Source: Bacteroidales bacterium (GTDB lineage Bacteria; Bacteroidota; Bacteroidia; Bacteroidales; UBA932). From it: a stretch of 64,000 nt of DNA. The stretch is from NCBI GenBank assembly GCA_017619655.1, contig JAFZRV010000001.1:186001-250000 (forward strand). The letters run 5' to 3'. Below, piece after piece: positions 1-64,000 of this stretch (positions are counted from its first letter, which is position 1; each line of letters starts with the position of its first letter). The translations under genes and the position numbers were made by a program. Below the pieces are notes generated by a model. That model saw only the letters and a list, made by a program, of their open reading frames with translations, ran no database searches and had not been told where the DNA came from.

Positions 1-1070
1 TCGATCCGGTCGGTACGGGCCTCATCGTCAAAGAGTACCTCGACTTCATGCACCTGGGCGCCCTGGAGCCCGCCGCCGTGGGGCTGGGCATGGCCCTGGC
101 CGTCACCGAATTCACCATCGGCATCTGCATCCTGGGCGGCCTGCGCATCCGCATCATCGCCTGGGTGACGCTCGTCATGACCGCCTTTTTCACGCTGCTG
201 ACGCTCTACCTGATGCTCTTCAATCCCATCAGCGACTGCGGCTGCTTCGGCGAAGCCATCCACCTGACCAATACCCAGACCTTCCTGAAGAACGTGGTGC
301 TGCTGGCCCTGGCCATCATCATTTTCCTGGGGCGCAAGCGGGCGACCCGCGTGGCGCCGGCCTGGCTCGAATGGACCTTCGTGGGCATTTTCGCCGTTCT
401 GGCGCTGGCCGTGTCGGTCCGCGCGCTGGCCACCATCCCGCAGGTCGATTTCACGGCCTACCGCGTGGGCAACAGCCTCGACGAACTCGCGCAGGAAAAC
501 CAGGCGCGCTACGAGACCACCTTCCTGTACACCAAGGACGGCCATACCGAAGAATTCACGCTCGACCAGCTGCCCGACGACAGCTGGACCTACCTCGACA
601 GCAAGACCGTGCAGGTAGGCGGCTCCACGAAGATGGCCCAGGTCGATTTTACCCTGGACCAGCTGGAAGGGCCGCTGCTGGCCGTGACGGTCTATTCGCC
701 CGAATCGCTCGATGCCGACCAGATGGCGCGCATCGACCAGTTCCGCAAGTCGGCGCTCCTGCAGGGCCACGACATCGTGCTCTACGGGCCGTCCGGCGAT
801 TACGTGACAGCCGACCGCAAGTCGCTCATGACGCTCAACCGGAGCAACGGCGGCGCCGTGTATTTCAACGACGGCACCATCGTGGCGAAGTGGTCCAACC
901 TGGAGCTGCCGGAAGTCGACCTGGCCGAGGTGCTCGACGAGGATCCCGACGTGCTGATCCTCCGGCACCGCATCCGCGAACAACTTTATGTCAGCATCCT
1001 CATTGCCGGTGCGCTGGTGCTGATGGCTTTCATGCGCATCATCTGCAAATCGTTCATCATCGTCAAGTAA
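1..1070 (+). CDS. BT_3928-like DoxX-family membrane protein (5' truncated)
   Basis: The reading frame is open from base 3, so the gene starts before the window; the ATG at 48 is internal. The visible N-terminal part has several hydrophobic helices and a CGCFG motif typical of DoxX/MauE-like membrane proteins. A soluble region follows, and a last membrane helix lies near the C-terminus. The layout matches the Bacteroidetes family named after BT_3928, which is often found beside triose-phosphate isomerase genes. The cysteine pair suggests a thiol-redox role, but function is inference. The next gene starts 3 bases later, so the two are probably co-transcribed. Confidence 0.75.
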   Translation, partial: DPVGTGLIVKEYLDFMHLGALEPAAVGLGMALAVTEFTIGICILGGLRIRIIAWVTLVMTAFFTLLTLYLMLFNPISDCGCFGEAIHLTNTQTFLKNVVLLALAIIIFLGRKRATRVAPAWLEWTFVGIFAVLALAVSVRALATIPQVDFTAYRVGNSLDELAQENQARYETTFLYTKDGHTEEFTLDQLPDDSWTYLDSKTVQVGGSTKMAQVDFTLDQLEGPLLAVTVYSPESLDADQMARIDQFRKSALLQGHDIVLYGPSGDYVTADRKSLMTLNRSNGGAVYFNDGTIVAKWSNLELPEVDLAEVLDEDPDVLILRHRIREQLYVSILIAGALVLMAFMRIICKSFIIVK

Positions 1071-1073
1071 TCT

Positions 1074-2087
1074 ATGGATATAGCGGTTGTCATACTCAAC
1101 TGGAATGGCCTGGGCATGTTGCAGGCCTACCTGCCGACCCTGATCGAGCGGACCACCTGTCCGGGCGCCTTCATCGTGGTGGCGGACAATGGTTCGACCG
1201 ACGGTTCCGTGGCGTGGCTGCAGGCGGAGCATCCGGAGATCCGGACCCTCTGCTTCGACCGGAACTATGGCTTCACGGGCGGCTACAACCGGGCGCTGCG
1301 CGAAATCGACGCCGACTACTACGTGCTGCTCAATTCCGACATTGAGGTCGGGGAGAAGTGGCTCGAGCCGCTGGCCGCTTTCATGGAGGAGCATCCCGAG
1401 GTGGGCATCTGCCAGCCGAAGGTGCTGTCGATGGCCGAGCGCGACCGTTTTGAGTATGCCGGCGCGGCGGGCGGCTTCATCGACCACCTGGGCTATCCGT
1501 TCTGCCGCGGGCGCATCCTCTCGAACCTGGAGAAGGACAGCGGGCAATACGACGAGCCCGTGGAGTGCTTCTGGGCGACCGGTGCCTGCATGATGGTGCG
1601 GAGCGCGATCTACCACCACCTCGGGGGCCTGGACGAGCTGTTCTTCGCCCACATGGAGGAGATCGATTTCTGCTGGCGGGCCAAGCTGCTGGGCTACCAG
1701 GTGTGGTGCATGCCCGCGTCGACGGTCTGGCACGTGGGGGGCGGCACGCTGCCCAACAATTCCCCGCGGAAACTCTACTTCAACTACCGCAACAACCTGC
1801 TGATGCTCTATAAGAACCTGCCGGACAGCGTCCGGGCGCGGCGCATCTTCGTCCGCAGGGTGCTCGACGGCCTCTCGGCCTGCGTCTATCTGCTGACGGG
1901 CAAGTGGTCGTTCTTCACGGCGGTCTGGAAGGCGCACCGCGATTACCGCCGGCTGCGCCGCGAGGAAGATCCGTCTCCTTTCGAGGAAGAACGCAACAAC
2001 ATCGGCGTCTACTACCGCAGCATCATCCTCCGCTTCTTCCTTTCCCGCAAGAAGCTTCGCTGGTCCGACATCGAGCGGGACCTGTAA
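1074..2087 (+). CDS. Family 2 glycosyltransferase
   Basis: This 337-residue protein has the GT-A features of family 2 glycosyltransferases: an N-terminal VVILNWNG strand, a DNGSTDGS nucleotide-sugar loop, an NSD (DxD-type) metal site in VLLNSDIEVG, and the EEIDFCWR acceptor/base segment. The family includes rhamnosyl transferases and other transferases acting on cell-surface polysaccharide. Donor and acceptor cannot be read from the sequence. The C-terminus is basic and partly hydrophobic and may touch the membrane. It starts 3 bases after the DoxX-like gene and ends at a strong hairpin. Confidence 0.88.
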   Translation: MDIAVVILNWNGLGMLQAYLPTLIERTTCPGAFIVVADNGSTDGSVAWLQAEHPEIRTLCFDRNYGFTGGYNRALREIDADYYVLLNSDIEVGEKWLEPLAAFMEEHPEVGICQPKVLSMAERDRFEYAGAAGGFIDHLGYPFCRGRILSNLEKDSGQYDEPVECFWATGACMMVRSAIYHHLGGLDELFFAHMEEIDFCWRAKLLGYQVWCMPASTVWHVGGGTLPNNSPRKLYFNYRNNLLMLYKNLPDSVRARRIFVRRVLDGLSACVYLLTGKWSFFTAVWKAHRDYRRLRREEDPSPFEEERNNIGVYYRSIILRFFLSRKKLRWSDIERDL

Positions 2088-2092
2088 AAATA

Positions 2093-2127
2093 ATACCGGC
2101 CGGTTCTCTTTCGAGACCGGCCGGTAT
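2093..2127. terminator. Bidirectional hairpin terminator
   Basis: A perfect 12-bp stem (ATACCGGCCGGT with its complement) closes an 11-base loop between two convergent genes. Read on the minus strand it is followed by TATTATTTTT, so it best fits a Rho-independent terminator for the rpsF-rpsR-rplI operon. On the plus strand the T-rich tract is weaker (CGCGTTTTAGG), but it may also end the glycosyltransferase transcript. Confidence 0.75.
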
Positions 2128-2150
2128 CGCGTTTTAGGTTAAAATGAGGT

Positions 2151-2606
2151 TTAGGCCTCTTCAGGGACAACGTTGAACTTAACGGTGGCCTTGATGTCTT
2201 TGTAGCATTTCACCACGGCTTCGTATTCGCCGACCTGTTTGACCAGGGCGTCGCCCACGAGGGTGATGTTCTTGCGGTCCACGTCGAAACCGGCGGCCAC
2301 GAGGGCGTCGGCGACCTGGATATTGTTGACCGAACCGAACACCTTGCCGGTTTCGCTCACCTTGGCGGGGACCTTCACGGTCACCTCGGCGAGCTGGGCG
2401 GCGAGTTTCTCGGCAGCGTCACGGAGCGCCTGCTCCTTGTGAGCGCGCTGACGCATGTTCTCGGCATGAATCTTCTTGGCGGTCGGGGTAGCCATGATGG
2501 CCAGGCCCTGGGGGATCAGCCAGTTTGCGCCGTAACCATTCTTCACGGTCACGATGTCGTCCTTGTTACCAAGGTTCTGAATGTCTTGTTTGAGAATGAC
2601 TTCCAT
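2151..2606 (-). CDS. rplI: 50S ribosomal protein L9
   Basis: This 151-residue protein starts with MEVILKQDIQNLGNKDDIVTVKNGYGANWLIPQ in outline, the classic L9 N-terminal domain that binds 23S rRNA. A long helix (about residues 45-75) and a C-terminal globular domain follow. Length is normal for the family. It is the last gene of an rpsF-rpsR-rplI operon and lies 12 bases after rpsR. Confidence 0.97.
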   Translation of the reverse strand: MEVILKQDIQNLGNKDDIVTVKNGYGANWLIPQGLAIMATPTAKKIHAENMRQRAHKEQALRDAAEKLAAQLAEVTVKVPAKVSETGKVFGSVNNIQVADALVAAGFDVDRKNITLVGDALVKQVGEYEAVVKCYKDIKATVKFNVVPEEA

Positions 2607-2618
2607 GGTGTTTCCTCC

Positions 2619-2885
2619 TTATTTCATCAGGTCGGTTACATACGGGAGAAGCGCCAGGTGGCGTGCTCTCTTGACGGCTTGCGAGACTTTCTTCTGGAAC
2701 TTCAGGGAAGTACCGGTGATACGGCGGGGAAGGATCTTGCCCTGCTCGTTGAGGAACTTCTTCAGGAATTCAGCATCCTTGTAGTCGACATATTTGATGC
2801 CTGCTTTCTTGAAGCGGCAGTATTTCTTCTTCTTGACCTCGACATTGACGGGGTTCAGATAGCGGATGTCGTCGTTCTGTGCCAT
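2619..2885 (-). CDS. rpsR: 30S ribosomal protein S18
   Basis: With the start at 2885 ([10 protein letters not shown]) the product is 88 residues, the normal size for S18. The conserved core [19 protein letters not shown] and the [29 protein letters not shown] segment are present. A longer reading from 2948 would add a low-complexity Pro/Arg stretch that overlaps rpsF and is not typical of S18, so the internal ATG was chosen. S18 forms a heterodimer with S6 on 16S rRNA. Confidence 0.96.
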
Positions 2886-2895
2886 AGTCGTATGC

Positions 2896-3276
2896 TTATT
2901 CGGCAGCGGGAGCTTCGGCGGGAGCCTCGGCCGGCTGGGTTGCGCCACTCAGTTTGGCACGACGGCGCTCGGCGTAAGCGATCGCGTGCTTGTCCATCGA
3001 CACAGTCTGGAAGCGGAGGATCCGCTCGTCGCGTTTGAACTGGGTCTCAAATTTTGCAATGAACTCCGGTTCTGCCTGGAACTCGATCAGGTGATAGAAG
3101 CCGGTAGTTTTCTTCTGGATCGGGTAGGCGAGTTTCTTCAGGCCCCAATCCTCCTGACACACGATCTTACCGCCGTTGTCGGTGATAATGCCGGTGTACT
3201 TGGCAACCGCTTCCTTCATCTGGACATCAGACAAAACGGGAGTTGCAATGAAAACGGTTTCGTACTGTTTTAACAT
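2896..3276 (-). CDS. rpsF: 30S ribosomal protein S6
   Basis: This 126-residue protein begins [17 protein letters not shown] and keeps the S6 core ([22 protein letters not shown]). The C-terminus carries an Ala/Glu/Pro-rich tail, common in Bacteroidetes S6. It is the first gene of the rpsF-rpsR-rplI operon and has a well-formed Bacteroidetes promoter upstream (3330-3360). Confidence 0.96.
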
Positions 3277-3301
3277 TTCAGTGGATTAAAAGTATTAATA
3301 A

Positions 3302-3328
3302 AGCCCTTCGGGATTTTCCCAAAGGGCT
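3302..3328 (-). terminator. Hairpin between pepD and rpsF
   Basis: A 7-bp stem (AGCCCTT/AAGGGCT), one mismatch, a further 4-bp stem and a TTT loop sit 33 bases after the pepD stop. On the minus strand TTTATTAATAC follows, a weak U-tract. It could end the pepD transcript. It also lies at the predicted 5' end of the rpsF mRNA, so a leader role (for example S6:S18 autoregulation) is possible; the sequence does not decide. Confidence 0.5.
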
Positions 3329-3329
3329 G

Positions 3330-3360
3330 CAAAGATAGATATAATTTTCTAATTGACAAA
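3330..3360 (-). promoter_or_regulatory. Bacteroidetes-type promoter for rpsF operon
   Basis: On the minus strand the -7 box TATCTTTG (3330-3337) is preceded after exactly 19 bases by TTTG (3357-3360), matching the TTTG-N19-21-TAnnTTTG consensus of the primary Bacteroidetes sigma factor. The -33 box directly abuts the pepD stop codon. Confidence 0.8.
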
Positions 3361-4824
3361 TTATTTCTTCGGAGCGTCTTCGATGACGGCCTGGATGAAG
3401 GTCCACCATTTGGCGACGGAGGGCACGAAGCAACGCTCGTCCGGGGAGTGGGGCGATTTGAGCGTCGGGCCGCAGGAGATCATGTCCCAGGTAGGATAGG
3501 CGCCTGCCAGGATACCGCACTCGAGGCCGGCATGGATGGCCATCACGGCGGGTTCCTTGCCGAAGAGCTTCTTGTACTGCTCTTTCATGGTCTTCAGGAT
3601 GGGCGACTTCATGTTGGGCACCCAGCCGGAGTAGCCGCCGTCGAAGAAGACCTTCGCGCCGGCGAGCTCGAAGCAGCAGCGGATCGATTCGGCGAGGTCC
3701 AGCTTGAGCGAATCGGTCGAGCCGCGCATCAGGGTCTTGATCTCGATGGTGTCCTTTTCGGTCTTGACGATGGCCAGGTTGTTGGAGGTCTCGACGAGAT
3801 CCTTGACCTCGAGGCTCATGCGGTCGACATTGTTGGGGCAGGCATAGATCGCACGGAGAAGCTTGAGCCCGGTCGTGCCCGCCATGACGGTCTTGGCTTT
3901 GGCGGGAGCGTAGGTCAGCGAGACGTTGGGGTCGATGGCTGCGAGTTCCGACTTGAGGGTGGCGAGGGTGGCGTCGATAATCTTGCCGGCCGCGTTCTCC
4001 TTGTCGGCGGGGAGGGCGATGACGGCTTCCGCTTCACGCGGGATGGCGTTGCGCATGTTGCCGCCGTCGAAGCTGACGAGCTTGCCGCGCAAGTGGCGTA
4101 CCATCGGCATCAGGACGCGGGCCAGGATCTTGTTGGCGTTGCCGCGGCCTTCGTTGATCTCCATGCCGGAGTGGCCGCCGCGCAGGCCGGTTACGCCGAT
4201 GGCGAAGGCTGCGTAGCCTTTGGGCATCGGAGCGGTCTTGTACTTGAAGGTGACGTTGGCGTCGAGGCCGCCGGCGCAGCCCACGTAGAGTTCGCCTTCC
4301 GTCTCGGAGTCGAGGTTGAGCAGGATCTCTCCCTTGAGGACGCCCGGCTTGAGGGCCTTGGCGCCGACCATGCGGGTTTCTTCGTCGACGGTGAAGAGGG
4401 CCTCGATGGGGCCGTGCTTGAGGGTCTTGGACTCGAGGACCGACATGGCTGCCGCCACGCCGAGGCCGTCGTCCGCACCGAGGGTGGTGCCGCAGGCATA
4501 CACCCAGTCGCCGTCGCTCTCATGGACGATGCGGGTTTCGATCGGATCCTTGACGAAGTCGTGCTTCTTGTCGTTGTTCTTCTGCGGAACCATGTCCATG
4601 TGGGCCTGGAGGATGATGCCTTTGCGGTCTTCCATGCCCTTGGTGGCCGGTTTGCGGATGATCACGTTGCCGCATTCGTCCTGGAACGATTCAAGGCCGA
4701 GGTCCTTGCCGAACTGGACAAGGAACTTGGCGACTTTCTGGGTATGGCCGGACGGACGGGGAATCTGGGTGAGCGCGTAGAAATTGTTCCACACGTTCTT
4801 GGGTTCTAATTTACGGATAGGCAT
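3361..4824 (-). CDS. pepD: Aminoacyl-histidine dipeptidase (M20 family)
   Basis: This 487-residue protein has the PepD/M20C layout: LQAHMDMVPQKN carries the first zinc-ligand His-x-Asp, GADDGLGVAAAM the bridging Asp, DEETRMVGA the catalytic Glu, and HAGLECG a later ligand region. It should be a cytoplasmic zinc dipeptidase with broad Xaa-His-type specificity. No signal peptide is seen. It lies 28 bases after the DUF4831 gene on the same strand and probably shares its transcript. Confidence 0.93.
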   Translation of the reverse strand: MPIRKLEPKNVWNNFYALTQIPRPSGHTQKVAKFLVQFGKDLGLESFQDECGNVIIRKPATKGMEDRKGIILQAHMDMVPQKNNDKKHDFVKDPIETRIVHESDGDWVYACGTTLGADDGLGVAAAMSVLESKTLKHGPIEALFTVDEETRMVGAKALKPGVLKGEILLNLDSETEGELYVGCAGGLDANVTFKYKTAPMPKGYAAFAIGVTGLRGGHSGMEINEGRGNANKILARVLMPMVRHLRGKLVSFDGGNMRNAIPREAEAVIALPADKENAAGKIIDATLATLKSELAAIDPNVSLTYAPAKAKTVMAGTTGLKLLRAIYACPNNVDRMSLEVKDLVETSNNLAIVKTEKDTIEIKTLMRGSTDSLKLDLAESIRCCFELAGAKVFFDGGYSGWVPNMKSPILKTMKEQYKKLFGKEPAVMAIHAGLECGILAGAYPTWDMISCGPTLKSPHSPDERCFVPSVAKWWTFIQAVIEDAPKK

Positions 4825-4852
4825 AATGCAGTGTTATAGAAATATCGATGGA

Positions 4853-5890
4853 TTATCGGACGAGCAGGGAGTTGAGGGGCAGGGTGCTTTCTTCGCCCAG
4901 CTGGTACACGGGAACCCGGCTCTCCAGCAGGGTGCGGCCGTCGTAGCTGACCCGGCAGCGGGTGATGACGGGGATGCGGTAGTGGACGAGGACGTCCTTG
5001 CTGCGGTCGGAGGCGGCTTCAGGGGTGGCGAGGGGCTCGGCCACGAATTCGAGCGTCACGGGCTTCCCTTCCGTGGCGGAGGCGGGCTGCAGGCCCTGGG
5101 CGCCCACGCGCAGGGCGGTGTAGCGCTGGTCCTTCGTCTCGGCGGAGGGCGTGACGTCGAAGCGCTTGACTTCGACGGATTCCTCGGTAATGCCGTAGAA
5201 GAGGGTGAGGTAGCGCTCTTCGAGGCGGGTGAGCTCGTCGATGGCGGCCTGCAGGGCTTCGCCGCTGAAGGTGGCGTCGGTGTCGCCCGTGGCGATCTGC
5301 TGGCGCTTCTCGCGCAGGCTGAAGATCGTGGCGGCGGCGTCGGCGGCCTTGCGGTCGGGCGATTTCTCCACCACGTTGTCCTGGGTCACGGGCACGCGCT
5401 CATAGCCTTCGTCCTTGCGGACGGCTTTGTAGAGGGTGGTGGTCTCATGCCCGAGGTTGCCCAGGGGGTCGACGCCCTCGAAGCGCTCGCCCCCGGCCTG
5501 GCTGGTGAAACGCCAGTCGGCGGGCTTGCCGGTATAGTTGTCGGCCATCACCACCAGGCCCTGTGCGCAAAGCTGCAGGAAACTCACGCTCGCGCGCTCG
5601 GGAATGGAGATGGTGTAGCGGACCGCAGGGTCGGCTTCCACGTAAGGGGTCAGGGTAAGGCTTTGCAGGGTATAGCGGGTCTCGTTCTGGGTGCGGGCGG
5701 CCACGCCGAGGTATTTCTGGGCAAAGGCGGCATAGGGTCCTGCGGTGAAGGCTTCGCGCCGCGCTTCGACCGTCAGGCAGACCGTCGTGCGGGGCAGGCT
5801 GTATACCACGGCGCCGGCCTGTGCCCGGGCTTCGGGCAGCAACAGCAGCAGAAGGGACCATGCCAGAAGGATTCTTTTCATATTTCGCAT
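4853..5890 (-). CDS. DUF4831 family exported protein
   Basis: The 345-residue product starts with a cleavable signal peptide (MKRILLAWSLLLLLLPEARAQ), then a VVYSLPRTTVCLTVEARRE segment typical of DUF4831 proteins of Bacteroidetes. No catalytic motif is recognised and the function of the family is unknown; an envelope location follows from the signal peptide. It is divergent from the GH92 gene with 44 bases between the start codons and lies upstream of pepD. Confidence 0.75.
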   Translation of the reverse strand: MRNMKRILLAWSLLLLLLPEARAQAGAVVYSLPRTTVCLTVEARREAFTAGPYAAFAQKYLGVAARTQNETRYTLQSLTLTPYVEADPAVRYTISIPERASVSFLQLCAQGLVVMADNYTGKPADWRFTSQAGGERFEGVDPLGNLGHETTTLYKAVRKDEGYERVPVTQDNVVEKSPDRKAADAAATIFSLREKRQQIATGDTDATFSGEALQAAIDELTRLEERYLTLFYGITEESVEVKRFDVTPSAETKDQRYTALRVGAQGLQPASATEGKPVTLEFVAEPLATPEAASDRSKDVLVHYRIPVITRCRVSYDGRTLLESRVPVYQLGEESTLPLNSLLVR

Positions 5891-5934
5891 GGATTATCCG
5901 GTAAAATTAACCAAAAATTTGTATTTTTACAACT

Positions 5935-8877
5935 ATGAAAAAACATCTGATTCTCCTCGTCTTGCTGGCAGGCATTCCGTTCCTGCTACAGGCCGGTGTC
6001 CTCCGCACAAAGCATGCCGACCTGGTCAATCCGTTCATCGGAACTGATTTCCACGGCCATACCTTCCCTGGCGCCGCGTATCCTTTCGGCATGATCCAGC
6101 TCAGCCCGGACACGCGCGAGCACAACTGGGACGGCTGCTCCGGCTACCACTACAGCGACACGACCATCAACGGTTTCAGCCACACCCACCTGAGCGGCAC
6201 GGGCTGTGCCGACCTCTGCGACATCCGGGTGATGCCGGTGACCGGCTTTACGGAGCCCGGGCCGGAAGAGAGCTACCGTTCGGCCTTCTCGCACGACCGG
6301 GAGACGGCGTCGGCCGGCTACTACAGCGTCCATCTGGACCGCTGGAACGTGGATGCCGAGCTGACGGTCGGCCGCCGCATCGGCGTGCACCGCTATACCT
6401 TCCCGGAAGGCAGCGTGCCGCAGCTGATGCTCGACCTCGTGCCGCGCGACAAGCTGCTGGGCACGAAGATCACGCAGGTGGGCGACTATGCCATCCAGGG
6501 CTTCCGCCGCTCGGAATGGTGGGCCGACGACCAGATCGTCTATTTCTATATGGAATTCTCCCGCCCGATCTCGGACATGGTGATCGAGCAGGGGACCGGG
6601 GAGAACCAGGACGGAATCCGCGCCCTGCTCTCTTTCGCGGAGCGCTCGGGCGGCTCGCGCTCCCGTGAACTCATCGTGCGGGTGGGCATCTCCTCGGTGT
6701 CCGAAACCAATGCCCGCGCCAACCTCGAATCGGAGAACATCTGGCTGAAGAAAGGCATCTTCTCCTTCGACCTGCTCCGCGAGTCCACCCGCCACGCCTG
6801 GGAGAAGTTCCTCTCCAAGATCGACGTGGAAGGGGACCGGGAAACCATGCAGATCTTCTATACGGCCCTCTATCATACCGCCATCGCGCCGAGCCTCTAT
6901 TCCGACGCCAACGGGGAATACCGCGGCATGGACCGCAAGGTCCACAAGACCGACGGCTGGGACCGCTACCATATCTTCTCGCTCTGGGATACCTACCGCA
7001 CCCTCCATCCGCTCTTCAACATCATCGAGCGGGAGCGGACCGTCGATTTCATCAAGTCGATGCTCTCTATCTATGAGGAGCAGGGCAAGCTGCCCCGCTG
7101 GGAGCTCAGCGCCAACGAGACGGACTGCATGATCGGCTACAGCGCCGCGCCGATGATCGCCGACGCCGTGGTCAAGGGCATCCGGGGTTTCGACCTGAAC
7201 AAGGCGCTGGAAGCGCTGGTGGCTACGGCCAACTACCCGGAATACGGCATCGACGTCTATCGTGACAACGGTCTCGTGCTCGGCGACAAGGTGCACGAAG
7301 ACGTGTCCCGGACCCTGGAATACGCCGTCGACGACTGGTGCATCGCCCAGGTGGCCCGCATCGCCGGCGACCGCCACGTCGAATCGCAGTTCCTGACCCG
7401 TTCGCAGTACTGGCGCAACGTCTACGATCCGTCCACCGGCTTCATGAGGCCCCGCGTCAACGGCATGTGGCTCGATCCCTTCGATCCCACCGAGGTCAAC
7501 AACCACTACACCGAAGCCAACTCCTGGCAGTATTCCTTCCATGTGCAGCACGACGTCAGCGGACTCGTGGCGGTCAGCGGCGGCGACGACTCCATGGAGC
7601 AGTGGCTCGACGAGCTCTTCACGACCTCCAGCCAGACCGCCGGCCGCGACCAGGCCGACATGACCGGCATGATCGGGCAGTACGTCCAGGGCAACGAGCC
7701 GAGCCATCACATCGCCTATCTCTACGACTATATCGGCGTTCCCTGGAAAACCCAGCGGATGGTCCGCCGCATCATGGACGAACTCTTCACCGCACAGCCC
7801 GACGGCCTCTGCGGCAACGAGGACTGCGGCCAGATGTCGGCCTGGTACGTGATGAGCGCGCTGGGCTTCTTCCCCGTTACGCCGGGCAGCGACCAGTTCG
7901 CCCTCGGCTCGCCGGTCTTCCGCAACGCCGTGATCCACCTGGAGAACGGCAAGGACTTCACGGTCCGCGCGCCGCGCACCAGCGCCACGCACCGCTACGT
8001 CAACCACATCATGCGCGACGGCAAGCCCTACACCAAAGCCTATATCCGTTTCGCCGACATCGAAGAGGGCCATACCTTCATCTTCGGCATGGACGAGACG
8101 CCCAATGTGAATTTCGGCACCCAGCCTTCGCAGCGGCCCGTCTCGGCCGTGGAGCAGACCATCGTGGTCAACCCCTGGTTCAAGGTGCCTTCCGCCACCT
8201 TCAACGCCTTCACCAAGGTGGAGATCGAAGCGGCTGACAAGGATTACCGCATCTGGTACCAGATGGTGCCGGAGGGCAGTCCGGCCGGCGGGGACTTCGA
8301 GCGTTACGAGCGCCCCTTCACGGTCAGCCGCAGCTGCACCATCTACGCCTACTGCACCGATGTGCAGGGCAACCGCAGCTTCACCATGCAGACCACGCTG
8401 CGCCGGGTGGACAACAGCTACAAGGTGCAGTTGACCCATCCCAGCGAGCAGATGTATACGGGCGGCGGCGACAATGCCATCGTCGACGGCATCCGCGGCC
8501 AGAAAAACTTCCGGCTCGGCGGCTGGCAGGGCTTCCAGGACAGCGATTTCGAAGCGGTCATCGACCTGGGACAGGTGAAGCACCTGGCGGGTCTCAGCGC
8601 GGGTTTCCTGCAGGATACCGGCGCCTGGATCGTGCTGCCCGTGTGGGTGGAATACGCCACCTCGCTCGACGGCAGGGAGTACCAGCAGCAGGGGCACCTG
8701 ACGCATGAGGTCGCTCCGGACGACTACACCGTGCAGATCCATGAGTTCAGCCTGCCGCTCGACACGGACGCCCGCTACGTCAAGGTCCTGGCCCGCAATT
8801 ATGGCATCCTGCCCGACTGGCACGACGGTGCCGGAGGACGCGCCCATATTTTCGTGGATGAGGTTTCGATCCTGTAG
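5935..8877 (+). CDS. GH92 family alpha-mannosidase
   Basis: This 980-residue secreted protein (signal MKKHLILLVLLAGIPFLLQAG) shows GH92 hallmarks: the N-terminal NPFIGTDFHGHTFPGA and YPFGMIQLSPDT blocks, HTHLSGTG, the catalytic-region GNEPSHHIAYLY, and GLCGNEDCGQMSAWY. After about residue 720 a chitobiase-C-like region and an F5/8-type C (discoidin-like) carbohydrate-binding domain are likely (RLGGWQGFQDSDFEAVIDLG). GH92 enzymes are calcium-dependent exo-alpha-mannosidases acting on N-glycans or yeast mannan. The transglutaminase-like gene follows after 3 bases. A weak -7-like TATTTTTA lies just before the start. Confidence 0.93.
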   Translation: MKKHLILLVLLAGIPFLLQAGVLRTKHADLVNPFIGTDFHGHTFPGAAYPFGMIQLSPDTREHNWDGCSGYHYSDTTINGFSHTHLSGTGCADLCDIRVMPVTGFTEPGPEESYRSAFSHDRETASAGYYSVHLDRWNVDAELTVGRRIGVHRYTFPEGSVPQLMLDLVPRDKLLGTKITQVGDYAIQGFRRSEWWADDQIVYFYMEFSRPISDMVIEQGTGENQDGIRALLSFAERSGGSRSRELIVRVGISSVSETNARANLESENIWLKKGIFSFDLLRESTRHAWEKFLSKIDVEGDRETMQIFYTALYHTAIAPSLYSDANGEYRGMDRKVHKTDGWDRYHIFSLWDTYRTLHPLFNIIERERTVDFIKSMLSIYEEQGKLPRWELSANETDCMIGYSAAPMIADAVVKGIRGFDLNKALEALVATANYPEYGIDVYRDNGLVLGDKVHEDVSRTLEYAVDDWCIAQVARIAGDRHVESQFLTRSQYWRNVYDPSTGFMRPRVNGMWLDPFDPTEVNNHYTEANSWQYSFHVQHDVSGLVAVSGGDDSMEQWLDELFTTSSQTAGRDQADMTGMIGQYVQGNEPSHHIAYLYDYIGVPWKTQRMVRRIMDELFTAQPDGLCGNEDCGQMSAWYVMSALGFFPVTPGSDQFALGSPVFRNAVIHLENGKDFTVRAPRTSATHRYVNHIMRDGKPYTKAYIRFADIEEGHTFIFGMDETPNVNFGTQPSQRPVSAVEQTIVVNPWFKVPSATFNAFTKVEIEAADKDYRIWYQMVPEGSPAGGDFERYERPFTVSRSCTIYAYCTDVQGNRSFTMQTTLRRVDNSYKVQLTHPSEQMYTGGGDNAIVDGIRGQKNFRLGGWQGFQDSDFEAVIDLGQVKHLAGLSAGFLQDTGAWIVLPVWVEYATSLDGREYQQQGHLTHEVAPDDYTVQIHEFSLPLDTDARYVKVLARNYGILPDWHDGAGGRAHIFVDEVSIL

Positions 8878-8880
8878 TTT

Positions 8881-11103
8881 ATGAAAAAATACGTTCTCCT
8901 GCTGGCGGTCCTTCCCGCGCTGCTGTCCTGCAGCAGCGGTCCGAAGACCGAGGCCGATCGCTACGTCGATTTCCTGTATGCCAACATGCCCTGGCCCGAC
9001 CTGGCGGCCCAGCCGCTGGCGTACTGGCAGGCGAATGTCGACAAGACGCTCGAGGTCCGCGACCGTATGGGCTGGGACATTCCCGAACGGGAGTTCCGGC
9101 ACTTCGTGCTGCCGCTGCGCGTGAACAACGAGCCGCTCGACGATTTCCGAACGCTGTACGCCGACACGCTCTGTGCCCGTGTGCAGGGGCTGTCGATTGC
9201 CGAGGCGGCGCTGGAAATCAACCACTGGTGCCATGAAATGGCTACCTACCAGCCCTCCGACGGGCGCACCTCTTCGCCCCTGCAGACCATTCAGCGGGGC
9301 GTCGGACGCTGCGGCGAGGAGTCCGTGCTGGCCGTGGCGGCGCTGCGGGCCGTGGGTATTCCCGCCCGGCAGGTCTATACGCCGCGCTGGGCCCATACCG
9401 ACGACAACCACGCCTGGGTGGAGGTTTATGTCGACGGCAAGTGGCAGTTCATGGGTGCCTGCGAGCCGGAGCCCCGGCTCAACATGGCCTGGTTCACCGG
9501 GCCGGTTTCGCGCGCGCTGATCCTGCATACGAAGGTGTTCGGCGATTACCACGGCGACGAGGACGTCATCCAGCGCACGCCGTGCTATACGGAGATCAAC
9601 GTCATCCGCGGTTACGTGCCGGCGCGGCGCAGCGTCGTGACCGTCGTGGACGAAGCGGGCAAACCGGTGGCCGGCGCCAACGTCGAGTTCAAGATCTATA
9701 ACTACGGAGAATACTATACGGTAGCCCGCTATGCGACCGACCGCCAGGGCCGGGCCGCGCTCGACATGGGCTGCGGCGACATGGTGGCCTGGGCGGCGAA
9801 AGACGGCCGTTTCGGCCTGGCCGTGATCGACGGAGAGGCGGTGACGGTGGCGCTGGACCACGCGATGGGCGAGCGGTTCGCGCTCGACCTGGACATCGTA
9901 CCGCCGGCGGAAGATCCGCTGCCGTCTGGCGCGACGGAGGGAGAGGTGGCTCGCAACGCAGAGCGGCTGAAGGCCGAAGATGCGCTGCGCGAAGCCCGTC
10001 CCAAGGGCAATGCGGCCGTCATCGACGCCTTCCTGGCGGCGCACGACGACGCGAATGCGCGAGCGTTGCTCGCTTCGCTGAGCGCGAAGGACCGGGGCGA
10101 CGTGACCCGCGACGTGCTGGAAGACGCCTATGCGCACATCGATGGGGCTTTTGTGCCGCTTCGCGACTGTCCGCGTGTGGAGCTGGAGCCGCTGAAACCG
10201 TATTTTGCCGAACTGGCCGCCCTGGGCCTGAAGACCCGGCCGGAGATCGTGAAATGGATCAGCGCCCACATCGCACTGGAGAACGAGCGCAATCCCCAGG
10301 GTCTCCGCATGGCGCCCATCGACGTGCTCCACAGTGGCAAGGCGGACCGCCAGAACCGCGACATCTTCTATGTGGCCTTGTGCCGGGCCAGCGGCCTGGA
10401 AGAGGAGCTGGACCCGCTGACGGGCTATGCCGCGATGGATCACGAAGAGCAGCCGGCCGTCGGCAAGGGCACGCTGGAGTTGGTCTACGACGGACCGGAT
10501 GCGCCGGAATACTATTACCAGTTCACCTTGACACAGCTTTTCCCGTCAACGGGAACGACTCGTCTGTGCACGGTCGGGGAGGATTCGGACCACAATCCCT
10601 GGAACAGCATCTTCCCGCTTGAAATCGAAGCGGGTTGCTACATGCTCACGTCAGGCACGCGCCTGGCCGACGGCAGCGTGCTGTCGCACAACGAGTTTTT
10701 CACCATCCAGGAAGGAGAAACCACGCAGGTGCCGTTGGTGATGCGTCGGGCCGAAGATCAGCTTTCGGTGCTGGGCACGATGGATGCCGACCGTTTCCTG
10801 CCGCAGACCGGCCGGGGCTATTATCTGCTGGCTGTGCTGGGGGAACGTGACGAGCCGTCGGTCCATGCCCGGCGCCAGCTCGAAGCACTGGCGCCCGTGC
10901 TGGCGGAGTGGGGAAGGCCTGTGCTGGTCGAGAAAGACGAAGACGGTTCCATCCGGGAGATGTTGTGCGCCGGTGTCAAGAGCGAATCGCGCCAGCTGCC
11001 GGTCGTGACCATCTGCGACAGTTTCGGCCACATCGTTTATTTCTCGCAAGGTTACAACACCTCGCTCGCCGAAGACCTCAAACGCGTCATCGCCCAGCTA
11101 TGA
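8881..11103 (+). CDS. Transglutaminase-like lipoprotein
   Basis: The 740-residue product starts with a lipoprotein signal (lipobox LLSC, Cys17). A transglutaminase-like core carries the catalytic triad candidates Cys144 (GRCGEES), His177 (NHAW) and Asp185 (VDGKW). A region resembling a carboxypeptidase-regulatory beta domain follows (SVVTVVDEAGKPVAGANVEF). The last 90 residues look like a thioredoxin fold without a CxxC motif. Such proteins are envelope-bound and may act as peptidases or amidases; the substrate is unknown. The gene sits between GH92 and cutC, and its stop overlaps the cutC start as ATGA. Confidence 0.8.
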   Translation: MKKYVLLLAVLPALLSCSSGPKTEADRYVDFLYANMPWPDLAAQPLAYWQANVDKTLEVRDRMGWDIPEREFRHFVLPLRVNNEPLDDFRTLYADTLCARVQGLSIAEAALEINHWCHEMATYQPSDGRTSSPLQTIQRGVGRCGEESVLAVAALRAVGIPARQVYTPRWAHTDDNHAWVEVYVDGKWQFMGACEPEPRLNMAWFTGPVSRALILHTKVFGDYHGDEDVIQRTPCYTEINVIRGYVPARRSVVTVVDEAGKPVAGANVEFKIYNYGEYYTVARYATDRQGRAALDMGCGDMVAWAAKDGRFGLAVIDGEAVTVALDHAMGERFALDLDIVPPAEDPLPSGATEGEVARNAERLKAEDALREARPKGNAAVIDAFLAAHDDANARALLASLSAKDRGDVTRDVLEDAYAHIDGAFVPLRDCPRVELEPLKPYFAELAALGLKTRPEIVKWISAHIALENERNPQGLRMAPIDVLHSGKADRQNRDIFYVALCRASGLEEELDPLTGYAAMDHEEQPAVGKGTLELVYDGPDAPEYYYQFTLTQLFPSTGTTRLCTVGEDSDHNPWNSIFPLEIEAGCYMLTSGTRLADGSVLSHNEFFTIQEGETTQVPLVMRRAEDQLSVLGTMDADRFLPQTGRGYYLLAVLGERDEPSVHARRQLEALAPVLAEWGRPVLVEKDEDGSIREMLCAGVKSESRQLPVVTICDSFGHIVYFSQGYNTSLAEDLKRVIAQL

Positions 11104-11792
11104 GTTTCAGCCTCGTTCCCGGCTTTGCCCAGCGCTATCCCAAGGATGAGGGCGACTGGCTTTCCGGGCCTGACGGTCCGGTCATCGAAAGTTGCTGCAC
11201 GACGCTCGAAGAGGCCCGTTCGGCCGAGGCCCGCGGAGCCGACCGCATCGAGCTCTGCACCGACCTTTCGGTCGGCGGCGTGACGCCGTCCCGCGACCTG
11301 ATTCACGACGTCGTCCAGGCCTTGACGATCCCCGTCAATGTCCTTATCCGCCCGAGAACATCGTTGGATTTTGTGTATTTGGAAGACGAGATCCAGCAGA
11401 TGATTGCGGACATCGAATACAGCCGCTCGGCCGGCGCGGCCGGCATCGTCGTCGGGGCATTGACGCCTGATGGCGCTATCGACCTCGCCGCCATGCGGCA
11501 GCTCGTCGCCGCCTCGCAGCCGCTTCCCGTGACCTTCCACCGCGCCTACGATGTATGCACGGAAGATTCCTTCGATGCACTGGAAAAGATCATTGAGTTG
11601 GGTTGCGCCCGCTTGTTGACCTCCGGTCGCGCCGCCACGGCCTGGGAAGGCCGCGGCCTCCTCTCCCAGCTGGTCCGCCGCGCCGGCGACCGCATCATTG
11701 TCATGCCCGGCCGCGGCGTCACCCCCGCCAACCTCTCCGACCTCTCCGCCTTCACCCGCGCCCCCGAATTCCACGGCACGCAGTTGCCGTAG
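11100..11792 (+). CDS. cutC: CutC family copper homeostasis protein
   Basis: The 230-residue protein has the CutC TIM-barrel motifs: ESCCTTLEEARSAEARGADRIELC, GGVTPS, NVLIRPR, GIVVGALTPDG and VTFHRAYD near the middle, and RLLTSGRAATAWEG. The start at 11100 is chosen because it forms an ATGA overlap with the transglutaminase-like gene and fits the family N-terminus. Despite the name, a direct copper role is not firmly established for the family. The C-terminus is short and may lack part of the last helix. Confidence 0.88.
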   Translation: MSFSLVPGFAQRYPKDEGDWLSGPDGPVIESCCTTLEEARSAEARGADRIELCTDLSVGGVTPSRDLIHDVVQALTIPVNVLIRPRTSLDFVYLEDEIQQMIADIEYSRSAGAAGIVVGALTPDGAIDLAAMRQLVAASQPLPVTFHRAYDVCTEDSFDALEKIIELGCARLLTSGRAATAWEGRGLLSQLVRRAGDRIIVMPGRGVTPANLSDLSAFTRAPEFHGTQLP

Positions 11793-11798
11793 TTTCTA

Positions 11799-12206
11799 TT
11801 ACGAGAAGTGTACGGCAAGCAATTCGCTGCCCAGGCGGTGAAGTGCATCTTCGATTTTCCGGACCTGCGCCGTGCGGGGTACGGAAGTCCCGTTGGCGTA
11901 ATGCCACAGCTGCTTTTGGTTGATGCCCGTTAGACGTTCCAGTCCTGCCTTGGTAAAGATCTTCCTGTACAGGTTGAGCAGGCTTTTTACGTCCATAGTG
12001 TACGCTATCTGGTATTCTCCCTGCAGGACTTCAGGGATTTCGCACCCCAACTCCTGGCAGCTCTCCACAAAGACATCCACCGCTTCCTTCAGATGCGACT
12101 CGATTTCCTCGATGGTTGCCCCCGTAGCCACCACGCCATCCAGGCCTTCGATGTAGGCCGAATAGTTGCCTTCCAGACTCTCAATGGTTGCGTGCAGTGT
12201 ATTCAT
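11799..12206 (-). CDS. hicB: HicB-type antitoxin with C-terminal DNA-binding domain
   Basis: The 135-residue product has an N-terminal HicB fold (GNYSAYIEGLDGVVATGATIEEIESHLKEAV) and a C-terminal XRE-like helix-turn-helix (about residues 85-130, LERLTGINQKQLWHYANG). HicB neutralises the HicA RNase and usually represses its own operon through the C-terminal domain. It is the second gene of the pair, 25 bases after hicA. It converges with cutC, with 6 bases between the two stops. Confidence 0.9.
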   Translation of the reverse strand: MNTLHATIESLEGNYSAYIEGLDGVVATGATIEEIESHLKEAVDVFVESCQELGCEIPEVLQGEYQIAYTMDVKSLLNLYRKIFTKAGLERLTGINQKQLWHYANGTSVPRTAQVRKIEDALHRLGSELLAVHFS

Positions 12207-12231
12207 AATAAGATTTCCTATTTACTAAGTA

Positions 12232-12423
12232 TTACTTAAGCCCAGCCTCACGCAGAATGGATTGTAAAGTTCCCTCTGCCAGGTCATCGTTATTATTTCC
12301 GGGAATGATGATGGGCCGCCTGGCCCCTTCCTTGAAATACTTGTGATGGTCTCCTTTCGTTCCCATATATGTCCATCCGTTCGCCTCTAACAGCTCAATG
12401 ACCTGTTTCACTTTCATCGTCAT
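12232..12423 (-). CDS. hicA: HicA-type mRNA interferase toxin
   Basis: This 63-residue protein has the HicA double-stranded-RNA-binding-like fold: VIELLEANGWTYMGTKGDHHKYFK with the catalytic His in GDHHKY, and a C-terminal GTLQSILREAG helix. The family cleaves translated mRNAs. A GGGAGG ribosome-binding site lies upstream, and a good promoter lies at 12449-12479. The toxin-first order is the common one for hicAB. Confidence 0.9.
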   Translation of the reverse strand: MTMKVKQVIELLEANGWTYMGTKGDHHKYFKEGARRPIIIPGNNNDDLAEGTLQSILREAGLK

Positions 12424-12448
12424 ACGCCCCGTCCTCCCTTTCTTGGTG

Positions 12449-12479
12449 CAAAAATAACTAAAATTCTATTCTTTCCAAA
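12449..12479 (-). promoter_or_regulatory. Promoter of hicAB
   Basis: On the minus strand a TTTG (-33, 12476-12479) is followed after 19 bases by TATTTTTG (-7, 12449-12456), which fits the Bacteroidetes consensus exactly. The predicted start lies about 20 bases before the hicA start codon. Confidence 0.75.
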
Positions 12480-12853
12480 TAATAGTAGTAAAATAGTTAC
12501 TAGTTTCCCGCTCAGTGTGGAATCTTTCCAACAAATATATACCCGACCGACTCTCAAAAACAAGCCCGTAAGCGATGTTAAACGTTTATAATCGTTTATA
12601 CTCGTTTTTTTAACTTGATGCTGTTGCCTCGGAAAAAATCGTCTTTTCGAGGCTGCTTTTTTCGCCAACGTGGCGTCGGGGTGACCCCTGTGGGAAGGGG
12701 GCCTGGGGGCGATTTTGAGGGGTAGAGCCGACGCGAGGGGCCGATTTCGGCCCCTCGCGTCGAGGAAAGTCCCGCAGAGGGCGTTCAGAGCGATGTCGGC
12801 CGACGCGGGTTTGGCCGCAGCAAGCCGCAGCAAGCCGCAGCCCCCCCCGCCGG
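12480..12853. other. Non-coding spacer with repeats and strong hairpins
   Basis: No convincing gene is seen in this spacer. It holds three 10-bp direct repeats beginning CGTTTATA (12583-12612). A GCCTCG...CGAGGC hairpin with a T-run on the plus strand lies at 12626-12660. A perfect 15-bp inverted repeat with a 2-base spacer lies at 12730-12761. Two and a half copies of GCCGCAGCAA (about 12814-12840) and a run of eight C follow, just after the stop codon of the downstream-lying lipoprotein gene. Confidence 0.7.
12730..12761. repeat. Perfect 15-bp inverted repeat, GC-rich hairpin
   Basis: GACGCGAGGGGCCGA and its exact complement are separated by TT. It lies about 95 bases after the stop of the minus-strand lipoprotein gene. 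No T-run follows on either strand, so it is not a standard Rho-independent terminator, although it could stabilise or end the transcript. Confidence 0.7.
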
Positions 12854-13693
12854 CTACTCCAGCGGCGACAGGACGAAGGTGACGGAGCCGGAGGTGGAGG
12901 AGTTCTGGATGCGGCCGGAGATGGTCAGGAGGCATTTGCCGTCCATGTATTCGATGACGGCTTCGTCCGATTCGAAGGTGAAGCCTTTCGGACGCTGCTC
13001 CCAGGAATAGTGCATGACGTTGCCGTGGAGCGAAAATTCGCTCATGTCGGCCCAGCCGTCGCTGTAGGCGAAGATCATCTTCTCGGTGCCGGTCAGCGAG
13101 AGCGACGAGATGTTGCGGTCGGGGACCTCGCTGGGGACCTTGTGGCTGTTGGCGCGCAGGAAGTCGGCGATTTCGCGGAAATTGCAGCCCGTGAAATCAG
13201 CGCCGACGGTGGTCCAGCCCTTGACCGTAAGCCGTGTCTTGTCTACCTTCCAGGCGCGGTAGACCTTGTTCGTGGAAGTCGGCTTCTGGAACGTGGCCTG
13301 CACCTGCTCGGCGGCGCCGCCGTTCGGCTGGAGGACCAGCGAGACCGCGCCGGACCGGCTGTTGTCGAAGAAGATGGACCCGTAGCCGTTGAGCTTGTAC
13401 TCGTTGCCGGAAGCGCTGAACTTTCCATTGCTATAGTTGACGGTCCCTTTCTCATCGGCGACCTTGCCCAGGAAATAGAGGCCGCTCTCGGTCAGTTCGA
13501 TGCTGACGATGCTGCCGACGGGGGCGGGGTCCGTGGCGGCCTTGGTGCCCGGTGTCCCGATCGAAAGGTTGCCGGCAAAGGAGACGTAGGCCGGCTCAGG
13601 CAGGACGGGATCGTCGTTGTCCGGTATGATGTCGCAGGCGAACAGCAGCGGCAGCAGGGCTGCCAGGACGGAGAATCTAAGAAAAGTCTTCAT
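12854..13693 (-). CDS. Hypothetical lipoprotein
   Basis: This 279-residue product has a lipoprotein signal (MKTFLRFSVLAALLPLLFAC, lipobox Cys20), then an acidic linker (DIIPDNDDPVLPEP). The rest is beta-rich with no family I recognise; it resembles the many small surface lipoproteins of Bacteroidales. It starts 4 bases after the beta-barrel protein gene, so the two likely work together at the outer membrane; this is inference from context. Confidence 0.7.
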   Translation of the reverse strand: MKTFLRFSVLAALLPLLFACDIIPDNDDPVLPEPAYVSFAGNLSIGTPGTKAATDPAPVGSIVSIELTESGLYFLGKVADEKGTVNYSNGKFSASGNEYKLNGYGSIFFDNSRSGAVSLVLQPNGGAAEQVQATFQKPTSTNKVYRAWKVDKTRLTVKGWTTVGADFTGCNFREIADFLRANSHKVPSEVPDRNISSLSLTGTEKMIFAYSDGWADMSEFSLHGNVMHYSWEQRPKGFTFESDEAVIEYMDGKCLLTISGRIQNSSTSGSVTFVLSPLE

Positions 13694-13697
13694 CGTG

Positions 13698-14468
13698 TCA
13701 GAACAGTTTTACGTACAAGTGGGCGGAGAGCGTCGGCCAGACGACCAGCCACCCGAGATATTGTTCGGCGTATCCGCTGTAACCCGGAATCAGGTTTTCC
13801 AGCACATCGTCGGAAAGCGGAACCGTCTTCTTCCGGCCCGTCACGGTTTCACCCTGGGCCTGGAAGAAAGGCTTGCCCTGGTATTGCGCGCCGAGGTCCA
13901 CGGAGAAGAAGACCCGGCTGTTTTTCTTGAGGGCGCGACCATAGCCGACGCCTGCATAGGGTTTGACGGCGAAAGAGCCGGATCCCAGCCCTTTGCCGCA
14001 GAGCGACGCTTCGAGGACGCCGCCCGTGGCCTTGACCAGATAGCCGTCCACATAGAGGCCGGCCGTGTTGTAGTCGGACGGCAGGCCTTTGAGCGTGCCG
14101 CGTACGAGGGTGGGCGAGCCCAGATGGGCGCCGACCGTCAGGTGGAAATCGCCCGAGCCGGGAAAGAAGTCGAAGAGGAGACGTCCTTCGTTGATGCCGA
14201 GTTTCACGGTCATCGGCACCGCGACGGTCGCACCGGAGGGATTGCCCGGATGCTCGGGTACGGAGATGTTCGGGACGTTCACGCCCAGCAGCCCGGTGGA
14301 GAAGCCGTAGCCGGTCCGCAGTTGCACATGGCCGCCCAGCGCCGCGGCCAGTTCGACGCTGATACCGTCCGTGCCGGCACCGGCGCCCAGTGCCAGTTTC
14401 TGCGCCCGGGCGGGCAGTACGCAGGCCAGGGCGAGCAGCAGGAAGAGGAGCAGCCGTTTAGTTCTCAT
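13698..14468 (-). CDS. Outer-membrane beta-barrel protein (hypothetical)
   Basis: The 256-residue product begins with a signal peptide (MRTKRLLLFLLLALACVLPARAQ) and continues with alternating amphipathic strands, Gly-rich turns and a C-terminal aromatic/hydrophobic strand ending in Phe, typical of an outer-membrane barrel. The start at 14468 is preferred over 14480 because it gives a cleaner signal peptide. It overlaps the end of the M28 peptidase gene by 11 bases, showing a tight operon. The specific function is unknown. Confidence 0.65.
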   Translation of the reverse strand: MRTKRLLLFLLLALACVLPARAQKLALGAGAGTDGISVELAAALGGHVQLRTGYGFSTGLLGVNVPNISVPEHPGNPSGATVAVPMTVKLGINEGRLLFDFFPGSGDFHLTVGAHLGSPTLVRGTLKGLPSDYNTAGLYVDGYLVKATGGVLEASLCGKGLGSGSFAVKPYAGVGYGRALKKNSRVFFSVDLGAQYQGKPFFQAQGETVTGRKKTVPLSDDVLENLIPGYSGYAEQYLGWLVVWPTLSAHLYVKLF

Positions 14469-15852
14469 AGGTCTCGACAAATTGGATCAGGCGGTGGAAC
14501 AGCCGGTCGAAGTTGACGTCGCTGGTGTGCGCGAAAGTGTCGCGCGGCGTGTGGTAGTGTTCCAGCATGGACCCGGACACTTCGAAGTAGATGCAGGGTA
14601 CCTGCTTCTGCGCGAAGGCATAATGGTCGCTGTTGTCGGAGAGCGGCTGCAGGGCGATGTCGAAGGGCGGGAACTGCCCGTCCTCGTTGAGGGCGCGGAA
14701 CTGCGCCAGGCCGGCCGCGCCGGTTTCGGAAATCTCCGTGGAAAGACGGTCGCCGTCGTCGGCGATCATGTCGAGGTTGACCAGGTACCGGACGCCCTCG
14801 AGCGGCTTGCGCGGGTTCTCGCAGTAGAAGAAAGCGCCCAGCAGGTTCTCCTCTTCGGCGTCGAACAGGATGAACTGCACGCCGTGGCGCGGGCGGTGCT
14901 TGCTGAAATACTTGGCGAGGGTCACCAGCATCGCGGCGCCGGAGGCGTTGTCGTTGGCACCCGGGAAGAGGAATTCGTCGCCCATGAAGCCGAGGTGGTC
15001 GTAGTGGGCGATGAAAGTGTAGTAGGTGTCGCTTTTGGCGTCCGTGCCGGGCAGCCAGGCCACGATGTTGTGCGCATCGCGGACCGGCAGCATCTCGGCG
15101 TCGAGGTGCAACTCGATCTCCCGCGCGTCGGTCGGGAACGATTCGTTCACGAAGAGCACGGGGCAGGGAGTCTGGTACCAGGAGCGGGCCTTGAAATAGG
15201 GGAACTGCGCTTCCTTCCGGAGGAGAATGCCGCCCACCTGGTCGAGTTGCGTCAGCCAGGGCTGGTACTTGTCGAAGGGATCGGGTTGGAGGGCCTCCAG
15301 GTAGCGGTTCCAGTCGATGAGCACGAACTGGTCGCGGTAAAGGCCGCTGTTGAGGTGCTCGATGAAGCCTTCGGGCCGGTAGGCCTCTTCATCGAGGATG
15401 CTCACCTTGAAAAAGCCGTGGCACGCGGGCGAAAACTCCTTGACCGTATAGTCGAAGGTGGGGGCGTAGTCCACGCCGTCCACCGAGAGCGACATGGCCC
15501 CGTGCATCACGTTCATCGGGAACTGGAAGTGCTGGAGCCAGGGAAGATATTTCTCCCTGTCTTCCAGCACGTTCCAACGTCCCGCATCAGAGGGTTCCAC
15601 CACGCTTTTGAGGTAGGGCCGCGCCACCGTCTCCTCGGGGCCGGCCGCCTCGCAGGGCACGACGCCCTCGATGGCGGACAGTTGGTCGATGAGGTAGCGG
15701 GCCGCCAGGATGTCGCCGTCACCGCGGACGCTGCGACCCTGATACCGCTCCTGCGAAAGCTCTTCGACCACACCGTCGTACAAAGCCTTGTAGTCGGGGG
15801 TGCAGCCGAAAAGGGTGAGGGCGGCGGCCAAAAGCATGGCGATTCGTTTCAT
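14458..15852 (-). CDS. M28 family metallopeptidase lipoprotein
   Basis: The 464-residue protein has a lipoprotein signal (TLFGC). Its M28 catalytic core shows the zinc ligands expected of the family: His/Asp in AHYDHLGF, Asp in GANDNASGA, the Glu-Glu pair in DAEEENLLGAF, Asp in VNLDMIADD and His in NSDHYAF. Members are aminopeptidases or glutaminyl-cyclase-like enzymes; periplasmic or surface peptide hydrolysis is likely. It lies 9 bases after the TlpA-like gene. Confidence 0.88.
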   Translation of the reverse strand: MKRIAMLLAAALTLFGCTPDYKALYDGVVEELSQERYQGRSVRGDGDILAARYLIDQLSAIEGVVPCEAAGPEETVARPYLKSVVEPSDAGRWNVLEDREKYLPWLQHFQFPMNVMHGAMSLSVDGVDYAPTFDYTVKEFSPACHGFFKVSILDEEAYRPEGFIEHLNSGLYRDQFVLIDWNRYLEALQPDPFDKYQPWLTQLDQVGGILLRKEAQFPYFKARSWYQTPCPVLFVNESFPTDAREIELHLDAEMLPVRDAHNIVAWLPGTDAKSDTYYTFIAHYDHLGFMGDEFLFPGANDNASGAAMLVTLAKYFSKHRPRHGVQFILFDAEEENLLGAFFYCENPRKPLEGVRYLVNLDMIADDGDRLSTEISETGAAGLAQFRALNEDGQFPPFDIALQPLSDNSDHYAFAQKQVPCIYFEVSGSMLEHYHTPRDTFAHTSDVNFDRLFHRLIQFVETYEN

Positions 15853-15861
15853 GGGATAGGA

Positions 15862-16965
15862 TTACTGGTTGATGATGTCGCGGACGGTTTCCATCATCTT
15901 TTCGCCGCGGAGTTCCTCGCCGCGTTTGTAGATGGTGCCGTCGGGGGCGAAGAGGATCATGGTCGGGATGCCGGTGATGCCGTAGACATCGGTCGGGGTC
16001 TTGTCGTCGCCCACGAAGATCTGCGGCCAGGTCATCTCTTTCTCTTTCATGCGCTCGGCGCTCTTGGTGTTGTCACCGTTGGTCTCCCACACGGCGACGC
16101 CCAGCACGGTGAACATGTCGCCGGCGAGGGTCTCGTGGGTGCGCTTGATGTTCGGGATTTCGCGCATGCACGGGCCGCACCAGGATGCCCAGAAGTCAGC
16201 GAGGACCCAGCGGCCCTGACCGACGATGTCGGAGAGCTTGATGTCGGCGCCTTCCGGGGTCTTGCCGGAGAAGTCGACAAACTTGGTGCCTTCGGCCGTG
16301 GCCTGTTCAGCGACCTTGCAGCTGCGGATGCGGGCGATGGATTCGTCTTCCGAGACGAATTTGCCGCATTTGGCCAGGATGCCGTCGAGTTCCTCGAGCG
16401 GGAGGTCGTAGATGATGTTCTGGAGGGCGTAGCGGGCGATGTAGTTGTCTTTGTTCTCGTCGATGGCGGCCAGGCAGATGTCCTTGACCTTGCCCATGGT
16501 CTCCTCGTAGAGGGCTTCCGCGGCGGCTTCGTCATTGTCGTCCAGGGCAGCGGCTTTCTCGCGGTATTCGCGGGTGACATCGTTGATCTGGCTGTTGAGG
16601 TCGTTCATGGCCTGGTTGATCTTGCTGCCTTCCAGCTGGCACTTGGGACCGGTCGGGCCGAAGGTGAGCTGGTCCACGCCCTTTTCGGCGATCACGTTGT
16701 AGCTCCAGCTGCGGTCGCGCGGGGCACGCTCGCGGAAATTGGCCACGACGGTGTACATTTTCTCCGGGTTGGCCGGGGCCTTGAGCTCGAACTGGCCGTC
16801 GACCACGGCGGCGGAGTCGAGGACGGTCTTGCCGTCGCACAGATAGACGAGCTGGTCTTCCGGGAAAGTCTCACCTTCGGCGATGGTGCCTTTGATGGTG
16901 ATGGTGTTCTGGCCGCAGGCTACGGCGAGCGCCAGAACGACGAGCGAGTAAAAGATTTTTTTCAT
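15862..16965 (-). CDS. TlpA-like thiol-disulfide protein with DUF4369 domain
   Basis: This 367-residue protein has a lipoprotein-like signal (LALAVAC, Cys17). An N-terminal beta-rich DUF4369 domain covers about residues 20-115, a helical linker follows, and a C-terminal TlpA/AhpC-type thioredoxin domain carries an active-site WCGPC (Cys263, Cys266). The cis-proline region IPTMILF is intact. Such proteins are periplasmic reductants common in Bacteroidetes. It begins 30 bases after atpG on the same strand and heads a run of four envelope genes. Confidence 0.92.
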   Translation of the reverse strand: MKKIFYSLVVLALAVACGQNTITIKGTIAEGETFPEDQLVYLCDGKTVLDSAAVVDGQFELKAPANPEKMYTVVANFRERAPRDRSWSYNVIAEKGVDQLTFGPTGPKCQLEGSKINQAMNDLNSQINDVTREYREKAAALDDNDEAAAEALYEETMGKVKDICLAAIDENKDNYIARYALQNIIYDLPLEELDGILAKCGKFVSEDESIARIRSCKVAEQATAEGTKFVDFSGKTPEGADIKLSDIVGQGRWVLADFWASWCGPCMREIPNIKRTHETLAGDMFTVLGVAVWETNGDNTKSAERMKEKEMTWPQIFVGDDKTPTDVYGITGIPTMILFAPDGTIYKRGEELRGEKMMETVRDIINQ

Positions 16966-16995
16966 GACAGGTTATGTTTTAGATATGTCGTCAAA

Positions 16996-17871
16996 TTATG
17001 CGAGGCTGCCGCCCACGATGTCGAGCAGTTCGCTCGTAATGGCTTGCTGGCGGCGCTTGTTGTATTCGAGGGTGAGCTGGTCGAGGAGCTCGTCGGCATT
17101 GTCGCTGGCCAACTGCATGGCCACGGTGCGGGCGGCCTGCTCGGCTGCGAAGCTGTCCATCAGGACCGTATAGACCTTGAGCAGCAGCACTTTGGGAAGC
17201 AGGGCTTCCAGCACTTCCTTCCGGTCCGGCTCCACGATCAGGTCGTCGTCGCCCTGGTTCTCGGCGGCGGCAGGCAGTTCCAGCGGCAGGTATACCTCCC
17301 GCACCGGCGGTTGCGCCGCGTTGGACTTGTAGTGGTTGTAGAGCAGCATGATGCGGCCCACCTCGCCTTTTTCGAAGCTTTCGGTGAGCTCGCGCGCCAG
17401 TTCGGCGGCCGGCTCGTAGGCCGGCTTGTCGAGCAGGGACGAGGCGTCGCGGCGGATGCTGAAGCCGGTCTTGCGCGCGGCTTCGGCCACCTTGCGCCCC
17501 ACGGGATACAGGTCGATCTGTTCGCGCTGCAGGCCGGCATTCTCCAGGGCTTCCAGTTCGCCGAGGAGCGATTTGACGGCCGTGGCGTTGAATCCGCCGC
17601 AGAGCGAGCTGTTCGAGGAGAAGGCGACCACGGCCACGCGCTGGCTGCCGTTGTCCTGCAGCAGCGGGGTGTCCAGCGCCGCACGGACGTTGCGGTCAGC
17701 CAGGAGGTTCTGCAGGATGCCGTGCAGTTTCTCCTGATAGGGCAGCATGCCGGCGATGGCCTGCTGGGCCCGGTGGAGCTTGGCCGCCGCGACCATCTTC
17801 ATGGCTGAAGTGATCTGCAGGGTGCTCCTGACCGAAGCGATCCGTGTCTTTGTCTCCTTGAGCGATGCCAT
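16996..17871 (-). CDS. atpG: ATP synthase gamma subunit
   Basis: The 291-residue subunit starts with a family-typical MASLKETKTRIASVRSTLQITSAMKMVAAAKLHRAQ-like helix and ends with the conserved NKRRQQAITSELLDIVGG helix. Together these form the central stalk coiled coil that couples rotation to catalysis. It is the last gene of the atp operon, 9 bases after atpA. Confidence 0.97.
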   Translation of the reverse strand: MASLKETKTRIASVRSTLQITSAMKMVAAAKLHRAQQAIAGMLPYQEKLHGILQNLLADRNVRAALDTPLLQDNGSQRVAVVAFSSNSSLCGGFNATAVKSLLGELEALENAGLQREQIDLYPVGRKVAEAARKTGFSIRRDASSLLDKPAYEPAAELARELTESFEKGEVGRIMLLYNHYKSNAAQPPVREVYLPLELPAAAENQGDDDLIVEPDRKEVLEALLPKVLLLKVYTVLMDSFAAEQAARTVAMQLASDNADELLDQLTLEYNKRRQQAITSELLDIVGGSLA

Positions 17872-17880
17872 GGCTTCCTG

Positions 17881-19459
<1,579 letters not shown>

Positions 19460-19467
<8 letters not shown>

Positions 19468-19963
19468 TCTTGCGTGTTTTTCTGTTTTTTTCTTCCCATT
19501 CCTTGCGGATGGTCTGCAGTTGCGTGGCGATGGAGGCGTCCAGCCGCCGGTCTTCTATCTGGACGATGAAACCGCCGATGAGGTCGGGATTGACCTCGGT
19601 CCGGAAATCGACCTGGCTGAATCCCTGCGCCTTCATCAGTTCGGTGAGTTTCCCGACCAGTTCGGGATTCTCGGTGGCCGTCGTGAGCCGGGCGCGCGTG
19701 ATGCCCTTGGCCTTGCGATAGAGCACCCGGTAGTCGTGCAGGATCGCCGGCAGGTAGTCCACGCGCTTGTTGCGGACCACCAGGGCCAGGAAGCGCTGCA
19801 TCGGCTCGCAAAGCCGCTCGATGCAGCCGGGCACGTCTTCTTTCGACTGCAGGGCCTTTCTGAGGGCATCCGCATCGTCGAAGACGCGCTTTTCCGCCTT
19901 CTGCTCCGTGGCATAGAGCAGCAGGGCGTTGGCGTAGCGGCTGGCGATCAATCCGGCATCCAT
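19460..19963 (-). CDS. atpH: ATP synthase delta subunit
   Basis: This 167-residue protein has the OSCP/delta layout: an N-terminal helical domain starting with [13 protein letters not shown] and a C-terminal region with [21 protein letters not shown]. It links F1 to the peripheral stalk. It starts 11 bases after atpF and overlaps atpA. Confidence 0.95.
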
Positions 19964-19974
19964 GGGCGGGGGCT

Positions 19975-20484
19975 TCAGTTAACGGGGTTGCGGTTGGCGC
20001 GGGCCTCTTCGATCATCTTGTCGATGAGGGCGCTCTGTTTTTCAGCGGTGTCGAGATGTCCGCGGACGAGTTTCTCGGCCACTTCGATGGCCAGGCCGGT
20101 GACTTCGTCGGCGATCTGGCGGCGGGCGGTGTCCTGCTCGATGCGGATCTCCTCGCGCGCCTGTTCGATCATCGCGCTGGTCTGTGCCTTGGCCTGCTCC
20201 TTCGCCTCCTGAATCAGTTTTTCACCGGAAGCGGCCGCTTCGTTGAGGATGCGGGCCTGCTCCCTGCGGGCCTCTTCGATCATGCGCTTCTGCTCTTCGG
20301 CCATTTCCTTGAGCTGCCGGTCGGCTTCTTCCGCCTGGCGGAGCGAGGTCTCGATGCGGTCTGCCCGCTTGTTGACCATGCCCAGGATGACGGGAAAGCC
20401 GAATTTGGCCAGCACGAAGAAGACGATGCCGAAGATCAGCGTCATCCAGAAGAGGAGTCCGAAGTCAGGCGTGATCAGGGACAT
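19975..20484 (-). CDS. atpF: ATP synthase b subunit
   Basis: The 169-residue subunit has one N-terminal membrane helix (FWMTLIFGIVFFVLAKFGFPVI) and a long charged coiled coil rich in Glu, Lys, Arg and Ala, as expected for the peripheral stalk. It starts 3 bases after atpE. Confidence 0.96.
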   Translation of the reverse strand: MSLITPDFGLLFWMTLIFGIVFFVLAKFGFPVILGMVNKRADRIETSLRQAEEADRQLKEMAEEQKRMIEEARREQARILNEAAASGEKLIQEAKEQAKAQTSAMIEQAREEIRIEQDTARRQIADEVTGLAIEVAEKLVRGHLDTAEKQSALIDKMIEEARANRNPVN

Positions 20485-20487
20485 GGG

Positions 20488-21793
<1,306 letters not shown>

Positions 21794-21806
<13 letters not shown>

Positions 21807-22029
21807 ACGGTCACTACGTTGTCGCGGACTTCCACGAAGCCCGGCTGCGTTTCGATGCGGTGTTCTTCCTGGCCCTCGACGTAGCGGATGGTGCCCGCCG
21901 CGAGGGAGGAGATCAGCGGCGCGTGGTCCTGCAGCACCTCGAAACGGCCCATCGCGCCGGGCAGCTCGACGAGCGAGACCCGGGCGGAGAGCAGTTCCTT
22001 CTGCGGGGTTATGATCTTGAGCGTGAGCA

Positions 22030-22030
<1 letters not shown>
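21794..22030 (-). CDS. atpC: ATP synthase epsilon subunit (short form)
   Basis: At 78 residues this contains only the N-terminal beta-sandwich (LTLKIITPQKELLSARVSLVELPG... LISSLAAGTIRY) and lacks the C-terminal helical hairpin that inhibits the enzyme in E. coli. Short epsilon subunits are usual in Bacteroidetes. The start overlaps the atpD stop as TAATG. Confidence 0.94.
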
Positions 22031-23595
<1,565 letters not shown>

Positions 23596-23643
23596 CTAAC
23601 TTAGCAGCAGCAAACCTGCCTACAACAATAATACTCTATAATT

Positions 23644-24120
23644 ATGGCTAACTCTATTTTGGACACCATCGCCCGGGAAATCAAGTCCCAGGCGGGTGCC
23701 TTGGAAATCCCTGCACAGGCAAAAAACACCGTACTCAACGGACTGTCCGATTCCATCCTCGGAAGCCTGACCCAGACCATCACGAAAGTGGGTGGCGTGG
23801 AGCAGGTCAAAGCGCTCCTCACCGGCAATACCACGGCGGATAAAAGTCCGATCACCGCGCTGGCCGGCAGCCTGTTCACCAACAATGTCCTCAAGAACCT
23901 CAAGCTCGGCAACCTGCTCAACGGACAGCTGGCCGCGCTGATCCCCGCCGTCATGGGCAAGCTTTCCGGCATCCTGAAAGACCAGGACGGCGACGGTGAC
24001 GTCGATTTCCAGGACATCCTCCTCACCCTCAAGGGCGCCGGCGCCACCAAGACTCAGTCCCAGATAGGCGGCGGTCTGCTCGGCGGCATCCTCGGCAAGG
24101 TGCTCGGCGGAACCCGATAA
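23644..24120 (+). CDS. Small Gly-rich protein with Asp-rich loop (hypothetical)
   Basis: I do not recognise this 158-residue protein with certainty. It has no signal peptide. The N-terminal two thirds is helical, with many small residues. A calcium-loop-like DQDGDGDVDFQD lies at residues 113-124, similar to EF-hand or dockerin loops. The tail is Gly/Leu-rich (GGGLLGGILGKVLGG), somewhat like DUF937 proteins. It is divergent from atpD, and a sugar transporter gene begins 33 bases after it. Coding is supported by the coherent composition and position. Confidence 0.7.
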   Translation: MANSILDTIAREIKSQAGALEIPAQAKNTVLNGLSDSILGSLTQTITKVGGVEQVKALLTGNTTADKSPITALAGSLFTNNVLKNLKLGNLLNGQLAALIPAVMGKLSGILKDQDGDGDVDFQDILLTLKGAGATKTQSQIGGGLLGGILGKVLGGTR

Positions 24121-24153
24121 ACCGTTTCCTGACAATTAATCAAACTTCAAAAT

Positions 24154-25425
24154 ATGGCTACAACCCCAACGAAACAGCAGAACTTCACGATTCCTATCAT
24201 CGTGATGTTCGCCCTCTTCTTCATGATCGCCTTCGTCACCAACCTCGCCGGTTCCATGGGCGTGGTCGTGACGAACCAGTTCGGCGCCAGCAAGGCCCTC
24301 AGCCAGCTCGGTACCCTCGCCAACTTCATCGCCTATGCCTGCATGGGCATTCCCGCCGGTATCATCCTGCGCCGCAAGGGCTATAAGTTTACCGCACTCC
24401 TGGCCGTCATCATCGGCTTCGTCGGCGTGGGCATCCAGTTCCTCTCCGGCTATGCCGAGAGCTTCTTCGTGTATGTGCTCGGCGCCTTCGTGGCCGGCTT
24501 CTCCATGTGTATGCTCAACATCGTGGTCAACCCGATGCTGAACACCCTGGGCGGCGGCGGCAACCGCGGCAACCAGCTCATCCAGTGGGGCGGCTCCTGC
24601 AACTCCATCGGCGGTACCCTCGCTCCGGTCCTCGTCGGCTGGCTCGTGGGCGGTTCCATCGAGAACGCCACCGTGGCCAAGGCGGCTCCCGTGATGGTCA
24701 TCGCCATGGTCATCTTCGCCATCGCGTTCATCGTGATCCTGCTCACCAAGATCCCTGAACCGCACATGGAAACCCCCGCGGAGAAAGCGGCCCGCCTGGC
24801 CGGCAACCTGAAGAAAGACAAGTACAGCCCGCTGAGCTTCCGTCACTTCGTGCTCGGCGCCGTCGCCATCTTCTTCTATGTGGGCATCGAGGTCAGTATC
24901 CCGAATACGGCGAACATCCACTTCTCCGCCCTGCCCAGCGTGGGTCCGGCCATCGCCGGCACCTTCATCGGCGCCTACTGGTTCTGCATGCTGATCGGCC
25001 GTCTGGTCGGCGGCGTCATCGGCGGCAAGGTCTCCAGCAAGAAGATGCTGCTCTTCACCTCCGCGGTAGCCATCCTGTTCATCCTGCTGGCCATGTTCAT
25101 CCCCGAATCGGCCACCATCACCATCGGCAAGTACACCGTGCCGTGGAGCCTGGGCTTCCTGACCCTCTGCGGTCTCTGCACCTCCATCATGTGGGGCTGC
25201 ATCTTCAACCTCTCGGCGGAAGGCCTCGGTAAATATACGGCGGCCGCCTCCGGCATCTTCATGACGCTGGTCTGTGGTGGCGGCATCATCCCGTTCGTCC
25301 AGAACGCCATCGCCGACAAGGTGGGCTCCATCCAGAGCTACTGGCTCCTCGTCGTCTGCCTGGCTTACCTGATCTTCTATGCCGTCTCCGGCTCCAAGAA
25401 CGTGAACAAGAACATCCCCGTGTAA
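24154..25425 (+). CDS. FHS-family sugar:H+ symporter (MFS)
   Basis: This 423-residue protein has about 12 membrane helices and resembles the FucP/GluP group of MFS transporters (TNLAGSMGVVVTNQFGASKA in helix 1; VNPMLNTLGGGGNRGNQLIQ; IGAYWFCMLIGRLVGG). The NPMLN and Gln-rich segments are typical of fucose/glucose/galactose symporters. It is followed after 10 bases by a ROK kinase gene, which supports hexose uptake and phosphorylation as a unit. The exact sugar is not readable. Confidence 0.88.
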   Translation: MATTPTKQQNFTIPIIVMFALFFMIAFVTNLAGSMGVVVTNQFGASKALSQLGTLANFIAYACMGIPAGIILRRKGYKFTALLAVIIGFVGVGIQFLSGYAESFFVYVLGAFVAGFSMCMLNIVVNPMLNTLGGGGNRGNQLIQWGGSCNSIGGTLAPVLVGWLVGGSIENATVAKAAPVMVIAMVIFAIAFIVILLTKIPEPHMETPAEKAARLAGNLKKDKYSPLSFRHFVLGAVAIFFYVGIEVSIPNTANIHFSALPSVGPAIAGTFIGAYWFCMLIGRLVGGVIGGKVSSKKMLLFTSAVAILFILLAMFIPESATITIGKYTVPWSLGFLTLCGLCTSIMWGCIFNLSAEGLGKYTAAASGIFMTLVCGGGIIPFVQNAIADKVGSIQSYWLLVVCLAYLIFYAVSGSKNVNKNIPV

Positions 25426-25435
25426 AAGACAAGCC

Positions 25436-26404
25436 ATGGACAAAGAACTTGTAATGGGTATCGACGTCGGCGGACAGAGCACCAAGCTCGGCGTCGTCAA
25501 CGCAGAGGGTGAGATCATCGCCCAGACTGTCATTTCCTCGCTGCAGGAAGAACTCATCGACTACATCAACGAACTGACCAAGGCCATCAAGGGCCTGATC
25601 GCCGAGACCGTCCGGGAGGGAAAGGTCAAAGGCATCGGTATCGGCGCCCCGAACGGCAACTACTACAAAGGCACGGTGGAATATGCCCCGAACCTGAAGT
25701 GGAGCTATGACGCCGAGGGCAAGCCCACGGTCGTCGACCTGGCCGCCCTGGTCAAGAGCTTCACCAGCCTGCCGGTGACCGTCACCAACGACGCGAACGC
25801 GGCCGCCATGGGCGAAATGGCCTACGGCGTGGCGCGCGGCATGAAGAACTTCATCATGATCACCCTCGGCACCGGTGTCGGCAGCGGCATCGTGGTCAAC
25901 GGGGAAGTGGTCTACGGCCACGACGGCTTCGCCGGCGAGCTGGGCCATACCATCGCCATCCGCAACGGCCGCCAGTGCAACTGCGGCCTGAAGGGCTGCC
26001 TCGAGACCTACTGCAGCGCCATGGGCGTCCGCCGCACCGCGCAGGAACAGCTCGCGAAGCACCCCGACGTGAAGAGCCCGCTCCGCAGCATCGATCCGGA
26101 GAAGATCAGTTCGAAAGACGTGTTCGACGCCGCCGAAACGGGCGACAAGATCGCGCTCGAGATCTTCAAGACGACCGGTGAAATCCTCGGCCGCTCGCTG
26201 GCCGACTTCGTCAAGTTCAGCGCACCCGAGGCCATCGTGCTCTTCGGCGGCCTGGCCAAGGCCAAGAAGTACTTCCACGACGACCTGGTGGCTGCCATGG
26301 AAGAAAACCAGCTCCAGATCTGGAAGGGCCGCATCAAGGTGCTGTATTCCTCGCTCAAGGATTCCGACGCCGCCATCCTCGGCGCCAGCGCCCTGGCCTG
26401 GTAG
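25436..26404 (+). CDS. ROK family sugar kinase (probable glucokinase)
   Basis: This 322-residue protein has the ASKHA phosphate loop GIDVGGQSTKLGVV, the catalytic Asp in VTNDANAAAMGE, the GTGVGSGIV adenosine loop, and the ROK zinc motif (GHTIAIRNGRQCNCGLKGCLE, split here by meaning: GH...CNCG..GC). It lies directly behind the FHS transporter. Glucose is the most likely substrate but other hexoses are possible. Confidence 0.9.
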   Translation: MDKELVMGIDVGGQSTKLGVVNAEGEIIAQTVISSLQEELIDYINELTKAIKGLIAETVREGKVKGIGIGAPNGNYYKGTVEYAPNLKWSYDAEGKPTVVDLAALVKSFTSLPVTVTNDANAAAMGEMAYGVARGMKNFIMITLGTGVGSGIVVNGEVVYGHDGFAGELGHTIAIRNGRQCNCGLKGCLETYCSAMGVRRTAQEQLAKHPDVKSPLRSIDPEKISSKDVFDAAETGDKIALEIFKTTGEILGRSLADFVKFSAPEAIVLFGGLAKAKKYFHDDLVAAMEENQLQIWKGRIKVLYSSLKDSDAAILGASALAW

Positions 26405-26424
26405 CTTCCGGATAGATCTTTGAC

Positions 26425-28869
26425 ATGACTTTTCAACGCTTTCTCCGGCAATACGGGGCTTACCTCGTGGCGGCGGTCCTCTTTGTCGGGGCCTCCGTCG
26501 TTCTCTGCTATCCCGCACTGCAAGGCAAGGTCCTCTATGCCTCGGACAACGTCAATGCCCGGTGTGCGGCCAGCGAGGCCTACAATTACCACCAGGAGAC
26601 GGGGAAAGTGACCTGGTGGACGGACAACATGTTTTCAGGCATGCCCGTCTACCAGGTGAAGTCAGGTCAATACAAGGCCGACCGTTGGCTGGCGCCGGTA
26701 AAAACCCTGCAGCAGGTGGGGCGGCGCACACCGGCCGGTTTTTTCATTCTCTACTTCTTCTGCTTTTTCCTGCTGCTTCGTTCGTTCGGGACGGACAAGT
26801 GGCTGAGCATCGCGGGAGCTTTCGCCCTCACGCTGTCTTCCTATTTCGTGATCATCGTCGGGGCCGGGCATAACACCAAGGCCACGACGATCGCCCTGAT
26901 GAGCGTGGTCCTGGCGGGATTCTGGCTGCTTTTCCGCAAGCGATACGGGCTCGGTGCCGTGGCGTGCCTCGTCTTCACCGCCGCCGGCATCACCTCGCAC
27001 CCCCAGATGTCCTACTACATCATCCTGCTGATCGGCGTCCTCTGGATCGCCCAGCTGGTGGTGCATATCCGCCGGAAACGGATCCGGGATTTCGTGCTCG
27101 CGACGGCGGTCTTCACCGCCTGCGTGGGCGTGGGAACCCTGGCGAACGCGTCGAGCGTCTTCGCCAACATGGAGTTCGTGGAAGAAACCAACCGCGGCTC
27201 CCATTCCGATGTGGAGACCACTACGTTCCTCACCAACTTCAACTACGGTCCGCTGGAGTCCTTCTCCCTGCTCATCCCCGGCGTGGTGGGCGGCCGGTCC
27301 CATGTCGTGGTGGATGCGCATTCCCGTTTCTATAAGACCTTGGTCGCCGACGGCCTGTCCGCGAAAAATGCGCGCCAGCTCTCCGAAGACGTGCCCCTGT
27401 ACTGGGGCAACCAGACCTTTACCGAAGGAAACGTCTATGTGGGCGCGCTGGTCTGTTTCCTCTTCCTGCTGGGCCTGCTGCTGGTGAGGGGGCCTGCCAA
27501 ATGGGGCCTGCTGGTGGCGACGGTGTTTTCCCTGCTGCTGGCGCTGGGCGAGTATTTCATGCCGCTCTCGCGTTTCTTCTTCGTCTATTTCCCGTTCTAC
27601 TCCAAGTTCCGGGCGGTCGCTTCCATTCTGATCGTGGCGGAGATCGCCATTCCGCTGCTCGGGTTTATGGGCGTGCAGCGCCTGCTGGACGGTGGTGTGG
27701 AGAAGGCCAAGGCCCTGCGGGCCATTTTGATTTCCGCCGGCATCACGGCGGGGGTCTGCCTGCTATTCGCCGTCCTGGGCCCTTCGCTGCTTTCTTTCGT
27801 GTCTGAGCGCGATGCCAGCTGGGATGCCTCGGAATACGAATGGATGTATCGGGCGGTGATCGCGCAGCGCAAGTGGATCCTGGTGCACGACAGCGTCCGT
27901 TCGGCCGCGTTCATCCTGGCGGGCGCCGCGGTTCTCTTCTTTTTCGTGAAAGGGAAGCTGAAGCGGGGCCTGATGATCGCGTGCCTGGGCCTGCTGGTCG
28001 TGCTGGACATGTGGCCGATCGACCGGCGCTATTTCAATGAGAGCAATTTCGTGACCTACAGCAGCAACGACGAGGCTTATCAGGAACAGCCCTGGGAAAG
28101 CGCCATCCTGCAGGAACCCGGCTTCTTCCGCGTGCTGAACCTTTCCACCGGACAGGCCTACACGGAAGCCCGCACGTCCCTGCGGCTTCACTCCGTCGGC
28201 GGCTACAGCGCCGCCAAGCTCCGCCGCTACCAGGACCTGATCGATGCGCACCTGCTGAAGGGGCATGTTTCGGTGGTCAACCTGCTCAATGCGCGCTACC
28301 TCGTAATGAACGACGAGAACGGGACGCCGCAGCCGCAACTGAATTCCGATGCGCTGGGCAATGCCTGGTTCGTCGACGAGATCAAGGCGATGCCCGACGA
28401 GGAAACGGAGCTGCTCGTCCTGAACGCGTACGACCTGCAGACGCAGGCGCTGGTCAGCGCCGAATCGGCCCGCTTCGCGACCACGAGCGCGGCGACGGTC
28501 TTCCGTACGCCGGACCCTGAGCGAAGCGTCCAGCTGGTCGACCATGCGCCGAATATGCGGGAATACAGCTTCTCTTCCCACAATCCGGAGTTTGTCGTCT
28601 TTTCGGAAATCTACTACCCGTATGGCTGGAAAGTGTTCATCGACGGAAAGGACGCCGAGTATTTCCGCGCGGATTATGCGCTCCGGGCCATGTTCGTGCC
28701 GGCCGGCAGCCACAGCATCCGCTTCGTCTTCGATCCGGACAGCGTGAAGAAGGGCGACCGCATGGCCATCTGCTTCATTATCCTCCTCTATCTGTCCGTG
28801 GCTGCGATCGCCGTCACAGCCGTCGTGCGGCGGATTATTTCAGATTCTGGGTCAGCTTGTAAAGCTTGA
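26425..28869 (+). CDS. YfhO family membrane protein
   Basis: The 814-residue product has about 12 hydrophobic helices in residues 1-520 and a soluble C-terminal domain, the YfhO layout. Early motifs such as [17 protein letters not shown] and [10 protein letters not shown] are typical of the Bacteroidetes group. YfhO proteins are GT-C-like and are linked to glycosylation of cell-wall or surface polymers in Gram-positives; here the substrate is unknown. The last 35 bases overlap the end of the convergent hydrogenase gene. Confidence 0.88.
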
Positions 28870-30280
28870 CGGAGTTCTCGATAGTTTTCTCCTTGGCCTC
28901 GTTGCCATAGCCTTCGACATCGGCGATGTTCTTCGGGCTGTGTGTCAGGCAGAGCGCGCCGTTGATGCAGCCGCCGTCGCAGGCCATGCCTTCGAAGAAG
29001 TTGGCCGTGGCCTTGCCCAGCTTGAGTCGCAGCAGGTTGGCCCGGCACTCGTCGATGCCGCTCATCACGACCGGCTCGACGCCTTCCACGCCATAGGAAG
29101 CGGCCACGTCGGCCACGCCGCGGGCCACGCCGCCCGACTTGGCGAAGATTCGTCCGTAGAACGAGGCGTTGTCCAGGCTGCTGTCTTCCAGGGCCGTCGT
29201 GTCGATGTCCAGCGCATCGAAGAAGGCCTGCAGCTCTTCGAACGAAAGGACGCTGTCGATGGCGCCGCCGGTCTTGGGCAGGCGGTATTCCATCTTCTTG
29301 GAACTGCAGGGGCCGATGAAGACCACCTTGGCCGTCGGGTCCGAATGCTTGATGAGCCGGGCCGCTTCCACCATCGGCGAGACGGAGGAAGAGACGTATT
29401 TCGTCAGTTCCGGGAAGTTCTTTTCGAGGAACGCTACGAACGAAGGACAGCAGGAAGTCGTCAGCAGGCGTTTCTCCTTCCATTCGTTCACCTCGTGGTA
29501 GAGCGTGATGTCGGCGCCGAGGGCTGCTTCGACCACCTGGTGGAAGCCGATCTTCTTGATGGCGGTCACCACCTGCGACACGCGGCCGAAATGGAACTGG
29601 CTCACGATGGCAGGAGCGATGACGGCATAGACCCGGTAGTTCTTTCCGCCTTCGGAACCCTTGAGCATGTCGATGATGTCGGTGACGAACGACTTGTCGG
29701 TGATGGCGCCGAAGGGGCAACGGTACACGCAGGCGCCGCAGGCGATGCACTTCTCATAGTCGATCATGGCCTTGCGGTCGGCATCCATCGAGATGGCTTT
29801 CACCTTGCAGCTCTTGATGCAGGGGCGGTGGCGCGTGATGATGGCCTCGTAGGGGCAGACCTGGCTGCATTTGCCGCATTCGATGCATTTGTCCTTGTCG
29901 ATGACGGCGTGCTTGTCGACGATCGAGATGGCGTCGCGGGGGCAGGCGTCCTTGCAGGCGTGCATCAGGCAGCCGCGGCAGGCGGACGTGACCAGCATGC
30001 CGTCGATCGGGCATTCGTCGCAGGCGATGTCGATGACGGCGATCGGGTTGATGTTCGTCCGGTCGCCGCCCATCGCCATCCAGACGCGCTCTTCGGAGAT
30101 CGCACGCTCCTTATAGATGCAGCAATGCATGCTTTCCTTGTTGCCGGCGGCGATGTCCTTGGCAATGTCGATGCGGGCGGATTCGAGGTCTCCGGCGAAA
30201 GCGTGCTTGATGACTTCCTTGAGTACCTTGTACTTGACGAGTTGGACGTTGGTATCGAATATCTTGTTGGTAACGCTCAT
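28835..30280 (-). CDS. [FeFe] hydrogenase, group B type
   Basis: The 481-residue protein has ferredoxin-like Cys clusters ([12 protein letters not shown] at 132-142, [12 protein letters not shown] at 178-189, plus further Cys at 101-113) and an H-cluster domain. The three H-cluster motifs are TSCCPSF (275-281), FIGPCSSKK (321-329) and EGMACDGGC (430-438). The L2 motif GPC instead of MPC and the lack of GGGQP after L3 fit group B rather than group A enzymes. All four H-cluster cysteines are present (277 or 278, 325, 434, 438), so catalysis is possible. It is the last gene of the sensor/phosphatase operon. Maturases HydEFG are not in the window. Confidence 0.9.
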
Positions 30281-30298
30281 GAGAGAGGTGGTTTTCGG

Positions 30299-31459
30299 TT
30301 AGTCGTAGTATAGGGTCACTTTTTTGCCCATGGCACGCAGGTTGGCCGCCAGGTGCTCCACGAGCTTGAGCTTCATCGTGGTGTCGATCTCGAGGCCCTG
30401 GTGGGCCTTGTTGACGCTCTGCCCGATGAAGAACTGGATGCTGGTCGCCTCCTCGAAGAGGATGTTGGCCAGCTGGGACGCGCCGTCCTTCCGGGGGAAG
30501 GTCTTGGCGCTCAGGTCGCTGATGGACAGGTAGCGGTCCGACAGCTCCAGCAGGCGCCGCATCGTCAGCACGCCTTCCGTGGCCAGGTCGATGCCTTCGA
30601 TGAAGCCGATGGGCGGGACGTCCTTGTCCGGGAAGTCGAAGCTGGTTTCCAGCGTCTTGCCGAGGTGCCGCGCAACGATCTGGGCGGTGGTGCCGCCGCA
30701 GACCACTTTCTTGCCGTCCCCCTCCAGGAAGCTGGATACGTAGAAGTCGTCGCTTTCCCGGTCGACCGGCGGGCCGACCATGATGTTGACATGCAGGGGC
30801 TCGCGGATACGGATGGCGGCGACGGTCGTGTCGTCGCCGGGCTTGTCGAGATACAGGTCGTTGCAGGCGGAGGCCAGCATGCAGGCGACGGCCCGGGCGG
30901 ACATCTCGGGCCGGATGGTCCGTTCGAGGTGCTCCATGATCTGGGGACGCGTCCAGCCAAAGTTGAGGATCTTGCCCACGCCGGCATGGACGGTGCCGTC
31001 GCTCATGACGATCACCAGGTCGTTTTTCTGGAGCTGCAGGGTGCTCTTGTAGACTTTTTTCCCGCGGATGATCATCTCGTCGCGCGCGAAATCCAGGCAG
31101 TGGCCGTCGTGGTACCAGATGGCCTGCGGATTGTCGAACTCGAAGAGGCAGCCCTCGCCTTGCCGGTTGACGTGGATGACCGAGAAGGTGGAGTAGGCGA
31201 GCCGGCGCACCTTGCAGACCGGCAGGGTCTGGATGATGGTCTCGATGCAGTCGATGATGTCGATGTCGTTGGCGATCATCTTGCAGAGGAGCTTGGCCGT
31301 CAGCGTGGAGAGGATGCTGGCCTTCACGCCGCTGCCCAGCCCGTCGGCCAGGACGAGCGTCGTCCAGTCATCATTCTGGCACAGCTCCACCTGGTCGCCG
31401 CACAGCTCCTCGCCGTATTTGTTGAGGGAAGAGCAACCGTATTCGAGACAGAGGTCCAT
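30299..31459 (-). CDS. SpoIIE-type PP2C phosphatase with novel C-terminal region
   Basis: With the start at 31459 (MDLCLEYGCSSLNKYGEE) the product is 386 residues and its ATG overlaps the stop of the PAS-hydrogenase gene. Residues 1-230 form a PP2C/SpoIIE domain with the metal Asp residues in VLADGLGSG, VIVMSDGTVHAG and PGDDTTV. The remaining 150 residues match no family I can name. SpoIIE-type phosphatases act on anti-sigma antagonists or similar phosphoproteins; no such partner is encoded nearby. Context points to signalling downstream of the hydrogenase-like sensor. Confidence 0.85.
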   Translation of the reverse strand: MDLCLEYGCSSLNKYGEELCGDQVELCQNDDWTTLVLADGLGSGVKASILSTLTAKLLCKMIANDIDIIDCIETIIQTLPVCKVRRLAYSTFSVIHVNRQGEGCLFEFDNPQAIWYHDGHCLDFARDEMIIRGKKVYKSTLQLQKNDLVIVMSDGTVHAGVGKILNFGWTRPQIMEHLERTIRPEMSARAVACMLASACNDLYLDKPGDDTTVAAIRIREPLHVNIMVGPPVDRESDDFYVSSFLEGDGKKVVCGGTTAQIVARHLGKTLETSFDFPDKDVPPIGFIEGIDLATEGVLTMRRLLELSDRYLSISDLSAKTFPRKDGASQLANILFEEATSIQFFIGQSVNKAHQGLEIDTTMKLKLVEHLAANLRAMGKKVTLYYD

Positions 31460-33168
31460 TACTCTTCCTTTTTGTCTTCTTCGAGGATCTTTTTCAGGTT
31501 GACCAGCGCGACCTTGGTTTCCGCGGTCGTCTCGCCGAGCAGGGAGGCGATTTCCTGCGCCACGCGCATCTGCTTGGTGATGACCTCGTCGGCGGTGCGG
31601 ATGGTGTTCTGGCGCACGGTGTCGAGCTGCTGGTTGTAGTTGACGATGCTGGTCACGTCCTTCATGATGCCGAAGAGGATGTGCTGCTCCGGGATCTTGC
31701 TGACGGTCAGCTTCACGTAGGTATTGGTCGTGGGGATGAACATCTCGTCCTCGTAGATGCTCGCTTCCTGCTTGAGGGCATAGGTGAAGGCGGCGGGATC
31801 GAAGAAGTCGGCGGCCATGCGGCCTTTGAAATCCGTGCTTTCGATGCCGAGCAGTTCGAGGGCCTTGTTGTTGATCTCCAGGATCCGGAGGTCGTTGTTG
31901 AGCACCACGATGCCTTCGGGGCTGTTGTGGATGATTTCGTAGGACATGGTTTCGGCGCGCTGCCGCATGTAGGGCAGGCACACGTCGATGTCAGCGTAGC
32001 CGTTGATCACGGCCCAGGCCTTCTCGCGGCAGGTGGAATAGCCGCAGGAGCCGCAGTTGCGCTCGTCTTCCGGCTTGTACTTGCCGATGCGGTGGAGCAC
32101 TTCCTCGATCTCCCGGTTGGAGGCGGGGCGGCCTTTGGTCCGCAGGCGCGGATACTCGGCGTCGAGGATGACGCGGGTCTTGCCGGCCTCGGCGTCGGCG
32201 GGATACTTCTGTTTCTCGGCGTCGACGTAGTTCCAAACCTCGCAGGCGGAGCGAATGGTGCCGCCGTCCTTTTTGATGATGCAGGGACCACCGATGCAGC
32301 CGTCCTTGCAGACGTTCATCTCCAGGAACACGTGGTCGAGGTGCTCGATGCTGTCAAGCGCCCGGATGCAGCGGTTGATGCCGTCGATGGCCAGGTAGGC
32401 ATAGCCCTTCGGCCGCTGGACGAACGAATTGATGATGCCGCGGGACACGGGATAGGTCTTGGCGAAATTGGCGTGCGATTTCTCGGGCTCGAGCTGCACG
32501 TCCATGATTTCGGACAGCACGATGCCTTTCTCGTCGAACATTGCCTGCAGATCCTGAAAAGTCAGCACGCCGGAAACCAGGCCGCTTTCGGCGGCTTCCT
32601 TCTTCTTGGCGATGCAGGGGCCGATGAAGACGATCTTGGCGCCGGGGTTCTGTTCCCGGAGCATCTTGGCGTGGGCGATCATCGGGGAATCGACCTTGGC
32701 CAGGTACTTCAGCGCCTTGGGATAGTATTTCTGGATGAGTTGGCAGGCGGCCGGGCAGGCGGAGGTGATGAACTTGTCGTAGGTGCCGCTTTCGAGCAGT
32801 TCCTTGTATTTGCGTGTGACGGCTTCGGCGCCCACGGCGGTTTCTTCGGCGTCGGCGAAGCCGAGCCGGGCGAGCGCCAGCTTCAGGACCGAGAAATTGG
32901 AGATGCCGAAGTTCGAGACGAAGGAAGGCGAGACGCTGGCGATGACTCTCTTTCCGGAGTTCAGCAGGATGCGGATCCGGTCGACCTCACTGACGACCAC
33001 CTTGGCGTTCTGGGGACAGACCCGCGTGCAGTGTCCGCAGAGGATGCATCGGTCTTCGAGGATCGTGGCTTCGCGGTCCTTGATGGCGATGGCCTTGACC
33101 ATGCATTCATGCAGGCACTTGTAGCAGTCGTTGCACTGAACGTTCTTGGAAAACAGATACGAGGCCAT
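31459..33168 (-). CDS. PAS-linked sensory [FeFe]-hydrogenase-like protein (HydS type)
   Basis: This 569-residue protein has two [4Fe-4S] motifs (CNDCYKCLHEC at 12-22, CILCGHCTRVCP at 41-52), then an H-cluster-like domain with altered motifs TSACPA (135-140), FIGPCIAKK (181-189) and VCKDGC (286-291). A further Fe-S motif, CGSCGYSTC, lies at 372-380, a PAS domain at about 412-510, and a short coiled tail ends the protein. The TSACP motif and the PAS domain place it with the group C sensory proteins rather than catalytic hydrogenases. It probably senses H2 or redox state and signals to the adjacent phosphatase. Confidence 0.88.
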   Translation of the reverse strand: MASYLFSKNVQCNDCYKCLHECMVKAIAIKDREATILEDRCILCGHCTRVCPQNAKVVVSEVDRIRILLNSGKRVIASVSPSFVSNFGISNFSVLKLALARLGFADAEETAVGAEAVTRKYKELLESGTYDKFITSACPAACQLIQKYYPKALKYLAKVDSPMIAHAKMLREQNPGAKIVFIGPCIAKKKEAAESGLVSGVLTFQDLQAMFDEKGIVLSEIMDVQLEPEKSHANFAKTYPVSRGIINSFVQRPKGYAYLAIDGINRCIRALDSIEHLDHVFLEMNVCKDGCIGGPCIIKKDGGTIRSACEVWNYVDAEKQKYPADAEAGKTRVILDAEYPRLRTKGRPASNREIEEVLHRIGKYKPEDERNCGSCGYSTCREKAWAVINGYADIDVCLPYMRQRAETMSYEIIHNSPEGIVVLNNDLRILEINNKALELLGIESTDFKGRMAADFFDPAAFTYALKQEASIYEDEMFIPTTNTYVKLTVSKIPEQHILFGIMKDVTSIVNYNQQLDTVRQNTIRTADEVITKQMRVAQEIASLLGETTAETKVALVNLKKILEEDKKEE

Positions 33169-33177
33169 GGGCGGGGG

Positions 33178-33465
33178 CTATTTCTTGATGAAGGGATAGA
33201 TGTCTCGCAGGAAAAGCTCTTCGACGTTTTCGCTGTTGACGTTGTGGAGCAGCATGTCGCCGTTGCCGAGTTTTTCCACGGCCGGATTGTCGAGCCCTTC
33301 CGCCTTGACGGTGACGCCCTGTGCGCAGAAGCCCAGGCAGAAGCTGGCCCGGAGTTCCACCAGGTCTTCGACATCGCATTTCTTGATGATGTCTTTCAGG
33401 GCCTCGATCACGTCGTAGGACCCTTTGAGATGGCAGGAGCTGCCGACACAGACTTTCAGTATCAT
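33178..33465 (-). CDS. Thioredoxin-like [2Fe-2S] ferredoxin
   Basis: The 95-residue protein has the NuoE/HndA-like thioredoxin-fold [2Fe-2S] pattern: Cys6 and Cys11 (KVCVGSSCHLKG) and Cys43 and Cys47 (SFCLGFCAQG). It is the size of stand-alone ferredoxins that serve [FeFe] hydrogenases. It begins the operon and is 9 bases from the sensory hydrogenase gene, so it is a likely electron donor or acceptor for one of the two H-cluster proteins. Confidence 0.88.
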   Translation of the reverse strand: MILKVCVGSSCHLKGSYDVIEALKDIIKKCDVEDLVELRASFCLGFCAQGVTVKAEGLDNPAVEKLGNGDMLLHNVNSENVEELFLRDIYPFIKK

Positions 33466-33493
33466 GGTGGGATCTTCTTTAGGAATTAAAGTA

Positions 33494-33501
33494 CAAAATT
33501 A
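33494..33501 (-). promoter_or_regulatory. Candidate -7 box of the hydrogenase operon
   Basis: TAATTTTG on the minus strand matches TAnnTTTG and ends 28 bases before the start of the [2Fe-2S] gene. It lies within 4 bases of the stop of the upstream DUF3108 gene on the same strand, so read-through from that gene is also possible. No good -33 box is seen. Confidence 0.5.
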
Positions 33502-33504
33502 GTA

Positions 33505-34224
33505 TTATTTTGTGTAAATGCGTGCATATATGGAGCCGGTGCTCAGTTCAGTGCTCATGCCGATGATGTTCCGGTCGGCCCCGGCGGAGCGCCAGACATA
33601 GACTTCATTGCCGCTTCCGTTCTCCATCAGGCCTCGTTCCGTCAGGCGGATGAGAAACTTGTGCGCCGGCATGCCCGGCTCCTTCTCATTGTCTTCCCCC
33701 TGGTACAGGAGTTCCGCCGGATACGATTTGCCGGAGATCAGGATATGCATGGGCAGGGGTTTTTCCGCTAGGGACGGGTCGATAAAGCGGATGAAGTGGA
33801 CGAGCGAGAGGAAATCCACCGTGCGGCCGTCATTGGGGAAAGTGGTATAATCGGTCTTTTCCCCCCAGGTCGCCCAGGATTCGATCTCGCCGTTGTCCTG
33901 GTGGAACAGATATTCGTATTTTCCGTCCTTTCCTTTTCGCTGGAACGGATTGTCGAAGTACAGGGGCTTGAGGGATGCCTGGCTGAAATAGGTTTCGGCA
34001 AAATAGTCCGATGCCAGGAACATCCGGAAAAAGGGCGTCGTCTGGATGACGGCCGCCGAATAGTAGGCCGGGACGCCGTTCCAGGAAGATTCCTCCCAGG
34101 TGATTTCGGCCGTGACGACGCGGGTGTCGATCACGCCCATTTTGTAGCGGACTTCGTAGTGTGCCGATCCGAGGGTTTCGGAGAGCAGGATGACGGGGAT
34201 CAGGAGACAGGCCAGTAGGTTCAT
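33505..34224 (-). CDS. DUF3108 domain exported protein
   Basis: The 239-residue product starts with a short signal peptide (MNLLACLLIPVILLSETLGS). A beta-rich domain like DUF3108 follows (AHYEVRYKMGVIDTRVVTAEITW; ending SIYARIYTK). Family members are periplasmic proteins of unknown function with a lipoprotein-carrier-like beta barrel. It lies 13 bases after the UvrA-like gene on the same strand. Confidence 0.78.
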   Translation of the reverse strand: MNLLACLLIPVILLSETLGSAHYEVRYKMGVIDTRVVTAEITWEESSWNGVPAYYSAAVIQTTPFFRMFLASDYFAETYFSQASLKPLYFDNPFQRKGKDGKYEYLFHQDNGEIESWATWGEKTDYTTFPNDGRTVDFLSLVHFIRFIDPSLAEKPLPMHILISGKSYPAELLYQGEDNEKEPGMPAHKFLIRLTERGLMENGSGNEVYVWRSAGADRNIIGMSTELSTGSIYARIYTK

Positions 34225-34237
34225 GGAAGAAAGCGGT

Positions 34238-36508
34238 TCAGGTCAGGAGGTAGGGGGCCGTGACGGAGGCCGGGCAGGCGCTGAGGCCGGCGGGGGTGCC
34301 GGCATAGAGCAGACGGCCGCCCGCCTCGCCGGCGCCGGGGCCGAGTTCGAGCAGGAAGTCGGCCGAACGGATCACGTCGAGGTTGTGTTCGATCATGTAA
34401 ACGGTGTTGCCGCGCGCCACGAGCGAATCGAAGAGCGCGATGATACGGCGGATGTCCTGGATGTGCAGGCCGTCGGTGGGCTCGTCCACGATGAAGATCT
34501 TGTTCTCCACGCCGAGGAACGAGGCCAGTTTGAGCCGCTGCAGCTCACCGCCCGAGAGGGTGGAGAGCGCCTGGTTCAGGTGGAGGTATTGCAGGCCCAC
34601 GTCCACGAGGGGACGTAGCTTCTTTTCGATGACGGTGCCGGCGAAGAAGGCGGAGGCCAGCCGGACCGAGAGGTCCATGGCCTGGGCGATGTCGAGGGTT
34701 TCGCCGGTGGCAGGGCTGGTGAGCTTGTACTGCAGGGCCTCGGGCTTGTAGCGCAGGCCGCCGCAGGCTTCGCAAGTGGTCTCGATGGCGTCCATGAAGG
34801 CCATTTCCGAGACGATGACGCCCTTGCCGCCGCAGACCGGGCAGGCGCCCGCACCGTTGAAGGTGAAATAGGCCTCCTTCATCTTGTGGGCCTTGGCGAA
34901 GGCCTTGCGGATGTCGCCCGCCACGTCCATGTAGGTGCCGGGCGTGGAGCGGAGGCTCACGCCGATGTTTTTCTGGCTGATGTAGATCACCTGTTCCGAA
35001 TCGGGATACTGCTGCCGGAAACACTCCATCAGCGAGCTCTTGCCCGAGCCGGCGACACCGGCCACCACGCCGAAGACGCCCAGCGGAAAGTCGACGGAAA
35101 TGCCCTGCAGGTTGTTGAGCGTGGCATTCTCCACCCGGAACGAGCCGTTCCCGCCGCGGGGCATAGCCTTGAAGGGCAGCCGTTCTTCGACCAGCCGGCC
35201 CGTGGCCGTTCCGCTCTGCAGCAGTGCGTCCCAGGATCCCTGGAAGAGGATGCGGCCGCCGTCGATGCCGGGTCCGGGTCCCAGGTCCACGATATGGTCG
35301 GCGATGCGGATCATCTCGGGGTGGTGTTCCACCAACAGCACGGTGTTGCCCGCGTCGCGGAGGCGCCGTACGGAGCGCTGGAGCCGCTCGATGTCGCGCG
35401 GGTGCAGGCCCACGCTGGGTTCGTCGAGGATATAGAGCACGTCGGCCAGCGACGAGTTGATGTACTTGGCGATCTTGCAGCGCTGCGCCTCGCCGCCCGA
35501 GAGCGTGCCGACGGGCCGGTTGAGTGAGAGATATCCCAGCCCGATTTCTTCCAGGGCCGTGAGCCGGGCGCCGATGGCGGCCTTCAGGTCGGCGGCCAGC
35601 GGGCTGGTGAGCGCGGCGATCCAGGCGTTCAGGCGCGAAACCGGCATCGCGCAGACCTCCGCGATGTTCAGGCCCTCGATCCTGCAGGTCAGTACCTTGG
35701 GGTTGAGGCGCGTGCCGCCGCAGTCCGGGCAGACGCCCATCGTGAGCATGGGATTCAGCACCGCGGCGTGCAGCAGGCCCTCTTCCGAGTTGATGATGCT
35801 GCGGTACATGCGCGGGATCAGACCCTCGTACTTGGCGGTCTTGGGCCAGTTTTTCGGCGGGTTTTTCAGCTTGATCTGCGGGCTGTTGAGGAAGAGGTCC
35901 AGCTCTTCGGGCGAGTAGTCCCGGATCTTCTTGTCGAGATCGAAGAGGCCGCTGTGCGCGTAACGGATCCAGCGCCAGCCGCCCTTGCCGAAGGCGATGT
36001 AGTGGATGGTGTCCTCGTCGTTGAGGCTCTTGTCGAAGTCCACGAGCTTGTGGATGTCGAGCTCCCGGATCTCGCCCAGACCGGCGCAGCGCGGGCAGCT
36101 GCCCTGCGGATGGTTGAAGCTGAAGCTGTCGGAATAGCCGACGAATGGCTGGCCGACCCGCGAGAAAAGCAGGCGCAGCAGCGCGTAAATATCTGTGTAT
36201 GTGCCGACTGTCGAACGGGAGTTCTGCGCGGGCTTCTTCTGGTCGATGACGATGGCGATGGGCAGGCCTTCGATCTCGTCCACTTTTGGCCTTCCGTATT
36301 TCGGCAGATACTGCTGCACGAAGGTGGGGAAGGTGTCGTTGAGTTCCCGCCGGCTCTTCGCCGCGATGGTATCGAGCACCAGTGAACTCTTGCCCGAACC
36401 GGAAACGCCCGTGAAAACGGTGATCTGGTATTTCGGGATGTCGAGCGACAGGTCGCGCAGGTTGTTCTCCCGCGCGCCGCGTATCCGTATGGTGTCGGTA
36501 TTCATCAT
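34238..36508 (-). CDS. UvrA-like ABC ATPase, short form
   Basis: The 756-residue protein has two ABC modules (Walker A GVSGSGKSS and GVAGSGKSS; signatures LSGGEAQR and LSGGELQR; LDEPSVGLHP and VDEPTDGL) and UvrA-type zinc fingers (CPRCAGLG, CPDCGGTR, CPVCGGKG with CEACGG). It is about 190 residues shorter than canonical UvrA and seems to lack the UvrB-binding and insertion domains. It belongs to the UvrA2/drug-resistance type class and is probably not the main repair UvrA. Its ATG overlaps the stop of the HAD gene. Confidence 0.85.
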   Translation of the reverse strand: MMNTDTIRIRGARENNLRDLSLDIPKYQITVFTGVSGSGKSSLVLDTIAAKSRRELNDTFPTFVQQYLPKYGRPKVDEIEGLPIAIVIDQKKPAQNSRSTVGTYTDIYALLRLLFSRVGQPFVGYSDSFSFNHPQGSCPRCAGLGEIRELDIHKLVDFDKSLNDEDTIHYIAFGKGGWRWIRYAHSGLFDLDKKIRDYSPEELDLFLNSPQIKLKNPPKNWPKTAKYEGLIPRMYRSIINSEEGLLHAAVLNPMLTMGVCPDCGGTRLNPKVLTCRIEGLNIAEVCAMPVSRLNAWIAALTSPLAADLKAAIGARLTALEEIGLGYLSLNRPVGTLSGGEAQRCKIAKYINSSLADVLYILDEPSVGLHPRDIERLQRSVRRLRDAGNTVLLVEHHPEMIRIADHIVDLGPGPGIDGGRILFQGSWDALLQSGTATGRLVEERLPFKAMPRGGNGSFRVENATLNNLQGISVDFPLGVFGVVAGVAGSGKSSLMECFRQQYPDSEQVIYISQKNIGVSLRSTPGTYMDVAGDIRKAFAKAHKMKEAYFTFNGAGACPVCGGKGVIVSEMAFMDAIETTCEACGGLRYKPEALQYKLTSPATGETLDIAQAMDLSVRLASAFFAGTVIEKKLRPLVDVGLQYLHLNQALSTLSGGELQRLKLASFLGVENKIFIVDEPTDGLHIQDIRRIIALFDSLVARGNTVYMIEHNLDVIRSADFLLELGPGAGEAGGRLLYAGTPAGLSACPASVTAPYLLT

Positions 36509-37110
36509 AGCCTGGGCAGCATTTCCTGCAGCGCTTTGCGAAGTTGCGCGGCATTCTTGAAGGGAAGGCCCGCCAGGCCGGCGGCACGGGCGCCCTCGAC
36601 ATTGGGCAGCGTGTCGTCGATAAAAACCGACTCCTCTGCCTTCAGCCCGTATCGGTCCAGCAGGCAGCGGAAAATGGCGGCATCGGGCTTGAGCAGGCGC
36701 ACGTCGCCTGAAACGATTTTACCGTCGAGCAGGGCGAAGACGGGGTAGTTCTTCTCGATGCGGTAGAAGGTCTCGGACGACCAGTTGGTCAGACCGTAGA
36801 CACCGTAGCCCGCCGCCTTCACGTCTGCCACCAGCTCATACATGCCGGGAATCGCATCGCCCATCATCTTCTCCCACTCGTCCCAGTATACGTCGATTTC
36901 GCGGGCCCATTCCGGGAACTGCGCCTTCAACTCGGCGATTCCTTCCGCGAAAGGCTTGCCGCCGTCGAACTGCCGGTTCCACTCATTGGTGCAGATGTGA
37001 TCCAGGAACCACGTCGCCTTTTCGGCATCGCCGAAATACCCGTCGAACAGGTAGTGCGGATTCCAGTCCACCAGGACGGCGCCGAAGTCGAAGATAACGT
37101 TGCGGATCAT
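36505..37110 (-). CDS. HAD-IA family phosphatase (YihX-like)
   Basis: The 201-residue protein has HAD motifs I (VIFDFGAVLVDWN, nucleophile Asp8), II (GLTNWSS), III (Lys in LLKPD) and IV (FIDDTLPN). As in YihX, Gly replaces the second Asp of motif I. This fits small-molecule sugar-phosphate phosphatases. A TATCTTTG box ends 8 bases before the start codon, which predicts a very short leader. It is co-transcribed with the UvrA-like gene. Confidence 0.88.
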   Translation of the reverse strand: MIRNVIFDFGAVLVDWNPHYLFDGYFGDAEKATWFLDHICTNEWNRQFDGGKPFAEGIAELKAQFPEWAREIDVYWDEWEKMMGDAIPGMYELVADVKAAGYGVYGLTNWSSETFYRIEKNYPVFALLDGKIVSGDVRLLKPDAAIFRCLLDRYGLKAEESVFIDDTLPNVEGARAAGLAGLPFKNAAQLRKALQEMLPRL

Positions 37111-37118
37111 ATCAGCTA

Positions 37119-37126
37119 CAAAGATA
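37119..37126 (-). promoter_or_regulatory. -7 box close to the HAD start codon
   Basis: TATCTTTG on the minus strand is followed by only 8 bases before the ATG at 37110. If transcription starts about 4-5 bases after the box, as in other Bacteroidetes promoters, the leader is about 4 bases long. Confidence 0.6.
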
Positions 37127-37130
37127 CAAA

Positions 37131-38246
37131 TCAGTCGTATTCCCCGTATTCACAGCCGACGTTTTCGGCATGGACGCGGTCGACGAGGCCTCCGTCCGGG
37201 TCGAAGAGCTGGACGGTTCCGATGCCGCTGCCGCCGTTCCAGAGGCGGTTGTGGCGCTTGGCGCCGTCGGGCGACTCGTAATTCACCAGCAGCATATCCT
37301 TCTTCTCGCAGGTGATGTCCGTCACCATTCGGCCTGAACGGCTGTGCTGCTCCACGTGCCAGATAATCTGCGTGTCGCTCTCCCGGCAGTCGAACGCCGT
37401 ATGGACGTGCGTCCAGGCTTTCGAGAAGTTGAATTCGTAGGGCTTGCCCTCATACCAGAAGGCGGACAGGAGTTTGCGCGGCAGCGCCACATGGCCGACC
37501 TTCGGCCGCCCGCCGCCGATATCGAACACGCTGTCGGTCAATTTCTTGCCGGTTAACTCGCTGGTCAGGTTGTTCGATGAGAGCCATACCCAGGGCGAGG
37601 TAAAGTCCTTGCCCCAGTTCTTGTCGGCATAGCCGTAACAGTCCTCCGGGCTGACCCGGTAGCGGCGGCCGTTCCAGATGACTTCGCCGCTGAAGGCTGC
37701 CTTCATCCCTTCGGCATGCCAGAACATTTCGAATGCCTCGGCTGTGCGGAACACTTTGTCGGCGCCGAAGCCCACATTGAAAGCCACCTGTTTGTCGATC
37801 TGAATGTTCCACGACATCTCGCCGTCATCGCACATCCACTCAGGATGCTCCTTTGCGCCTTTTACACTGACGCGGCCGCGAGTCTCAGTCTCCGTCAGGA
37901 AGCAGTCGTCCGCCTCAACGACGAACGGAACACCCCAGTCCACACGGATATTCTTCCATCCCCAGAATCGATGCAGTTGTGCTGCATCTTCGCCCCAGGC
38001 TCCGGCTTTGACCATCAGGTACGACGGCCGTTTACCCGCCGTCCGGTTTTCTGGCAACTGCCCGAAAACCGGCTCGTTTCCGCCCAGTGCCGGATTGCAA
38101 AGGAAGAACTCGATGAAGAAGGCCTTTGCTTCCCCGGTCTCGGCATCATGTCCCGTAAACGAATGCCACCACCAGTCATATCCCTTGTGTGCCTGCGCCC
38201 CGAACAGCTGGCAGGCATCTCTTGAAATATCGTGTTTGTTGAACAT
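37131..38246 (-). CDS. Tocopherol-cyclase/AttH-like protein
   Basis: The product is 371 residues when started at 38246 (MFNKHDISRDA). It has a YDWWWHSFTGHDAETGE block, an IEFFLCNPALGG strand and a KNWGKDFTSPWVWLSSNN motif. The last motif resembles the lipocalin-like tocopherol cyclase and AttH families. No signal peptide is present. Tocopherol synthesis is not expected here, so the ligand is unknown and the name refers to fold only. An upstream reading to 38333 exists but adds an unlikely basic N-terminus. A GATCTTTG box lies 4 bases before this start. Confidence 0.6.
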   Translation of the reverse strand: MFNKHDISRDACQLFGAQAHKGYDWWWHSFTGHDAETGEAKAFFIEFFLCNPALGGNEPVFGQLPENRTAGKRPSYLMVKAGAWGEDAAQLHRFWGWKNIRVDWGVPFVVEADDCFLTETETRGRVSVKGAKEHPEWMCDDGEMSWNIQIDKQVAFNVGFGADKVFRTAEAFEMFWHAEGMKAAFSGEVIWNGRRYRVSPEDCYGYADKNWGKDFTSPWVWLSSNNLTSELTGKKLTDSVFDIGGGRPKVGHVALPRKLLSAFWYEGKPYEFNFSKAWTHVHTAFDCRESDTQIIWHVEQHSRSGRMVTDITCEKKDMLLVNYESPDGAKRHNRLWNGGSGIGTVQLFDPDGGLVDRVHAENVGCEYGEYD

Positions 38247-38320
38247 ATTACAAAGATCGCAAAAAAAACGCACTTTTCCTGCACAAATATCCCAGCCTCT
38301 ATCCCTCTCAATCCCTTTTC

Positions 38321-38440
38321 TCCGCCGCTGCAACGGACACGTCAGATTAACAGGAAGTTATGAAAACAACACTCCTTTTCCGCCAGAGGGTGTTGTTCAC
38401 GCAAATGACTGACTGACTGATGTGTCCGTTGCAGCGGCGA
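38321..38440. repeat. REP-like palindromic repeat, unit 1
   Basis: An 18-bp perfect inverted repeat (CGCCGCTGCAACGGACAC at 38323-38340 and its complement at 38422-38439) encloses 81 bases. Inside are an AACAACAC/GTGTTGTT pair and GACTGACTGACTGA next to the right arm. The reverse complement of the whole unit aligns with unit 2 at 39901-40018, most clearly in GTCAGTCAGT and TGTCCGTTGCAG. Together they flank the phosphatase and transposase genes. Confidence 0.75.
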
Positions 38441-38458
38441 AAATAAAAAATAAACGCC

Positions 38459-38466
38459 TATCTTTG
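38459..38466 (+). promoter_or_regulatory. -7 box of the LMW phosphatase gene
   Basis: TATCTTTG is followed by only 5 bases before the GTG start at 38472, so the transcript should be leaderless or nearly so. The box lies in an A-rich stretch directly after repeat unit 1. No clear -33 box is spaced correctly. Confidence 0.55.
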
Positions 38467-38471
38467 CCGAC

Positions 38472-38927
38472 GTGAAAAGAATCTTGTTCATTTGTCTGGG
38501 AAATATCTGCCGAAGTCCGATGGCGGAGGCGGTAATGAAGCACCTGCTGCAACAGGCAGGTATTTCCGAATCGTTTGAAATTGCCTCTGCTGCGGTCAGT
38601 GACGAAGAATGGTGCAACCCGATCTATCCACTGGCTGCGCGGACACTTCGGGCGCACGGCATTTCATACGATGCTGCCAGGACTGCCCGTCAGATGACGG
38701 CAGACGACTATGAGCGGTACGATTTGATTATCGGGATGGACGAGGCCAACATCCGTGCTATAAGGCGGATTGCCGGTGGTGACCCTCAAGACAAAGTGCA
38801 TTTGCTGATGGATTACGCCGGTTGCCATCGTTCAGTCGCCGATCCGTGGTATACACGAGATTTCGAAACCGCCTATGACGACATCCTCATCGGCTGCCGG
38901 GCCTTGCTCGATCATCTCCGGTCATAA
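38472..38927 (+). CDS. Low-molecular-weight protein-tyrosine phosphatase
   Basis: The 151-residue protein, read from a GTG start, has the CX5R catalytic P-loop (FICLGNICRSP) near the N-terminus and the general-acid Asp in VADPWYTRDFETAYDD. Both are required for activity and intact. The family dephosphorylates tyrosine in proteins, for example in capsule regulation, or arginine phosphate. It stands alone between the repeat unit and the RAYT gene, and its stop overlaps the RAYT stop by a few bases in convergent orientation. Confidence 0.92.
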   Translation: MKRILFICLGNICRSPMAEAVMKHLLQQAGISESFEIASAAVSDEEWCNPIYPLAARTLRAHGISYDAARTARQMTADDYERYDLIIGMDEANIRAIRRIAGGDPQDKVHLLMDYAGCHRSVADPWYTRDFETAYDDILIGCRALLDHLRS

Positions 38928-39848
38928 CCACAGTAATTTGCGGGTTTCCTTTTCAGTAGCGCCCAATTGCCGTGACAACTGCATCCCCAGCCGTTTCCTT
39001 TCTGTGGCTGGTAATAGCAAGATATCTTTCATGGATGATTGAGTTTGTTTATAGGACAGCCAGTGAATCATACGTCTGAAAATCCGATGGTCTTTACCGA
39101 AAGTATCTTCCTTTATGTCATACTCGCTGCCCGTATTTGAATTAATAGCCGTCAGCATCTTTTCATAGGTGTCGTAATAGCGGATGACCGCCTCATAATC
39201 TACGGGATTATACGTTCGGATGACATAGTCGGTAAACTGTTGCAATTCTCTGGAGGAAAGCTCTGAAGTTATTCGTTCAATCATTGCGTATTCCAACGGC
39301 TGACGGCATCGATACGAATCCTTGACCTCATACAAGGCCTTCCGAAGTACCCAACGGGCGCAGTCTATCCTGAGCTTATCTGAAAACGGATATCGATTTT
39401 CTGCATAAGCGAGAAGATTCCATCGGTCATTCTCCGCCTTGCTCACCAAATGATTCTCCACGGGGTTGTTATACAGATAGGCAATAGCGGTTCTGATCTT
39501 TTTATGTCCGATCTTGGGCATACATCCATATGGGTTGAAAAGGCTTCCTTTTCGACAATAATACGTGTTATACCTCCTCGTAAAAAGTGCAATGAAATCC
39601 CGAACAAAAGAAGTGAGCTGCTTTGGCTCCCGAATCTTGACCAGGAGGTGAATATGATCGGCCATCATACAGATGCCCAGGATCTGAACACCATATTTGC
39701 GTGCCGTTAACGACACAATAGACAAAAAGACTAGATAGTCCTTGACGGAATAGAAAATTAGATGACCCCGACGGGTATTCTGGTAGATGTGGTGTACGGC
39801 GCCTGGCTTGATCACCGGTTTCTTTCGACCCTGCATATCTCTCGCCAC
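38922..39848 (-). CDS. REP-associated tyrosine transposase (RAYT, Y1/HUH type)
   Basis: The 308-residue protein has the Y1-transposase fold of the IS200/RAYT group: HHIYQNTRRGHLIF at the N-terminus, the HUH motif as His65-Ile-His67 in MADHIHLLVKI, and a Tyr124 candidate nucleophile in YLYNNPVENHL (YIxxNP pattern). The C-terminal 150 residues are an extra helical part. RAYTs are domesticated single-copy relatives of IS200 that process palindromic REP sequences. Two related palindromic repeats flank this gene and the phosphatase, which supports the assignment. The frame is intact. Confidence 0.88.
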   Translation of the reverse strand: MARDMQGRKKPVIKPGAVHHIYQNTRRGHLIFYSVKDYLVFLSIVSLTARKYGVQILGICMMADHIHLLVKIREPKQLTSFVRDFIALFTRRYNTYYCRKGSLFNPYGCMPKIGHKKIRTAIAYLYNNPVENHLVSKAENDRWNLLAYAENRYPFSDKLRIDCARWVLRKALYEVKDSYRCRQPLEYAMIERITSELSSRELQQFTDYVIRTYNPVDYEAVIRYYDTYEKMLTAINSNTGSEYDIKEDTFGKDHRIFRRMIHWLSYKQTQSSMKDILLLPATERKRLGMQLSRQLGATEKETRKLLWL

Positions 39849-39900
39849 TTTTGATTTGTTTCAAAGGTCGGAAACATTCCTCAAACTGCCAAATTTAATT

Positions 39901-40018
39901 TTGCTGCTGCAATGAAAGCAACAGTCAGTCAGTAATTTATGTAAATTTCTCCCCTTTCCCGTGAGTGGGTGTGATGTTAATAACAGCCTGTAGGTCAATT
40001 GTGTCCGTTGCAGGGCGG
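39901..40018. repeat. REP-like repeat, unit 2
   Basis: This is a diverged inverted copy of unit 1. It begins GCTGCTGCAA, contains CAGTCAGTCAGTAATTTATGTAA-like sequence, and ends at GTGTCCGTTGCAG (40001-40013). Its own arms are less perfect than in unit 1 (CTGCAA/TTGCAG). Its right end encodes the C-terminal residues of the methyltransferase gene at 39995-40543. Confidence 0.65.
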
Positions 40019-40543
40019 CTCTGGGTGCCTTTTCAGGCAGATCGGGAAAGGAAGATAGCGGCCTGTCCGTTTCTTGTAGGCAAGGTAGGCGTCGCCGAAG
40101 TCCTGGGTGAGGCGTTTTTCTTCGCTGCGGACTTGCAGGGACAGCAGGATCACCTCGACGAGAAGCACCGCCGCGGCGCCCCATGTCCAGATGTAACTGA
40201 GCCAGCCGGCCTGGTAGATGTAGATGCCCAGCAGCATCGGGTTGCGGCAGATGCGGTAGGGACCTTCCGTCATCAGGTGCTTCGTTCGCGGAGCCACTTC
40301 ATGACCGTAGGCATCGAAGGGGTTGCCCTTGCCTACGCGCTTCATATAGACAATGGTCCAGATGCTCAGGGCCAGGCCGATCATGGCGATCCAGCCGGAG
40401 AGCGTCGACCCGAAAAAGTGCAAGAGGGTGGACCGCACGGAAGGATACGGACCTCCGCTGGCCAGTACCATCAAGGCAGGAATGCCCAGGACGAAGATGA
40501 TCAGTCCCAGCAGGTATCCGAAACTATCTTTGAATGAATGCAT
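39995..40543 (-). CDS. ICMT/PEMT-like membrane methyltransferase
   Basis: This 182-residue protein starts at 40543 (MHSFKDSFGYLLGL) and has four or five membrane helices. The family signature is APRTKHLMTEGPYRICRNPMLLG in outline, with EEKRLTQDFGDAYLAYKKRTGRYLP near the C-terminus. This places it with isoprenylcysteine carboxyl methyltransferase-like enzymes; the substrate is unknown. The last residues, PPCNGHN, are encoded by repeat unit 2, so the original C-terminus was probably replaced by the repeat. It starts 4 bases after the ogt stop. Confidence 0.82.
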   Translation of the reverse strand: MHSFKDSFGYLLGLIIFVLGIPALMVLASGGPYPSVRSTLLHFFGSTLSGWIAMIGLALSIWTIVYMKRVGKGNPFDAYGHEVAPRTKHLMTEGPYRICRNPMLLGIYIYQAGWLSYIWTWGAAAVLLVEVILLSLQVRSEEKRLTQDFGDAYLAYKKRTGRYLPFPICLKRHPEPPCNGHN

Positions 40544-40547
40544 ATGA

Positions 40548-41042
40548 CTAGATGATTTGTTCGAGTTGAAGAAGGAAGCGTTTTTTGTCAAGGCCGGCGG
40601 CATAGCCGGTCAGGCTGCCGTCGGCGCCGATAACCCGATGGCAGGGGATAATGAGCGCGATGGGATTGTGGCCGACGGCTCCGCCAACCGCCTGCGCTGA
40701 CATGCGTTGCAGACTTTGCTGTTGAGCCAGGCGGATCGCCAACGCGCCATAGGTCATGGTCTGTCCGTACGGGATGGTCTTCAGGATTTCCCAGACAGCC
40801 ATTCGGAAGGGCGTATCGCACAGCGATATCGGCGGCGTGAAATTGGGGACGCCACCGCTGAAGTAGACATCAAGCCATCGACAGGTTGTATCGAAGACCG
40901 GCAGTATCTGACCCTGACGCGGTCCGTCGCTGGCAGGGGGTGCATACCGTTGCCGGTCGAACCAAAGTCCCGTCAGCGACCGGCCGTCGCTGGCCATGGT
41001 CATCCCACCCAGCGGAGAATCATAATGATGTCGGTGTTCCAT
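40548..41042 (-). CDS. ogt: Methylated-DNA--protein-cysteine methyltransferase
   Basis: The 164-residue protein carries the active-site IPCHRVIG motif and the upstream helix-turn-helix region (TMTYGALAIRLAQQ, RMSAQAVGGAVGHNP). It repairs O6-methylguanine by suicidal methyl transfer to Cys. The start at 41042 (MEHRHHYDSPLGG) is chosen because it gives the family-typical YDSPLG opening. It overlaps the end of the upstream hypothetical gene by 23 bases. Confidence 0.93.
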   Translation of the reverse strand: MEHRHHYDSPLGGMTMASDGRSLTGLWFDRQRYAPPASDGPRQGQILPVFDTTCRWLDVYFSGGVPNFTPPISLCDTPFRMAVWEILKTIPYGQTMTYGALAIRLAQQQSLQRMSAQAVGGAVGHNPIALIIPCHRVIGADGSLTGYAAGLDKKRFLLQLEQII

Positions 41043-41472
41043 CCTTCGTGAGAGGCTTCTCCGAGGCCTGATGGGCTTGCCGTTCCCGCTCCGCCCGCTT
41101 CTTTCGACGCTGCTCGCGGTTGTTGGCTTCGGAAGGGAAGATTTCAACGGCGGCATCGGTCAGTTCGTCGCTCCAGACGTGGTCGCCGCCGACAATGTGC
41201 GCCCAAGGGCACAGGGTGCGATAATTATGGTCAAGGATGACCGTATACGGTGGGCCGCATCGGTCGTTGACATCCATATACAGATGGCGGCCGCCCTTGT
41301 AGATCAGTCGACAGCAGTCGTCGGCATTCATTCCTTCCGCCCCGAGCTTGTCATAGATCTCAGCGGTAATCTCGTAGAGGTCATACGCACCGGGGCCGGA
41401 GGTCTCCGCCGTATAGAGGCCGGTCTCGCTGTCGTAGCATGCCTTCCAGCCGATTCCCGATTTGAATTGCAT
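41020..41472 (-). CDS. Hypothetical protein, 150 residues
   Basis: I do not recognise this family. Started at 41472 (MQFKSGIGWKACYDSETGLYTAE) it gives a soluble acidic protein with a compact N-terminal part (residues 1-115, including YKGGRHLYMDVNDRCGPPYT and WAHIVGGDHVWSDE). A basic Arg/Lys/Glu-rich tail follows (REQRRKKRAERERQAHQ). It heads an operon with ogt and the methyltransferase gene, with a -7 box at 41502-41509. Confidence 0.65.
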   Translation of the reverse strand: MQFKSGIGWKACYDSETGLYTAETSGPGAYDLYEITAEIYDKLGAEGMNADDCCRLIYKGGRHLYMDVNDRCGPPYTVILDHNYRTLCPWAHIVGGDHVWSDELTDAAVEIFPSEANNREQRRKKRAERERQAHQASEKPLTKDGTPTSL

Positions 41473-41500
41473 GATGAAGCTAGTTGTCAGATAAGCATGT

Positions 41501-41523
41501 ACAAAGATAATCATTATCTTTGT
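41501..41523. promoter_or_regulatory. Divergent -7 boxes forming a palindrome
   Basis: ACAAAGATAA and its exact complement TTATCTTTGT are separated by TCA. The left arm contains a minus-strand TATCTTTG (41502-41509) for the hypothetical-ogt operon, the right arm a plus-strand TATCTTTG (41515-41522) for the esterase gene. Neither has an obvious -33 box. The symmetry could also be an operator. Confidence 0.65.
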
Positions 41524-41529
41524 TTTCGA

Positions 41530-42189
41530 ATGGCTGTCGTTTGTTATATACCGATGCTGGAAGGGCAGGCGCCCGACGTGGAGGCGTGGCTGGAGACGGC
41601 CCGGGAGCGTTATGGCGTGCGACTGGTATTGCTGCCGCAGGCCGATTGGAACAACGACCTGACGCCCTGGCCTGCCGCACCGGTCTTCAAGAAAGGCAAG
41701 GCTTTCGGCGGGAACGCCGAGGCCTATCTGCGGAGGCTGGAAACTGATATCGTGCCCGGCATTGAACGACAGTTGGGCCTGGTTCCCGATGAGCGGTGGA
41801 TGCTGGGCGTTTCCCTGGCGGGGTTGTTCGCCGTCTGGGCGGCGGTCCGCAGCGGCATCTTCAACCGCATCGCCGCCATTTCCGGCTCGTTCTGGTATCC
41901 GGGTTTCCTTCCGTGGCTGCGGGAGCAGCCGCCCGCACCCGGACTGAAAAGCGTCTGTCTCTCCCTCGGGCGCAAGGAAGCCGAAGGAAAAAACCCGCAT
42001 CTGAAAGATATCGCCGCCCAAACACGAGAAGTGGCCGACATCCTCACGGAGAAAGGCATCCCGACCACCTTTGCATGGACGGAAGGCACCCATTTCGCCC
42101 CGGTCGTCCCACGGCTGGAGCAGGCAATGAACCATCTCGCAGTTGTCGCGGATGGCCGCAGCAATAACCCGTTTCCTTCCAGTATTTAG
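41530..42189 (+). CDS. Esterase-like alpha/beta hydrolase
   Basis: The 219-residue protein has the nucleophile elbow GVSLAG in [15 protein letters not shown] and a likely catalytic His in [12 protein letters not shown], with the [10 protein letters not shown] segment typical of the esterase D/enterochelin-esterase superfamily. No signal peptide is seen. The start at 41530 follows a TATCTTTG box by 7 bases. It converges with the GH95 gene; the stop codons overlap. The substrate is unknown. Confidence 0.8.
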
Positions 42190-44489
42190 CGGCGGCGAAG
42201 GCGGGTGAGGCGGCCGTCGCGCCAGCTGATGTCGACCGTTTCGCCCGTGCGGGTGCGGAGGCCCTTGACGGAACCCGAAGGCCAGGCAGCCGGCAGGGCC
42301 GGCAGCGCCGTGACGGAATCGGGTGTGGACTGAAGGAGCATTTCCACCATGCCGGCCGTTCCCCCGAAATTCCCGTCGATCTGGAAGGGAGAATGAGCAT
42401 CCAGCAGATTGGGATAGGTCCCGCCGCCACGTCGGGCATCCTCCCCGTGGTAGTCGTCAGGACTGACGTAGCGAAGCAAGCGCCGGTACATGCGGTATGC
42501 ACTTTCCGCGTCGCCCAGCCGCGCATAGAGATTGACCCGCCAGCCACAACTCCAGCCGGTCGTTTCAAATCCTTTGCTCTCCAGGGAACGCAGGGCCGCC
42601 TTCCCGAAATCCGAATCAGGCGCGATGGAATGGCCGGGATACACGCCGAACAGATGGGACTGGTGCCGGTGCTTCGGATCCTCGTCGGCCCAGTCATGAT
42701 ACCATTCCTGCAGCCGGCCGTCAGCGCTGACGTGATAGGGTCGCAGTCGGGCCAGGCTTTCGCGCGCCTGCACCGCAAAAGCTTGATCTCCCAGCAGCTC
42801 CGCGGCCTCAGCCGCGTCGGAAAGGCACTCGCGGACCATGGCCAGGTCGGCTGTTCCGCCGTAGAGCGTAGCGCCATGGAAGCCGGCGTTGGTGATATAT
42901 CGGTTTTCCGGTGAAGTGGCGGGCGATGTAATCAGTTCCCCGTCTTTCTCAACCAGCCAGCCCAGGCAGAATTGCGCCGCTCCTTTCAGCACGGGATAAT
43001 CGGCTGCCAGACGCGCCTGGTCGCGTGTGAAAAGGTAATGCTCCCATATGTGTGTAGACAGCCATACGCCGCCCATCGGCCAATTGGCCCAACTGGGATC
43101 GCCCGTGCCCAGGCCCACGGGTGAAGACATCGCCCAGAGGTCGGAATTGTGGCCGGCCGCCCAGCCTTCGCCTACGCCGTAGTAGCTGGCCGCCGTTGTG
43201 CGTCCGCCCTGCGACAGGTTCCGTATGAAGTCCAGCAGCACTTCGTGCATTTCGGGCAGCGCCGCGGCCTCGGCAGGCCAGTAATTCTCTTCCAGATTGA
43301 TGTTGATGGTGTAGTTGCAGCTCCATGGCGGATCCATCTGCTCGTTCCAGAGTCCCTGCAGATTGGCTGGGACGCCTGCCGTCCGGGAAGAGCTGATGAG
43401 CAGGTAGCGGCCGTACTGGAAATAGAGCGCTTCCAGTTCCGGGTTGGCTTCGCCCAGGTTCGCATATCGCTCGAGTTGAACGTCAGTCGGGAGAGCCTTC
43501 ACGGCAGGATCTGTCTTGCCCAGGTCGAGGGAAACGCGGTTGAAGTACTTCCGGTAATCGGCGACGTGGGTCCGATGCAGCGCGGTGAAGGGTTTTGCGG
43601 CGGCGGCAGCGGCTTGTGCTTCTGCCAGCGCCTGATAAGGCTTTCCTTGCTTGACGGGATCCTTGTCAAAGCCATTGAAAGAGGAAGCGTTGACCAGCCG
43701 GATGACGGTTTCCTTTGCACCCTGAACCACCAGGGCGTCGTTGGCGGCCTCCATCGTGCCGTCGGTCTCGACCGAAGCGATGGTCCGGAAATGGATGCCC
43801 CGACCGGGGTCATACGCGCGCCGTTCGCCCGCGACGCTGTAATAGTTCGGGTAGGCGTGCCAGGCGACATAACCGTCAACCACGATGCGGCTGTCTTCCA
43901 CTGAGAGAGTATGGGGGTGGGGGATCGCCAGACGAATCGTATCGTTAGAAGGATCTTCGCATGTGAAACGGATCACGAGGGCGGAATCGGGGGCGGTTAC
44001 GAAATAGTCCGCCCGGAACGCATGGCCGTCCCGCCGGTAGCTGACCCGGGCAGTGGCCGTGGAAAGGTCCAACGCCCGCCGATAGGCCGTGACCTCACCG
44101 GGCGGATGGCTGATCCACAAAGCGCCGAGGGGCTGGTAGCTCTCGCTGAAATGCCCTTGGAGATGCCGTTGCAATTCTTCGGCGAGGGGATAGTCTTCGG
44201 CTTCGAGTGCGGCGCGGATTTTTGGCACGTAGGCCGCGGCTTCGCCCCAGGGCCCCTTGTCCGGTTCTCCGGTCCAGAGGGTAATGTCGTTGAGGGAGAT
44301 GCGCTCTTCGGCGCCACCGCCGTATATCATGGCGCCGAGCCGCCCGTTTCCCAAGGGCAGCGCCTCTTCGAAATACGTGGCCGGCGCATCGTAATGCAGT
44401 TGCAGCTCCGGTCCGGCCGGGGCGCACCCGGCGAGTGCGGCACAAAGGCCGAGCAGCGGGAACAGCCAGTATTTCATCAGGGTATTCAT
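42186..44489 (-). CDS. GH95 family glycosidase (alpha-L-fucosidase type), lipoprotein
   Basis: The 767-residue product starts at 44489 ([10 protein letters not shown]), behind an AGGAGG site, with a lipobox LAGC. It has the GH95 features [26 protein letters not shown] at the start, [35 protein letters not shown] and [16 protein letters not shown] in the catalytic barrel, and [17 protein letters not shown]. Family members remove alpha-1,2-fucose or galactose from glycans. With GH92 it points to host-glycan use. No SusC/D pair is present in the window. Confidence 0.92.
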
Positions 44490-44500
44490 CGTGTCCTCCT

Positions 44501-44531
44501 GCAAAGATATAATATTCTTTTGTATCTTTGC
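44501..44531. promoter_or_regulatory. Divergent promoter of GH95 and dsbD
   Basis: GCAAAGATA (44501-44509) and its complement TATCTTTGC (44523-44531) form an inverted repeat with a 13-base spacer. The left arm is the -7 box for GH95 on the minus strand, the right arm the -7 box for dsbD on the plus strand. The GH95 box ends only 12 bases before the start codon, so its transcript may begin within the AGGAGG site. Confidence 0.65.
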
Positions 44532-44568
44532 GGAGATGGGGAAACCCAATTACACGATATCCTTCATT

Positions 44569-46584
44569 ATGAAAAAGTTTTTATTCTTGCTGACCCTGCT
44601 GCTGGCCGTTCCGGCACTGGCGCAGCAACAACCCGTCTCCTGGAAGGCTGAGGCCGTGCAGGTGGAGGGCAATATTTATGAAATACGTGCGACGGGTACG
44701 ATCCTCGGCAACTGGCATATCTACGATTTGACAGATTACGGTTCCAGCGGCCCCAACGGCACGGTCTTCACGGTCGAGGCCGGCGACAAAGTCAAGCTGC
44801 TCGGCGATCCATACATTGTTTCGGAAGTCCACAAAGGCTTTGATGATGTGTTCGGCATCGAAATCGGAACCTGCGACAGTCCGGTGGTCATCTGTCAGCG
44901 GGTGGAACTGCTCCAGGGAAATGAAGTGACGGTTCCGGTGACGGTGGAATGGCAGGCCTGCAATGACGAGAACTGCATCCCGCCGGACGAGTGCACGATG
45001 ATGGTGACGCTTCCGGCCGGAGAGGGCCTTCCTGTGGTTTCTGCGACAGAACCGGCCGCGGAGGATAGCGCCAACGACCAGGCGCCCGGCGAAGGCAAAT
45101 CCATCTGGGGCCTGATCCTGGAGGCCATCGCGTGGGGTTTCGTGGCCCTGCTCACGCCTTGCGTCTTCCCGATGATCCCGATGACGGTGAGCTTCTTCCT
45201 GAAGCAGAACCAGACGGCTGAGGGCGAGGAGCAGAAGCCGGGCCGCGGCAAGTGGTTGGCCGCCGCCTTCGGCCTTTCCATCGTGGCGCTTTATACGATA
45301 CCCATCGCCGTCATCATCCTGGTGACTTATTTCGCCGGCGGTGCGACCGTCACGGCCGACATCTTTAACTGGCTGGCTACGCACTGGCTCCCGAATATCG
45401 TCTTCTTCCTGATATTCATGCTCTTTGCGGCGTCGTTCTTCGGCGCGTTCGAAATCACGCTGCCGAACTCCTGGCTGAACAAGTCGGATTCGAAATCGAA
45501 CAGCGGCGGTTTGGTCGGCGTGTTCTTCGTCGCCCTGACCCTCGTGCTGGTGTCGTTCTCCTGCACGGGTCCGATTGTCGGTTCGGTGCTCATCAAGAGT
45601 ACGCAGGGCCAGTTCTGGGAGCCCATCATCACGATGCTCGCCTTCTCGATCGCCTTCGCCCTGCCGTTTACCATCCTGGCCTTCGCCCCTTCCTTGATGG
45701 ACAAGCTCCCGAAATCGGGCGGCTGGCTCAACAGCGTGAAGGTGGTGCTGGGTTTCATCGAGGTGGCGCTGGGCTTCAAGTTCCTGAGCGTGGCCGACCA
45801 GACCTATCACTGGGGCCTGCTCGACCGCGAGGTCTATCTGGCCATCTGGATCGTGGTCTTCACCCTGCTGGGCCTTTACCTGCTGGGCAAGATCCGTTTC
45901 GAGAACGACACGCCGGTGGAGTATCTGAGCGTGTTCCGGCTGATTCTCGTGATCATCGACTTCACCTTCGTGGTCTATATGATTCCCGGCATGTGGGGTG
46001 CGCCGCTCAAGGCCCTTTCGGGCTATCTGCCGCCCATCACCACGCAGGACTTCGTCCTCGATCCGAATCAGCACGGTGGGACAAGCTATGTGGTGGGACA
46101 GCCGCAGGATGATGGAAGCGGCCTGCCTGCCGACCGCAAATACGCGGATTTCCTGCATCTGCCGTATGGCATCCCTGCGTTCTTCGATTACGAGGAAGCC
46201 CGCGCCTACGCCGCGAAGGTCGGCAAGCCCGTGCTGCTCGACTTCACAGGCCACGGCTGCGTGAACTGCCGCGAGATGGAATCCCGCGTCTGGAGCGATC
46301 CCCGCGTGCTGAAGCTCATGAAGAACGACTACGTGGTCTGCTCGCTCTACGGCGACGACAAGAAAGTGCTTGAGCCGGAGGACTGGGTGACGACCGACGA
46401 GGGCAAGGTCCTCAAGAGCCTGGGCAAGATCAACTCGTATTTCATGATGAAGCGCTACCACGTGAACGCCCAGCCCTATTACGTGATCCTTGATCCGGTC
46501 ACGGAAAAGAACAAGGTGCCGGCCCGCAGCTACAACCTGGACGTGGATGCCTATGTGAAATTCCTGGAGAAAGGACTCGAATAA
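44569..46584 (+). CDS. dsbD: Thiol:disulfide interchange protein DsbD
   Basis: With the start at 44569 (MKKFLFLLTLLLAVPALAQ, signal peptide) the product is 671 residues. Residues 20-170 form the periplasmic DsbD-alpha-like domain (Cys in CDSPVVICQ and CNDENCIPPDEC). The membrane part has eight or so helices with the paired Cys of TPCVFPMIPM and SFSCTGPIVG. The C-terminal thioredoxin domain has the active site CVNC (Cys564, Cys567). It moves electrons from cytoplasmic thioredoxin to the periplasm and may feed TlpA-like proteins such as the one at 15862-16965. Confidence 0.94.
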   Translation: MKKFLFLLTLLLAVPALAQQQPVSWKAEAVQVEGNIYEIRATGTILGNWHIYDLTDYGSSGPNGTVFTVEAGDKVKLLGDPYIVSEVHKGFDDVFGIEIGTCDSPVVICQRVELLQGNEVTVPVTVEWQACNDENCIPPDECTMMVTLPAGEGLPVVSATEPAAEDSANDQAPGEGKSIWGLILEAIAWGFVALLTPCVFPMIPMTVSFFLKQNQTAEGEEQKPGRGKWLAAAFGLSIVALYTIPIAVIILVTYFAGGATVTADIFNWLATHWLPNIVFFLIFMLFAASFFGAFEITLPNSWLNKSDSKSNSGGLVGVFFVALTLVLVSFSCTGPIVGSVLIKSTQGQFWEPIITMLAFSIAFALPFTILAFAPSLMDKLPKSGGWLNSVKVVLGFIEVALGFKFLSVADQTYHWGLLDREVYLAIWIVVFTLLGLYLLGKIRFENDTPVEYLSVFRLILVIIDFTFVVYMIPGMWGAPLKALSGYLPPITTQDFVLDPNQHGGTSYVVGQPQDDGSGLPADRKYADFLHLPYGIPAFFDYEEARAYAAKVGKPVLLDFTGHGCVNCREMESRVWSDPRVLKLMKNDYVVCSLYGDDKKVLEPEDWVTTDEGKVLKSLGKINSYFMMKRYHVNAQPYYVILDPVTEKNKVPARSYNLDVDAYVKFLEKGLE

Positions 46585-46602
46585 AGCGTCGGGAGAAAGA
46601 GA

Positions 46603-46637
46603 AAGCCGTCCGGAACGCATTCCGGACGGCTTCTTTT
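46603..46637. terminator. Rho-independent terminator (bidirectional)
   Basis: A 13-bp perfect stem (AAGCCGTCCGGAA and its complement) with a CGCA loop is followed by CTTTTTG on the plus strand, right after dsbD. On the minus strand TTTCTCTTTCTC follows, so it can also end the serC-serA-DUF1015 transcript. Confidence 0.88.
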
Positions 46638-46654
46638 TGTTGCGCGTTGCGCCG

Positions 46655-47890
46655 TTAGAACTTGTGGATCGCGAGGCCGCTGCGGAGTTTCGGCTCGAAC
46701 CAGGTGGTCTTCGGCGGCATGATGTTGCCGGTGTCGGCAATGTCGATCAGCTGCTTCATCGAGACCGGGTAGAGCGCGAAGGCCGCGACCATCTCGCCGC
46801 TGTCGACACGGCGTTTCAGCTCGCCGAGGCCGCGGATGCCGCCCACGAAGTCGATGCGGTTCGAGGTGCGGAGGTCGCCCAGGTTCAGGATCTTGTCGAA
46901 CACGAGGTTCGAGAGGATCGTCACGTCGAGGACGCCGATCGGGTCGTTGTCGTTGTACGTGCCGGGTTTCGCGGTCAGCGAATACCACTTGCCGCCCAGA
47001 TACATCGAGAAATTGTGAAGTCCCGTGGGCTTGTAGGTGTCGCCTTTGCATTCGACCGTGAATTCCTTCTTGAGGGCATCGAGGAACTGTTCGGGCGTCA
47101 GGCCGTTGAGGTCTTTGACCACGCGGTTGTAGTCGATGATCTTCAGCTGGTTGTCCGGGAAGCAGACGGCCATGAAGTAGTTGTACTCCTCCTTGCCCGT
47201 GTGGTTCGGGTTCTTGGCGCGGCGCTCGGCGCCCACACGGGCGGCCGCCGCGGTACGGTGGTGTCCGTCGGCCACGTAGAAGGCCGGGATGCCGGCGAAG
47301 ATCTCCGTGATGCGGTCGATGTCCTTCTGGTCGTCGATCACCCAGAGTTTGTGGCCGAAGCCGTCTTCATCGGCGATGAAGTCGTATTCGGGCACGCGGG
47401 CGATGTAGCGGAACATGATGGCGTCGATCTCGGCGTTGTCGGGATAGGCGAAGAACACAGGTTCGATGTTCGCGCTCTGGATCTGGACGTGGACCATGCG
47501 GTCGTCTTCCTTCTCCTTGCGGGTGAGCTCGTGCTTCTTGATGGCGCCGGTGGCGTAGTCGTCGGTGTTGGCGCAGAGGATGATGCCGTACTGGGTGCGG
47601 CCTTCCATCGTCTGGGCATACACATAGTAGTATTCCTTGTCGTCCTGCTTCAGCCAGCCGCGTTCCTGCCACAGCTTGAAGTTCTCGACGGCTTTGTCGT
47701 AGGTGCGCTGCTCGTGCTCGCCGGCGATCGGGTTGAAATCGATCTCGGGCTTGGTGATGTGGAGCAGGGATTTCTCGCCGGCTTCGGCCTTGGCCTCGAC
47801 GGAGTTCATCACGTCGTAGGGGCGGGCGGAGACTTCCTTGGCGATGGCTTTCGGGGGCCGGATGGCGGCGAACGGTTTGACCTTTACCAT
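46655..47890 (-). CDS. DUF1015 family protein
   Basis: This 411-residue soluble protein opens with a VKPFAAIRPPKAIAKEVSARPYDVM block and has the family motif VADGHHRTAAAARVG in the middle. DUF1015 proteins have no proven biochemical role. In many Bacteroidetes the gene follows serC and serA, as here (6 bases after serA), which suggests a link with serine metabolism. No phosphoserine phosphatase gene lies in the window, so a role at that step is a possible but unproved guess. Confidence 0.85.
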   Translation of the reverse strand: MVKVKPFAAIRPPKAIAKEVSARPYDVMNSVEAKAEAGEKSLLHITKPEIDFNPIAGEHEQRTYDKAVENFKLWQERGWLKQDDKEYYYVYAQTMEGRTQYGIILCANTDDYATGAIKKHELTRKEKEDDRMVHVQIQSANIEPVFFAYPDNAEIDAIMFRYIARVPEYDFIADEDGFGHKLWVIDDQKDIDRITEIFAGIPAFYVADGHHRTAAAARVGAERRAKNPNHTGKEEYNYFMAVCFPDNQLKIIDYNRVVKDLNGLTPEQFLDALKKEFTVECKGDTYKPTGLHNFSMYLGGKWYSLTAKPGTYNDNDPIGVLDVTILSNLVFDKILNLGDLRTSNRIDFVGGIRGLGELKRRVDSGEMVAAFALYPVSMKQLIDIADTGNIMPPKTTWFEPKLRSGLAIHKF

Positions 47891-47896
47891 GGCTGC

Positions 47897-48817
47897 TTAT
47901 TTGTTGAGTTGGAAGGTACGGTCACCCGTCGCGAAGAACTTGCAGATCTGGTTGGCGGCGGCCAGGCCGGCGTTGATGTTGGCCTCGGCGGTCTCGGCGC
48001 CCATCTTTTTGGGGGTGCCGAAGTAGCGTTTGCCAAATTTCTCGGCGAACTCGGCGGCGCGGTCCGGAGCCACATCGGCGACGTAGCGGAGGTCCTCACG
48101 CTCGGTCATCAGGTCGAAGAGCTCGGCCTCGTTGATGACTTCCTTGCGGGCCGTGTTGATCAGGCAGCCGCCTTTCGGCATGCGGCCCACCAGGTTACGG
48201 CCGATGGAACCTTTGGTCTCCGGGGTGGCGGGGATGTGCAGCGACACGAAATCGGAGTTCTCGTAGAGGGCTTCGAGGGACGGAGCGACCTTGGCGCCCG
48301 TGGCTTCGATCTTCTCGTTGGGGAGATACGGGTCGAAGGCGAGGACCTTCATGCCGAATCCCATGGCGAGCTGGCCCACGAGGCGGCCGACGTTGCCGTA
48401 GGCCTGGATGCCGAGGGTCTTGCCCTTGAGCTCACTGCCGGTGCCCGGGGTGAACTGGTTGCGGTTCATGAAGATCATCAGGCCGAGGGCGAGTTCCGCC
48501 ACGGCGTTGGAGTTCTGGCCCGGGGTGTTCATCGCGACCACGTTGTGCGCGGTGCAGGCGGGCAGGTCGAGGTTGTCGAAACCGGCGCCGGCGCGCACGA
48601 CGATCTTCAGTTTCTTGGCGGCCTCCACCACGGCGGGGGTCACTTTGTCGGAGCGGACGATGAGGGCGTCAGCGTCTGCGACGGCGGCGATGAGTTCGGC
48701 TTCGCCGGGATATTTCTCGAGCAGGGCGAGGGTGTGTCCGTTCTCTTCGACGATCTTGCGGATGCCGTCGACGGCGGCCTTCGCAAACGGTTTCTGCGTA
48801 GCGACTAAGACTTTCAT
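47897..48817 (-). CDS. serA: 3-phosphoglycerate dehydrogenase, short form
   Basis: The 306-residue protein is a D-2-hydroxyacid dehydrogenase with the NAD-binding GNVGRLVGQLA loop, the catalytic Arg in VVRAGAGFDN, and an active-site region LINTARKEVINE; it lacks the C-terminal ACT and intervening domains of long SerA. Position between serC and DUF1015 supports the phosphoglycerate role. It catalyses the first step of serine synthesis. Confidence 0.92.
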   Translation of the reverse strand: MKVLVATQKPFAKAAVDGIRKIVEENGHTLALLEKYPGEAELIAAVADADALIVRSDKVTPAVVEAAKKLKIVVRAGAGFDNLDLPACTAHNVVAMNTPGQNSNAVAELALGLMIFMNRNQFTPGTGSELKGKTLGIQAYGNVGRLVGQLAMGFGMKVLAFDPYLPNEKIEATGAKVAPSLEALYENSDFVSLHIPATPETKGSIGRNLVGRMPKGGCLINTARKEVINEAELFDLMTEREDLRYVADVAPDRAAEFAEKFGKRYFGTPKKMGAETAEANINAGLAAANQICKFFATGDRTFQLNK

Positions 48818-48826
48818 GACGCCCTG

Positions 48827-49900
48827 TTATTTGTGCAGTTTCTCGAATTCGCGCATGCAGTCGATGAGTGCCTGGACGGCCTCTTTCGGGCAGGCGTTGT
48901 AGATGGAGGCGCGGAAGCCGCCGACGCTGCGGTGGCCCTTGATGCCCACCATGCCGCGTTCCTTGGCGAAGGCCATGAACTCGTCCTGGAGGTTCTCGTA
49001 GCCCGGAGCCATCACGAAGCACACGTTCATGATCGAACGGTCTTCCTTGGCGGCGGTGCCGACGAAGAGCGGGTTGCGGTCGATCTCGTCGTAGAGCATC
49101 TGTGCCTTCTCGACGTTCATCTTGTGCATCACCGGAAGGCCGCCGATACCCTTGAGCCACTTCAGGGTCTCGGTCATCACGAAGATCGGGAACACCGGCG
49201 GGGTGTTGAACATCGATTCACCGTCGATATGGGTCTGGTAGTTGAGCATCGTCGGGAGGTAGCGGGTCACCTTGCCGAGGATGTCCTTGCGGATGATGGC
49301 GAAGATCACGCCGGCGGGGCCTACGTTCTTCTGCGCGCCGCCGTAGATGAGGGCGTACTTCGAAACGTCGACCGGACGGCTCATGATGTCGGAGGACATG
49401 TCGGCCACGAGGTTCACCGGGCAGTCCATGTCGTATTTGATCTCCGTGCCGTAGATCGTGTTGTTCGTGGTGATGTGGAAGTAGTCGAGGTCTTTCGGGA
49501 TCTCGTAGCCCTTCGGAATGTAGCTGTAGGTCTTGTCGGCGGAAGAAGCGATGCAGATGGCGTTGCCGATGCCCTTGGCTTCCTTGAGCGCCTTCTTGGC
49601 CCAGACACCCGTCTCCAGGTAGCCGGCCTTGTTCTCGAGGAGGTTCATCGCCACATAGAGGAACTGGAGCGAAGCGCCGCCGCCGAGGAAGATCACTTCA
49701 TAATTGTCGGGGATGTTGAGGAGCTCCTTCCAGAGTGCGCGGCACTCGTTCATGGTCTCCTCCCATTCCTTCGAACGGTGAGACACGGATATGACCGGCA
49801 TGCCGGTCCCCTTGAAATCTTGCAATGCCGCGATCGCTGCGTCGATGGCCTGCTGGGGCAACACGCAAGGTCCTGCGTTGAAATTGTAAGCTTTTTTCAT
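48827..49900 (-). CDS. serC: Phosphoserine aminotransferase
   Basis: The 357-residue PLP enzyme starts [15 protein letters not shown], the family-typical opening, and has the [15 protein letters not shown] cofactor loop and the Schiff-base Lys in [13 protein letters not shown]. It catalyses the second step of serine synthesis. It is the first gene of a serC-serA-DUF1015 operon, with a TATATTTG box at 49950-49957. Confidence 0.97.
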
Positions 49901-49949
49901 AATGGATATAAATAGTTAGATATGGATTTAATTTGTTATCGGTAATCCG

Positions 49950-49957
49950 CAAATATA
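49950..49957 (-). promoter_or_regulatory. -7 box of the serC operon
   Basis: TATATTTG on the minus strand matches TAnnTTTG. It lies between the stop of yigZ (49959) and the serC start (49900), giving a leader of about 45 bases. No well-spaced -33 box was found. Confidence 0.6.
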
Positions 49958-49958
49958 A

Positions 49959-50552
49959 TCAATTTATTTGACAAAATGCCAATTGTTTGCGAAACTCTTC
50001 GACACGGGTCAGCCGCACCCGGGCGACGAGGGTGCAGCGCAGGTCGAACTGCTGGCTCAAAGGCGTGATATCCATATCCTTGAGCACTTTCATCACGTCG
50101 TTCATCTGCAGGTAGTCGAAGGTGACGGTCAGGGTTTCGCCGGCCACTTTCTCGATGATCTCGGCGTTGGCGATCGCATCCTGCGTGGCGCTCTTGTAGG
50201 CCCGGATCAGGCCCGGCACGCCGAGTTTCGTGCCGCCGAAGTAGCGGACCACCACCACGAGGATGTCGCTCAGTCCGTTGCTCAGCAGCTGCCCGTGGAT
50301 GGGCCTGCCGGCCGTGGAGGAGGGCTCCCCGTCGTCGTTCATGCGGTAGGGCTCGCCCGTGAGCCCCAGGCGCCAGGCGTAGCAGTGGTGGCGGGCGTCG
50401 AAATACTCTTTCCGGACCGTCTCGAGGATCCGTTTTACCGCATCTTCCGTCTCCACGGGGTAGGCGAAAGCCAGAAACTTGCTGCCCAGCTCTTTGTAGA
50501 TACCCTTGGCGGGGGCGGCGATGGAGCGGTAGGTGTCGGAAATTGCATTCAT
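49959..50552 (-). CDS. YigZ/IMPACT family protein
   Basis: The 197-residue protein has the UPF0029 N-terminal domain (KGSKFLAFAYPV-like start, DARHHCYAWRLG, NDDGEPSSTAGRPI, VVVVRYFGGTKLGVPGLIRAY) and a short C-terminal DUF1949-like region. The family has an EF-G-IV-like fold and relates to eukaryotic IMPACT; the bacterial role is unclear. It is divergent from the pRiA4b-ORF-3-like gene. Confidence 0.9.
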   Translation of the reverse strand: MNAISDTYRSIAAPAKGIYKELGSKFLAFAYPVETEDAVKRILETVRKEYFDARHHCYAWRLGLTGEPYRMNDDGEPSSTAGRPIHGQLLSNGLSDILVVVVRYFGGTKLGVPGLIRAYKSATQDAIANAEIIEKVAGETLTVTFDYLQMNDVMKVLKDMDITPLSQQFDLRCTLVARVRLTRVEEFRKQLAFCQIN

Positions 50553-50577
50553 CGAGTAAATGTAAGAATTTTTTTGT

Positions 50578-50585
50578 TAAATTTG
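50578..50585 (+). promoter_or_regulatory. -7 box next to the start codon at 50590
   Basis: TAAATTTG matches TAnnTTTG and is followed by only TGTT before the ATG at 50590. The predicted transcript would start at or very near the start codon. Confidence 0.55.
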
Positions 50586-50589
50586 TGTT

Positions 50590-51165
50590 ATGGTTTACCA
50601 ATTCAGAGCAACGATTCCCGAAAGCAAGATCTTCTATCGGGTGTATGAGATCAAGGGCGACATGACGCTGTTCCGCTTCAACAGCTTCATCACCGACAAC
50701 CTGGGCTTCTCGCCCGACCAGATGGTGATGTTCGAAGGTTATGACGAAAAAGGAACCCTTTGCGGCGAGTACGGCCTGTTCGACATGGGCGACGGCGCGA
50801 TGGATACCGTCACGTTCGACAAGGTGGTCGAACGGGGCCAGACGGAGCTCCACTTCGTCTTCGACCTGCGCAACGACCGCTATATCCGCCTCGTGCTCGA
50901 AGGGGAGACCGGCTACCTGCCGATGCGGGCCTATCCTGCGCTCGTGGAGGAGAAGGGGCAGAATCCCGACCAGTTCCGCGCGCGCTTCGAAGAGGAGCCC
51001 GTGGTGCCCAAGCTGCATCCTGTCCGGGACGACAAGTTCGCGGCGCTCGACGACGACTTCGACGACCTCGACGACGAGGATGACGAGGACGAAGATGACG
51101 ACGACAAGATCTTCGACGACGGGGAAGGGGAAGAACTCTACGACGAGGGAGAAGACAAGGACTAA
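50590..51165 (+). CDS. pRiA4b ORF-3-like protein with acidic tail
   Basis: The 191-residue protein has a beta-grasp-like domain of the plasmid pRiA4b ORF-3 family (residues 1-145: VYQFRATIPESKIFYRVYEIKG, FVFDLRNDRYIRLVLEGE). The tail from about residue 150 is made almost only of Asp and Glu. The family is often called an IS1096 passenger, but no transposon is seen here. Its function is unknown. It ends 6 bases before miaA, so the two are likely co-transcribed. Confidence 0.78.
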   Translation: MVYQFRATIPESKIFYRVYEIKGDMTLFRFNSFITDNLGFSPDQMVMFEGYDEKGTLCGEYGLFDMGDGAMDTVTFDKVVERGQTELHFVFDLRNDRYIRLVLEGETGYLPMRAYPALVEEKGQNPDQFRARFEEEPVVPKLHPVRDDKFAALDDDFDDLDDEDDEDEDDDDKIFDDGEGEELYDEGEDKD

Positions 51166-51171
51166 TCCCGG

Positions 51172-52025
51172 ATGTCCACCTTACATATCATACTGGGGCC
51201 GACGGCGGTCGGCAAGTCGGACTATGCGGTCGCCGAAGCGCTCCGCGTGGGTTCTCCCGTCGTCTCCTGTGACTCCCGCCAGTTCTACCGCGAGATGCGC
51301 ATCGGCACCGCGCGGCCGTCCGACGCCCAGCTGGCGGCCGTTCCGCACTATTTCGTGGCCGACCGCAGCGTGACCGAGCCCTGCTCGGCGGGTGCTTTCG
51401 AACTGGAGGCCCTGGCCTTGCTGGACCGGCTCTTCCAGCACCATGACACCGTGGTCATGGCCGGCGGTTCCGGCCTCTACATCGACGCCCTCTGCAACGG
51501 GCTGGACGACTTCCCGGACGCAGATCCGGCAATCCGAGCGGAACTGTCCCGGCGCCTGCGCGAGGAAGGGGTGGCGTCCCTGCGCGCCGACCTTCGCATT
51601 CTCGATCCGGCCTCCTATGCGGTCATCGACCCGGCCAACGGCCAGCGCATCGTCCGCGCGCTGGAAGTGACCATCGCCACGGGCCGCCCGTACTCCGCGT
51701 TCAAGACGCGGCCCGCCAAGGAACGCCCGTTCGCCATCGTCAAGACCGGCCTCACGCGCCCGCGCCCCGAACTCTACGCCCGCATCGACGCGCGGGTCGA
51801 CCAGATGCTGGCCGAAGGCCTGCTCGACGAGGCGCGCAGCCTGTTGCCGTACCGCGGGCTTCCGGCCCTCAATACCGTGGGATACAAGGAATTGTTCGGC
51901 TATTTCGACGGCAGTTACGATCTGGCGGAAGCCGTGCGCCTGATCAAGCGCAACACCCGCCACTATGCCAAGAAGCAGCTTACTTACTGGGGCCGCGACG
52001 CAGCGATCGAGTGGATAGAGCTAAA

Positions 52026-52029
<4 letters not shown>
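51172..52029 (+). CDS. miaA: tRNA dimethylallyltransferase
   Basis: The 285-residue protein has the P-loop GPTAVGKSDYAVAEAL, the SCDSRQFYREMRIGTARP block and the later VGYKELFGYFDG segment, all typical of MiaA. It adds a dimethylallyl group to A37 of tRNAs reading UNN codons. The stop codon overlaps that of the convergent recQ gene by 4 bases. Confidence 0.96.
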
Positions 52030-54239
<2,210 letters not shown>

Positions 54240-54303
54240 ACCACTAAGTTAGCAAAAAAAACGGCAAATGCCACAGTTTCTGACAATTTTTTGGAACTTT
54301 TGC

Positions 54304-54311
54304 TATCTTTG
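54304..54311 (+). promoter_or_regulatory. -7 box of the FKBP gene
   Basis: TATCTTTG followed by CGG, the same extended form as at the dsbD promoter, lies 35 bases before the start codon at 54347. A poly-T stretch lies upstream. No exact TTTG at 19-21 bases was found. Confidence 0.65.
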
Positions 54312-54346
54312 CGGCTCCAAAAGAACACAATTCAATGATTCATAAC

Positions 54347-55066
54347 ATGAAAAAGATCTTTGCAGTCGCAGTTGTCTGCGCAGTTTCCGCAATGATGCTC
54401 GCATCTTGCGACAAGAAAACGTCCGACGGTTCCCAGCCCGCCGGCATCACCAAATCCGACATCGACTCCGTGAGCTACATGATCGGTTACTCCACCGGCA
54501 TGCAGATGATGCAGAGCAACTTCGGCCCGCTGAGCGCCAACGCCATCATCAAGGGTATCCAGGACGCCGGCAAGGGTGTCGAGGTTGACTACGCCGTGTT
54601 CCAGAGCGTGGTGAACGGTTTCATGGAGAAACGCACCGAGGCCCTCGGCAAGGAGATGGTCGACAAGAGCGCGAAGATGCTCGCTTCCATCGAGAAGGAC
54701 AAAGACGTGGTCAAGACCGAATCCGGCCTTCTCTACAAGATCGTCCGTGAGGGCAGCGGCGTCAAGCCGACCGCCATGGACACCGTCGAAGTCAACTATG
54801 AGGGCAAGAACATCGCCGGCAAGGTGTTCGACTCTTCCTACGAGCGCGGCACGACCGTCACCTTCCCGCTCGGCAATGTCATCAAGGGTTGGACCGAAGG
54901 CTTGCAGTATGTGGGCGAAGGCGGTGAGATCATGCTCTATATCCCCGCTGAACTCGCTTACGGCGAACGTGGCGCCGGCGCCGACATCGCTCCGAACGAA
55001 GCCCTCACCTTCAAGGTGGAACTCGTCTCGGTGAAACCGTACGTCGAGAAACCGGTGAACGAGTAA
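54347..55066 (+). CDS. FKBP-type peptidyl-prolyl isomerase lipoprotein
   Basis: Started at 54347 (MKKIFAVAVVCAVSAMMLASC) the product is 239 residues with a lipoprotein signal; an ATG 12 bases earlier is possible. Residues 30-125 form an FKBP-N helical dimerisation domain (DSVSYMIGYSTGMQM). The C-terminal FKBP domain has VEVNYEGKNIAGKVFDSSYERG, NVIKGWTEGLQ and GGEIMLYIPAELAYGERG. It is a periplasmic folding catalyst of the FkpA/Mip type. Confidence 0.94.
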   Translation: MKKIFAVAVVCAVSAMMLASCDKKTSDGSQPAGITKSDIDSVSYMIGYSTGMQMMQSNFGPLSANAIIKGIQDAGKGVEVDYAVFQSVVNGFMEKRTEALGKEMVDKSAKMLASIEKDKDVVKTESGLLYKIVREGSGVKPTAMDTVEVNYEGKNIAGKVFDSSYERGTTVTFPLGNVIKGWTEGLQYVGEGGEIMLYIPAELAYGERGAGADIAPNEALTFKVELVSVKPYVEKPVNE

Positions 55067-55077
55067 GTCTCTTGCGA

Positions 55078-55240
55078 CAGCCGGGACCCCTATGGGGTGT
55101 CATAACGGGCAAGGTCTCTTTTTATTGTTGAGACCTTGCCCGTTATGATTGGTCTGAAGGGCCTGTGTGCCAATTTCGGCAGGCAAGGTCCTGCCGACAA
55201 AATGAGACCTTGCCCGAATCGGCCGGGGTCCTGGCCCGAA
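55078..55240. repeat. Structured intergenic region with repeated GAGACCTTGCCCG core
   Basis: Between two convergent genes lie a perfect 18-bp inverted repeat (55101-55118 and 55130-55147) with an 11-base T-rich loop, a CGGCAGG/CCTGCCG hairpin (55177-55196), and a third GAGACCTTGCCCG (55204-55216). CCGGGACCCC at 55081 can pair with GGGGTCCTGG at 55225. Several pairings are mutually exclusive. The first hairpin may terminate transcription, but its T-run is in the loop rather than after the stem. Confidence 0.7.
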
Positions 55241-55243
55241 AAC

Positions 55244-56746
55244 CTATCCGCAGTAATAGAATTTCTTGACGAGCGCGGCCATCTTCTTGGGATCGTTGGC
55301 GGCCTCGTGGCGTATGCTCTGGTCCTTGTAGGCCTTGAGCTTGGCGATGGTGCCGTCGATCAGGCTGGGGGAGAAGATGCCGTCCTTCTCGTAGAGGGCG
55401 CGGTTTTTCTCGAGGCAGAGGGCTGACTCGTGGCAGGAGGTGGGGAGTTGCTCGAGCGAGTTGAGCAGCGCCTCGTTCTTCTTGTCGTGGATGTTGACGT
55501 CCACGTAGGTGCGGGCGGCGACGTCCAGCGCGTCGGGCATCTCGAAACCGGTGCGGGCGGCGGTCACCAGGCCGGCGAGCATGTTGTAGATGTCGGCGCT
55601 GCCGTCGCCGGAGCGCATCTCCACGGTCTGTTTGTCGGGCAGGATGAAGTCGTTGGGATCTTCCAGCGGATTGGCGAGGGCGCACATGCTGTGGTCGACG
55701 CCCCAGCCCAGCGGCACGCGCACGAGCACGGAACGGTTGCGGTCGCCCCAGCAGACGCTGGTGGGCGCTTCCTGGTGCGGCACGAGGCGGAAATAGGAAG
55801 TGGGGTTCGTGTTGCCGAAGGCGGTCAGCGACGAAGCGAACTTCATGTAACCGGCGATGGCGCGGCGGGCGTCGTCGGAGAGGGAACCGTCTTTCATCAT
55901 GACGGAACGGTCGCCCTTCATCATGCGGGTGTGGAAGTGCAGGCCGCTGCCGGCTTTGCCCGTCGTGATCTTCGGGGCGAAGGTGATGTCCAGGCCGTAC
56001 TGGTAGGCCAGGGAGCGGAGGATCCACTTGGCCATCAGCAGCTGGTCGGCCGCCGACTCCACGGGGTTGACCAGGAACTCGATCTCGTTCTGCTCGTAGA
56101 TCTTGCCGTCGAGGGTGAAGTTGCCCACCTCGCAGTGGCCGTACTTGATCTGGCCGCCGACCTCGGCGATGCAGCGGATGGCGTCGGCGCGGAACGACTC
56201 GAACTTGGCGAAGGGGGTGGATTCGTGGTAGCCGTGCTGGTCTTCGGCCGGGAACATCTCGTCGTCGCGGTCCACGATGTAGAACTCCAGCTCGCCCATG
56301 GCTTCGAAGGTGTAGCCGGTACGCTCCCGGAAGGCCTTGTGCGCCTTGCGGAGGGTGAATTCCGGGGCGCTCTCGAGCGGCTCGCCGTCCTTCGTGAAGT
56401 AGCTGCAGAGGAAACCTACGGTAGGAATCTCCTGGAAGGGATCGAGGTAGGCCGTGCTGAAGCGCGGGATCACGTAGAGGTCGCTGCTGTCGGCGGCGAT
56501 GTAGGGGAAGAGGCTGGAACCGTCCACGCGCTCGCCGTAGGAGAGGATCGTGTCGAGATACTGCCGGTTGGTCACGGGGAAGTTGAGGGTCTTGAGCCGG
56601 CCGTCGGCCGCGACATAGCGGAAGTTGACGATGCGGACGTCGTGCTGGATGATGAAGTTCTCCAGGTCTTTTTTGGTGAAGTCCTTCGGTTCTTTTCCGA
56701 TGGCCTCGACCAGTGGATTGATGTTATATTCGCAGAAATTATACAT
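55244..56746 (-). CDS. glnA: Glutamine synthetase (Bacteroidetes type I-like)
   Basis: The 500-residue protein has the beta-grasp N-terminus (RIVNFRYVAADGRLKTLNFPV) and the catalytic signatures MGELEFYIV (metal Glu), AGSGLHFHTRM (ATP/metal His), NPTSYFRLVPHQEAP (glutamate loop) and EMRSGDGSADIYN. It forms glutamine from glutamate and ammonia. The variant is longer than the enteric enzyme and no adenylylation Tyr motif is obvious. It is divergent from the ABC transporter gene. Confidence 0.9.
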   Translation of the reverse strand: MYNFCEYNINPLVEAIGKEPKDFTKKDLENFIIQHDVRIVNFRYVAADGRLKTLNFPVTNRQYLDTILSYGERVDGSSLFPYIAADSSDLYVIPRFSTAYLDPFQEIPTVGFLCSYFTKDGEPLESAPEFTLRKAHKAFRERTGYTFEAMGELEFYIVDRDDEMFPAEDQHGYHESTPFAKFESFRADAIRCIAEVGGQIKYGHCEVGNFTLDGKIYEQNEIEFLVNPVESAADQLLMAKWILRSLAYQYGLDITFAPKITTGKAGSGLHFHTRMMKGDRSVMMKDGSLSDDARRAIAGYMKFASSLTAFGNTNPTSYFRLVPHQEAPTSVCWGDRNRSVLVRVPLGWGVDHSMCALANPLEDPNDFILPDKQTVEMRSGDGSADIYNMLAGLVTAARTGFEMPDALDVAARTYVDVNIHDKKNEALLNSLEQLPTSCHESALCLEKNRALYEKDGIFSPSLIDGTIAKLKAYKDQSIRHEAANDPKKMAALVKKFYYCG

Positions 56747-56775
56747 GATTGCTTACGATTTGTTGCTAATTCTGA

Positions 56776-56783
56776 CAAAGGTA
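56776..56783 (-). promoter_or_regulatory. -7 box of glnA
   Basis: TACCTTTG on the minus strand matches TAnnTTTG and ends 29 bases before the glnA start codon. It lies back to back with the plus-strand box at 56805-56812. Confidence 0.55.
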
Positions 56784-56804
56784 AGTTAAAAAAATGAAAT
56801 TTCG

Positions 56805-56812
56805 TATCTTTG
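56805..56812 (+). promoter_or_regulatory. -7 box of the ABC exporter operon
   Basis: TATCTTTG lies 17 bases before the ATG at 56830. It falls downstream of an in-frame ATG at 56794, which argues that the real start is 56830. Confidence 0.6.
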
Positions 56813-56829
56813 TGCGGCAAGCCAACGCC

Positions 56830-58650
56830 ATGAATTCCTTCCGCCGCGTCCTTTCCTATGCACAGCCCCTGCGCCGCTACTGGCCCGGATACCTGCTGCT
56901 CTCCATCCTGTCCGTGGTGTTCGGCGTGATCAACTATGGCCTGCTGGGACCGCTCCTGACCGTGCTCTTCGACAACGAGGCGGCCGCCGCGGCCTGCGGG
57001 CGGCCGGCGTTCTCCTGGTCGCTGTCCTATTTCACAGATAGTTTCCGATGGCTGCTGTCCTCCATCATCCGCGACGGCGGCGTGATCCGCGGCCTGCTCT
57101 TCGTCTGCGGCGCCATCATCCTGGCCAGCCTGCTGTCGAACGTCTGCCGCTATCTCTCGCAGCGCATCGTGGTGCGCCTGGAAACCCGCATGATGAAGAG
57201 CATCCGTCGCGACCTTTTCGCAAAGATCGCCTCGCTGCCGGTGGGCTGGTTCAGCGAGCGCCGGAAGGGCGACGTGCTCTCCAGCATCTCGAACGATGTG
57301 GCGGAGGTGCAGAACACCGTGGCGGGCAGTTTCCATGTCTTTTTCCGCGAGCCGCTGCTGGTGCTGGGTTTCCTGGCCATGCTGGTCTACATGTCGCCGC
57401 GCCTGACGCTCGTGTCGCTGGTGGCCCTGCCGGTCTCGGCGTTCCTGGTGACGCGGCTGACCCGTGCCCTGCGCGCCGGTTCGGTGGAGACGCAAAGCCT
57501 CATGGGCCGCATCGTGAGCCATTTCGAAGAAGCGATTTCCGGTTCGCGCGTCATCAAGGCCTTCTCGGCCCGCAACTATGTGGAGCGCGCCTTCGAGCGG
57601 GACAACGAGCGGCACCGCAGCGTTATCCTGCGCGTGCGCAACCGTCAGGAAATGGCTTCGCCCGTGTCGGAGTTCCTGGGCATCAGCATCGCCGCCACCG
57701 TGCTGTTCTACGGCGGCTGGCTCAACTACCACGGCAACCTGGGCATGACCTGGCAGCAGTTCATCGTCTACATCATGTTCTACTGGAAGGTGCTGGAGCC
57801 CGGCAAGGCCCTTTCGAAGTCCTATGCGGCCATGCAGAAAGGCCTCGTCTCGGCCGAGCGCATCTTCGGCATCCTCGACGCGCCCGCCGGCATCGAGGAC
57901 GGCCGCAAGCCTGTCCGGGAATTCAGGGAAGAGATCCGTTTCGACCACGTGACCTTCGCGTATGAAGGCGAGCCGGTGCTGCGCGACGTGAGCCTGGCCA
58001 TCCCCAAGGGGAAGATGGTGGCCGTCGTGGGGCCTTCCGGCGCCGGCAAGTCCACCCTGGCCGACCTGCTGCCCCGCTTCTACGACGTGCAGGAGGGCGC
58101 CGTCCGCCTCGACGGCACCGACATCCGCGAGCTGCGGCTCGACGAACTGGTGGCCCTGATGGGCATCGTGCCCCAGGACACCGTCCTGTTCAACGATACG
58201 GTCTACAACAATATCGCCTTCGGCCGCGAAGACGTCAGCCCGGAAGCCGTGCGGGAAGCCGCCCGCATCGCCCACGCCGACAGTTTCATCGAACAACTGC
58301 CGCAGGGCTACGACACGCCTGTGGGCGACCGCGGCGCCAAGCTCTCGGGCGGCCAGCGGCAGCGCATCGCCATCGCGCGCGCCGTGCTCAAGAACCCGCC
58401 CGTCCTGATCCTCGACGAAGCCACGTCCGCCCTCGACACGGAGAGCGAGCGCCTGGTGCAGGAAGCCCTGGACCGGCTCATGGGAGGGCGCACGTCGCTG
58501 GTCATCGCGCACCGCCTGTCCACCATCCGGCACGCCGACCGCATCTACGTGGTGCAGGACGGCCGCATCGTCGAAGAGGGAATTCACGAAGAATTGGTTG
58601 CAAATAACGGTCTTTATTCCCATCTTTGCAGTTTGCAGGCATTTTCATAA
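56830..58650 (+). CDS. MsbA-like ABC exporter (fused permease-ATPase)
   Basis: Started at 56830 (MNSFRRVLSYAQPLRRYW) the product is 606 residues with six membrane helices (residues 20-320). Its C-terminal ATPase has Walker A GPSGAGKST, signature LSGGQRQRIAIARA, Walker B LILDEATSALD and the switch His in VIAHRLST. It resembles MsbA-type half-transporters that flip lipid A or other lipids; the cargo is not provable. An earlier in-frame ATG (56794) lies upstream of the predicted promoter. The ligase gene follows after 9 bases. Confidence 0.9.
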   Translation: MNSFRRVLSYAQPLRRYWPGYLLLSILSVVFGVINYGLLGPLLTVLFDNEAAAAACGRPAFSWSLSYFTDSFRWLLSSIIRDGGVIRGLLFVCGAIILASLLSNVCRYLSQRIVVRLETRMMKSIRRDLFAKIASLPVGWFSERRKGDVLSSISNDVAEVQNTVAGSFHVFFREPLLVLGFLAMLVYMSPRLTLVSLVALPVSAFLVTRLTRALRAGSVETQSLMGRIVSHFEEAISGSRVIKAFSARNYVERAFERDNERHRSVILRVRNRQEMASPVSEFLGISIAATVLFYGGWLNYHGNLGMTWQQFIVYIMFYWKVLEPGKALSKSYAAMQKGLVSAERIFGILDAPAGIEDGRKPVREFREEIRFDHVTFAYEGEPVLRDVSLAIPKGKMVAVVGPSGAGKSTLADLLPRFYDVQEGAVRLDGTDIRELRLDELVALMGIVPQDTVLFNDTVYNNIAFGREDVSPEAVREAARIAHADSFIEQLPQGYDTPVGDRGAKLSGGQRQRIAIARAVLKNPPVLILDEATSALDTESERLVQEALDRLMGGRTSLVIAHRLSTIRHADRIYVVQDGRIVEEGIHEELVANNGLYSHLCSLQAFS

Positions 58651-58659
58651 CAAGTAGCT

Positions 58660-60339
58660 ATGGCAAAGAAACCCTCCCGGAGACGCTCCCTCAATGTCCT
58701 CTTCGAAGAATCCTTCAAGAAGAACTGGGACCGTCCCGCCCTTTCGAACTATAATCAGAATACCCTTTATTATAAGGATGTGGCCCGCAAGATCGCGGAA
58801 CTGCACATCTTCTTCGAAGCATGCGGCATCAAGCCCGGCGACCGCATCGCCCTCTGCTCGAAGAACCAGGCCAACTGGGGCGTGGCCTACCTGGCCATCA
58901 TGACCTACGGCGCCGTCGTCGTGCCCATCCTTCACGAATTCCAGCCCGCCAACCTCAGCCACCTGGTGACCCACTCCGAGGCCCGCATCTTCTTCGTGGG
59001 CGAGGCCATCTGGAACACGATGTCCGAGATGGAAGTCCCCGGACTCGAGGTGGTGGTGGGACTGACCGATTTCCAGGTGCTCAAGTCCCTCAATCCGACG
59101 GCCCCGGCCGTGATGTCGGAGATGGAGGCGCGGATGAACGAGCGCTATCCCGGCGGCCTCAAGCCGGACAAGCTCAGCTATTATGTCGACCTGCCCGACC
59201 AGCTCGCGCTCATCAGCTATACGTCCGGCACCTCCGGTTTCTCGAAGGGCGTGATGATCCCGTACCGGGCGCTGCTGTCCAACATCCAGTTCGCGCATGA
59301 GGCCGAGCCGCAGATGGACTGCAATTCCCGCATGGTCTCCATGCTCCCGACGGCCCACATGTACGGCATGATCTTCGAGTTCCTGTTCGAGATGACCATC
59401 GGCGCCCAGGTCTTCTTCCTGACGCGCCTCCCCAGCCCGAAAGTGATCCTCGAGGCCATGGCCGCCGTGAAGCCCGACACGATCATCGCCGTGCCGATGA
59501 TCATCGAGAAAATCTACAAGAACATGCTGGTCCCGTTCATCAGCAAGAAGCGTATCAAGCTGATGCTCAACCTTCCCGTGATTGACAAGGTGGTCAAGAC
59601 CAAGATCCGCGAGAACCTGGTCCAGGCCTTCGGCGGCAAGTTCGGCGAAGTCATCATCGGCGGCGCCCCGTTCAACCGCGAGGCGGAAGCCTTCTTCAAA
59701 CGCATCAACTTCCCCTTCACCATCGGCTACGGCATGACGGAGTGCGCGCCCATCATCACCTACGTCCACTGGAACAAGACCAAGCTCTATTCCTGCGGCA
59801 AGGCGGCGCCCCGCATGCGCATCAAGATCGACTCCGACGACCCGAAGAAGATTCCGGGCGAGGTGCTGGTCAAGGGCGACAACGTGTTCCTGGGCTACTA
59901 CAAGAACGAGATGGCGACCAAGGAATCGTTCGTGGACGGCTGGTTCCGCACCGGCGACATGGGCGTCGTCGACAGCGACGGCTACCTCTACCTGCGCGGC
60001 CGCTGCAAGAGCATGATCCTGGGTCCTTCGGGCCAGAACATCTATCCGGAAGAAATCGAAAGTATCCTCAACAATATGCCCTACGTGGTGGAGTCGCTCG
60101 TCATCGAAGACAATTACAAGCTCGTGGCGCTGATCTACCCGGACTTCGAACAGGCCCAGGAAGACGGCCTGGACCGCGAACAGCTCGAGGAGAAGCTCAA
60201 CGAGGACATGATGCTGGCCAACCTGGAGCTCGACCAGTACTGCAAGCTGAGCCGTGTCGAGATCGTGGACCAGGAATTCGAAAAGACCCCGAAGCGCAGC
60301 ATCAAGCGCTACCTGTATCAAAGAGGAACCAACGCATAA
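58660..60339 (+). CDS. AMP-binding acyl-CoA ligase
   Basis: The 559-residue protein is an adenylate-forming enzyme: ISYTSGTSGFSKGVMIPY is the P-loop, GYGMTECAPII the A5 motif, GWFRTGDMGVVDSDGYLYLRGR the A7-A8 hinge and a C-terminal KTPKRSIKRYLY the catalytic Lys region. It most resembles long-chain fatty acid--CoA ligases. The dCMP deaminase start codon follows its stop after one base. Confidence 0.9.
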   Translation: MAKKPSRRRSLNVLFEESFKKNWDRPALSNYNQNTLYYKDVARKIAELHIFFEACGIKPGDRIALCSKNQANWGVAYLAIMTYGAVVVPILHEFQPANLSHLVTHSEARIFFVGEAIWNTMSEMEVPGLEVVVGLTDFQVLKSLNPTAPAVMSEMEARMNERYPGGLKPDKLSYYVDLPDQLALISYTSGTSGFSKGVMIPYRALLSNIQFAHEAEPQMDCNSRMVSMLPTAHMYGMIFEFLFEMTIGAQVFFLTRLPSPKVILEAMAAVKPDTIIAVPMIIEKIYKNMLVPFISKKRIKLMLNLPVIDKVVKTKIRENLVQAFGGKFGEVIIGGAPFNREAEAFFKRINFPFTIGYGMTECAPIITYVHWNKTKLYSCGKAAPRMRIKIDSDDPKKIPGEVLVKGDNVFLGYYKNEMATKESFVDGWFRTGDMGVVDSDGYLYLRGRCKSMILGPSGQNIYPEEIESILNNMPYVVESLVIEDNYKLVALIYPDFEQAQEDGLDREQLEEKLNEDMMLANLELDQYCKLSRVEIVDQEFEKTPKRSIKRYLYQRGTNA

Positions 60340-60340
60340 G

Positions 60341-60769
60341 ATGGAAGACAAGAAGCGAAAGTTCGACAGCCGCTATCTGGAGATGGCGGCCGTGTGGGCG
60401 AAAAACTCGTATTGCACCCGCCGGCAGGTCGGCGCCCTCCTGGTCAAGGACCGGATGATCATCTCGGACGGATACAACGGCACGCCCGCGGGCTTCGAGA
60501 ACGTGTGTGAAGACGAGAACGGCGTGACCAAGCCCTATGTCCTGCATGCGGAAGCCAATGCCATCACCAAGGTGGCCAAGAGCGGCAACAGCAGCGACGG
60601 CGCCACGCTCTACATCACGGATTCCCCGTGCATGGAATGCGCCAAGCTCATCATCCAGTCGGGCATACGCCGGGTGGTCTATGCCCGGGAATACCGGCTT
60701 GTCGACGGAGTGGACCTGCTGCGCCGCGCCGGTATCGAGGTTGAAAGAATCGAAGTAGACTGTCTGTAA
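60341..60769 (+). CDS. dCMP deaminase family protein
   Basis: The 142-residue protein (start MEDKKRKFDSRYLEMA) has the zinc site His-Ala-Glu in VLHAEANAI and PCMECAKLI, plus the substrate block SDGYNGTPAGFENVCED. These are the marks of deoxycytidylate deaminase/ComEB, which makes dUMP for thymidylate synthesis. The start at 60341 is preferred because the family begins here; an earlier ATG lies inside the ligase gene. Confidence 0.92.
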   Translation: MEDKKRKFDSRYLEMAAVWAKNSYCTRRQVGALLVKDRMIISDGYNGTPAGFENVCEDENGVTKPYVLHAEANAITKVAKSGNSSDGATLYITDSPCMECAKLIIQSGIRRVVYAREYRLVDGVDLLRRAGIEVERIEVDCL

Positions 60770-60772
60770 GCT

Positions 60773-62359
60773 ATGGAGCCTTCCGATCAGAAAAGATGGA
60801 CCACCATCGGCTGGTGCGTGGTCATCGTGCTGCTGCTCGTCACGCTCGGGCAACTGTGGTTCGGTGGAAAGAAAAAGACGGTGACCATCCCTGACGGGGA
60901 CTGGGCCAAGCTGCTGCTGGTCCTCGAGACGGTGGGCCGCGACTATGTGGACGACATCGACCAGAAGGCGGTGACGGAGGAGATCCTGCCGGGCATCATG
61001 GCCCAGCTCGACCCGCACTCCGTGTACCTGCCGCCCGTGGAGCTGCAGGAGGCGGAAGAAGACCTCCAGGGCGGTTTCGACGGCATCGGCATCCAGTTCT
61101 CCGTGCCCAACGACACGGCGGTGGTCTCGCAGGTAATCCCGGGCGGTCCCTCCGAAAAGGCGGGCCTGCTCTCGGGCGACCGCATCCTTCAGGTGGACGA
61201 CCGGGTGATCGCGGGTACGCACACCCCGCAGGACTCGATGGTGCGCCTGATGAAGGGCAAGCGCGGCACGAAGGTCGAGATCCGCGTGAAGCGCGACGGC
61301 GTGGACGAGCCCATCGTTTTCCCCATCGTCCGCGACGTGATCCCGGTCAACAGCGTGGACGTGGCCTATATGCTCAACGACACCACCGGTTATATCAAGC
61401 TTTCGAAATTCGCCCGCACCACCTACCTGGAATTCCTCAAGGCGGCGCTTTCCCTTCGGGAGCAGGGGATGCGGCGGCTGGTCTTCGACCTGCGCGACAA
61501 TACGGGCGGTTATCTCGACCAGGCGCTGATGCTCTCCAATGAATTCCTGGAGAAAGGCGACCTGATCGTCTACATGGAAGGCCGCAACCGGCCCCGCAAC
61601 GACGTGTATGCCGACGGCCGCGGCAGCTGCCGCGACATCGCGCTGGCGGTGCTGATCAACGAAGGCTCGGCTTCCTCCAGCGAGATTTTCGCCGGGGCCA
61701 TGCAGGACAACGACCGCGCGACGCTCTACGGCCTGCGCTCGTTCGGCAAGGGCCTGGTGCAGGAACCGCTCTTCTTCAGCGACGGCTCGGGCATCCGCCT
61801 GACGGTGGCCCGCTACCATACGCCGTCGGGCCGCTGCATCCAGAAGCCCTACGGCGAAGACTACGGCTATGACATCTACGAGCGTTACCTCCACGGCGAG
61901 ATGACCAGCGTCGACAGCATCAAGGTCAACGATTCGCTCAAGTTCGAGACGCGGGCCGGCCGCACGGTCTACGGCGGGGGCGGCATCATCCCCGACGTGT
62001 TCGTGCCGCTCGACACCACCCGCTATTCGCCCTATCTGGGCGCGTGCAACCGCCAGAGCCTGCAGGCCAAGTACGCCAACCAGGTTTCCGACCGCAACCG
62101 CGCCGCCCTGCGCGAGATCAAGGACCTGCCCACGCTCAACCGCTTCCTCGACGGCCTGAACCTCAAGGACGGCTTCATCGCCTTCACGAAGGCGCAGGGG
62201 GTCGTTCCCACGGAGGAAGACTGGGCGGTCTCGGGCGAACTCATCCTGGTGCAGCTCCGGGCCCTTATCGGCCGCAACACGCCGATGAACGACGACGCTT
62301 TCTATCCGATTTACCTGACCACGGACAATGTGCTGGAAGCGGCTTTGAAAAACGGATAA
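60773..62359 (+). CDS. S41 family C-terminal processing peptidase
   Basis: The 528-residue protein has an N-terminal membrane anchor (WCVVIVLLLVTLGQLWFG), a PDZ domain (VVSQVIPGGPSEKAGLLSGDRIL) and the S41 catalytic core. The nucleophile Ser is in INEGSASSSEIFAGA and the Lys in SFGKGLVQE. CtpA-type proteases trim periplasmic proteins. The residues after the core lack a known domain. It begins 3 bases after the deaminase gene. Confidence 0.94.
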   Translation: MEPSDQKRWTTIGWCVVIVLLLVTLGQLWFGGKKKTVTIPDGDWAKLLLVLETVGRDYVDDIDQKAVTEEILPGIMAQLDPHSVYLPPVELQEAEEDLQGGFDGIGIQFSVPNDTAVVSQVIPGGPSEKAGLLSGDRILQVDDRVIAGTHTPQDSMVRLMKGKRGTKVEIRVKRDGVDEPIVFPIVRDVIPVNSVDVAYMLNDTTGYIKLSKFARTTYLEFLKAALSLREQGMRRLVFDLRDNTGGYLDQALMLSNEFLEKGDLIVYMEGRNRPRNDVYADGRGSCRDIALAVLINEGSASSSEIFAGAMQDNDRATLYGLRSFGKGLVQEPLFFSDGSGIRLTVARYHTPSGRCIQKPYGEDYGYDIYERYLHGEMTSVDSIKVNDSLKFETRAGRTVYGGGGIIPDVFVPLDTTRYSPYLGACNRQSLQAKYANQVSDRNRAALREIKDLPTLNRFLDGLNLKDGFIAFTKAQGVVPTEEDWAVSGELILVQLRALIGRNTPMNDDAFYPIYLTTDNVLEAALKNG

Positions 62360-62419
62360 TATGAAACTTTTTTGGATTTTATCCGTATAAATATTGTTTT
62401 CGCGTCTAAAATCTAAAAA

Positions 62420-63469
62420 ATGAAACTTTCCCAATTCGGTTTTGACCTTCCGCAGGAACTGATCGCCAAGTATCCTTCCCCGGAACGGGACGAGTGCCGC
62501 CTGATGGTGGTGCACAAGGATACGGGTGACATCGAGCACCGGATTTTCAAGGATATCATCGACTACGCAGCGCCGCACGACCTCTTCGTGTTCAACGACG
62601 CCAAGGTGTTCCCGGCCCGCATGAGCGGCAACAAGGAGAAGACCGGCGCCGAGATCGACGTCTTCCTCCTGCGCGAGCTCAACCGCGACCAGCGTCTCTG
62701 GGACGTGCTGGTCGATCCCGCGCGCAAGATCCGCATCGGCAACAAGCTCTATTTCGGCGAGAACGACAGCCTGGTGGCCGAGGTCATCGACAACACGACC
62801 TCGCGCGGCCGTACGCTGCGCTTCCTCTTCGACGGCAGTTACGAAGAGTTCCGCCAGACCCTCTACCAGATGGGTTCCCTGCCGGTGCCCAAGTGGATCC
62901 GTCCGCATGCGGAAGAGATTGACAAGGAGCGTTTCCAGACCATCTTCGCATCGAAGGAAGGCGCCGTGGCCTGCCCCGCGGCCGGCTTGCACTTCAGCAA
63001 GATCCTCTTCAAGAAAATGGAGATCCGCGACATCGAGCGCGCTTTCCTGACGCTGTATATGGGCAACGCGCATTTCCACAACGTGGACGTGGAAGACCTC
63101 TCGAAGCACAAGATGGATTCGGAGCAGTATTCCATTTCCGAGGAGACGGCGGCCCAGGTCAACGCCTGCAAGGCACGCGGCAACAAGGTCTTCGCCGTGG
63201 GCATCACCGTCGTGCGGGCGCTCGAGACCTATGTGACGACCAAGAAGGAGATCCGGGCCTTCGACGGCTGGACCAACAAGTTCATCTTCCCGCCGTACCA
63301 GTTCTCGATCCCCGACGCCATGGTCACCAACTTCCACCTTCCCTACAGCACGATGCTGATGAACGCCGCTGCCTTCGGCGGCTACCAGCACATCATGAAC
63401 GCCTACAAGGTCGCCGTCGACGAGAAATACCAGTTCGGCACCTATGGCGATGCCATGCTGATTATTTAA
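62420..63469 (+). CDS. queA: tRNA preQ1 ribosyltransferase-isomerase
   Basis: The 349-residue protein has the QueA core motifs: FGFDLPQELIAKYP-like opening, FNDAKVFPARM, AEVIDNTTSRGRTLRFLF, ASKEGAVACPAAGLHFS and ITVVRALETYV. It transfers ribose from S-adenosylmethionine to preQ1 in tRNA during queuosine synthesis. Family members often end in a FLPPYxF/ATN-type segment, seen here as FIFPPYQF and MVTNFHLPYSTM. Confidence 0.95.
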   Translation: MKLSQFGFDLPQELIAKYPSPERDECRLMVVHKDTGDIEHRIFKDIIDYAAPHDLFVFNDAKVFPARMSGNKEKTGAEIDVFLLRELNRDQRLWDVLVDPARKIRIGNKLYFGENDSLVAEVIDNTTSRGRTLRFLFDGSYEEFRQTLYQMGSLPVPKWIRPHAEEIDKERFQTIFASKEGAVACPAAGLHFSKILFKKMEIRDIERAFLTLYMGNAHFHNVDVEDLSKHKMDSEQYSISEETAAQVNACKARGNKVFAVGITVVRALETYVTTKKEIRAFDGWTNKFIFPPYQFSIPDAMVTNFHLPYSTMLMNAAAFGGYQHIMNAYKVAVDEKYQFGTYGDAMLII

Positions 63470-63513
63470 ATTCGTCGTCGGAAAGGATATTGCTTTTCTG
63501 CCGGCCTAAAGTG

Positions 63514-63558
63514 GATCGGGCTCCGTATCTTGCGAAAAAAAAGATATGGAGCCCGATC
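63514..63558 (+). promoter_or_regulatory. Hairpin enclosing the dprA start codon
   Basis: GATCGGGCTCCGTATCTT (63514-63531) can pair over all 18 bases with AAGATATGGAGCCCGATC (63541-63558), with one G-U pair and a 9-base GCGAAAAAA loop. The right arm contains the dprA ATG (63546-63548). If formed in mRNA, the hairpin would hide the start codon. Confidence 0.75.
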
Positions 63559-64000
63559 GCTATGTTTATCTCTGTGCGCTGAGCAAGGTCTTCGCGTACC
63601 AATGTGCCATCGGCCGGCAGCTGATGGAAAGTTTCGGCGGCCCCGAAGGGGTCTTCAGCACCCCGCGCCGCACCCTCGCCACCGTTCTTCACAACGGCGG
63701 GCCGTACCTCGACCTGCTGTTCGATCCGGACTTGCTCGAATGGGCGGAAGGAGAAGTCGCCTGGGCCCGCAGCTGCGACATCCGCCTGCTCGGTCTCGAC
63801 GACCCCGCCTATCCCCGGCGCCTGGCGGCCTGTTCCGACGCGCCGCTGCTGCTCTACTGCAAGGGGAACGCCGATCTCAACGCCGAGCGCGCCCTGGCCG
63901 TCGTCGGCACCCGCAAGGCCACCTGGACGGGACGCGAAAGCTGCCGACGCATTGTCGGCCGTCTCGCCGACATGAATGTAAAGCCCTTGATCGTCAGCGG
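63546..64000 (+). CDS. dprA: DNA-processing protein DprA (3' truncated by window end)
   Basis: The visible 151 residues begin MEPDRYVYLCALSKV and include a SAM-like N-terminal region, then LLGLDDPAYPRRLAACSDAPLLLYCKGN and LAVVGTRKATWTGRESCRRIV, the start of the Rossmann-like DprA domain. The gene runs off the window. DprA loads RecA on incoming single-stranded DNA in natural transformation. The ATG lies inside a strong hairpin; no other in-frame start exists before the upstream stop at 63507. Confidence 0.92.
   Translation, partial: MEPDRYVYLCALSKVFAYQCAIGRQLMESFGGPEGVFSTPRRTLATVLHNGGPYLDLLFDPDLLEWAEGEVAWARSCDIRLLGLDDPAYPRRLAACSDAPLLLYCKGNADLNAERALAVVGTRKATWTGRESCRRIVGRLADMNVKPLIVS

Follow-up and report, generated by a model that had tools for sequence, protein, structure and literature searches.

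We analysed a 64,000-nucleotide stretch of a Bacteroidales genome (assembly GCA_017619655.1, contig JAFZRV010000001.1, positions 186,001 to 250,000), referred to here as the window. It carries four closely spaced genes, all on the minus strand and in the order A-B-C-D, with spacings of 9, -1 and 18 bases. An earlier note on this DNA had proposed the same four-gene run, and recomputed positions agree with its coordinates and gaps. The sequence signatures it had singled out are all present: B carries TSACP and VCKDGC, and D carries TSCCP and MACDGGC. The features of the locus are as follows:

33494..33501, minus strand: candidate Bacteroidota -7 element TAATTTTG, starting 36 nt upstream of gene A
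33178..33465, minus strand: gene A, thioredoxin-like [2Fe-2S] small subunit, 95 aa (PF01257)
31459..33168, minus strand: gene B, sensory [FeFe]-hydrogenase of HydS/HfsB type, 569 aa (Fe_hyd_lg_C, FeS and PAS)
32284..32952, minus strand: H-cluster domain of B, residues 73-295 (PF02906, 148.4 bits)
31651..32061, minus strand: C-terminal [4Fe-4S] motif (residues 370-399, PF04060) and PAS domain (417-506, PF13426) of B
30299..31459, minus strand: gene C, SpoIIE-type PP2C phosphatase with an extra C-terminal domain, 386 aa (PF07228)
30797..31459, minus strand: PP2C domain of C, residues 1-221
30302..30796, minus strand: C-terminal domain of C, residues 222-386, conserved, unrecognised alpha/beta, about 165 residues
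28835..30280, minus strand: gene D, group B [FeFe]-hydrogenase, predicted to evolve H2, 481 aa (TIGR04105)

The candidate promoter element matches TAnnTTTG, which we take to be the Bacteroidota -7 consensus. All nine same-genus copies of the operon have this motif in the 60 nt that precede A (base shuffling gave 0.45 of nine on average and never more than 4 of 9 over 5000 rounds); because the copies are related, the nine are not independent trials. In the window, the 60 nt preceding each of B, C and D lack it, and none of the four copies examined from other Bacteroidota has it within 90 nt. Scans for tRNAs and Rfam families gave no matches, and a sigma-70 and terminator scan returned close to the shuffled level.

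Gene A matches the thioredoxin-like 2Fe-2S family (2Fe-2S_thioredx) marginally, at 25.2 bits for a cut-off of 24.8, and also resembles NuoE-type electron-transfer subunits weakly, far under their curated cut-offs. Cysteines C6, C11, C43 and C47 are kept in 83/83 aligned sequences, comprising the window sequence and 82 of the 96 loci with an A match. Gene B does not pass the NCBIfam FeFe_hydrog_B1 model (204.7 bits against a cut-off of 450). Its H-cluster cysteines C138, C185, C287 and C291 are kept in 92-93 of 94 aligned sequences, and the Cx2Cx4Cx16C cysteines at its C-terminus in all 94. Together with its N-terminal 4Fe-4S cluster and PAS domain, B shares the features of the group C M2f layout, which in the available text of PMC8163306 combines N-terminal 4Fe-4S, C-terminal Cx2Cx4Cx16C and PAS. 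At the three positions that the available part of PMC10055695 gives as altered in sensory enzymes, B differs as well: Ala stands in place of C299, Gly of M353 and Asn of M497. Other B proteins have Cys at the C299 position (41/94 sequences), and therefore Ala there does not define a sensor. The PAS match and the altered residues favor the sensor-like reading first given to B.

Gene C scores 43.9 bits against SpoIIE, its PP2C aspartate motifs are invariant, and its AlphaFold model (mean pLDDT 90.6) matches the SpoIIE fold; profile, fold and motifs therefore agree on the phosphatase identity proposed earlier. The C-terminal domain is modelled at a pLDDT of about 81-94 in blocks of ten, except for one block near 58. 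For the window's copy, neither Pfam nor NCBIfam gives a match at E values up to 1, and matches across 56 members are weak and scattered, among them the nucleotide-binding domain NBD_C in 4/56 (best E 0.022). A comparison with PDB 3trj, a phosphoheptose isomerase of SIS fold, gave E 0.0017 over 59 positions, a lead only. When the whole C model was searched with VIA-align, only residues 1-221 were spanned by at least a fifth of the rows, which is not proof of a new fold. Two loops of the domain, GPP and CGGTT, are conserved. We tentatively suggest, as a rather doubtful possibility, that the domain is a Rossmann-like small-molecule sensor whose ligand may be a nucleotide or a phosphorylated sugar. 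In that case C would combine two inputs, H2 via B and a metabolite via its own domain, and would act on a substrate new to H2 signalling. The GPP and CGGTT loops and the weak phosphoheptose isomerase and NBD_C matches are the only hints of such a metabolite sensor.

Gene D passes FeFe_hydrog_B1 (TIGR04105) at 530.4 bits against a cut-off of 450, and also matches Fe_hyd_lg_C (193.1 bits) and several Fer4 models. Its cysteines C277, C278 and C325 are present in 66/66 aligned sequences and C434 and C438 in 65/66; the passed cut-off and the retained H-cluster cysteines confirm the group B class assigned to D at the outset. By the same cut-off, D belongs with the group B [FeFe]-hydrogenases of gut Bacteroides, which produce H2 according to the available text of PMC12578642; unlike the window, that text describes no sensor-phosphatase operon. 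Of the HydEFG maturation proteins that the earlier note had looked to, two are in place: HydF and HydG adjoin a HydA in the window's genome. HydE was not found, the 61% complete assembly giving only a cross-match to HydG. HydE is over its cut-off in six of the nine operon-bearing genomes of the genus and was not found in two of the other eight.

Conservation was mapped across the best 80 relatives of C, a set that is chosen by C and favors close relatives. B lies within 200 nt upstream of C in 80/80, a count that, given the selection, does not reveal the share of B genes without C. Among the 72 loci whose upstream sequence reaches 2400 nt or more, 70 have A ahead of B; among the 72 whose downstream sequence reaches 1500 nt or more, 58 have D after C within 1.2 kb, so the A-B-C-D order, whose loss the earlier note would have counted against its reading, is kept among these relatives. 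The remaining 14/72 loci have no group B gene after C; D is therefore not an obligatory target. In the 62 sets that have B, C and D, the pairwise distances of the three proteins are correlated (Mantel r 0.84-0.94, a level reached by 0 of 1000 permutations), most strongly between B and C (r 0.94). In a tree of C, the window's copy groups with others from Bacteroidales, and these are nested among clostridial sequences.

In the fetched DNA, AdhE or a related iron alcohol dehydrogenase lies near the operon in 23/80 relatives, an APH/RIO-type kinase in 17/80 and Rex in 13/80; a bifurcating-type hydrogenase is often nearby. One alternative holds that the output is transcriptional, with C dephosphorylating a STAS antagonist of an RsbW-like kinase so that a partner switch frees a sigma or anti-sigma factor. 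The fold of C is SpoIIE/RsbU-like, and another contig of the window's genome (C12) carries a second SpoIIE close to an RsbW-like HATPase, the SpoIIE being followed by a 101-aa putative STAS-like protein. That module, however, has its own SpoIIE, and no STAS or HATPase family was recognised, mostly by eye, in the 30 most recurrent neighbor groups of the 80 loci, where the recurring kinase is instead of the APH/RIO type. A scan of the genes nearest to the window's operon showed no STAS or RsbW-like kinase, nor any other kinase or anti-sigma gene, in agreement with the earlier note. We consider a transcriptional output quite unlikely.

The operon belongs to a known kind, represented by hfsABCD, HydS/HydA2 and class C3 of HydDB; the papers are cited here for the portions available. 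The earlier note had recognised a related set in Ruminococcus albus and judged the idea not wholly new, a judgement that hfsABCD and HydDB C3 extend. In Thermoanaerobacterium saccharolyticum and T. thermosaccharolyticum, hfsB encodes a PAS [FeFe]-hydrogenase, hfsC a serine phosphatase-like protein and hfsD an [FeFe]-hydrogenase (PMC5707799, PMC11837493), descriptions that genes two to four of the window's run match. According to PMC11837493, no known protein gives a good alignment with HfsA, whereas the window's A has its marginal thioredoxin-like [2Fe-2S] match. No Thermoanaerobacterium-titled locus is among the best 80 relatives of C, and the hfs likeness rests on descriptions. HydDB group C3 is named 'phosphatase-linked (putative)' (PMC5037454) and is likened to the window by gene layout, a PP2C phosphatase directly following B; the available description names no substrate and does not include the extra domain of C. 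Dimeric PAS sensory hydrogenases of group C D(M2f) likewise pair an H-cluster subunit with a second subunit and usually sit upstream of bifurcating hydrogenases (PMC3561251). Three of the nine same-genus operons directly follow HydA-HydC, but the window's copy is not beside HydA. Beyond these descriptions, as far as the portions seen extend, lie the extra domain of C, the neighbor genes of the relatives, and the finding of neither a full-length AdhE nor a clear counterpart of the kinase in the nine operon-bearing genomes of the genus.

Genetics of the hfs system speaks to the role of B. In T. saccharolyticum, deletion of hfsA or hfsB raised ethanol yield and adhE transcripts, and deletion of hfsC or hfsD did not (PMC5707799, available text). 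B could alternatively be an auxiliary enzyme rather than a sensor, A and B forming a slow dimeric hydrogenase with C and D as co-regulated passengers. Every H-cluster cysteine is retained, and the authors of PMC13277313, in the part available, consider it possible for HfsABC to work as a hydrogenase in the absence of HfsD. The PAS domain, the altered second-sphere residues, the constant B-C pairing in a set chosen by C and the hfsB deletion phenotype all argue against this reading, which we regard as improbable.

In R. albus, according to the available text of PMC6776011, the hydS/hydA2 genes encode, like the window, a ferredoxin-only hydrogenase along with a group C PAS sensor and a putative Ser/Thr phosphatase. 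That cluster differs in having eight genes including AdhE and a catalytic enzyme called group A1, where the window's is group B; expression of the cluster fell 111-fold in co-culture, and fermentation stoichiometry tracked the H2 level. A Ser/Thr kinase proposed next to the R. albus genes (cited in the available text of PMC5707799) has no counterpart among the genes scanned closest to the window's operon. The signal might instead be the redox state of the ferredoxin/NAD pool, with the H-cluster only setting the redox coupling of the Fe-S chain. The NuoE likeness of A and the nearby Rex genes point this way, but conserved H-cluster ligands and the R. albus stoichiometry point to H2, and we hold a pool signal to be unlikely. 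As a separate observation, the published data, in the parts available, do not cleanly separate H2 from redox-pool signals.

We searched for AdhE and for the relatives' kinase in the window's genus, sampled as nine operon-bearing genomes that are 61-95% complete, so that missing genes may sit in unassembled DNA. No full-length AdhE was found in any of these assemblies, which gives no support to AdhE as the direct target in this genus. hfsABCD affects adhE and ethanol in the available accounts; with no full-length AdhE found in the nine genomes, that link may not transfer, and the phosphatase substrate here is probably not AdhE. A clear counterpart of the relatives' APH/RIO-type kinase was likewise found in none of the nine. 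Candidates in the window's genome are distant APH-like matches at 18-25% identity, and those in the other operon-bearing genomes reach at most 28%, except for 34% over 61 residues in one (G025); another (G035) has no match. Some genomes lacking the operon (G020, G034, G032) score better. A literature search on hfsC, or on SpoIIE with [FeFe]-hydrogenase, from which subscription papers mostly fell outside, yielded no paper recognised as addressing the phosphatase substrate.

Taken together, the operon is best explained as an hfsABCD-like H2/redox-signalling system, close to HydDB group C3, that would act through C on D and probably on other fermentation enzymes; we give this reading a probability of about 0.7. 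Gene anatomy, conservation and the published genetics of a similar set lend support to the sensor, phosphatase and second hydrogenase originally envisaged. The signalling role would follow from homology, and published work on relatives supports a regulatory one. We infer that A joins B in a dimeric sensory [FeFe]-hydrogenase, where the H-cluster of B would read H2 or redox state. The signal would run along the iron-sulfur clusters of B, the C-terminal Cx2Cx4Cx16C one among them, and reach the PAS domain, which together with the conserved helix after it may contact and switch phosphatase C, in the direction from B to C. C would then dephosphorylate a putative Ser/Thr-phosphorylated protein and so tune how much D is made or how active it is, D being predicted to evolve H2 and to be linked to ferredoxin; other fermentation enzymes would probably be adjusted too. 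The window's operon is thus a good, unsurprising example of a known system, and if the phosphatase target were found, H2 feedback on fermentation would become testable.

Four genes lie in a single run on the minus strand of the window, with gaps A/B, B/C and C/D of 9, -1 and 18 bases, which bears out the coordinates at which the earlier note had placed a four-gene H2/redox signalling operon:

33178-33465, minus strand: A, thioredoxin-like [2Fe-2S] family, a marginal match (25.2 bits, cut-off 24.8)
31459-33168, minus strand: B, sensory [FeFe]-hydrogenase combining an H-cluster domain with a PAS domain and an additional 4Fe-4S motif
30299-31459, minus strand: C, SpoIIE-like PP2C phosphatase
28835-30280, minus strand: D, group B [FeFe]-hydrogenase, NCBIfam group B1 model (530.4 bits against a cut-off of 450)

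B falls below the same B1 cut-off (204.7 bits against 450). The 3′ end of D overlaps that of a convergent, plus-strand YfhO-like membrane protein ORF (26425-28869) by 35 bases (28835-28869).

Gene order was examined by searching genome contigs with a C alignment profile, which returned at least 586 stretches, 577 of those being relatives. The best 80 of the at least 577 relatives were kept, a sample that favours close relatives. Among them, C is preceded by B at a distance of no more than 200 nt in 80/80, A lies upstream of B in 70 of the 72 loci with at least 2400 nt upstream (matches accepted leniently at E <1, A being short), and, of the 72 loci whose downstream DNA spans 1500 nt or more, 58 have D within 1.2 kb of C, whereas the DNA fetched for the remaining 14 showed no group B gene past C. 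The A-B-C-D order is conserved among these best 80 relatives. In L052, a calcineurin-like phosphoesterase gene (3879-4421) sits between C and D, and in L063 one of the same group precedes A. Across 62 sets holding B, C and D, the window's included, pairwise distances correlate at 0.94 (B-C), 0.89 (B-D) and 0.84 (C-D), values matched in 0/1000 permutations; these point to co-inheritance rather than contact, since shared ancestry alone also yields correlation.

The four cysteines of A are kept in 83/83 aligned sequences (82 of 96 loci yielded an A match). In B, aligned without rows shorter than 350 residues and with a few rows representing one genome fetched twice (L028/L128, L029/L131), the four H-cluster cysteines are present in 92-93 of 94 sequences, and all 94 have those of the C-terminal Cx2Cx4Cx16C motif. 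At positions located by motif, the C299 equivalent is Ala in the window's B and Ala (44) or Cys (41) over the 94 rows, that of M353 is Gly in 93, and Asn (51) and Ser (32) predominate at that of M497, in the CpI numbering found in excerpts of PMC10055695 and PMC8163306. Among D matches above 45% identity and 400-600 residues long, C277, C278 and C325 are present in 66/66 and C434 and C438 in 65/66. G21-D22, D39-G40, D154-G155 and D209-D210 of C, which we take to be the PP2C metal motifs, are invariant in 56/56 sequences.

Fermentation genes recur nearby. Contig ends cut many flanks, so the following counts over 80 loci are lower bounds: AdhE or an iron alcohol dehydrogenase related to it in 23, an APH/RIO-type kinase in 17, Rex in 13, bifurcating-type HydA in at least 5 (the filter excluded 3.5 kb after C), and one or more of these in 35. 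By simple ORF calls, 13 loci hold AdhE frames of at least 865 aa; in the remaining ten, a contig end truncates the frame, the iron alcohol dehydrogenase frame is a shorter one (judged from sequence in L032 and from length in L036 and L037), or no clean call was obtained. The kinase gene usually stands immediately before A, and the three kinases scanned hit the Pfam families APH and RIO1. Rex, AdhE, the kinase and the sensor-phosphatase genes form one run, a fermentation-control cluster, in L049, L059 and L084 (two Bacillota bins and one Treponema bin).

Within the window's genus, 9 of 37 genomes, its own included, carry a full C gene; a tenth, G030, matches weakly to the PP2C part only. In four of the nine copies (the window's included), UvrA2-like and DUF3108 genes precede the operon, and its D side is flanked by ROK and permease-like genes; three others have the operon directly after HydA-HydC (bifurcating-type, immediately before A in L130, L131 and L132); neither setting was seen in two. 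TAnnTTTG occurs within 60 nt upstream of A in all nine copies, which are related (shuffle mean 0.45), and was absent within 90 nt in the four other-Bacteroidota copies examined (L030, L037, L045 with an approximate start, and L048); an alcohol dehydrogenase gene precedes A in L030 and L037. Neither full-length AdhE nor a clear kinase counterpart was found in the nine genomes (61-95% complete), with partial AdhE matches (23-31% identity) only in G022, G025 and G035.

The window's genome, at 1.40 Mb and 60.65% completeness, contains three genes for [FeFe] H-cluster proteins. Of the maturases, HydG and HydF are present, together with a HydA on contig C7; HydE was not found in this 60.65% complete genome, though it scores above cut-off in 6/9 operon-bearing genus genomes (not G000, G025 or G035). 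In G036 and G022, HydE shares the operon's contig and lies a few kilobases beyond D. On C7, we read a NuoE-like protein as a candidate HydC, and an upstream open frame of 640 residues as a candidate HydB. Elsewhere, on contig C12 (L117, 10915-13144), a second SpoIIE-type protein (633 aa) adjoins a 101-aa STAS-like-looking protein, with an RsbW-like HATPase match ~1 kb upstream; these look like a separate partner-switch module.

A tree of 96 C proteins, from bins that may contain foreign contigs, unites the named Bacteroidota rows in one group (unstarred support 92/73; 93% of 200 bootstrap trees). This group and the genus copies nest inside Bacillota rows across five starred branches, then one unstarred (85/35). 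The nearest named relatives, which point to a Bacteroidales host, include L028 and L029, whose C is 94% and 83% identical to the window's. Long branches set off eight further Bacteroidales copies, which come from seven genomes and are 31-36% identical to the window's C; these distant B-C pairs (L013-L019, L021) have a different sensor sequence, and in at least G043, G048 and G059 further [FeFe]-hydrogenase genes share the contig. The tree is compatible with one transfer from Clostridia to Bacteroidales, branch counts being no proof of transfer.

The gene set has precedents. Excerpts of PMC5707799 and PMC11837493 describe Thermoanaerobacterium hfsABCD, with a PAS protein as likely regulator and a serine phosphatase; ethanol yield, NADH-ADH activity and adhE transcripts went up on deletion of hfsA or hfsB, whereas ethanol yield did not increase on loss of hfsC, of hfsD or of the entire operon. 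HfsA, however, reportedly aligns well with no known protein, which argues against a one-to-one match. HydDB group C3 is the putatively phosphatase-linked class (PMC5037454, Table 1), sensory hydrogenases of the dimeric, PAS-containing type are as a rule encoded upstream of bifurcating ones according to an excerpt of PMC3561251, and one of PMC6776011 reports a 111-fold drop of an AdhE-containing cluster of Ruminococcus albus in co-culture. With such sets already described (hfsABCD, HydDB C3, R. albus), the window's operon belongs to a known kind: the four-gene finding is real, was correctly read and is ordinary in kind. The portions of the literature searched yielded no description of the extra domain of C (C-terminal residues 222-386) or of C's substrate. 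The point of interest is the target of this phosphatase, along with the ligand of its extra domain.
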